Positions 1 through 34,609 of a stretch of 34,609 nt of DNA are shown one piece after another (position 1 is the stretch's first letter; each line of letters opens with the position of its first letter). The translations under genes and the position numbers were made by a program. The notes beneath the pieces were generated by a model. It was not told the origin of the DNA. It worked only from the letters and a program-made list of their open reading frames with translations, and did not search any database. Source of the stretch: Oscillospiraceae bacterium (GTDB lineage Bacteria; Bacillota; Clostridia; Oscillospirales; Acutalibacteraceae); the NCBI GenBank assembly GCA_015066045.1, contig SVPD01000023.1, positions 1 to 34,609 on the forward strand, given 5' to 3'.

Positions 1-1
1 C

Positions 2-817
2 CAGATAGCTCACGGTGTAAGCGAGCATATAGACCGTTATGACGAATTCGCACGTTATCTGGCCGAGGAAGGCTATGTGGTATGCGGAAACGACCATTTA
101 GGCCACGGTAAAAGCGTAGATTCCTTTGAGGATTTCGGCTTTTTTGCCGAAGAGGACGGCGACAACCGTATGATCGACGATATGCATATCCTTTACTCCA
201 TTATGCACAAAAGATATCCCGAGCTTCCCTATTATCTTTTCGGCCACAGTATGGGCTCCTTCTGTGCCAGAGTCTATGCCTCTGCCTTCGGATGTGAGCT
301 TTCAGGCCTCGTTATCTGCGGCACCGGTGATATGCCTCAGGCTATGGCAGTGCTCGAGGAGCCTGTGAATCTTCTGTGCAGAAAAATCGGTCCCCGAGCC
401 AAAGTACCCGCCTCTCTTTTAGACAAGGTAAGCACTATAGGCATCAGCGGCGCCGAAACGCCCAAGGATTGGCTCAGCTACAATAAAGAAAATGTTATGG
501 CATACATAAACGATCCTCTCTGCGGTAACGATATGAAGCTTGGCGGCGTCAGAGATATTCTTTCTTTGGCAAATACCTGCAGCAGCGCTGACTGGGCCTC
601 CTGTCTTCCCACGGAGCTTCCCGTGCTTATCATTTCCGGAGCCAAGGATCCCATCGGTCTTAACGGCAAGGGTGTAATCGCCGTCTGTGACAAATTAGAG
701 GCGGCAGGCATAGAGCCTAAGGTTATTCTTTATCCCGGTATGAGACACGAAATACTCAATGAAGACGAAAGAGAAAAGGTTTATGCCGACATCCTCGACT
801 GGCTTAAAGCTATCTGA
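2..817 (+). CDS. Alpha/beta hydrolase (monoacylglycerol lipase / lysophospholipase-like), 5' end outside window
   Basis: Cytoplasmic serine hydrolase of the alpha/beta fold (Hydrolase_4 / S33 type) that probably cleaves acyl esters such as monoacylglycerols or lysophospholipids. The reading frame is open from base 2 and codes for HGVSEHIDRYDEFARYL before the first Met at 77; the HG is the usual oxyanion-hole strand of this family, so the gene starts upstream of the window. The nucleophile elbow GHSMGS, the acid region GAKDPIG and the catalytic His in MRHEILNE are all present, so the triad looks complete. The visible part is 271 residues and only a short N-terminal stretch is missing. It lies 19 bp upstream of the secreted esterase and is probably cotranscribed. 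The substrate cannot be read from sequence. Confidence 0.85.
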   Translation, partial: QIAHGVSEHIDRYDEFARYLAEEGYVVCGNDHLGHGKSVDSFEDFGFFAEEDGDNRMIDDMHILYSIMHKRYPELPYYLFGHSMGSFCARVYASAFGCELSGLVICGTGDMPQAMAVLEEPVNLLCRKIGPRAKVPASLLDKVSTIGISGAETPKDWLSYNKENVMAYINDPLCGNDMKLGGVRDILSLANTCSSADWASCLPTELPVLIISGAKDPIGLNGKGVIAVCDKLEAAGIEPKVILYPGMRHEILNEDEREKVYADILDWLKAI

Positions 818-836
818 AATCAGAGGAGGAAATAAA

Positions 837-1892
837 ATGAAAACGAAGAAAATTTTATCATTGGCACTTTCACTTCTTATGCTTATGGGTATATGCTCCC
901 TCGCATCCTTCGCCAAAGAGCCTCTGTCCCTGAGTGCAGGTCTCGATGAACTCGAAAAACAGTTCGAGCCCGGTCAGGGCCCCGAAGCAGAGGGCTACGC
1001 CATCGACTACCGCTATTTTTCACCTGTAAAGGAAAATGACACCGCTGAATACCCCCTCGTGGTATGGCTTCACGGTATGGGTGACGGTGCCGATGAGGGC
1101 AGACAGGTTTCCGCTCAGCAGGTCGCTCTCTGGTCAAGTGCAGAATATCAGAGCCGTTTCAAAGACACGGGCGGAGCCTTTATCATAGCACCCCGCTCTC
1201 TCGAGGAAAAGGAGCTTTACTGGGATGACTGTCTTATTTATCCTCTCCGTGCCGCTATCGATGATTTCATCGCTCAGAACAGAGAAAACATCGATGTTAG
1301 CAGAATATATGTAGGCGGCTACTCTATGGGCGGAAAGATGACGCTTAAAATGGCCGTGGCTTATCCCGAGCTTTTCGCCGCTGCCTTTCCCATCTGCCCT
1401 GCATGGGTACCCGATGAGGAAGCGACCGCCTGTCTCAGCGATATGCCCGTCTGGCTCACATCAGGCAAGCTTGATCCTCTCGTAAGCTATCACCGTATGG
1501 TGCTCCCCACCTGGAGAAATATCCTCGCTCAGACTAATGTGCCCGACCTGTGCCGCTTATCCTCTCAGTCTGTCACTGCACGTCCCAACGGTATCGCCAT
1601 CGCAAGTGCCCATTTCTCGTGGATAGCGGTAAATAACGATATGTTCTCAAGCAAGAACGGAGATTATCCCTTTATGAAGACCGTAGACGGTCTCGGAAAC
1701 GAGGTAACTCTCACCTATCCCGAGGGTATGATAAGCTGGCTTTCAGCCTTCAGCAGTGACTATGACGGCGCACCCGCCACTGATAGCGGTAACGCCGAGG
1801 CCGCCAATGAAAGCGCACACCTAACCTTCATCGAGGCTTTGGAAGTATGGTTAAGCGAGCTTTTCGGCAAGCTTTTCGGTATGTTCAGATAA
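837..1892 (+). CDS. Secreted esterase of the PHB-depolymerase/prolyl oligopeptidase type with an amphipathic C-terminal tail
   Basis: Exported alpha/beta hydrolase of 351 residues. The start is the ATG at 837, preceded by GAGGAGG at 823-829; a longer frame from 759 overlaps the upstream gene and has no ribosome binding site. The signal peptide MKTKKILSLALSLLMLMG ends near SFA-KEP. The mature part begins with a strand-HGMGDGADEG oxyanion region, then the nucleophile elbow GGYSMGG, the acid loop GKLDPLV and a His in SAHFSW, so the triad is probably complete. The fold resembles feruloyl/acetyl esterases and PHB depolymerases. The last 25 residues, after an Ala/Ser/Glu-rich linker, form an amphipathic helix ending LFGKLFGMFR, a tail type repeated in other exported proteins here. 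A strong terminator follows at 1935-1982. Substrate unknown. Confidence 0.85.
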   Translation: MKTKKILSLALSLLMLMGICSLASFAKEPLSLSAGLDELEKQFEPGQGPEAEGYAIDYRYFSPVKENDTAEYPLVVWLHGMGDGADEGRQVSAQQVALWSSAEYQSRFKDTGGAFIIAPRSLEEKELYWDDCLIYPLRAAIDDFIAQNRENIDVSRIYVGGYSMGGKMTLKMAVAYPELFAAAFPICPAWVPDEEATACLSDMPVWLTSGKLDPLVSYHRMVLPTWRNILAQTNVPDLCRLSSQSVTARPNGIAIASAHFSWIAVNNDMFSSKNGDYPFMKTVDGLGNEVTLTYPEGMISWLSAFSSDYDGAPATDSGNAEAANESAHLTFIEALEVWLSELFGKLFGMFR

Positions 1893-1934
1893 AAGATAAG
1901 CCGGACTGACGCTTAAAACAAAGAAGATAATACA

Positions 1935-1982
1935 AAAAATCCATTGTAAAAGTCTGAAATCTGACTTTTACAATGGATTTTT
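1935..1982 (+). terminator. Intrinsic terminator after the secreted esterase
   Basis: A perfect 20-bp inverted repeat: left arm 1935-1954 starting AAAAATCCATTG, right arm 1963-1982 ending in TTTTT, loop of 8 bases. It closes the two-gene hydrolase operon. Confidence 0.9.
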
Positions 1983-1994
1983 AGTTTCAAATAA

Positions 1995-2545
1995 GCATTC
2001 AGTGAGTATTGCTTCGCAGAGTTGCTTTTGTTACGATGCGGCCTGAGCGTTAAGAACCTATATGCTTTAAAAAACTATCTGTTTTATGCTCCGAAAAAAT
2101 TTATGTACTGTTGCTTCGCAGAGTGACTTTTGTGCTTGGCAAAAGTCACCAAAACCGCTTTTTTGTCGGAAACAGTCCGAATGAAGAAAAGTAACGGAGT
2201 AAGGCTTTTACTTTGAATTTATCATTCCACCTCAGTCTGCCGTTTATATAAAAATACACTCACTGCACTACCGTTATTTTCAGTTCTATACTCAGCCTTA
2301 CAGAAAGAGAGAGCGTACAGAGTGCTTTTTAAAAAGAAAGAGAAGCGAAATCGCTGCCGCTTTCCCTCCCCGCACAGATATTTCGTCTAATGTATGCTTC
2401 TACTCCTTAAGCACCTCCGCTCCGACAGTCGCTCACCGCTCTGTGTGCTTTTTCGAAAGGCTCTGCGAGTCAGCTTCTGCTTGTCTGTTTTCGCCCCTGT
2501 GGGTGCTGAATGCATTTTTCTCCTCCTCCCTTCGTTAAAATTCTC
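1995..2545 (+). repeat. Dispersed noncoding repeat, copy A (+ orientation, partial)
   Basis: This stretch has no credible gene. It carries modules also found at 8535-9045, 12393-13672 and 21683-23187: the hairpin GACTTTTGTGCTTGGCAAAA near 2123, GTCGGAAACAGTCCGAATGA near 2165, the block CCGTTATTTTCAGTTCTATA near 2271, and CCGACAGTCGCTCACCGCTC near 2421. The 5' module containing GCCAAAGTAAAAGCCATAGC is missing, so this copy is truncated. Short open frames over it are accidental. Between the copy and 2696 there is only AT-rich sequence and a terminator. Confidence 0.8.
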
Positions 2546-2648
2546 TGAAAGGTCCTTTCATATATATAGACAATTGAAAAGGGTGTTTGGTTACATGGTA
2601 AGTGAAATTTTTTTCAAAAAAATTACAGAAGGATAAAGATAAAATGAA

Positions 2649-2679
2649 AAGGCAGCTCTCAACGAGTGAGAGCTGCCTT
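2649..2679 (-). terminator. Intrinsic terminator of the small secreted protein pair
   Basis: A perfect 13-bp stem (AAGGCAGCTCTCA / TGAGAGCTGCCTT) with a 5-base loop, just past the stop codon of the minus-strand gene ending at 2697. Read on the minus strand it is followed by a short T-containing tail. Confidence 0.8.
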
Positions 2680-2696
2680 ATAGCAGTTGATATTAA

Positions 2697-3713
2697 TTAA
2701 TAATTAAAGAAACTGATGTATTCAACGTCTGACATATATGCCTTGGCCTGATCCTTGGTGGTGATAACCTCACCGTTAATTGTGAGAGGTACATTCCTTG
2801 CTATAAATACCTGTGTGAAGGTGTCGCCACTCTTATCAAGAACAAGCTTACCGCCTGCAGGAACAGTATAGTTACCGCCAATGAAGAATACAGTGTTAGA
2901 TTTCTTGAGAACTACAACATTGTTAACTTCTGCAGTAATTCCTTCAAGAATAAGCTGTGATACTGACTTGTTAGCAAGAACAGCTGTATCATCAACGATT
3001 TTTTTGTCAGAAGTAAGAACAACTTCACCTGAGTATGAAGCATCAATTACGAATCCGCCTACAGTGGTTGCCTCAGTTGTGGGTTCCTCAGTTGTGGGCT
3101 CCTCTGTTGTGGGCTCCTCTGTTGTGGGCTCCTCTGTTGTAGGTTCCTCAGTTGTGGGTTCCTCAGTAGTGGGTTCCTCAGTAGTGGGTTCCTCAGTAGT
3201 AGGTTCCTCGGTTGTGGGTTCCTCAGTTGTGGGTTCCTCTGTTGTAGGTTCCTCAGTTGTGGGTTCCTCTGTTGTGGGTTCCTCAGTTGTGGGTTCTTCA
3301 GTTGTGGGTTCCTCTGTTGTGGGTTCCTCTGTTGTGGGTTCCTCTGTTGTGGGTTCCTCTGTTGTGGGTTCCTCTGTTGTGGGTTCCTCTGTTTCGGGAG
3401 CATCAGTCACAGCACCGTCACAGAAGGGACAGTCAAAACCAAAGAGATCTGCAAGTGTGCAAACAAGTGAATGAATTGCATTGAAAAGTTTTTCAACAAA
3501 GACAAATGTGCCTTTAACAGCTGAAGCATAGTCTTTGTCCTTTAAACTTTCAACAACATCAGCACCTGAGCCGATAACGTCTTTTGCGTCACCTGAAACA
3601 TTTTCTACTGCAGTCTTTGCATCATCAATGTCTGCATCGAATGCAGCAAAGGACACTGCGCTCATTGAGAAAACCATAACAAGTGAAAGTAAAACTGCTA
3701 AAAATTTTTTCAT
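2697..3713 (-). CDS. Small secreted protein with a CPFC-motif helical domain and a 21-copy EPTTE linker
   Basis: Exported protein of 338 residues and unknown function. The ATG at 3713 follows a GGAGGA site at about 3720-3726. The signal peptide (MKKFLAVLLSLVMVFSMSAV) is cleaved near SFA-AFD. An Ala/Asp-rich helical domain follows (residues about 25-100), ending in CTLADLFGFDCPFCDG, with FVEKLFNAIHSL just before it. Next comes a linker of about 21 EPTTE pentapeptides (15-bp DNA repeats at 3076-3395), then a beta-rich C-terminal domain of about 115 residues rich in Val/Ile/Asn, with a parallel-beta look (LILEGITAEVNNVVVL). It is a clear paralogue of the gene at 3753-4484 and sits 39 bp downstream of it in the same operon. 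I recognise no known family; the linker looks like a wall-spanning or glycosylatable stalk. Confidence 0.8.
   Translation of the reverse strand: MKKFLAVLLSLVMVFSMSAVSFAAFDADIDDAKTAVENVSGDAKDVIGSGADVVESLKDKDYASAVKGTFVFVEKLFNAIHSLVCTLADLFGFDCPFCDGAVTDAPETEEPTTEEPTTEEPTTEEPTTEEPTTEEPTTEEPTTEEPTTEEPTTEEPTTEEPTTEEPTTEEPTTEEPTTEEPTTEEPTTEEPTTEEPTTEEPTTEEPTTEEPTTEATTVGGFVIDASYSGEVVLTSDKKIVDDTAVLANKSVSQLILEGITAEVNNVVVLKKSNTVFFIGGNYTVPAGGKLVLDKSGDTFTQVFIARNVPLTINGEVITTKDQAKAYMSDVEYISFFNY
3076..3395 (-). repeat. 15-bp tandem repeat coding for about 21 EPTTE units
   Basis: On the + strand the unit reads GGTTCCTCAGTTGTG with third-position variants (TCA/TCT/TCG, GTA/GTT). The GGTTCCTC/GGCTCCTC core recurs every 15 bases from 3082 to 3382, which gives 21 copies. 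All copies stay in frame and vary only at synonymous positions, so the protein repeat is kept while the DNA drifts. Confidence 0.95.
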
Positions 3714-3752
3714 TGCTTATTCCTCCGAACTATAAAAATCAGCAACTAAAAA

Positions 3753-4484
3753 TTAATAGAAGCAGGGATTTTCAACACCTTCAAGATACTGATCTACGTT
3801 AGCGGGAGTAAGAAGCTCGCCGTTTACATAGATATCACCAAGGAAGCAAGCCTGAGTGGTGAGATCATTTGTGTTGTCGATGATAAGCTTACCGCCTTCG
3901 GGAAGGGTGAAGTTACCACCACTGATAATAACAGTATTGCGTTCGTTGAGAACAACAAGATTATTAACATCAGCTGTCAAATCCATGATAACGAGCTGAG
4001 CAACAGTTACGTCTGCCTGAAGGTAAACATCACCGTAGTATTCGCCGCCACCAAAGGTTGTCTGAGAGTCGTCTTCTACAACGATGCCTGCGCCTTCGCC
4101 GCGAGGAGCTTCTTCCTTGTCGTCAGCTTCATCTTTGTCGTCAGCTTCATCTTTGTCTGCATCGTCTTCTACAACTACATCATCTGTGCAGAAGGGGCAG
4201 TCAAAATCGAAGAGATCTGCAAGTGTGCAGATAAGTGTGTGGATAGCCTTTGCAAGCTTTGCTGCAAAGTCAAATGTGCTGTTGAGAGCTGTTTCGTAGT
4301 CCTTAGCTTTGAGACTGTCGCAGATGTCGCCGGCTGCATCAACTGCTGCAGATGCATCTGTAGATACATTACCGATAGAAGCTGAAATATTATCAGCGTC
4401 AATTTCGGGAGTTGCTGCAAAAGCGGGAGCTGCGAGTGAAAAAGCCATTACGAGTGAAAGTACTAATGCCAAGAATTTTTTCAT
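3753..4484 (-). CDS. Small secreted protein with a CPFC-motif helical domain and an acidic linker
   Basis: Exported protein of 243 residues, first gene of a two-gene operon. It has a signal peptide (MKKFLALVLSLVMAFSLAAP, cut near AFA-ATP), then a helical domain ending CTLADLFDFDCPFCTD, an acidic linker built on the unit DDKDEA, and a C-terminal beta-rich domain (VYLQADVTVAQLVIM, TADVNNLVVLNERNTVIISG). Both end domains align along their length with the neighbour at 2697-3713, but the linkers are unrelated: acidic here, EPTTE there. The start ATG at 4484 has only a modest AAAGG site about 12 bases upstream, while the promoter is a perfect consensus. The function is unknown; an abundant surface or secreted protein is the likeliest reading. 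Confidence 0.8.
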   Translation of the reverse strand: MKKFLALVLSLVMAFSLAAPAFAATPEIDADNISASIGNVSTDASAAVDAAGDICDSLKAKDYETALNSTFDFAAKLAKAIHTLICTLADLFDFDCPFCTDDVVVEDDADKDEADDKDEADDKEEAPRGEGAGIVVEDDSQTTFGGGEYYGDVYLQADVTVAQLVIMDLTADVNNLVVLNERNTVIISGGNFTLPEGGKLIIDNTNDLTTQACFLGDIYVNGELLTPANVDQYLEGVENPCFY

Positions 4485-4526
4485 TGTTAATTCGACCTTT
4501 TTAATTTTAACAATTTGGCAACATTT

Positions 4527-4555
4527 ATTATAAACCTGCTTTTTTCTCTTGTCAA
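4527..4555 (-). promoter_or_regulatory. Perfect consensus sigma-A promoter for the secreted protein pair
   Basis: Minus strand: -35 TTGACA (4555-4550), 17-bp spacer, -10 TATAAT (4532-4527). Both hexamers and the spacing match the consensus exactly, so strong constitutive expression is expected. Confidence 0.9.
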
Positions 4556-4622
4556 TAGTTTTACAGGTAGAAATCTTAATTTTCTTTTTATTTTACGCTT
4601 TTTCTTTTTTTAAAACAACAAA

Positions 4623-4646
4623 ACTCCCCCGCCGAAGCGAGGGAGT
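4623..4646 (-). terminator. Intrinsic terminator after pckG
   Basis: Minus strand: ACTCCCTCGC-TTCG-GCGGGGGAGT followed by TTTTGTTGTTTT. It has a GC-rich stem with a UUCG tetraloop just past the pckG stop codon. Confidence 0.9.
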
Positions 4647-4662
4647 AATTCTGAAAATTAAA

Positions 4663-6453
4663 TTATTCAGCAGTGTTCTTTTTGAGGGTTTCAAGCTCAG
4701 CACGAAGCTCCTTGGGAAGCTTGTCGCCGAATTTAGCGTAGAATTCCTCGATGCCCTTGGCATCCTCAGCCCAGAGAGCCTTATCTACGTCGAGAATAGA
4801 TCTGAGACCTTCGAGAGTGATTTCGTCCTCGAGACCTTCGAGATTGATGTCCTCTGCCTTGGGAAGGTAACCGATAGCAGTTTCTTCAGCACCTACCTTG
4901 CCTTCGCAGCGGTCGATAATCCAGTCAAGAACACGAAGGTTGTCACCGAAGCCGGGCCACATAAAGTTGCCTTCGTCGTCCTTACGGAACCAGTTAACAT
5001 TAAAGATTTTGGGAGCCTTGTCAGCATCGAGAGTTTCACCGATGTCGATCCAATGCTGCCAGTAGTCAGCCATATCGTAGCCGCAGAAGGGAAGCATAGC
5101 CATGGGATCACGGCGAACAACACCTACTGCACCTGAAGCTGCTGCAGTGGTTTCGGAAGCCATGATAGAACCGACAAATACACCGTGGTTCCAGTCTCTT
5201 GACTGATATACCAGAGGAGCAAGCTTAGCACGGCGGCCGCCGAATACGATAGCGGAAACGGGTACACCGTTGGGATTTTCGAACTCGCTGCTGATGCAGG
5301 GGCAGTTCTTGGCGGGAGCAGTGAAACGGCTGTTGGGATGAGCACCCTTGATTTCGTCTGTTTTACCGTTCCAGGGCTTACCGGTCCATTCCATAGCATT
5401 TTCGGGAGGATTTTTGTCAAGACCTTCCCACCATACTGTGTTATTATCAAGATTGTGAGCAACGTTTGTGAAAATGGTGCCCTTCTTAGTGGAAAGGAGA
5501 GCGTTGGGGTTAGACTTCATATTTGTGCCGGGAGCAACGCCGAAGAAGCCGTTCTCGGGATTAATAGCATAAAGTCTGCCGTCTGCACCCTTACGGATCC
5601 AGGCGATGTCGTCACCTACGCACCATACCTTATAGCCCTTGTTTTTGTAGCCTTCGGGAGGAATGAGCATAGCGAGGTTTGTCTTACCGCAGGCAGAGGG
5701 GAATGCGGCACAGATGTATTTAACTTCACCGTCGGGCTTTTCGATACCGAGGATGAGCATATGCTCAGCCATCCAGCCTTCTTTTCTGCCCTGGTTGGAA
5801 GCGATACGGAGTGCAAAGCACTTTTTACCGAGAAGAACGTTTCCGCCGTAGCCTGAGTTTACTGAGATGATGGTGTTATCCTGGGGGAACTGGCAGATAT
5901 ATCTCTTTTCTTCGTCGATGTCGCAGCGGCAGTGGAGACCTCTAACCCAGTCATTACTGTCGCCGAGAGCCTCAAGCACATTGAAGCCTACTCTGGTCAT
6001 GATGCACATATTAAGCACAACATAGATAGAGTCGGTAAGCTCGATACCTGCCTTAGAGAACTCTGAGCCTACAGGGCCCATAGAATAGGGAATGATGTAG
6101 GCGGTTCTGCCCTTGTAGCTATCCTTTGCGATACCGTAGAGCATTTCATAGGCTTCTGCGGGATCCATCCAGTTGTTTGTGGGACCTGCTTCTTCTTTGG
6201 TTTCTGCACAGATAAAGGTTCTGCCTTCTACACGGGCAACGTCATTTACTGCAGTTCTGTGAAGATAGCAATCGGGAAGAAGTTCCTGATTGAGTTTGAT
6301 CATTTCGCCTGTCGAGCAAGCCTCTGCACGGAGAGCCTCAATCTGTTCATCTGAGCCGTCTATCCAAACTACCTTGTCGGGATTTACGAGTGCGAGCTTG
6401 TCTTCAAGCCATTCGAGTACACTCTTGTTTTTAGTGGGTGCATTCTGAAGCAT
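4663..6453 (-). CDS. pckG: Phosphoenolpyruvate carboxykinase (GTP)
   Basis: Cytoplasmic enzyme interconverting oxaloacetate + GTP and phosphoenolpyruvate + CO2 + GDP. In gut anaerobes it often runs toward CO2 fixation and oxaloacetate/succinate, but it also serves gluconeogenesis. The sequence shows the kinase-1a P-loop FPSACGKTN (residues about 251-259), the following VWCVGDDIAWIRKG metal/substrate segment, the FGVAPGTNMKSNPNAL segment and the C-terminal FMWPGFGDNLRVLDWI typical of the GTP family rather than the ATP family. At 596 residues it has the usual family length. The start is the ATG at 6453 (MLQNAPTK) behind AAAGGAAG; a frame extending to 6522 runs into the promoter. It is a single-gene unit with its own promoter and terminator. 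Confidence 0.97.
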   Translation of the reverse strand: MLQNAPTKNKSVLEWLEDKLALVNPDKVVWIDGSDEQIEALRAEACSTGEMIKLNQELLPDCYLHRTAVNDVARVEGRTFICAETKEEAGPTNNWMDPAEAYEMLYGIAKDSYKGRTAYIIPYSMGPVGSEFSKAGIELTDSIYVVLNMCIMTRVGFNVLEALGDSNDWVRGLHCRCDIDEEKRYICQFPQDNTIISVNSGYGGNVLLGKKCFALRIASNQGRKEGWMAEHMLILGIEKPDGEVKYICAAFPSACGKTNLAMLIPPEGYKNKGYKVWCVGDDIAWIRKGADGRLYAINPENGFFGVAPGTNMKSNPNALLSTKKGTIFTNVAHNLDNNTVWWEGLDKNPPENAMEWTGKPWNGKTDEIKGAHPNSRFTAPAKNCPCISSEFENPNGVPVSAIVFGGRRAKLAPLVYQSRDWNHGVFVGSIMASETTAAASGAVGVVRRDPMAMLPFCGYDMADYWQHWIDIGETLDADKAPKIFNVNWFRKDDEGNFMWPGFGDNLRVLDWIIDRCEGKVGAEETAIGYLPKAEDINLEGLEDEITLEGLRSILDVDKALWAEDAKGIEEFYAKFGDKLPKELRAELETLKKNTAE

Positions 6454-6530
6454 AATTAATCTTCCTTTCACAATTGAATTTATAAGTAGCCTAAAATTAC
6501 TCCTTGTACTCCATACTACCATTCTTTGAT

Positions 6531-6559
6531 ATTATACAGTTTTTTATACCGATTTTCAA
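6531..6559 (-). promoter_or_regulatory. Sigma-A promoter of pckG
   Basis: Minus strand: TTGAAA (6559-6554), 17-bp spacer, TATAAT (6536-6531), leaving a leader of about 70 bases before the ATG at 6453. Confidence 0.8.
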
Positions 6560-6597
6560 TAGTTTATAAAAAAAATGGTAAATTTTACTTTTTATTT

Positions 6598-6627
6598 AAA
6601 AAGCGGCACCCGACGGCACCGCTTTTT
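6598..6627 (-). terminator. Intrinsic terminator after the Cys-repeat protein
   Basis: AAAAAGCGG (6598-6606) pairs with CCGCTTTTT (6619-6627) around a 12-base GC-rich loop. It works in either direction by its A/T flanks and separates the upstream gene from the pckG promoter. Confidence 0.75.
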
Positions 6628-6644
6628 ATATATTCAGTTCAACA

Positions 6645-8399
6645 TCAATAGTGCATAGCTCCGCACTTACATTCCTGATTCATGCCGAAAAGCTTCATAA
6701 AGAAGGTCACTATCTTCCACACGGTTTTAGCCAGACCGTTTGAGTTATGGCACAGGCAGTTACAGGTAATCTGCTCACCGTCATCCTTTATAATTTCATA
6801 TTCATAGCAGCGGTCACAGATTTTTACTGCGCCCTCACCGGGAGTGTACTGCTCGACGAAATTATGTCCGAAAGCCGGAATTACCTCCTGCTCATAGGTA
6901 CGCATACATGAGGTGCAGTAGAAATAATCGGTGATGCCGGGCTCTGTACAGGTAGCAGCAAAGCCTTCCTTGAGCACGATGTCGGTATGTACCAGCTGAG
7001 GTATTACCTCTGTTTTATAAATCTCGTTACAGATGTCACAGTAAAGTCTTCTCTCGCCCGACTCTGTGCAGGTAGCCTTTTTGGTTACTTCCCATTCACC
7101 GGGAGTATGTGCGCCCTTTGAGGCAAGACCGTCGGGGAACATATAATAGGTTTCCTGACACTCCTTACACATAACGTGCTCATAGCCTCTGTTAAGACAG
7201 GTGGGAGCTACATAATAGCCGACCGTGTAATTCAGATGTGTATAGGGAGCAAAGGTAACAGTTTCCTTCTTTTCTCCGCAGGTGCAGACTCTCTCTGCCG
7301 TGCCTCCCGAGGTACAGGTAGCGCCGTCCAAGTAAGTCCAGTCACCGAAGGAATGCTTTTCTTCATTGATGGCCACCTCTTCGACTTCATCGCAGTAGAT
7401 GCACTTTACGCTTTTGAGTCCCGGAGTAAATACGGTGTTGCCTTCCGAATCCTTATGGCAGCCGGGCTCAGTGATAACCCTCTCATAGCCCTCGAAAACA
7501 TGAGGTGCATAATCCTCTTCGACGGTATGGTTACGGTTATGCTTACAGTGCTTGATTAATTTGCCGGGATTTTTACAGCTGGCACCCTCCGTATATTCCC
7601 ACTTGCTTTCGACGGTAAAGTCGTGCTTATCGGGAGCCTTGGCGCCGGTCACGGTAAAAGCAGTACCGCAGGACTTACAGGTATACTCTGCAGACTCAGC
7701 CTGACTGCAGGTAGCCTCCTTTACGTTGCTCTTGAAGTACTTTTCAGCGTTATATTCATAGCCCTGTGCGGGAACATTATAGTCCGAATGCACGGGAATA
7801 GCTCTGGTAAAGGTTTTGTTACATACCTTACAGGTGTTTGACTCACTGCCCTCTTCATAGCAGGTGGCAGCCTTGATCTGAGTCCATACACTGCCTTCTG
7901 CAGCCTCATGTGCAGAGGTGTCCACAGAAACTGCTACAGTTTCCGTGTAACCGCAGCCACGTGTGCAGTATCTTTCCTTAGTACCCTCAGCTATACAGGT
8001 AGGAGCCTTGGTTGTTTCCCAGTCGCTGAGCTTATGCTTGGTATTATCCTTCGGCACCACTCTGTTTGCCACACTGTTACACCATGAGCAGTATACGGTC
8101 TCCTGACCTTCCTCGGTGCAGTTGGCATTCTTTGAGGTGAAAATTACCGTGTAGTTATGAGCGGGAATAATCTCTGTTTCGTGAATGCAGCCGCAGATTT
8201 CTCCCGTAGCTTCATCTGTAACGAAATTACAGACAAGCTCATATTTACCGTCTGCAGTACAGCTGTTTGCCGTAGTTTTCCACTGAAGATATTCTTCTCC
8301 GTGTGTACACAGTTCACCCTCAGCCTCCGCAGTAAAGGCGAAAAGCATAAAAGCAGTCATAAGGCACACAAGCAACGCCCAGAGTTTCTTTGCTTTCAT
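6645..8399 (-). CDS. Secreted protein of eleven Cys-rich repeats with an amphipathic, Cys-rich C-terminal tail
   Basis: Exported protein of 584 residues. The start is the ATG at 8399, with GGAGG at 8412-8408; the in-frame ATG at 8414 lies upstream of that site. A signal peptide (MKAKKLWALLVCLMTAFML, cut near TAEA-EGE) is followed by about eleven degenerate repeats of 40-55 residues. Each has a (T/N/S)C-x-x-x-G turn, an aromatic strand, a C-x-x-C pair and often a terminal VIPA.GH-like strand (examples: NCTEEG, TCYEEG, TCTSGG, TCTESG, TCTEPG). The C-x-x-C pairs could bind metal or form disulfides. The last 60 residues hold CNCLCH, then the helix TVWKIVTFFMKLFGM, then CKCGAMHY at the very end. 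The repeat type is common in surface proteins of gut Clostridia; its function is unknown to me. Confidence 0.8.
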   Translation of the reverse strand: MKAKKLWALLVCLMTAFMLFAFTAEAEGELCTHGEEYLQWKTTANSCTADGKYELVCNFVTDEATGEICGCIHETEIIPAHNYTVIFTSKNANCTEEGQETVYCSWCNSVANRVVPKDNTKHKLSDWETTKAPTCIAEGTKERYCTRGCGYTETVAVSVDTSAHEAAEGSVWTQIKAATCYEEGSESNTCKVCNKTFTRAIPVHSDYNVPAQGYEYNAEKYFKSNVKEATCSQAESAEYTCKSCGTAFTVTGAKAPDKHDFTVESKWEYTEGASCKNPGKLIKHCKHNRNHTVEEDYAPHVFEGYERVITEPGCHKDSEGNTVFTPGLKSVKCIYCDEVEEVAINEEKHSFGDWTYLDGATCTSGGTAERVCTCGEKKETVTFAPYTHLNYTVGYYVAPTCLNRGYEHVMCKECQETYYMFPDGLASKGAHTPGEWEVTKKATCTESGERRLYCDICNEIYKTEVIPQLVHTDIVLKEGFAATCTEPGITDYFYCTSCMRTYEQEVIPAFGHNFVEQYTPGEGAVKICDRCYEYEIIKDDGEQITCNCLCHNSNGLAKTVWKIVTFFMKLFGMNQECKCGAMHY

Positions 8400-8443
8400 A
8401 ATATTTACCTCCAAATCAAAAATTCAGATTATTATTCATAATT

Positions 8444-8472
8444 ATAATATCACCTTTTTAAAGTGCCGTCAA
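8444..8472 (-). promoter_or_regulatory. Sigma-A promoter of the Cys-repeat protein gene
   Basis: Minus strand: TTGACG (8472-8467), 17-bp spacer, TATTAT (8449-8444), about 45 bases upstream of the ATG at 8399. Confidence 0.8.
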
Positions 8473-8534
8473 CAGTAAAAGAAAAAATTTACAGGTTGTA
8501 CACTTTACAGGAAAGAAAATACCACATAAAAGCT

Positions 8535-9045
8535 CTTTCTGCTTTTCAGAGAGATTCTACGGTGAGGCTTCTGAAATCTTTCATTTTTAACCCGAAGCCT
8601 TACTCATTGTCTGCGCACTACCTCTTGCGGCTCCACTCTGGCTCTTACTGTTATGAGGTACTGAAAGAGTGTTTATGCGAAACAGTGGTTTTGAACGGAG
8701 TGAAGTAAAACAAAAATTATATTTCACTATGGTGTTTTTCTATCTCCGCCGAGCCTGCGCAGGCGGCCACCGAGGGAAGTATTTCCCGAGGCAAAAGGGC
8801 GCTTTGTTTACTTTGGCGCTCGAATGTGCCAAAGTAAAAGCCATAGCGGCTTGAGCGTTGAAAACCTAAAGGTTTTCTCTGCGGATGAAAACTGCTACGA
8901 AAACTTTATTGTTTCGCACCCCGACAGTCGCTCACCGCTCTGTCTGCTTTTCAGAGAGGTTTTACGGTGAGCTTCGTAAACCTAACTGTAGCCTCTTTTA
9001 ACCCGAAGCCTAATCGGTTGTCTGCACCCTATGACTATCACCGAA
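8535..9045 (+). repeat. Dispersed noncoding repeat, copy B (+ orientation)
   Basis: Fills the gap between two minus-strand genes and has no credible ORF. Order of recognisable modules: TTCAGAGAGATTCTACGG, TTTAACCCGAAGCC, GGCTCTTACTGTTATGAGGT, TATCTCCGCCGAGCCTGCGC, the hairpin ACTTTGGCGCTCGAATGTGC-CAAAGT, AAGCCATAGCGGCTTGAGCG, AAACCTAAAGGTTTTCTCTG, then a second CCGACAGTCGCTCACCGCTC and TTTTAACCCGAAGCC. It lacks the central block with CCGTTATTTTCAGTTC seen in copies A, C and E, which points to internal deletion or recombination between the repeated sub-modules. Confidence 0.8.
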
Positions 9046-9051
9046 AAAGCT

Positions 9052-9083
9052 GAACGGACAGGCTCATACAAGTCTGTCCGTTC
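9052..9083 (-). terminator. Intrinsic terminator after the Fn3 surface protein
   Basis: GAACGGACAG (9052-9061) pairs with CTGTCCGTTC (9074-9083); read on the minus strand it is followed by AGCTTTTTC. Confidence 0.8.
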
Positions 9084-9091
9084 CCTTTGTT

Positions 9092-11899
9092 TTATTTACA
9101 TTTAATGCTCTTTACCTTACTGTATGCACCGTAAACCTTAACCTTGTTTACTGTCTTATAGGCACGTACCTTTACGTAATACTTCTTTTTGCTCTTAAGC
9201 TTTTTGATAATGGTTTTAACTGTCTTCTGCTTTTTGATAGTAACAGTCTTGGTGGTCTTTTTGGTGAACTTCTTAGAGGTGGAATACTGTACCTCATAGC
9301 CGGTTACACCTGAAACCTTCTTCCATTCTACTACGATTTCCTTCTTTTTCTTGGAGCGAAGGTCCTTGAGTGATACGGTTGCGGGCTTGGTTGAGCCGCT
9401 GACAGTGCTGCTGTCCTTGCTCTTATATTTGCCTGCTACGGCTACTACCTTAAACTTATAGGTAGTGCCTGTCTTAAGCTTTTTAACGGTGGCAGAGGTC
9501 TTCTTTGTCTTTACTGTCTTCCATTTGCCTGAGCCGGTCTTATAGTAAAGAATGTAGGACTCGGCACCGGTTACCTTCTTCCATGAGAATTTGATGGAGG
9601 AGGTGCTTACTGCAGAGGACTTAAGACCTGTGGGCTTACTGAGAGTAAGTCTGCTGACAGTTTTCTTTTCGGTATACTTACAGTTAGCGTTTGTACACTT
9701 TCTTTCCTGTGTACCCGTGGACGTGTAGGTAGCCTTCTTTGTTGTTTTCCAGCTGCCCATCTTATGACCTGTAGCGGCTACGGCTTCGGTTTTTGCAGCT
9801 CCCTTACATACTGAGCAGTAGTAGGTTCTGATACCCTTATCGGTGCAGTTAGGAGCCTTGGTTATTTTGTTGGAGCCTATCTTGTGACCGAGTTTATTGA
9901 TTTTAGTGGTGTAATAATGACCGCACACTACACAGGTATGACCTACTTTTCCGTCTGTGGTACATTTGGCGGCTGACTCTACCTTTGATTTATAGTGGTG
10001 GCCTGTGGCAGGAATCACATCATTACTGTCAGAGAAGTTTTTATTCTTGCAGCCGTCCTTTGTACAAACCTTAGTGGGAGCATAGCCGTCAGAAGTACAG
10101 GTGGGAGCCTTGCCTTCTTTGGTGATACTTTCCTTTACATTATCGATAGCACCGTAAATAATGCCGATAAGTGAGGCCGTGGCTTCACTGCGGGAGCTGA
10201 GAGTTTCGATTATAACCTTGGCCAGATTTCCTATCTTGGCACCGGAAAGAGCGTCATTAAAGCTGCTCCAGGAATTAAGAGACTTGGAGCCTGCCCAGTT
10301 TTTAATGAGGTTATTTACCGTATTGCTCAGGAAGGTTACTACCTTGGCATTACCTGCGAACTTGTATGCCTTGACTGCAGTAGCGTTAATGAAGCCCTGA
10401 AGGTCAATTCTGAAGGCACAGTCAAGAAGACCTTTGATATAGGCTTCCGAATTAAAGTTTGCAGTGCCGTCATTGGCGGTGTAGTCAAGAATAATGTCGA
10501 GCTTTTCGAAATATGAGGAGGCTCTGGTCATTTTCCAGCCGAAGAAGGCATCGAGGTTTTTATCCACAAGGAAGAAATTAAAGAAGCTGTTGAAAACCTC
10601 CCAGACGGTCTTTTTGCCGTTGGCGGTGATGGGTGTTTTACCGTCAAGGTCATAAAGAGGAATGGTGTCGCCGATTTTTTCGATGATGTAGTCACCTATA
10701 ACATGCTCATAGGTGGCACCTGGGCCATAGGTCTTACCGTTTTCCTTATAAGCATAATAGATAAAGAGCTTATTAACTAAATCGGTGAGATTGCCTGCTT
10801 TTTCAACTGCTTTGTATGCATTGGCATCTGCACCCTGAATGATAACCTTGACCACTTCGAGCATAAGCTGCTCATCGGTTTTACCTGCCGGATTGATGCC
10901 GAGTCCGTTTTTGGCTATGTACTGAACGAGACCTCTCATATTATCGCCGATGAGAGTGTAGCCGCCAGTTTTCCAGCCGGTATATCCGGGAACTATCTGG
11001 AGGAAAACCTGACGTAACACATTGTTAATCTGGTCAATGAGGGGTGCCGATGTAAAGCTGATGCCGCCCTTATAATTACCGAGCTTAATAACATCATCGA
11101 GCTTTTCATAGCCTAATTCTGCGAAGGAAACGGGATTCTCTGCGATAAGCTTTCCGAGGTGCTTATTGAATACCATAGTGAAGATATTCTTAAGCAGACC
11201 GTCAATGGTAGTATCCCCATTAATGCTGATGCCCTCGAGAATCTCACCCTCAGCCGAGAGGAGCGTCATAACATCCTCATAAAGGAACTCATCAAAGTTT
11301 GCTTCTGCCTTTGCCTTTTTGGCAGCATCATCAGGGAATATAGCATCAGCGATACCGCCCTTGAGCATGGGACTGATATCGATTTTTATGCTTTCACTCT
11401 CTAAAACATCAAGTTTGACTAACACGGTGCCGATAATACCGAGATCCAGACCGTCATCTGATAAGAGTGCCTCTACCAGTGATGTATTTGCATTAGCAAG
11501 CCCGAGCAATTCACTGAAGATTTTAAAGTCACCTGATTTGCTGCGTGACATTCCTTTATCAAAATCACTGAGGTCAAGAGCTTTAAGATCGCCAAGCAAA
11601 TACTTGCCCAGAGTAATAGCTAAACGGAAATCATCTAAGGTTGTGCAAATTGCATCGACTGAGGTGAGGTCAATAACGATGTTAAGCTCGTCAACCTCAA
11701 AATTAATATCTGCCTCATCTAAAAGATCGTCAACTAAATCTAATAAATAATGCACGTTTTCCTTGGTTGCGTTCTGAGCGTAGGTTTTGTAGCTGAAGGA
11801 CTCCGCTGCACTGACACCGAATGCCGACACCGACACTGCGGAGAACACCATCAGAAGACACATAATCAGACTCAGACCGCGCTGAAACACTGTTTTCAT
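9092..11899 (-). CDS. Large secreted protein with a helical N-terminal region, Cys-rich repeats and two Fn3 domains
   Basis: Exported protein of 935 residues. The ATG at 11899 follows AGGAGG at 11914-11909. A signal peptide (MKTVFQRGLSLIMCLLMVFS, cut near VSA-AES) is followed by about 580 residues of mostly helical sequence with no family I recognise. Then come four repeats of the TC-x-x-x-G ... C-x-x-C type (TCTSDG, KCTTDG, NCTDKG; the fourth, TYTSTG, has lost its first Cys), the same class as in the protein at 6645-8399. The C-terminus has two fibronectin type III domains starting near PTGLKSSAVSTSSIKFSW and LKDLRSKKKKEIVVEW, both very Lys-rich, so this end is strongly basic and may hold the protein on anionic wall polymers. 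There is no LPXTG. The likely role is surface adhesion or binding, by inference. Confidence 0.8.
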   Translation of the reverse strand: MKTVFQRGLSLIMCLLMVFSAVSVSAFGVSAAESFSYKTYAQNATKENVHYLLDLVDDLLDEADINFEVDELNIVIDLTSVDAICTTLDDFRLAITLGKYLLGDLKALDLSDFDKGMSRSKSGDFKIFSELLGLANANTSLVEALLSDDGLDLGIIGTVLVKLDVLESESIKIDISPMLKGGIADAIFPDDAAKKAKAEANFDEFLYEDVMTLLSAEGEILEGISINGDTTIDGLLKNIFTMVFNKHLGKLIAENPVSFAELGYEKLDDVIKLGNYKGGISFTSAPLIDQINNVLRQVFLQIVPGYTGWKTGGYTLIGDNMRGLVQYIAKNGLGINPAGKTDEQLMLEVVKVIIQGADANAYKAVEKAGNLTDLVNKLFIYYAYKENGKTYGPGATYEHVIGDYIIEKIGDTIPLYDLDGKTPITANGKKTVWEVFNSFFNFFLVDKNLDAFFGWKMTRASSYFEKLDIILDYTANDGTANFNSEAYIKGLLDCAFRIDLQGFINATAVKAYKFAGNAKVVTFLSNTVNNLIKNWAGSKSLNSWSSFNDALSGAKIGNLAKVIIETLSSRSEATASLIGIIYGAIDNVKESITKEGKAPTCTSDGYAPTKVCTKDGCKNKNFSDSNDVIPATGHHYKSKVESAAKCTTDGKVGHTCVVCGHYYTTKINKLGHKIGSNKITKAPNCTDKGIRTYYCSVCKGAAKTEAVAATGHKMGSWKTTKKATYTSTGTQERKCTNANCKYTEKKTVSRLTLSKPTGLKSSAVSTSSIKFSWKKVTGAESYILYYKTGSGKWKTVKTKKTSATVKKLKTGTTYKFKVVAVAGKYKSKDSSTVSGSTKPATVSLKDLRSKKKKEIVVEWKKVSGVTGYEVQYSTSKKFTKKTTKTVTIKKQKTVKTIIKKLKSKKKYYVKVRAYKTVNKVKVYGAYSKVKSIKCK

Positions 11900-11951
11900 A
11901 GTAATTACCTCCTGAAAAAACGATTAGATAAAATCAAATTTCATCATTTTA

Positions 11952-11981
11952 ATAATACTATATTTTTACCCTACAAGTCAA
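11952..11981 (-). promoter_or_regulatory. Probable sigma-A promoter of the Fn3 surface protein gene
   Basis: Minus strand: TTGACT (11981-11976), 18-bp spacer, TATTAT (11957-11952), about 50 bases before the ATG. Confidence 0.65.
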
Positions 11982-12122
11982 TAAAACCGGGCAAATTCCC
12001 CCGCTAAAAATTAAAGTTTATTAAAAATACACAAGGAGGTAGTGCTATTTTTATTTATCTTTTTTGAATTATACCTCAAATGCAACATATTAACACAAAA
12101 TGAACAAAAGTATAATTCTCTC

Positions 12123-12151
12123 TTGACTATTAAGAAAAAGTATTATATAAT
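12123..12151 (+). promoter_or_regulatory. Near-perfect sigma-A promoter of the 39-residue peptide gene
   Basis: -35 TTGACT (12123-12128), 17-bp spacer, -10 TATAAT (12146-12151); only one base departs from consensus. The predicted transcript starts about 30 bases before the ATG. Confidence 0.9.
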
Positions 12152-12186
12152 ATTATTACTAAATCATTAAACAGGAGGAAAAAACT

Positions 12187-12306
12187 ATGCCCGAATTTTT
12201 TGAAACCTACAAAGAAGACATCATCGCTTTCTTCGAAGCACTCGTTGAGTTCTTTAAGACTATCATCGCAAACTTAACTGCTAAGGACGAAGAAGCTGCT
12301 CAGTAA
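12187..12306 (+). CDS. 39-residue anionic amphipathic helical peptide
   Basis: Translation: M-P-E-F-F-E-T-Y-K-E, D-I-I-A-F-F-E-A-L-V, E-F-F-K-T-I-I-A-N-L, T-A-K-D-E-E-A-A-Q. I call it a gene because every signal is in place: promoter at 12123-12151, AGGAGG at 12173-12178 with 8-base spacing, ATG at 12187, TAA at 12304, and an intrinsic terminator 12 bases later. Residues about 3-30 form an amphipathic helix with Phe/Ile/Leu on one face and Glu/Lys on the other; net charge is about -6. There is no signal peptide or transmembrane segment. It resembles the peptide at 21313 and the C-terminal tails of nearby exported proteins in kind, not by clear alignment. A surface-active (phenol-soluble-modulin-like) or membrane-binding regulatory peptide is possible; function unknown. 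Confidence 0.8.
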   Translation: MPEFFETYKEDIIAFFEALVEFFKTIIANLTAKDEEAAQ

Positions 12307-12317
12307 TTTACGCTGAT

Positions 12318-12354
12318 AAAAAAAGACTGTTACACTGTGTAGCAGTCTTTTTTT
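12318..12354 (+). terminator. Intrinsic terminator of the 39-residue peptide gene
   Basis: A-rich left flank, stem GACTGTTACAC / GTGTAGCAGTC (one G-T pair) with a 1-base centre, then a run of eight T. Very close to the stop codon. Confidence 0.9.
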
Positions 12355-12392
12355 GTGTGTACTTTGACGGTATATAGCTGATGTTGATGGGT

Positions 12393-13672
12393 TGATAAAT
12401 GGTAAGGCTTCGGATTAAAAGTAAAGCTTTACGCTACAGTTAGGTTTACAAACCTCCCCGTAAAACCTCTCTGAAAAGCAGACAGAGCGGTGAGCGACTG
12501 TCGGGGTGCGAAACAATAAAGTTTCCGTAGCAGTTTTCATCCGCAGAGAAAACCTTTAGGTTTTCAACGCTCAAGCCGCTATGGCTTTTACTTTGGCACC
12601 AAAGAGCGCCAAAGTAAACAAAGCGCCCTTTTGCCTCGGGAAACTCCTTTCCCTCGGTGGCCGCCTTCGTAAACTCGGCGGAGATAGAAAACCACCATAG
12701 TGAAATATAATTTTTGTTTTACTTCACCCCGTTCAAAACCACGACTTCGCAGGTTTATATTTTCAGTACATCGTAATAGTTGAGTCCTGCTTGCACCCCG
12801 TGGCAGGGGTGCAGACAGTCGGTAAGGCTTCGGGTTAAAAAGAAAAGTCAACGAACCTTTCCGTAAAACCTCTCTGAAAAGCAGACAGAGCGGTGAGCGA
12901 CTGTCGGAGCGAAGGTGCTTAAGGGGCAGAAGCATACATTAGACGAAATATCTGTACAGGGAGGGAATGCGGCAGCGATGTCGCTTCTCTTTCTTTTTAA
13001 AAAGCACTCTGTACGCTCTCTCTTTCTGTAAGGCAGTACATAGAACTGAAAATAACGGTAGTGCAGTGAGTGTATTTTATGTATACGGCAGACTGAGGTG
13101 GATTGATAAAAATTAAATAAAACCTTACTCCGTTACTTTTCTTCGTTCGGATTGTTTTCGACAAAAAAGCGGTTTTGGTGACTTTTGCCAAGCACAAAAG
13201 TCACTCTGCGAAGCAATGCTGCATATAATTTTTTCGAAGCATAAAAGAGGATAACCAATACATAAATTTCGTCACCAAAGCAGTCGCTGCGATAGACAAA
13301 ACAATTAAGTTTCCGTAGCAGTTTTCCTCCGCAGAGAAAACCTTTAGGTTTTCAACGCTCAAGCCGCTATGGCTTTTACTTTGGCACCAAAGAGCGCCAA
13401 AGTAAACAAAGCGCCCTTTTGCCTCGGGAAACTCCTTTCCCTCGGTGGCCGCCTTCGTAAACTCGGCGGAGATAGAAAACCACCATAGTGAAATATAATT
13501 TTTGTTTTACTTCACCCCGTTCAAAACCACGACTTCGCAGGTTTATATTTTCAGTACATCGTAATAGTTGAGTCCTGCTTGCACCCCGTGGCAGGGGTGC
13601 AGACAACCGATTAGGCTTCGGGTTAAAAGGGAAGCTTTCGAGGCTTCCCCGTAAAACCTCTCAGAAAAATCA
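12393..13672 (-). repeat. Dispersed noncoding repeat, copies C and D in tandem (- orientation)
   Basis: Two tandem units with a 788-bp period. The segment 12541-12817 reappears at 13329-13605 with no difference that I can find (277 bp). The modules are the reverse complement of those in the other copies: CCGTAAAACCTCTCTGAAAA, GCGGTGAGCGACTGTCGG, ACGCTCAAGCCGCTATGGC, CTTTGGCACCAAAGAGCGCC, CGGCGGAGATAGAAAACCAC, then the central block with GAACTGAAAATAACGGTAG near 13043 and the GACTTTTGCCAAGCACAAAA hairpin near 13181. Open frames across it, including two with the same 76-residue end, follow from the duplication and lack start signals. I see no terminator for the gene at 13684-14403 other than these hairpins. 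Confidence 0.85.
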
Positions 13673-13683
13673 GTGCAGAAGCC

Positions 13684-14403
13684 TTAATGCCTCGTATCAT
13701 CTCCGAAGCACTCGCAGTATCTTGCCTGAAAAGAAGGCTCGTGATTTCCCGCATAAAGGTGACTCAGATCGCCGTACTGTATGCAGGTGAAAATGGCAGT
13801 GCCTTTTTCTCTTTCTTGAGTGGCCAGACGGGTAACAGAGGTGGGCAGAGCCACGAAATTATGCCACATAATCATGGGAGAGATGCCGAAAATGTGGGAG
13901 AGAATAACTGACTCCACACCGAAATGGCAGAAAAGAACTATACGGGCGTGGCTTTCCTTTTCTACTGTAAAAAGCTTGCCCTTGTGGTGGTAGCCGTATT
14001 TTTTCAGCAGCTCATCCAGACCGTCGCAAACCTGCTTATATTGCTTATATACTCCGCCCTGCTTCATCAGCTTCACTCTGTGCCAGCGGTCGTAGGAGTA
14101 GTAGTCGGGCTCTGCCGTCCAGTAGGAGGGCAGCCTGTCCCAGCAGGCGGTTTTTCTGAAAAGCCCCTGCTTCACTCTGCCCTCGAACTCTGTCAACCAA
14201 GGCAGGGTTTCGGCCGTTCTGCCTGTTTTATCGAGAGTGTATGAGGCGGTTTTCTGTGCTCTGCCCAGCGGTGAGCAGTAAAAGTCCGTTACCTCCAGCT
14301 TAGCCAGTCTGTCGGCTAAAAGTCTTGCCTCCTCTATACCCTTATAGGTGAGACTGTCCCGCTCGTAGTCGGGATCACCGTGGCGCACGATAAGTATTTC
14401 CAT
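13684..14403 (-). CDS. Histidine phosphatase superfamily protein (phosphoglycerate mutase-like)
   Basis: Cytoplasmic phosphatase of 239 residues, branch-1 histidine phosphatase type. The phosphohistidine motif is at residues 7-9 (IVRHGDPDYE), the YCSPLGRAQKTA segment supplies the second Arg, and the second catalytic His is in VLFCHFGVES. The family removes phosphate from small metabolites or, less often, proteins; the substrate here cannot be predicted. The ATG at 14403 follows AAAGGAGAG with good spacing. It is a single-gene unit whose -35/-10 lie just upstream. It separates the tandem repeat array from the phage head operon, transcribed in the same direction as the phage genes but with its own promoter. 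Confidence 0.88.
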   Translation of the reverse strand: MEILIVRHGDPDYERDSLTYKGIEEARLLADRLAKLEVTDFYCSPLGRAQKTASYTLDKTGRTAETLPWLTEFEGRVKQGLFRKTACWDRLPSYWTAEPDYYSYDRWHRVKLMKQGGVYKQYKQVCDGLDELLKKYGYHHKGKLFTVEKESHARIVLFCHFGVESVILSHIFGISPMIMWHNFVALPTSVTRLATQEREKGTAIFTCIQYGDLSHLYAGNHEPSFQARYCECFGDDTRH

Positions 14404-14426
14404 AGTATTCTCTCCTTTCTGCTTTT

Positions 14427-14455
14427 ATTATAGCATCTGTTTCCTTTCTTGACAA
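14427..14455 (-). promoter_or_regulatory. Sigma-A promoter of the histidine phosphatase gene
   Basis: Minus strand: TTGTCA (14455-14450), 17-bp spacer, TATAAT (14432-14427). Confidence 0.85.
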
Positions 14456-14572
14456 GATAAAAGGGATGCTGCAGTAAGCAGAAGACGTATGATTATACTT
14501 CGAGTGGGCGAAAAACGTCTGATAAAGCAAATATTTATTATATGCAACATCATATTATTCCATATAAAAATT

Positions 14573-14662
14573 AAAACAGATGTGTTTAAGTCAGAAGCAA
14601 AGGTGACACTTCATAAGGAATTTAAGTCTTATGAAATGCCACCCGACTTACACATCTGTTTT
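14573..14662 (-). terminator. Nested inverted repeat closing the phage head operon
   Basis: Outer 13-bp arms AAAACAGATGTGT (14573-14585) and ACACATCTGTTTT (14650-14662); inner arms TTCATAAG (14610-14617) and CTTATGAA (14628-14635), flanked by GGTG/CACC at 14602-14605 and 14640-14643. Read on the minus strand it is followed by TTTTAATTTTTAT, so it can terminate the phage operon. The 22-base centre (14605-14626) recurs exactly at 34492-34513. The rest of the gap 14456-14703 is AT-rich and holds no gene. Confidence 0.65.
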
Positions 14663-14703
14663 TGTTTTGCTTTTTGGTCTACGCTTAGTGCGACATCCTT
14701 TTT

Positions 14704-15114
14704 TTATATCTGTTTTTCTGTCTGAAAAAGAAGCTCACTGTTAATTCTGAAGGCATCCACATCACTGTCATATTCTGTTTTGCCCACAGTGAAGCTCACT
14801 ATGCTACTGTTGCTTTTCATAAGCATGAGCATTACCGATTCCGTCAGAGTATGTGTTACGGCAGGTGAAAGCGTCAGGGGAATGAAGCAGTTGACGGCTA
14901 TTCTCACACTGTTTACCTCGGTTTTTTTACCGCTTTCGTCGGCGGAATAATAAAGCTTGTTTTCCAGTGCCGAAAAGGAAAAGTAGGTCTTTTTTATGGG
15001 CACGGGCAGATTTTTACTTTCGTAGGCTCTGATGGCGCTGCAGTTACTGTTAAGCACGTCAGAGTCGGTGATGGTCTTTATGAAAGCATCTATAAGTGCG
15101 GCTGAAGACTGCAT
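14704..15114 (-). CDS. Probable phage tail-completion (neck) protein, last gene of the head operon
   Basis: 136 residues. I assign it by position (third small gene after the major capsid protein), by size, and by its mixed alpha/beta pattern, with an N-terminal helix IDAFIKTITDSDVL and a long helix HTLTESVMLMLMKS typical of gp17/tail-terminator-like neck proteins. No motif proves this. The ATG at 15114 has AAGGAGGG just upstream, and the start is 1 base past the previous stop. In a complete siphophage the next genes would be the tail tube and tape measure; here the operon ends in an inverted repeat at 14573-14662. Candidate partners are the connector proteins encoded just upstream. Confidence 0.55.
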   Translation of the reverse strand: MQSSAALIDAFIKTITDSDVLNSNCSAIRAYESKNLPVPIKKTYFSFSALENKLYYSADESGKKTEVNSVRIAVNCFIPLTLSPAVTHTLTESVMLMLMKSNSSIVSFTVGKTEYDSDVDAFRINSELLFQTEKQI

Positions 15115-15115
15115 A

Positions 15116-15454
15116 TTATCCCTCCTTGTGGACTATCGCCCAATAGTAAAGCTTTTTGCGTCCCAGATAAACGGGCTCGCAGTGGTCGGTAGAAAAGCTG
15201 CTTTCATCGAAATAAAGGGTGAAGCCCTCTCCCTCGAGATATTTAATATCTACCTCGGGCGGCGCCAGAAGCAGATATTTATTAAGTCCGTCATAGCCCA
15301 GCTCAGTGGGTACACCGCTGAGATATATTTTATTTTTATATCTCAGCGGCTGGAGAAAGGCACGGAAGGTTATCTTGTCCTTACCGTCGGTGGAGATAAG
15401 CTGAACACCGTATTTTTCGAAAAGCAGGCTTTTAATGATTATGTCAGCTGCCAC
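15116..15454 (-). CDS. Probable phage head-closure (stopper) protein
   Basis: 112 residues. Assigned by order and size: in siphophages the gene two places after the capsid gene often codes for the gp16-type stopper, a small beta-barrel. The sequence is beta-rich (KDKITFRAFLQPLRYKNKIY, GFTLYFDE, KKLYYWAIVH), which fits. The likely start is a GTG at 15454 with GGAGG 11 bases upstream, inside the end of the previous gene (11-bp overlap). Such overlaps suggest an intact translationally coupled phage operon. No direct motif supports a specific function. Confidence 0.55.
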   Translation of the reverse strand: MAADIIIKSLLFEKYGVQLISTDGKDKITFRAFLQPLRYKNKIYLSGVPTELGYDGLNKYLLLAPPEVDIKYLEGEGFTLYFDESSFSTDHCEPVYLGRKKLYYWAIVHKEG

Positions 15455-15806
15455 GGCAGAAAAAGCCTCCGTCTCTGAGAATGGATGAGGCTGCCGCTAT
15501 AGCCTCATTTTTTGCTTTTTCCTCGAAGCGCATTTCCCTTTCGAGATTTCTTCTCACGGTCATATCACCGGCCGTATAGGCTTCATATTTATCCGTTTCC
15601 GTCATACGGGTGAGAAAGAAAAAATAGTGTGCCATGGCTGCCGCAGTGGGTGGGATAAGGGGGCTTTCTCTGTCGGCTTGGCTTTTAAGATTACTCTGCA
15701 CCCAAAAAAGTCCTCTTTCGCAGCAGGGTGTCAGCTGCTCAGCCGTGTACGGCTCCATATCGGCATAGGCCTTCAGACAGGTTAATACATCGCTGACCTG
15801 AGTCAT
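15444..15806 (-). CDS. Probable phage head-tail connector (adaptor) protein
   Basis: 120 residues, mostly helical, directly after the major capsid gene. The position, size and helical character (DVLTCLKAYADM, TAAAMAHYFFFLTRM, ERFEEKAK-like C-terminal helix) match gp15/gp6-type adaptors that sit under the portal ring. The ATG at 15806 follows GAGGAGG. It is cotranscribed with the flanking genes: 12 bp after the capsid stop and overlapping the next gene by 11 bp. Assignment rests on gene order more than on sequence motifs. Confidence 0.6.
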   Translation of the reverse strand: MTQVSDVLTCLKAYADMEPYTAEQLTPCCERGLFWVQSNLKSQADRESPLIPPTAAAMAHYFFFLTRMTETDKYEAYTAGDMTVRRNLEREMRFEEKAKNEAIAAASSILRDGGFFCRGS

Positions 15807-15818
15807 CTCTCAGCCTCC

Positions 15819-16829
15819 TCAGGCAAACATAAGACATTTTGCGGCGTCGTTATAAATTTTGGCAAAGCCTGAGGTTACGGTCACGGAGGCTCTTTCGAGC
15901 TGCCTGTCTATGAGCTTGTCAAATTCTGTTACGATACCGCCTGCCTGCACTCTTTCGAGAGCGGCTGCTTTGTCTATGGCAAGGATTTTTTCGTCACCGA
16001 GGTGGGGGAAGTGGATAATCTCGGCACCGAAGGGTGTGATGAGCTTTCCGGTGGTGTGGAAGCCGAGTCCTGCTGCCGAATCCTTGAATTCATCCATTTT
16101 GAGCACCTTTGTCAGAGTACCCGTACCCATGATAATGGTGGAAAGGTTAAAGCCCTTGAAGGCTGCCCAGAGGGAAAGAAGGTCATTATAGCTTAAGGTA
16201 TCGGGATCGTCGATAAAGATAAATTCGCTTTCACCCTCTGTGCCGTCACCCTGGAGCAGAGTGTCTATGGCTCTGTAGGCCTGTGTGGTGGCGATGGCGG
16301 AGCCTATCTGTCTGAGAGCGATGGTGAAAAGGTCGAGACGCTGATGCTTGACCGCTTCATAGGAGGCGGTAATCATTCTGCCGATTTTTTCGAGCTTTAC
16401 CAGATTGCTCTTTACGGAAACTCTCGTTTCGGGGATGTGAGCACCCTCGAAAACAGGGTTCATATATGTTTCGTTTTTCGTGATGTCCACGGCTAATGAG
16501 CGGTAGTCAAGAGAGTCGATTTCCGTGGTGGTGGCTACCATACGTGAGGCGATATCGTTTTCCTCGAAGCCCTGATGCACGGCTCGGGAGATATATTCGG
16601 GGAAAAGTGCCGCCGAGTCCGTGGTTCTGAAAAATTTTTCTATAGTGTCGCTGCTTCTGCCGCTTACCTTGATGCCGAAGCGCTTGAGCTGGCGCTGATA
16701 TGCGTCAAGACCTTCGAGAGCGGTGCCTCTGTAGTTTTCGCTGGGATCCAGGCTCTCGAGTGCCTGTGTAAAGGATTTGCCTGTAGTGTAAAGACCTTTT
16801 TCGAGTCTGATGTTATCATATGCTGCCAT
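15819..16829 (-). CDS. Phage major capsid protein (HK97 fold)
   Basis: Structural protein of the phage head shell, 336 residues. The sequence follows the HK97-type plan: an N-terminal arm, the FPEYISRAV segment preceding the E-loop, a long spine helix region (KIGRMITASYEAVKHQRLDL), and a C-terminal P-domain strand pattern (TPFGAEIIHFPHLGDEKILA). There is no separate scaffold gene; the upstream protease carries a coiled-coil end that may do that job. The ATG at 16829 follows GGGAGGAA. The reading frame is intact with no internal stops, unusual for a decayed prophage fragment. Gene order, decoration protein before and connectors after, supports the call. Confidence 0.85.
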   Translation of the reverse strand: MAAYDNIRLEKGLYTTGKSFTQALESLDPSENYRGTALEGLDAYQRQLKRFGIKVSGRSSDTIEKFFRTTDSAALFPEYISRAVHQGFEENDIASRMVATTTEIDSLDYRSLAVDITKNETYMNPVFEGAHIPETRVSVKSNLVKLEKIGRMITASYEAVKHQRLDLFTIALRQIGSAIATTQAYRAIDTLLQGDGTEGESEFIFIDDPDTLSYNDLLSLWAAFKGFNLSTIIMGTGTLTKVLKMDEFKDSAAGLGFHTTGKLITPFGAEIIHFPHLGDEKILAIDKAAALERVQAGGIVTEFDKLIDRQLERASVTVTSGFAKIYNDAAKCLMFA

Positions 16830-16847
16830 ATAGCTGTTCCTCCCTGA

Positions 16848-17189
16848 TTAAAGTATGATGCCGCAGGTCATGGCGGCGGTGTCTACATCGGTTACGAGAA
16901 TGCTTCTGCCGTCGGCATCCTTTCTGATACCGCCGTTTCCGTCAGCTGAAAGCGTGTTAAAGCCGCAGACGGGGGCTTCACCGGAATAGGTGATTTTTAC
17001 GTAGCCGCTGAGAAGTACGCTTGCATTGTAGTTGTTTACGTCGGTGCATACGCCGATAAAGCAGTCACCGTCACCGGCTGCCTTTACTGTGAAGCTTTCT
17101 GCCATAGCTACGGTTTTTCCCTTTTCCACGTACTGCATTGCTGCTAAAGTGACTTCCTTTCTGTCGAAGCCGTCGAGATAATTATTCAT
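16848..17189 (-). CDS. Probable phage capsid decoration (cement) protein
   Basis: 113 residues, between the protease and the major capsid gene, the usual place for a head decoration protein. The pattern is beta-rich with GDGDCFIGVCTDVN, VLLSGYVKITYSG, GFNTLSADGNGG and a terminal CGIIL, which is like small trimeric cement proteins of the DUF2190 kind; I rate that similarity as suggestive. The ATG at 17189 has AAGGAGG overlapping the stop codon of the preceding gene, so translation is probably coupled. The product would sit on the outside of the capsid. Confidence 0.65.
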   Translation of the reverse strand: MNNYLDGFDRKEVTLAAMQYVEKGKTVAMAESFTVKAAGDGDCFIGVCTDVNNYNASVLLSGYVKITYSGEAPVCGFNTLSADGNGGIRKDADGRSILVTDVDTAAMTCGIIL

Positions 17190-17201
17190 TTTATTTCCTC
17201 C

Positions 17202-18140
17202 TTAGATTCTGAAATCCGAATTATCACTGTCAGATGTTTCTTTTACGGGTGCGAGCTGGGGCGATAAGGGGATGCGTCCGTTTGCCTGCGCTCTGAGAGA
17301 GTGACACAGGTCCTTTACCTCTCTTATGTCCATGCTTTTGCAGCCCTTTATAAATGCCGAAATATTTACGTCGGGCATAATGATGAGAGCGTATTTTCTG
17401 ATTTCCGCCGTCAGCTGCTCACGGTAGGCTTTTCCCTCTGAGGCAAGGCTTTCCAGAGAGCTTATGTGTGCCTTAAGGCTCTCCATTTCCTCTGCCGTGA
17501 TGAGAGTGTCCTCACTGAGGCTTTTAAATTTTTCTATGGTCATGGTTATTTTTTCTTCCTTTCCTGTGAAAGACTTAGTGACGCCTGCGTTTCTTTGGGC
17601 CGGTACTGCCACGAAGGACCATTCGTAGGCATCGGTGGGACTTTTGAGAATACCGTGGCAAAGCTTTCCGGCATAGGATTTACCCTTTGTATGCTCGCAG
17701 AGATGCTTTTTCATATCCTTGCCGCAAAGGGAGCATATACACTCACTCATGGCGCAGCCTATGCTGACCTCTTTTTTTATGCCGCCCTCTATCTCCTTTA
17801 TGAGAGAAGCGTTTTCCTCTGTGCGCAGCATATAGGCTCTGGCCTTGAGAGCCGTGTAGTTTTCACCGCAGGAGGTTTTTTCGGTCTGCGATTTTTCGAT
17901 ATAGGTTCTGAAAATTCTGGCTCTCTGGTCTCTGGAGCTCATGCTGTGGTCTGAAATGCCCGTCTTTCCCACGAAAAGCTCACCGAGAGTGACCAAAGCC
18001 TCTGTGCTGAAGCGCTCGAAATCTCTGTCTACCTCATTGTCGCAGAGGGTTACGGTAAAAATGTAAATATCCTCGGAGCTAAGGGGAGAACGTGTATGCC
18101 TGTTAATGAGCTCCAGCTCCTTTTCAGCTTTCATATTCAT
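17202..18140 (-). CDS. HK97-type prohead protease with a Cys/His insertion and a scaffold-like coiled-coil end
   Basis: 312 residues. Head maturation protease: the N-terminal core shows DNEVDRDFERFS, the His in GISDHSMS and the Ser in KKEVSIGC, followed by YEWSFVAVPAQRNAG, the strand-and-PA pattern of HK97-family proteases. Between the Ser and that strand lies a Cys/His cluster (CICSLCGKDMKKHLCEH) that could bind zinc. The last ~110 residues are charged and helical (EKFKSLSEDTLITAEEMESL), like a fused scaffolding domain. The start is the ATG at 18140, 8 bases after GGAGG (18153-18149); an upstream GTG at 18149 overlaps that site and is not chosen. It overlaps the portal gene by 17 bp. Confidence 0.8.
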   Translation of the reverse strand: MNMKAEKELELINRHTRSPLSSEDIYIFTVTLCDNEVDRDFERFSTEALVTLGELFVGKTGISDHSMSSRDQRARIFRTYIEKSQTEKTSCGENYTALKARAYMLRTEENASLIKEIEGGIKKEVSIGCAMSECICSLCGKDMKKHLCEHTKGKSYAGKLCHGILKSPTDAYEWSFVAVPAQRNAGVTKSFTGKEEKITMTIEKFKSLSEDTLITAEEMESLKAHISSLESLASEGKAYREQLTAEIRKYALIIMPDVNISAFIKGCKSMDIREVKDLCHSLRAQANGRIPLSPQLAPVKETSDSDNSDFRI

Positions 18141-19290
18141 CCTTTTCACCTCCTATTTCACGGTAAATTTTTTCGCTTTGTGCCCTGTAAAGGTCACTTT
18201 GTGCCATAAGAGTGATATCCTGCAGCGTAAGGTCGTCCCATTCCACGGTGAAGCCGCTGTCATAGCCGTGCAGGCTGAGGAAGGTGCGGCATATACGCCT
18301 TATCACGGGAGTAATTTCTCTGCGGTAGGCGTCTATTTCGCTGGTGAGGAGGTCTGCCTGCTGGCTGCTCATTCTTTCGCTCGTGGACCAGTTAAGTCCG
18401 AGAAGAAAGGGCGGAATACCAAGCTTTGCCACTATCTGCTCTAAAAGCTGCCTGACGGGAATTTCACTGTCCAGAATCTGATTGTCGGCACCTATAGCCT
18501 TTATGCTCACATCGCCTACGGCTACGAAGTCCTTTACGGGACCGCCGCTTTTCATGGTGTTGCTCCATTCTCGTGCCACCTGCATAGCTCTTTCCTGAGC
18601 GAAGGCCTTGTCCACCGAGTCATTCTGCGGCTTATAGGTCACGGAAAAGCGGAGGTTTCCCACTCTTTCCCAGTTGAGGCCTATGGTGTTGAAAATCTTT
18701 AAAAGCACGTCGCTTACGAAGGGAAGACCTTTCAGCACCGAGGTACCGTAGATTTTTCCCGGCTCAGGATTGTGGACAGACAGTAGGATAAGCTCGGGGT
18801 ATCTGACCGGAGCGAAGCGGCCCGCAGAGGTCTCAGCGTTTATTACTATGTCCAGAGGCGACCTGCCATGGCTGAGATAAACACTGTCCAGAGAGCTGTT
18901 AAAAAGATGGGTGACCGTAGACGAGTCGGTTATCATCTCACCTACGGCAGTACCCACGGTCAGAAGCTGGTCGAAAAAGGTGGTGATAAAGGCGTGTATT
19001 CCCTGTCTTGTCCCGCCCACATTCACTGTGTCAAGAAAAAAGGAAAGCTCCTTTTCTGCCTGAGCATCCTCGCATACTACTCTGAAATCGCCCAAAAGGC
19101 GTACAAGCTTGCTTATGGCCGCATCTATTACGGGCACGGCCTCACGCAGTCCCATGTAAAGGCGGGTATCTGCAGGTGCCTGAGGCATATAAGACGAAAG
19201 CGAGGAAAAGGGATGAGAGCTGCTGCCTGTCTGGGGCACTGCCATAACCTCCCGTGCTGCGGAGTGTTTTTTGCGTTTTCCTAATGCCAA
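18124..19290 (-). CDS. Phage portal protein
   Basis: 388 residues. Forms the dodecameric DNA gate at one capsid vertex. Recognised from the segment order: DAAISKLVRLLGDFRV near the N-terminus (wing/stem entry), the YPELILLSVHNPEPGKIYGTS region with downstream LKGLPFVSDVLLKIFNTIGL, and PPFLLGLNWSTSERMSSQQA with ITPVIRRICRTFL (stem and crown). The length is near the lower end for the family. The start codon is TTG at 19290, placed by AAAGGAG about 7 bases upstream; there is no ATG that keeps the conserved N-terminus. Its position between terminase and protease is canonical. Confidence 0.85.
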   Translation of the reverse strand: MALGKRKKHSAAREVMAVPQTGSSSHPFSSLSSYMPQAPADTRLYMGLREAVPVIDAAISKLVRLLGDFRVVCEDAQAEKELSFFLDTVNVGGTRQGIHAFITTFFDQLLTVGTAVGEMITDSSTVTHLFNSSLDSVYLSHGRSPLDIVINAETSAGRFAPVRYPELILLSVHNPEPGKIYGTSVLKGLPFVSDVLLKIFNTIGLNWERVGNLRFSVTYKPQNDSVDKAFAQERAMQVAREWSNTMKSGGPVKDFVAVGDVSIKAIGADNQILDSEIPVRQLLEQIVAKLGIPPFLLGLNWSTSERMSSQQADLLTSEIDAYRREITPVIRRICRTFLSLHGYDSGFTVEWDDLTLQDITLMAQSDLYRAQSEKIYREIGGEKDEYES

Positions 19291-19345
19291 AATATTCTCC
19301 TTTCCTTTATCCCTGCCGAGTGGGAGTCAGCAGGGATAAATTATT

Positions 19346-20620
19346 TCATTCTCTTGCCGCAGCGAGAGCGAAAAAGCCCTCACCTTCACCGTCGGCAAGT
19401 ACGGTAGAGACAAAATATCGGATGTCGTCCATAGCGTGGTCGTTTTCTTTTTTCGGTGTGTCTGCGGTCGTGCTTTCTGCCCATCTGTAGAGGGAAAATT
19501 CCTTTATTGAGGCCGTGCACACCGGTGAGATAACTATCCTTCCTTCACGGAAGGCACTGTGGACCTTTCTTATGCCCGAAAGCACATCGTTTTTTGCGGG
19601 GATAACCCTGTATTTGCCCTTGCGTCTGATGCATTCGGCGAAGGAGGCGGCAGAGGGATCGATGACTATGCCTTCGATTTTTCTCTCTCCGGCCAGAAGA
19701 CAGAGCTTTTCGTAGTATTCCTCGTCGGTCAGCTGCCTGCCCTCGGCACGTGAGGAGTAATAGTATTCGTCGAAGCGGTACCATTTTCCCCCGTGCAGTC
19801 CCCATAGCCCCATGGAGGTAGGGTTTACCGTGCCGTAGTCACAGGAAATGTAATGCTTTTCAAATCTGCTTACGGGAGGCAGTCGGGTGTATTTCCCCTG
19901 AGCCGCATCGCCGTAAATCAGTCCGTCCGCCGCCACCCATCTGCCTAAAACGAAGCGCTCGTAAAAGGCTCCGCTGTAAAGCCTTTCATAACGCCTTATG
20001 ACCTTGGGTGAAAGAGAGGGGTTGTCCTGCATAAGGAAGTGGAGATAAAGACAGTTTTTTTCGTCGGCCTTTTTTATCCATTCCTCGTAAAACCAATGCT
20101 TCGGATTTTCGGGGTTGCAGTTAAACCAGAATTTTGAGCCGCTGAGTGAGCATCTGGCCAGAGCCTGCTCCACGAAGGAGCGTGGCATAAGAGCCACCTC
20201 ATCCAGAAGAACGCCGCCTAAGGTCATGCCCTGGATGAGAGAGGCGGAGCTTTCGTCTCTGCCTCCGAAAAGATAAAAACTGTTTGTACGGTCCTTAAAG
20301 GTGATTTCTATGAGATTCTGACTTACCTTCTCTCTGCACACAAAACCGGTATCCGTCAGCAGGGGCAGAAGAGGACGTATCACGTTCCGCCTCAGGGAGG
20401 CTATGGTCTTGCCGCAAAGTGCAAAGGAGGCACCGTCAAAGCTATAAAAGGACCAGATTATAAAGGAGAGAGACATACATGTGGTTTTTCCGCTTCTTAC
20501 GGCTCCGTCGCAGATAAGTCCGTCCAGGCTGCAGTAAGGAGAGGACTTATGCCACCAGGAGAGTGCCGTAAGCTGCTTTTTTGAAAATGAGATCATGCCG
20601 GTATTATTCATTTTTTTCAT
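19346..20620 (-). CDS. Phage terminase large subunit
   Basis: 424 residues. Two-domain packaging motor: the N-terminal ATPase has Walker A GAVRSGKT (residues 39-46) and Walker B GGVLLDE (Asp140, Glu141), with the coupling motif near WFNCNPEN. The C-terminal RNase H-like nuclease has its metal-binding acids in SCDYGTVNP (Asp261), IVIDPSAAS (Asp321) and DHAMDDIRY (Asp398/399). All catalytic residues are present and the length is normal, so the enzyme looks functional. The type resembles PBSX/Terminase_6. The ATG at 20620 overlaps the end of the small-subunit gene by 17 bp and has no clear ribosome binding site, which suggests coupled translation. A 55-bp gap follows before the portal gene. Confidence 0.92.
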   Translation of the reverse strand: MKKMNNTGMISFSKKQLTALSWWHKSSPYCSLDGLICDGAVRSGKTTCMSLSFIIWSFYSFDGASFALCGKTIASLRRNVIRPLLPLLTDTGFVCREKVSQNLIEITFKDRTNSFYLFGGRDESSASLIQGMTLGGVLLDEVALMPRSFVEQALARCSLSGSKFWFNCNPENPKHWFYEEWIKKADEKNCLYLHFLMQDNPSLSPKVIRRYERLYSGAFYERFVLGRWVAADGLIYGDAAQGKYTRLPPVSRFEKHYISCDYGTVNPTSMGLWGLHGGKWYRFDEYYYSSRAEGRQLTDEEYYEKLCLLAGERKIEGIVIDPSAASFAECIRRKGKYRVIPAKNDVLSGIRKVHSAFREGRIVISPVCTASIKEFSLYRWAESTTADTPKKENDHAMDDIRYFVSTVLADGEGEGFFALAAARE

Positions 20621-21080
20621 CTCTGAGTGCGGCGGCGCCTTTTTCTATGGCACTGAAAAGTGTGGCTGCAGAGTCTGCTTCTTCCTCGCAGGCTAACTGC
20701 TGCAGATGCTCCAGAGCTTTGAGACGGTCGAAAAATCTGATTTCTATGTCTCCGCCCTTTTTTCTTTTTATATCGGAAATGTTATAAAGGTCCATCTGAC
20801 GCAGCTGCTCGTCGGTTATCTCCTCTTTAAAAAGTAGACTAACCGCATCGGCATAGCAGCCGAAGGCCAGACGGTAATAGCCCGATATAATGTCCTTCTG
20901 AGAGGCTCTCTTTTCTCTGTCGTTTTTTTCGATTTCTGCCTGTACCTCTTTTTTTCTCAGCAGTCGCAGAGCGCTTTTTTCGGGAAAGATATATCCCGCC
21001 TTCGCCGCTGCTTCTCCCGCATTTCTCGAAATACAGTAATAGGTACAGAAAAGCTTTTCCTTGGATGAAACTGTGCTGAT
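20604..21080 (-). CDS. Phage terminase small subunit, start codon uncertain
   Basis: DNA-recognition subunit of the packaging motor, about 158 residues. The frame reads KEKLFCTYYCISRNAGEAAAKAGY then KSALRLLRKKEVQAEI: the helix-turn-helix start typical of Terminase_2 proteins, followed by a coiled coil and an oligomerisation region. The frame is open from a TGA at 21117-21119 but holds no ATG, GTG or TTG until the Met at 20795, well inside the conserved part. AAAGGGG at 21095-21089 stands exactly 8 bases before an in-frame ATC at 21080-21078, so I place a tentative non-canonical start there; a mutated start codon or remote coupling are alternatives. It is followed by terL with a 17-bp overlap. 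Confidence 0.7.
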   Translation of the reverse strand: MSTVSSKEKLFCTYYCISRNAGEAAAKAGYIFPEKSALRLLRKKEVQAEIEKNDREKRASQKDIISGYYRLAFGCYADAVSLLFKEEITDEQLRQMDLYNISDIKRKKGGDIEIRFFDRLKALEHLQQLACEEEADSAATLFSAIEKGAAALRDEKNE

Positions 21081-21140
21081 ACTGATTACCCCTTTCGTAA
21101 GTAAGATTTTTGTCTCTCACCTATACACGGAAAACTGCCG

Positions 21141-21164
21141 TTTTTTGCGTGGTTTACGCAAAAA
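21141..21164. terminator. Bidirectional hairpin upstream of the phage head operon
   Basis: TTTTTTGCGT-GGTT-TACGCAAAAA: an 8-9 bp stem with T and A flanks. It lies between the terminase small subunit and the divergent peptide gene. It could terminate transcripts from either side or attenuate entry into the phage operon. I found no convincing minus-strand promoter in 21081-21240. Confidence 0.6.
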
Positions 21165-21238
21165 TGCCCCTGAATTTGAAGAAATTTTTTTAAAACAATT
21201 AAAATTTTTATATAAAAGAGTATATTTTGAACGGATTA

Positions 21239-21267
21239 TTGACATTGCAAATACAGTGTAGTATAAT
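21239..21267 (+). promoter_or_regulatory. Perfect consensus sigma-A promoter of the 31-residue peptide gene
   Basis: TTGACA (21239-21244), 17-bp spacer, TATAAT (21262-21267): exact consensus in both hexamers and spacing. Confidence 0.92.
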
Positions 21268-21312
21268 AAAACCACCTTAGAAATGAGGCAATAACAGAAA
21301 GGAGAAAATAAA

Positions 21313-21408
21313 ATGGAAGCATTAGTTCAGTGGGTTATGGACAACTGGGGCAAGATCATTTCTTTCCTTGAGAAGCTTTTCGATGTAATCGCAGAAGCAG
21401 CAGAATAA
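21313..21408 (+). CDS. 31-residue amphipathic helical peptide
   Basis: Translation: M-E-A-L-V-Q-W-V-M-D, N-W-G-K-I-I-S-F-L-E, K-L-F-D-V-I-A-E-A-A, E. All expression signals are present: exact consensus promoter at 21239-21267, AAAGGAG at 21298-21304 with 8-base spacing, ATG at 21313, TAA at 21406, and a terminator at 21465-21492. The peptide should be one amphipathic helix with two Trp on the hydrophobic side and net charge about -4; there is no signal peptide. Residues 17-26 (SFLEKLFDVI) resemble FVEKLFNAI inside the secreted protein at 2697-3713 and the tails of the esterase and adhesin here. It stands divergent to the phage head operon and just upstream of a repeat array. Candidate surface-active or membrane-binding peptide; function unknown. 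Confidence 0.8.
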   Translation: MEALVQWVMDNWGKIISFLEKLFDVIAEAAE

Positions 21409-21440
21409 TTAAAGTTTTTTGCGCAGAAAGCTTTAGTTGA

Positions 21441-21463
21441 TTTTAAAATTTGAAATTTTAAAA
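21441..21463. repeat. Perfect AT-only palindrome after the peptide gene
   Basis: TTTTAAAATTT-G-AAATTTTAAAA: 11-bp arms around one base, between the peptide stop codon and its terminator. In RNA it would be a weak hairpin shielding the 3' end. Confidence 0.7.
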
Positions 21464-21464
21464 T

Positions 21465-21492
21465 TAAGAGGCCACCACAGTGTGGCTTCTTT
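21465..21492 (+). terminator. Intrinsic terminator of the 31-residue peptide gene
   Basis: AGAGGCCAC pairs with GTGGCTTCT (one G-T pair), then seven more T. Confidence 0.85.
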
Positions 21493-21682
21493 TTTTACTT
21501 TTCAGTCGATAGAAAAAAAGAATCAGTCCGCCGGATCGTTTATCTGACTCAGCGGACTGTTGCTTTTTATATATCATTATAAATACAGAAAATAAAATAC
21601 TGATTTGGTTGAAAACTTTGGTGGGAAAGATTAAAAACTGGGCAAAGAAAAACAAAAATTAGTTTCAACTACGGCAGTTCAT

Positions 21683-23187
21683 TATCTCCGCCAAGCCTGC
21701 GCAGGCGGCCACCGAGGGAAGTATTTCCCGAGGCAAAAGGGCGCTTTGTTTACTTTGGCGCTCGAATGTGCCAAAGTAAAAGCCATAGCGGCTTGAGCGT
21801 TAAGAGCTTAAAAGTTTTAAAGAACTTATCCGTTTTTATGCTTCGGATAAAATTTATATAGTTGTTGCTTCGCAGACCTACTTTTGTTACGACAAAAGTA
21901 GGCAAAATCATTTTTTTGGTGGAAACAATCCGAACGAAGAAAAGTAACGGAGAAAGGTTTTTACTTTGAATTTATCATTCTACCTCAATCTGCCGTTTAC
22001 ATAAAAACAACCTCACTACTCTACCGTTATTTTCAGTTCTATGTACTGCCTTACAGAAAGAGAGAGCGTACAGAGTGCTTTTTAGAAAGAAAGAGTAAGG
22101 AAATCGCTGCGCATTCCCTCCCCGCACAGATATTTCGTCTAATGTATGCTTTTTACCCCTTAAGCACCTACGCTCCGACAGTCGCTTCCCGCTCTGTGTT
22201 CCTTTCAGAAAGGTTTTACGGTAAGGTTCGTGACTTTCCTTTTTAACCCGAAGCCTTACTCATTGTCTGCACACCTGCCAGGTGTGCCCCACTCTGGCTC
22301 TTACTGTTATGAGGTACTGAAAGAGTGTTTATGCGAAACAGTGGTTTTGAACGGGGCAAAGCAAAACAAAAATTATTAATATGGTATTGACTCCTTATCT
22401 CCGCCAAGCCTGCGAAGGCGGCCACCGAGGGAAGTATTTCCCGAGGCGAAAGGGCGCTTTGTTTACTTTGGCGCTCGAATGAGCCAAAGTAAAAGCCATA
22501 GCGGCTTGAGCGTTGAAAACCTAAAGGTTTTCTCTGCGGAGGAAAGCGAATACTGTGACTTTATTGTTTTATCTTTAACGGTGACTGCTTTGGTGACGAA
22601 ATCTATGTATCGGTTATCCGCTTTTATGCTTAGGATAATTTATATGTACCATTGCTTCGCAGAGTGACTTTTGTGCTTGGCAAAAGTCACCAAAACCGCT
22701 TTTTTGTCGGAAACAATCCGAACGAAGAAAAGTAACGGAGTAAGGTTTTGTTCATTTTTAACTGTTTTGCCTTAATCAGCCGTTAAGCAAATAAAAAACT
22801 TCTACTCTACCGTTATTTTCAGTTCTATACTTAGCCTTACAGAAAGAGTGAGCGTACAGAGTGCTTTTTAGAAAGAAAGAGTAAGTAAATCGCTGCCGCA
22901 TTCCCTCCCCGAACAGATATTTCGTCTAATGTATGCTTTTACCCCTTAAGCACCTACACCCCGACAGTCGCTTCTTGCTCGATGTGCTTTTCAGAAAGGT
23001 TTTACGGAAAGGTTCTTAAAATGTGCCTTCGACGATTGGCGCCCGAATGTGCCAAAGTAAAAGCCATAGCGGCTTGAGCGTTAAGAACTTATATGTTTCA
23101 ATAAACTTATTTGTTTTTATGCTTCGGAAAAAATATATGAAGTATTGCTTCGCAGACCTGCTTTTGTTTCGACAAAAGCAACGTAAC
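21683..23187 (+). repeat. Dispersed noncoding repeat array, copies E, F and partial G (+ orientation, ~713-bp period)
   Basis: The longest gene-free part of the window. TATCTCCGCCAAGCCTGCG occurs at 21683 and 22396 (713 bp apart). AAGTAAAAGCCATAGCGGCT follows in each unit and recurs in a third, shortened unit near 23055. Order in a full unit: TATCTCCGCC module, ACTTTGGC...GCCAAAGT hairpin, AAGCCATAGCGGCTTGAGCG, a TTGCTTCGCAGA element, a CTTTTG...CAAAAG hairpin, GGAAACAATCCGAACGAAGA, CTACCGTTATTTTCAGTTCT, CAGATATTTCGTCTAATGTA, CCGACAGTCGCTTC, TTTTTAACCCGAAGCC and GGCTCTTACTGTTATGAGGT. The units differ by scattered substitutions, so they are older than the C/D pair. No coding capacity is visible. 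Bases 21493-21682 are AT-rich with no gene. Confidence 0.85.
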
Positions 23188-23222
23188 GTTTATGAGATAT
23201 TTATAATAATAGTGCATTTTCC

Positions 23223-23252
23223 TTGACAAAAGCCTTGCTTTTTTAGTAAAAT
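23223..23252 (+). promoter_or_regulatory. Sigma-A promoter of lacZ
   Basis: TTGACA (23223-23228), 18-bp spacer, TAAAAT (23247-23252). Confidence 0.75.
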
Positions 23253-23260
23253 AAGAATAG

Positions 23261-26443
<3,183 letters not shown>

Positions 26444-26492
26444 TAATAAAAACTTATAAGTCAGTTTTTTACCCTTTACGCACTGCAGCTAT

Positions 26493-26568
26493 GCGGGGGG
26501 CCAAGTGACCGCATGCGGTCAGCCGAGGCGAAGCCTCGGCACTCTGTATACAGAGCTTGGCCCCCCGC
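26493..26568. repeat. 76-bp cloverleaf: 13-bp outer stem enclosing three perfect hairpins
   Basis: Outer arms GCGGGGGGCCAAG (26493-26505) and CTTGGCCCCCCGC (26556-26568). Inside, almost without spare bases: TGACCGCATGCGGTCA (26506-26521), GCCGAGGC-GAA-GCCTCGGC (26522-26540) and CTCTGTATACAGAG (26542-26555). All four stems are perfect. The element is far more GC-rich than its surroundings and lies after lacZ, before the bidirectional terminator. It is not a tRNA: there is no anticodon arm or CCA end. Possible roles: mobile palindromic element, cruciform-forming protein site or transcript end structure. Confidence 0.85.
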
Positions 26569-26594
26569 TTTCTGTTTCCGCTCTCTAACTGAAA

Positions 26595-26628
26595 AAAAGC
26601 CACTGTATCAGCTGACACAGTGGCTTTT
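26595..26628. terminator. Bidirectional terminator between lacZ and the secreted LCAT-like gene
   Basis: Perfect 12-bp stem AAAAGCCACTGT / ACAGTGGCTTTT with a 10-base loop. It serves the convergent genes on both sides. Confidence 0.9.
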
Positions 26629-26642
26629 ACTTATATTAGTTT

Positions 26643-28307
26643 TTATGCATCCTTGTTAAGAAGAGAGCCTAATTCCAGCTCACCCTTAAGAAGCTTGGTA
26701 AGAATCTCGAAAATCATTTTGAACCAACGCATCATAGAAACGAGAATTGATTCTGTGGTGGGCTCATCCTCTGCCAGAGAATACCAGTCATAATCCTCAC
26801 AGTTTTCCGTGGTGAGAGGCTCATAGGTTCTCGTCTCCTCATAGAATCTCATAAATGTGGGATACTGTGCATAAGAATCGACTGTCATATCCTTGCTTCT
26901 GAGGAACTGAAGACCTATCGCATCGCTGAGCTCCCAGCAGTCATGGTGTGCATTCTTTATTACCCATGTGGTCTCGGGGAAAATACAGGTGGAGGTATTT
27001 ATCTTTCTGTCCGCAGAAATATACTTTTCGTCCACACCTGCGATATCTTTATCTGAAAGCACCGTGTTTATGTCTGCGCAGGTAACACCAAAGGCGGCAT
27101 CCTTTACTGAAACAAGAGAATCGGTCATATCGTGCATGCTTTCGATAAAGGGAACATTCATATAACCGTATTTAGCAGAAACACCGATACGGATACCGTA
27201 ATCCTCGCTGAAGGTTTTATAAAGCTCAGGCAGCTTAGATGTTACCTTTTCTCTGTATTCTTTGATTTTTCTGATGACACCGGGATAAGCCTCCTGTGCC
27301 TCCTCGCTGCCGAACATAACGTCGAGAGCAGCATCAAAGTCTTCCTCATAAACGCAGGTCCAGTAATTGACCTGTGTAGCTATACCCGTAGCGAAGCAAA
27401 GGGCAGGCAGCAGAGATTTGTAAAGCTTTTCGTAAAGCCCCTCTACACCGTCAAGAAGCATATCAGCAGTACCGGTCTTAGTGAACAGATCGAGAGTTTT
27501 GAAAACGATTTCGTTTGTAAGGCCTGTAAGAGTAAAGCCCTGACCTACATCGAGAGCATCGCACTGCTCGAGCTGGCCGAGATATCTCTGCACATAAGCA
27601 GCGTCAAACTCTACCTTTCCGCTGAAAGCGTCACTTACAACGGCTGTACCGTTAGAAAGGACATCGGTGAACATAACTCTGGCCACATCTTTTTTACTGC
27701 CGTATTTTTCCAAGTATGCCATAGCCAGAGAGCCGCCGAAGCATCTTACGTAAATACATACCTGACTTTTACCTGTAGCAGCCTTTATGTTCTGGATGTA
27801 TTCATCCAGTCTGTCTACATGGTCATAAGGAGAAAGTCTCCAGTCAAAGCAGAACTCATAATCATAAAGGTTATAATACTTAGTGTCTGTTTTGGACTTT
27901 GCCTCAGACTGCTTCAATCTTTCCTGAGATACGCCCACGCCCTCGGGAGAATTACCCTCCGAGTCAAGAGCCGCATTTTTGAAAAGCGGAGCGACTTCAT
28001 CGTAGATTGCTCTGCCGTAAGTGTCCCATTTGTCGAAAATAAGACCTTCCGTAAGCAGAGGAAGAAGGATGTTTACCGCTGCCTCCACGATAGCATCCTT
28101 ATCCACACCGGCTATGCCGTCCTCGCCCTCGCCCATCATATCCTCCAGGCGGGCACCTACGGGATTTCCGTCAGGACCGTAGATGGTCTCACCGTTACCT
28201 CTTATGTAAACGATGGGTAGCCTTTCCTCCGTCACTGCAGATGCGCAGGGTGCCATCAGAGTGAAAAGCATAACAAGTGCCAGAATAACTGAAATTAACT
28301 TTTTCAT
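26643..28307 (-). CDS. Secreted LCAT-like alpha/beta hydrolase with Cys at the nucleophile position and an amphipathic tail
   Basis: Exported protein of 554 residues. The signal peptide MKKLISVILALVMLFTLMAP is cut near ASA-VTE. The strand LPIVYIRGNGE fits an oxyanion region; FDWRLSPYDHV (Asp155-Trp156-Arg157) matches the DWR motif of lecithin:cholesterol acyltransferase-like enzymes; the nucleophile elbow reads YVRCFGGS, putting Cys189 where the family has Ser in GHSMGG; a His pair (454-455) in KNAHHDCWEL fits the catalytic His. So it is either a cysteine-dependent hydrolase/acyltransferase or a non-catalytic relative. After an acidic DEPTTES linker the C-terminus is the helix SMMRWFKMIFEILTKLLKG. 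The ATG at 28307 has AAAGAGG about 10 bases upstream. It is divergent from the secreted SGNH esterase, and the two promoters share a 327-bp gap. Confidence 0.75.
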   Translation of the reverse strand: MKKLISVILALVMLFTLMAPCASAVTEERLPIVYIRGNGETIYGPDGNPVGARLEDMMGEGEDGIAGVDKDAIVEAAVNILLPLLTEGLIFDKWDTYGRAIYDEVAPLFKNAALDSEGNSPEGVGVSQERLKQSEAKSKTDTKYYNLYDYEFCFDWRLSPYDHVDRLDEYIQNIKAATGKSQVCIYVRCFGGSLAMAYLEKYGSKKDVARVMFTDVLSNGTAVVSDAFSGKVEFDAAYVQRYLGQLEQCDALDVGQGFTLTGLTNEIVFKTLDLFTKTGTADMLLDGVEGLYEKLYKSLLPALCFATGIATQVNYWTCVYEEDFDAALDVMFGSEEAQEAYPGVIRKIKEYREKVTSKLPELYKTFSEDYGIRIGVSAKYGYMNVPFIESMHDMTDSLVSVKDAAFGVTCADINTVLSDKDIAGVDEKYISADRKINTSTCIFPETTWVIKNAHHDCWELSDAIGLQFLRSKDMTVDSYAQYPTFMRFYEETRTYEPLTTENCEDYDWYSLAEDEPTTESILVSMMRWFKMIFEILTKLLKGELELGSLLNKDA

Positions 28308-28341
28308 AACACATTGCCTCTTTCCTTTTTATTTCTATGTT

Positions 28342-28370
28342 ATTATACCATTAACATTTTGTTAAAACAA
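28342..28370 (-). promoter_or_regulatory. Sigma-A promoter of the LCAT-like gene
   Basis: Minus strand: TTGTTT (28370-28365), 17-bp spacer, TATAAT (28347-28342). Confidence 0.75.
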
Positions 28371-28553
28371 TGTCTTTTCTGCAAAATAAAAAATATAATT
28401 TTTCCGTCAAAATTATGCAACAATACGACATTTTCTCAGTATGTGGTGCAGCAAACGAAGCAAAATCGAGACTGAAAAAGCCTTTTTTTCTTTATTGTAT
28501 AAAGGATTTTTCCGTCATCGCAAAAAAATCCTCTGCTCACTCATCTGATTCTC

Positions 28554-28582
28554 TTGACTTAAAGGCACTGTTATGATATTAT
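28554..28582 (+). promoter_or_regulatory. Sigma-A promoter of the secreted SGNH esterase gene
   Basis: TTGACT (28554-28559), 17-bp spacer, TATTAT (28577-28582). Confidence 0.8.
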
Positions 28583-28634
28583 CTATAGCGGCTTAACAAA
28601 GTCTTAATATTTATTAATACACGGAGGTAAGAAA

Positions 28635-30101
28635 ATGAGAAAATTTATCAGAAAAACACTCGCAACAGGCCTCGCACTGTTAATGCTTTCAGGCTCCTTC
28701 GTATGCTTTGCTGCAGGCCTTAATCAGGATGCGGTGGCAGCACACTACGGACAGTACGAAAACTATGTTCTTCTCGGTGACAGTGTAGCCTGCGGCTACC
28801 GTGACGAGGTGAGCGAAAACGACGCACATTTCAACGACCTGTACAATGAAACCACCTACTGCAGAGTTCCCGGCTCTTATGCCGATGTTATCGCCAATGC
28901 CATTATCGCTGACAAGTCCATGACCGCTTTAGCAGGTCCCGGCTACAGAACCATCGAAATGCGCTATATGTTAGAGGACGATTTCAAAGAAACCTGCACA
29001 GACGAATATCTTTTCTGGCCCAGCCACCTTTATGCCTATCAGGACCAGTACTGCGCAGAGTGCGGTGAATATCTTCTTCCCGGCTCAGAGCATTTCAGAA
29101 AGCAGTTTAAGGAAGCTATCGCAGAAGCAGACCTCATCACTCTCGGCATCGGAGGTAACGACTGGGGTGCTTATCTTCGCTGGGTTATAGAAAAAATACT
29201 CAGAGATGAAAACGTAGCTGACCAATACATCAACGATCTGGCAGAGGCATTCAAGGCAGGTCCCTTTGACCTTGCCACTATCGAAAAGGCAGTGGAGATC
29301 GCACACATCGCAGGTGCTCTTCCCGCCCTTCTTATGGCTCTTCCCGAGGCTCTCGAATACGGTCTGAGCAATTTCTACACCAACTGGGACATTATGATTC
29401 AGGACATTTATGACCTTAATCCCGATGTAACTCTTATGGTAGTCGGTATGAGCGATAACAGCCTCAAGGGTAAATACTACGACTATAACGGTGTAGAGGG
29501 CGAAAAGATTCCCGTAGCCGAAACCAACGAAGCAACCGCACAGGCAATGACACTCATCGTCGATTTCATTATGGGCGTAGGCAATGCTCCCATGATAGAG
29601 GGTGCCAAAAATTTCGGCTATACCTATGTAGACACCGACGGTACCACCTATGTTGACAGTCATCCCGATGCTGCAGGCCACGAATTTATAGCAAACAAGA
29701 TTATCGAAGCACTCCCCAGCAAGGAAATCTACGGCAAATACTCTGATGTTACTCCCGGAAATAAATACTACAGTGACATCGAATTCTGCCTCTTAAACGG
29801 TATTCTTGCACCCAAATCGGAAACCGAATTCGGTGTGAACGAAGTTCTCACCAGAGGCGAGCTTATCAATGCGGTAAATGTCTTAAACGGCAGCGATGAC
29901 AGAAGTGAGGACAGCGGTGAGGTCGGAGCTATAGCCTTCGCAATTACGCTTCTCGGCGCATCGGTTAAAAAAGGCTTTGTAACCTTCTTTAAGGCCTTCA
30001 CTCTTACCTATAAGATTCTCGCATCAAAGAGCTTCAATGTCGGTGCAGAAATCACCAAGGCAGAGGCTGCATACTATCTCAATCAGCTTTTCGGAGCATA
30101 A
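28635..30101 (+). CDS. Secreted SGNH/GDSL-type esterase with SLH-like C-terminal region
   Basis: Exported esterase or lipase of 488 residues. Signal peptide MRKFIRKTLATGLALLMLSG, cut near CFA-AGL. Block I is VLLGDSVACGY (Ser50), block III is GIGGNDWG (Asn175) and block V is VDSHPDAAGH (Asp341, His343), so the catalytic set is complete. An insertion around residues 135-160 carries CAECG. From about residue 365 the protein has one S-layer-homology-like segment: YYSDIEFCLLNGILAP, then LTRGELINAVNVL, with a second half AEITKAEAAYYLNQLFGA at the end. Between the halves lies a hydrophobic helical insertion (GAIAFAITLLGASVKKGFV). The SLH part suggests attachment to wall polymers. The ATG at 28635 follows GGAGGT. 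Confidence 0.85.
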   Translation: MRKFIRKTLATGLALLMLSGSFVCFAAGLNQDAVAAHYGQYENYVLLGDSVACGYRDEVSENDAHFNDLYNETTYCRVPGSYADVIANAIIADKSMTALAGPGYRTIEMRYMLEDDFKETCTDEYLFWPSHLYAYQDQYCAECGEYLLPGSEHFRKQFKEAIAEADLITLGIGGNDWGAYLRWVIEKILRDENVADQYINDLAEAFKAGPFDLATIEKAVEIAHIAGALPALLMALPEALEYGLSNFYTNWDIMIQDIYDLNPDVTLMVVGMSDNSLKGKYYDYNGVEGEKIPVAETNEATAQAMTLIVDFIMGVGNAPMIEGAKNFGYTYVDTDGTTYVDSHPDAAGHEFIANKIIEALPSKEIYGKYSDVTPGNKYYSDIEFCLLNGILAPKSETEFGVNEVLTRGELINAVNVLNGSDDRSEDSGEVGAIAFAITLLGASVKKGFVTFFKAFTLTYKILASKSFNVGAEITKAEAAYYLNQLFGA

Positions 30102-30131
30102 GAGCAAAATAAAAATCTCATCTCCAGTTAA

Positions 30132-30406
30132 CGCCGACGAGTGGTAAGGAAGTATTTGTTTCTCGAACAAAAATCCCTGTATTTTTGCGGGGAAGCCTCG
30201 CAAGGCGACAGCCTTGCTGCGTTTTGTGGCTTCAATACAAGAAATTTTCAGTTCTTACGAAACTGCGAAGTACTTTAAAATGCGAAATAGCTTTGCAAGA
30301 AAAGGCAAAAATCACCGATAATGCTGACGCATATCGGTGATTTTTAACGCATTATTATGATGTTATTTCACATTTTAAAGAAATGCTTCCTTTCCACTCG
30401 TCGGCG
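30132..30406. mobile_element. 275-bp inverted-repeat element (MITE-like)
   Basis: Ends are CGCCGACGAGTGGTAAGGAA (from 30132) and its reverse complement with single mismatches (to 30406): 29 end positions with 3 differences. It has no ORF. Inside is a perfect 14-bp hairpin, AAAAATCACCGATA / TATCGGTGATTTTT, at 30307-30345. The element sits between the esterase stop codon and what looks like that gene's own terminator at 30410-30451, as if inserted there. I see no convincing target duplication (TTAA on the left, AATAA on the right). Confidence 0.7.
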
Positions 30407-30409
30407 AAT

Positions 30410-30453
30410 AAAGCGGAGTGTTCCTGTGTCAGCACAGTAGCATTCCGCTTTTT
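30410..30453 (+). terminator. Intrinsic terminator, probably the original one of the SGNH esterase
   Basis: AAAGCGGAGTG (30410-30420) pairs with CATTCCGCTTT (30441-30451) with one G-T pair, followed by more T. Confidence 0.75.
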
Positions 30454-30491
30454 CATTTGCCTGCGATAAAAAGAAAGTGACTTTATTTTCC

Positions 30492-30520
30492 TTTACATAC
30501 CGCACTTTTTATGATATTCT
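30492..30520 (+). promoter_or_regulatory. Probable sigma-A promoter of the six-hairpin glycosidase gene
   Basis: TTTACA (30492-30497), 17-bp spacer, TATTCT (30515-30520). The predicted transcript begins inside the left arm of the inverted repeat that starts at 30521. Confidence 0.6.
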
Positions 30521-30671
30521 TTAGGGTGGCGAGCATAATCTGAACCCCGTTTTTTACGGGATTTTTGGATATTGAGGGTGCCGACAGGCTGACGCCTTTC
30601 AAAACCGAAATGCCGAAAAGCTGCGAAAATTCACGCTTTTGGGCGGGTTCGGATTATACTCGTCACCCTAA
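30521..30671 (+). promoter_or_regulatory. Strongly folded 151-base leader with 27-bp terminal arms
   Basis: Left arm 30521-30547 starts TTAGGGTGGCGAGCATAATC; right arm 30645-30671 is its reverse complement except for three transitions, two of which keep G-U pairing in RNA. The loop holds further hairpins: CCCGT-TTTTT-ACGGG, AGGC-TGAC-GCCT, and a longer one from GCCGAAAAGC to GCTTTTGGGC. It ends 18 bases before the ribosome binding site of the glycosidase gene. It could be a regulatory leader or a MITE with TA-type ends that landed there; I match it to no known riboswitch class. Confidence 0.65.
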
Positions 30672-30702
30672 CCAAGTAAGTTTAACTGCAAGGAGAATTC
30701 TG

Positions 30703-32121
30703 ATGAGAAAAAAAGTTCCTCTCAGGCTCAGCACACAGGAGTCCGACATTGCCCGCTGCTTTGATGCCGCCATACACAATGCAGTCAATATAAATACCGT
30801 GCGCTGCCGTTACAGACGCTATAACAAAACAGGACTTTTAAGCCACCGCTATATGCTCCGTGCAGGCAGAAACTATAAAACGCCCTGGACACGTGACGCT
30901 TCGGTCAATACCTGGCAGGCTATGAATTTCATCTTCCCCGAGGTATCTCGTACCACTCTTTTTGCAGTCTGCGATGTCAACGGAAGGGGTGAGCCTGTAA
31001 TTCAGCCTGATGTTCAGACCTGGGATCAGATAGTGTGGTCCGTAGGCGCATATAACTATTATCTTGCCACGGGCGACGAGGACTTTCTCAGCGTTGCCCA
31101 CGGAATAATCGGCAGAGCTCTCCGGACTCACCGTAAAAACAGGTTCAACGTAAAGTTCGGCCTTTTCGTCGGAGGCTCATTTTTTAACGACGGGATTTCC
31201 GGCTATCCCCTGTCCTGTCATCAGTCGGGGCTGAAGGATTCCTTTGCACCGTCTCATCCTGCAGTGGAAACAATAATGTGTCTCAGCACAAACTGTCTTT
31301 ATTGCGAGGCGTACCGCATTTACGGAAAGATTTCGGAGCATCTCGGATTCAGGGAAAAAGCAGAGGAGGCACGGGCATACCACAGAGAACTGAAAGCTGC
31401 AGTCAACCGTCTTTTCTGGAGCGACAGCCTTAACCGTTACAGATATATTATTTTTCCTGACGGCAAGACTGATAATTCTCAGGAGCTTAGCGGACACGCC
31501 CTTGCCGTGCTTTTCGACATCTGTCCCGAAGAAAAAAAGAGGATGATTTTCGAAAGCCTCGTGATTTCCGATGCGGGTGCAGCTTCAATCCTGCCGCCCT
31601 TTGAGGGGCTTTACGGTGATGATAAGCCCGGCAGACACAACAATGTGATATGGCCCTTTCTGAACGGTCTGATAATCGAGGCGGCAGCGAAATGCGGTCT
31701 TTACGATTTCGTCGGCGAAGAGACAGAAAGAATAACCCGCCTGTTCAGAGGTAGCAAATACAGACTGTTTGAAATTTACAGTCCATATACGGGAAAGGCC
31801 TTCGGGGGCTGGCAGACAGGCAGAGTGTGGGATTCCTGCCGTGACCAGACCTGGTCAGCCACCTGCTATATCGGGGCATTTATTCACGGAGTTTTCGGAA
31901 TTAGTACAGAGGAAAAAGGCATCCGCTTTGCACCCTGCGTTCCCGAAAGGCTGAAAGACTCTGAGCTATCGGGAATTAAAATCAGAGGTCAGTATTTTTC
32001 GGTTAAGCTACACGGGTACGGTAATAAAATCCATAAATTCTTCCTTGACGGTAAAGAGTGTGAGCCCTTTGCAGAGTGGGACGGTAAAGCTCATCGGGTT
32101 GAGATAATTATGGCCTGCTGA
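30703..32121 (+). CDS. Six-hairpin (alpha/alpha)6 glycosidase, GH63/MGH1-like
   Basis: Cytoplasmic glycoside hydrolase of 472 residues (no signal peptide). The start is the ATG at 30703 behind AAGGAG (30690-30695); the frame is open further upstream, but that part reads through the folded leader. Features of the (alpha/alpha)6 barrel: NYKTPWTRDASVNTWQAM with a Thr-Arg-Asp usual at the first catalytic loop, the WDQIVWSVGAYNYYLATGD helix pair, SFFNDGISGYP, HNNVIWPFLNGLIIEAA and DQTWSATCYIGAFIHGVFG near the end. A short beta domain closes the protein (LSGIKIRGQYFSVKLHGYG). The family includes alpha-glucosidases, mannosidases and glucosylglycerate hydrolases, so the exact sugar is open. Single gene with a perfect terminator. 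Confidence 0.75.
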   Translation: MRKKVPLRLSTQESDIARCFDAAIHNAVNINTVRCRYRRYNKTGLLSHRYMLRAGRNYKTPWTRDASVNTWQAMNFIFPEVSRTTLFAVCDVNGRGEPVIQPDVQTWDQIVWSVGAYNYYLATGDEDFLSVAHGIIGRALRTHRKNRFNVKFGLFVGGSFFNDGISGYPLSCHQSGLKDSFAPSHPAVETIMCLSTNCLYCEAYRIYGKISEHLGFREKAEEARAYHRELKAAVNRLFWSDSLNRYRYIIFPDGKTDNSQELSGHALAVLFDICPEEKKRMIFESLVISDAGAASILPPFEGLYGDDKPGRHNNVIWPFLNGLIIEAAAKCGLYDFVGEETERITRLFRGSKYRLFEIYSPYTGKAFGGWQTGRVWDSCRDQTWSATCYIGAFIHGVFGISTEEKGIRFAPCVPERLKDSELSGIKIRGQYFSVKLHGYGNKIHKFFLDGKECEPFAEWDGKAHRVEIIMAC

Positions 32122-32130
32122 CATAAATGA

Positions 32131-32170
32131 AAACGGGATGTAAAAAACTGACGTTTTTTACATCCCGTTT
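32131..32170. terminator. Bidirectional terminator between the glycosidase and adhesin genes
   Basis: Perfect 18-bp stem AAACGGGATGTAAAAAAC / GTTTTTTACATCCCGTTT with loop TGAC. Confidence 0.92.
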
Positions 32171-32205
32171 GTATTCGGTATAGCCTGTTTATCAGCAAAT
32201 GCTTT

Positions 32206-34317
32206 TTATTTGAACCAGCTTGCAATCCAAGCGAAAAAGTCCCTGAAGGCTTTTATGATTCGCTGAAAGAGGTTAAGAGATTCTTCTGCATCGGGGATTT
32301 CAATATCGGGAATGCCCAATGCTCCTATCAGCATATATCCGTCAACGGTAACTCTGACATAACCGTTTTCGTCCGTTTTCACGGCCTTACCGTTTATATA
32401 GAAGGTAAAGGGATCTCCGAAAACATCGTTGGCTCTTATTATCAGCTCTGTGCCTTCAGCAACCTCAAGGTTGGAATTGCCGAACACAATCTGAAAGCTT
32501 TCGCCGCCGTCGAGTGAAACACTGTACCAACCGATTTTTTCAGTCTTGCCGAACACGATGTAATGCTTGGTAGCAGGCTTGGTATTTTCAGGTGCTACCG
32601 TTATCGTAATTTCTTTCTTTACAGAGGGCTTATCCGCTGAAATAACGGTGATAACAGCCGTACCTTCACCCACTGCAACGATGTTGCCTTTTTCATCAAC
32701 GGATGCAACTGACGTATCGCTTGTAGAGAAGATAATTTCTTTATTGGTTGCGTTTTCGGGCTTAACGGTAACGGCGAGCTGAACGGTTTCTCCGGACTTG
32801 AGCTTAAGCTCTTTTTCTGCTTCGGGAATTTCTATGTCCTGAACAGGAATGTTTGCAAGCTCAGCAATGAAATATGTATTTTTGGTGGCACTGACAGAGG
32901 TTACACCCTCGCTCATACCTACAAGAGACTGAGATTTTTCTCGTCCGCCCTCCGGATCATAAAAGTATGCACCCTTTGAAAGCTTCTGCTTTCCGTCAAC
33001 AGTAATTTCTATCATATCACCGTCTTTGGCGTGGGTTGTGATTGTATATATGCCATCAATGCACTCAGCCCTGCATTCCGACCTTTCAGTGACTGAAACG
33101 GTTCCGTCTTCATTCTGACTATAGCTTGTGGCGTGGATTTTAAGCTCGTCCTCCTCGTTTCCTCCGCCGTTGAGAGCTATATACATCGTAATATGGTATA
33201 AGCCGTCATCCTCATCAATCAGCTCGGTTTTCACTACCTCAAGCTCGGAAATGACAATCTGGTCATGAGACGGAGTTACGGGTTCTAAATTACAGAGATA
33301 TTCCGCAAGAGTGTTTACACGGTACTGTACACGGGTGTCAAAGGTTCTCGTTCTTTTTCCGGGGTACCACTCCCACATTTCATTTGTGTAATCGTGGAGA
33401 GGAGTAAAATATATGCCCGTATTTCTCGGTATGTCAATCGAGGCAAAATACTCAAGTCCCTCAGCTGCGGCATCGTTTACGTTTGCGTAAGACCATACGG
33501 CCATCTGAACGGCTGAAATCAGATCTGCGCGGTTAAGACTGTCAACCAAATCCCCATCCATACCGCTGCTTTTAAGCTTTTCCTTCATTTCGTCCATTGT
33601 AACAAAAGGATAGGAGCTCTCGATGATTGCTCTGATGCTCTGCGCCTCAGCTTCGTCAAAATAGCCACTGTCTTCAAGATTGACCTGCTTATAGTGAGTT
33701 CCGTATTCAAGACCGGTTTCCTTGTCGCAGCAATAGGTAACAATATAGTTACTTTCACCGTAAATATATTCACCGCTCGGAGTCCAGGATGTGGCACCGT
33801 CAGAAGTATCGACGAGAATGAAGGACTGAGGGATGCTGCCTGAAATCATATAGTTTCCGACCTCATAGGCATAGCCCGACTCAGCATCTATGGCTTCATA
33901 TGAGTACTCATTATTAGCGGGGGTAACGGCATACTCCTTTATCAGATAAGAGGTCGGCAGCTCGTCACTGAGCTTTGCAACCAATGAGGAATCAAGCTGA
34001 GCCTTTTCTTCGTCGCTCAAAGCATCATAGGCCTTCTGAGCCTCAGCTCTTTTTTCAAACATATCGGCCACATAAGCTTCATAGCCTGTCCGTGCGCTAT
34101 TGTGTTTGGAAATAGTAGTCGTATTTGTAGTATTGATGTCATAATGTCCGCTGGCGGTATATTTGCTTCTTTTATCCTGCATCTGCTGAAGAGTGTCAAT
34201 ATTCTGCAGCATTTCTTCAACCTGAGAAACAGTAAATTCATCTGCTGCATAAGCACAGGACAAGCCTGTAACAAGCAGGAAAAGAAGACTCACAAAAAAA
34301 CAAACAGTTTTTTTCAT
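32206..34317 (-). CDS. Secreted thioester-domain adhesin with BIG2 domain and amphipathic C-terminal helix
   Basis: Exported surface protein of 703 residues. The start is the ATG at 34317, 8 bases after GGGAGG (34331-34326); an in-frame GTG at 34326 overlaps that site. The signal peptide MKKTVCFFVSLLFLLVTGLS ends near AYA-ADE. Residues about 140-300 look like a thioester domain: YCCDKE (Cys196, next to Cys197) and AVQMAVWSY (Gln271) match the [YF]C and hydrophobic-Q-x-x-hydrophobic-W motifs whose Cys and Gln form an internal thioester that binds host proteins covalently. A beta-sandwich stretch follows, then a BIG2 domain (LKSGETVQLAVTVKPENATN ... GEGTAVITV), a small beta domain, and the helix FQRIIKAFRDFFAWIASWFK as the last 20 residues. 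There is no LPXTG motif or hydrophobic anchor. Likely role: adhesion. Confidence 0.8.
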   Translation of the reverse strand: MKKTVCFFVSLLFLLVTGLSCAYAADEFTVSQVEEMLQNIDTLQQMQDKRSKYTASGHYDINTTNTTTISKHNSARTGYEAYVADMFEKRAEAQKAYDALSDEEKAQLDSSLVAKLSDELPTSYLIKEYAVTPANNEYSYEAIDAESGYAYEVGNYMISGSIPQSFILVDTSDGATSWTPSGEYIYGESNYIVTYCCDKETGLEYGTHYKQVNLEDSGYFDEAEAQSIRAIIESSYPFVTMDEMKEKLKSSGMDGDLVDSLNRADLISAVQMAVWSYANVNDAAAEGLEYFASIDIPRNTGIYFTPLHDYTNEMWEWYPGKRTRTFDTRVQYRVNTLAEYLCNLEPVTPSHDQIVISELEVVKTELIDEDDGLYHITMYIALNGGGNEEDELKIHATSYSQNEDGTVSVTERSECRAECIDGIYTITTHAKDGDMIEITVDGKQKLSKGAYFYDPEGGREKSQSLVGMSEGVTSVSATKNTYFIAELANIPVQDIEIPEAEKELKLKSGETVQLAVTVKPENATNKEIIFSTSDTSVASVDEKGNIVAVGEGTAVITVISADKPSVKKEITITVAPENTKPATKHYIVFGKTEKIGWYSVSLDGGESFQIVFGNSNLEVAEGTELIIRANDVFGDPFTFYINGKAVKTDENGYVRVTVDGYMLIGALGIPDIEIPDAEESLNLFQRIIKAFRDFFAWIASWFK

Positions 34318-34341
34318 AACGAACACCTCCCGATAAGACAG

Positions 34342-34370
34342 ATTATATCACTCCGAAACAAAAAATTCAA
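34342..34370 (-). promoter_or_regulatory. Sigma-A promoter of the thioester-domain adhesin gene
   Basis: Minus strand: TTGAAT (34370-34365), 17-bp spacer, TATAAT (34347-34342). Confidence 0.85.
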
Positions 34371-34491
34371 CATATTAACAAAAAATCAAAAGAATCAGCA
34401 GAGAGATTTTATGTGCGGTTTCGTCAGATTCGCTCCCTCCTTGTTCGAATCTCTGTTATTGATTTCAAAAAAATACCGACACTCGAAGGGC

Positions 34492-34609
34492 GACACTTCA
34501 TAAGGAATTTAAGCCTTAAAATTCGCCATTTTTGCGAATAACTGCGTTAAAAATGCTCGTAATCCGCAAGGATTACTGCGCTTTTTGCCTTGTTCTTCAT
34601 CAAAACTAT
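34492..34609. repeat. Start of a further noncoding repeat, cut by the window end
   Basis: The 22 bases GACACTTCATAAGGAATTTAAG (34492-34513) are identical to 14605-14626. What follows (a CGCAAGG...CTGCG...TTTTG stretch at 34569-34592) loosely resembles the interior of the 275-bp element near 30205. No gene is visible from 34371 to the end. Confidence 0.5.

Follow-up and report, generated by a model that had tools for sequence, protein, structure and literature searches.

A probable gene-transfer-agent-like module, reduced to head and neck and inherited with its host, in a genus of Acutalibacteraceae

The nine-gene phage head operon described here is probably a host-owned, vertically inherited, gene-transfer-agent-like module (viriform) that has been reduced to head and neck. 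An original prediction, made from the DNA alone, had raised the idea of a domesticated DNA-packaging particle, and this is the best-supported reading of the locus, with particles and packaging themselves predicted from sequence.

The window, by which we mean the whole 34,609-nucleotide stretch analysed (GenBank assembly GCA_015066045.1, contig SVPD01000023.1), comes from an Oscillospiraceae bacterium that is kin of gut and rumen Clostridia. Its head operon occupies 14704-21080 on the minus strand (about 6.4 kb) and runs from terS to a tail terminator gene, with all frames intact, intergenic gaps of 1-55 nt and overlaps of 11-26 nt. That nine undamaged head genes stand in canonical order is borne out by the open reading frame (ORF) coordinates together with family models for capsid, decoration, portal, TerL and TerS. 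The operon end formerly placed at 21120 belongs to an ORF in a different frame, and the terS open frame stops at 21116. The features of the locus are as follows.

13684-14403, minus: histidine phosphatase, cellular flanking gene (PF00300, 4e-18)
14573-14662, no strand: inverted repeat, probable terminator hairpin at the operon end (folding energy -43.9 kcal/mol, z -8.3)
14704-15114, minus: con3, tail terminator protein (AlphaFold pLDDT 91 and Foldseek)
15116-15454, minus: con2, stopper-like neck protein (AlphaFold pLDDT 80 and Foldseek)
15444-15806, minus: con1, head-tail adaptor-like (role by position only)
15819-16829, minus: major capsid protein (phrog_3922, 3.1e-87; PF25209, 5.3e-12)
16848-17189, minus: head decoration-like protein (phrog_4588, 8.4e-24)
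17202-18149, minus: probable head maturation protease/scaffold (phrog_16951, 7e-99, a family of unknown function)
18124-19290, minus: portal protein, TTG start (phrog_30703, 1.2e-127; PF04860, below cut-off)
19346-20620, minus: terL, terminase large subunit, PBSX family (TIGR01547, 1e-53, above cut-off; phrog_2, 2.2e-42)
20604-21080 (open frame to 21116), minus: terS, terminase small subunit (phrog_2606, 4.1e-12; phrog_51, 7.6e-12)
21142-21164, no strand: perfect palindrome TTTTTGC-N9-GCAAAAA, candidate operator upstream of terS (0.03 expected in the window)
21313-21408, plus: 31-aa peptide gene, divergent to the operon (no PHROG match)

TerL residues K53, T/S54, D148, E149, D269, D329 and D406, which we take to be the ATPase and nuclease residues, are conserved across the genus loci and the portal frame is intact, consistent with a predicted terminase and portal function. 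The portal TTG has SD spacing in 29 of 32 genus loci, a count to be read beside a rough start-codon control on other genes in which up to 10 of 32 loci had no clear start. The terS open frame spans 170 codons from stop to stop (20604-21116) with no ATG, GTG or TTG before residue 108, which makes a non-canonical ATC at 21080-21078, behind an AAAGGGG ribosome-binding site, the probable start; its place was compared over 29 genus loci.

The roles first proposed for the nine genes stand in part. The presumed protease matches only a family of unknown function, and we assign it a probable protease/scaffold role because it sits between portal and capsid. The three small genes downstream of the capsid gene, predicted to be of connector type, match no family model. 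Comparison of predicted structures identifies con3 as the tail terminator, since 25 of its 26 Foldseek matches at E ≤ 0.001 are neck, collar or terminator proteins. The con2 model hints weakly at a stopper, its top match being the SPP1 connector complex (E 0.019, probability 1.00, TM 0.54), with none at E ≤ 0.001. The adaptor-like con1 is present in all 32 genus loci; the decoration gene was not found in 15 of them.

The capsid gene was found in 33 of 34 genomes of the genus, in single copy except for one gene split over two contigs, and none of these matches contains an internal stop. Across the family it occurs in 177 of 300 genomes and 80 of 135 genera, with no match in 123 genomes, and similar head modules extend to at least five further families of the order. 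We compared the head tree with that of one host marker, rpoB, for 25 of the 34 genus genomes, with label permutation as the sole control. Left out were G003, G004, G009, G017, G019, G020, G022 and G026, which gave no long rpoB match (G009 is the species nearest to the window's genome), and G028, in which the ORF taken as rpoB was wrong. The trees share 17 of 22 splits, against at most 3 in 2,000 permutations, and the Mantel r of 0.74 compares with at most 0.29 under permutation. All 16 head splits with support of at least 0.9 recur in the rpoB tree (14 of 15 in the converse comparison), and no splits with support of at least 0.95 conflict. The near-fixed capsid gene and the congruence of the trees, over these 25 genomes and one marker, show that the module is vertically inherited with its host.

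Selection on the module was assessed in six species pairs, in many of which synonymous sites are near saturation, and gave dN/dS values of 0.06-0.14 for terS, 0.11-0.14 for terL, 0.07-0.10 for the portal gene, 0.09-0.12 for the protease gene, 0.10-0.18 for the capsid gene and 0.06-0.25 for the neck genes. Eight genes thus lie between 0.06 and 0.25, far below 1; the decoration gene, at 0.14-0.53, is under the weakest constraint of the nine. A search of relatives for a full prophage likewise leaves the domestication reading in place. Tube-like, LysM, hub, spike, sheath-initiator, baseplate J and gp48 genes of this lineage were found in none of 32 genus loci, of which 22 extend at least 5 kb past the terminator and the other 10 stop sooner. 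Weak baseplate matches lie on other contigs in three genus genomes. In the window's own genome (G000, 97.9% complete), profile searches matched neither a related baseplate J nor a fibre-like domain, leaving delivery without visible means; this genome has one PF03237 TerL in total, with no second copy, and no PF10145 tape measure.

The tail region varies among relatives of the module. Across the order, such heads occur with sheath and baseplate, with a baseplate and no recognised sheath, or with a fibre-like domain fused to the terminator, and the window's clade has head and neck alone. Of 34 genus genomes, 21 have the fused domain, which shares the reading frame of the terminator in all 20 genus loci that have it; the con3 of the window lacks it. 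Related genera carry the same heads followed by baseplate and fibre-like genes, and other families of the order hold fuller, tailed versions. Three genomes with head and baseplate on different contigs (G066, G093 and G123) were considered as split operons and rejected, since both pieces lie at contig ends and look like one cluster broken in assembly.

Beside the operon, the predicted lack of tail, lysis and integration genes was confirmed, none being recognised in the window with PHROG and Pfam family models; the scans also recognised no replication gene, no satellite integrase or regulator, and no contractile tail with lysis genes of the PBSX type. The flanks are cellular, as proposed, with none of the 13 window ORFs outside the operon appearing phage-like in a Pfam scan of those 13. 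Conservation of these flanks extends to single cases: of 40 other loci, G014 alone has the same histidine phosphatase after the operon and G009 alone has kin of the peptide gene at the corresponding place, and neighbours vary within the genus. Such rarely shared flanking genes indicate that the site of the operon is not fixed; it adjoins mfd in 7 of 20 genus loci. The inverted repeat noted at the operon end is real by its folding energy, and we read it as terminator-like because three close relatives stop after the same gene without the repeat. All four species of the window's clade have the palindrome at the corresponding position upstream of terS; scattered near-matches occur in 5 of 25 other genus loci. 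Inverted repeats of 579 nt (12853-13431 and 22437-23015) also flank the module. A composite transposon was rejected: a 300-nt core (13299-13598) recurs, with 19 matches spread over 6 contigs of this genome, marking a genome-wide intergenic repeat.

Capsid matches occur in eight phage records, five of them unannotated faecal records at 50-54% identity and three at 27-28%. A free-phage source was rejected on the one record examined, MT835508, the longest of the five, which consists of bacterial chromosomal DNA carrying Rnf, RpoA and SecY genes. Among the best 80 of 395 IMG/VR relatives, 72 also carry this lineage's portal and protease genes. A capsid-forming, PICI-like satellite that borrows helper-phage tails, which we regard as very improbable, would explain head genes without tail genes, and in virus record L204 a cluster of this kind adjoins an integrase and an S24 repressor. 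There, however, a tRNA-Pro gene separates cluster from integrase, so that another element has probably integrated at that point, and the sole portal match is the cluster's own. No integrase or regulator was recognised in the window, searches of its genome with these two models found no other PF03237 TerL and no PF10145 tape measure, and the near-universal, host-congruent distribution in the genus is not that of a mobile element. Chance survival of a head module in a decaying prophage would fit a window with no recognised tail, lysis, replication or integration gene. Relaxed selection and patchy occurrence, the traits of a remnant, are not what we observe: with the capsid gene in 33 of 34 genomes, a host-congruent tree and dN/dS well below 1, the recent deletion once offered as the plain explanation is rejected, and decay in general is the least credible of the readings.

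It is unlikely, although not to the same degree, that the head, DNA-filled or empty, was domesticated for a use other than transfer, whether as a toxin-like particle of the PBSX kind, for storage or as a decoy against phages. Heads under selection with baseplate and, in this clade, fibre unmatched would fit such a use, as would a TerL of the PBSX family, and an extra capsid gene of this lineage on phage contig L217, 75% identical to a host copy, hints at interplay between phages and these heads. PBSX-type killing requires a tail, however, a mere shell would not need the TerL residues, portal and neck that are all conserved, and the heads of related genera come with baseplate and fibre-like genes. 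Slightly less unlikely, and overlapping with the preferred explanation, is a two-part particle whose divergent tail, receptor and lysis operon lies unlinked elsewhere, like FpGTA II; according to PMC12946183, the two FpGTA operons are about 125 kb apart in one strain. The searches of G000 that found neither baseplate J nor fibre-like domain speak against it, and the assembly-broken clusters of G066, G093 and G123 lend it no support.

We therefore favour the gene-transfer-agent-like module. Of the traits of such agents, the locus shows structural genes in a host genome without replication or integration genes, vertical inheritance and purifying selection (weak for the decoration gene); the trait it lacks, as far as the G000 searches reach, is a tail or delivery device. 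We infer from its genes that TerS and TerL would fill a small procapsid, built from capsid, portal and protease/scaffold, with DNA probably taken at random from the host, that adaptor, stopper and terminator would close the neck, and that cell lysis would free the filled heads. In most of the genus, cell binding would fall to the terminator's fibre-like domain, positioned at the neck, instead of to a tail. As this domain is also lost in the window's clade, recipients there would have to bind heads through an unlinked gene or take up head-released DNA, for example by competence. More tentatively, and as a serious possibility rather than a favoured one, an order-wide Clostridia lineage of such elements may have shed its tail in steps: a short contractile ancestor would first have lost sheath and tube, then the baseplate, with fusion of the fibre to the neck, and, in the window's clade, the fibre too. 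What remained would be a head under selection that packages DNA but has no tail, its DNA either reaching recipients by a route other than injection or being released in protected form for uptake.

Among known systems, RcGTA of Rhodobacter capsulatus, from a distant bacterial group, likewise has head genes that belong to the host, are inherited vertically and evolve under purifying selection; it differs in having fibres and a short tail, with lysis and regulatory genes at unlinked sites. PBSX of Bacillus subtilis, a defective phage kept by its host, shares the TerL family model TIGR01547 but also encodes a contractile tail, lysis proteins and regulators, and acts by killing, without transferring DNA. 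PICI satellites have their own heads and no tails, but encode an integrase and regulators and pass from host to host, whereas the present module is near-fixed and follows the host tree. In gene content, the module resembles a stripped-down FpGTA of Faecalibacterium prausnitzii (Borodovich et al. 2026, Nat Commun; PMC12946183), described in the one paper among those found that bore on this order. According to that paper, which also names PBSX, FpGTA particles have 40-nm heads with about 9 kb of DNA and no identifiable tail, and their capacity is estimated at 8.5 kb; the element is in 12 of 12 examined genomes of its genus, and a second operon with baseplate, fibre, receptor-binding, holin and endolysin genes is in 5 of 12 strains. 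Both systems belong to gut Clostridia and have an operon of terS, terL, portal, scaffold (in ours a probable protease/scaffold) and capsid; the FpGTA terS was missed by annotation programmes. FpGTA I spans 10.5 kb with some tail components, whereas the present module spans 6.4 kb with no baseplate or fibre found.

New here is a gene-transfer-agent-like module that is near-fixed in its genus, common in its family and known from at least five further families of its order. Gene transfer agents have been documented mainly in Alphaproteobacteria. The first from the gut, that of Faecalibacterium, was published in January 2026 (PMC12946183), in a paper that also observed packaged host DNA in gut taxa whose responsible genes it did not identify; operons of the window's type are candidates for it. 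If the stepwise-loss reading is true, the 6.4-kb operon would fit a head of the 8.5-kb capacity estimated for FpGTA. Tail genes differ stepwise from lineage to lineage, with the head under selection throughout, which opens the way to testing directly if heads filled with DNA but devoid of tails can transfer genes.

The window is a whole contig (C31) of a 2.24-Mb genome (G000; 68 contigs, 97.9% complete) and carries nine phage head genes on the minus strand, from 14704 to 21080.

14704-21080, minus strand: head operon, in the order terS, terL, portal, protease/scaffold-like, decoration, capsid, adaptor-like, stopper-like, terminator
21078-21080: apparent start codon of terS

Family models back terS, terL, portal, decoration and capsid; the protease-like gene has only a match to a PHROG without an assigned function, and we assign its role from its place. 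The last gene is predicted to fold as a tail terminator: its structure model (pLDDT 91) has 26 matches in the PDB at E ≤ 0.001, and 25 are neck, collar or terminator proteins, lambda gpU among them. The model of the preceding gene weakly resembles a stopper, with the SPP1 connector complex as its best match (E 0.019; none at E ≤ 0.001). Given these neck-like folds, the operon looks like a set of genes for a neck-closed head rather than a random slice of phage.

A Pfam scan of 13 other window ORFs, among them PEP carboxykinase and the operon's neighbours, histidine phosphatase and beta-galactosidase, returned no phage-like gene. Profile searches of G000 gave no match to baseplate J, the fibre-like domain or the PhageMin_Tail tape measure, and the only PF03237 TerL in the genome is the operon's own. 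Across the genus, baseplate J matched weakly in 3 of 34 genomes, on contigs other than that of the head locus. Tube-like, LysM, hub, spike, sheath-initiator, baseplate and gp48 genes of this lineage occur in none of the 32 genus head loci, 22 of which were covered for at least 5 kb beyond the terminator. The observation behind the original prediction, a phage head operon with no recognised tail in the window, is confirmed. Elsewhere in the window, an intergenic repeat family with short inverted-repeat cores (12511-13598, 21636-23098 and 8647-8914) has 19 matches on 6 contigs of G000.

The capsid gene is present in 33 of the 34 genus genomes, with an internal stop in no match; in G026 it is split over two contigs, and G022, the only genome lacking it, also has no rpoB match. 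Family-wide, 177 of 300 genomes, from 80 of 135 genera, have the gene; among the matches listed, 174 of the 177 show it as a single match. Across the order, the capsid profile matched 43 of 295 genomes once each: 20 belong to the family, counting the window's own, and the other 23 to five further families. At six loci from distant genera of the family (L090, L092, L093 and L095-L097), the stretch analysed contains both the operon and an hflX-like GTPase gene; these genes were grouped as one cluster, one member being checked with Pfam, and hint at an old shared site.

We compared a head tree built from TerL, portal, protease and capsid with one of the host marker rpoB for 25 of the 34 genus genomes. 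The trees share 17 of 22 splits; label permutations, which served as the only control, share at most 3. Every one of the 16 head splits with support ≥ 0.9 is present in the rpoB tree (14 of 15 in reverse), and no splits of support ≥ 0.95 conflict. The species branching order within the window's clade is not resolved by the trees. The dN/dS ratios in this four-species clade are approximate, as many pairs approach saturation at synonymous sites: 0.06-0.14 for terS, 0.11-0.14 for terL, 0.07-0.10 for portal, 0.09-0.12 for protease, 0.10-0.18 for capsid and 0.14-0.53 for decoration, with the neck genes at 0.06-0.25 (undefined in one pair). The decoration gene was not found in 15 of 32 genus loci; of the 11 such loci placed by the tree, 10 fall outside the window's part and one (G024) inside. 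The residues that we take for the ATPase and nuclease sites of TerL are conserved throughout the 141 to 144 sequences covering them, except for S at T54 in 2 sequences and E at D407 in 13 (144 sequences from 155 loci, some representing the same genome twice).

The apparent terS starts in 29 genus genomes, each behind a ribosome-binding-like site, are ATC or ATA (10), TTG (10), ATG (8) and ambiguous (1). Seven of the ten ATC/ATA genes have no in-frame ATG, GTG or TTG ahead of the start, and three have a GTG 22-23 codons ahead of a conserved LFC motif; such unusual starts possibly throttle the starter of packaging. In 29 of 32 genus loci portal begins with an SD-spaced TTG (19288-19290 in the window), and in 32 of 32 capsid begins with ATG (16827-16829), a difference that agrees with tuned stoichiometry. 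Upstream of terS lies a perfect palindrome (21142-21164), a candidate operator; each of the four species in the window's clade has it in the same position. A 31-aa peptide gene (21313-21408) runs divergently to the operon and has a relative at the same place in the related genome G009.

Relatives carry tail genes to differing extents. Baseplate J matched in 48 of 120 family genomes, 40 strongly (E below 1e-40) and 8 weakly. Of the strong matches, 28 share the capsid's contig, 3-7 kb behind that gene, and five are on another contig (those in G066, G093 and G123 at contig ends); for the remaining seven the capsid's place was not listed or there was no capsid match. In baseplate-bearing loci such as L089, the genes that come after the head are those for a LysM protein, a hub, a protein like a sheath initiator (its score short of Pfam's cut-off), baseplate J and a Mu gp48-like protein; the final gene is called fibre-like from its place and weak PHROG matches. 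In L089 we saw no gene the size of a sheath, and the one unassigned gene there, of 257 aa, has no Pfam match. Among 17 loci from five other families compared with the tail profiles, nine (L352-L360) have matches to the tube-like, LysM, hub, spike, sheath-initiator, baseplate and gp48 profiles. 'Tube-like' is our own reading; the PHROGs that its members match are all of unknown or general function. Of the nine, the three examined for a tail sheath (L353, L354 and L359) all proved to have one. In five (L362-L365 and L368) the head genes are accompanied by a hub-like gene alone, apart from one that also matches the LysM profile; L366 has head genes and a long terminator, and L361 and L367 end early.

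The fibre-like domain is present at the head locus in 21 of 34 genus genomes, sharing an open frame with the terminator in all 20 loci examined. It is missing from 12 of the 33 capsid-positive genomes, the window's included, and because these are scattered over several places on the rpoB tree it was probably lost more than once. In the simplest inferred order of events, a contractile ancestor would have lost sheath and tube, then the baseplate as fibre and neck fused, and finally the fibre, leaving the fibre-less head. To judge from the short forms in another family, reduction may have occurred more than once.

L217, a phage contig (IMG/VR 3300032038_000365) with its own TerL, portal and Phage_capsid, carries an extra capsid gene of this lineage and a protease-like gene.

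10001-10981 and 16327-17124 of L217: extra capsid gene and protease-like gene

The extra capsid is 75% identical to a host copy and the protease-like gene about 46-54% identical to host ones, a hint of capture of a host-particle capsid, hijacking or chimeric assembly. In L204 (7207-10121), a tRNA-Pro gene stands immediately after a head operon with a fused fibre-like domain and is followed by an integrase and an S24 repressor, probably a separate element at that tRNA. L370 (MT835508.1) carries the name 'Bacteriophage sp.' but consists of bacterial chromosome surrounding a head operon of this kind.

By gene content, as set against the published description, the module most resembles FpGTA I, the head operon of the Faecalibacterium gene transfer agent, minus tail parts. 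The paper on it (PMC12946183) describes heads of about 40 nm that hold about 9 kb of host DNA and show no identifiable tail; they come from a head operon of 10.5 kb, to which 5 of 12 strains add a baseplate/fibre/lysis operon of 5.5 kb. Similar packaging was seen in other Ruminococcaceae, Oscillospiraceae and Christensenellaceae, and the operon was not found in Gemmiger or Subdoligranulum. One collection of open papers yielded no other reports of gene transfer agents in this order.

The original prediction had weighed a domesticated DNA-packaging particle against a recent deletion, and as far as sequence goes the former is supported: the operon appears to be a host-owned, selected head module with no recognised tail. 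Its heads would package host DNA, leave the cell and deliver that DNA. Examined for a tail and found to have none recognised, the operon is best filed as a new form of gene-transfer-agent-like element.
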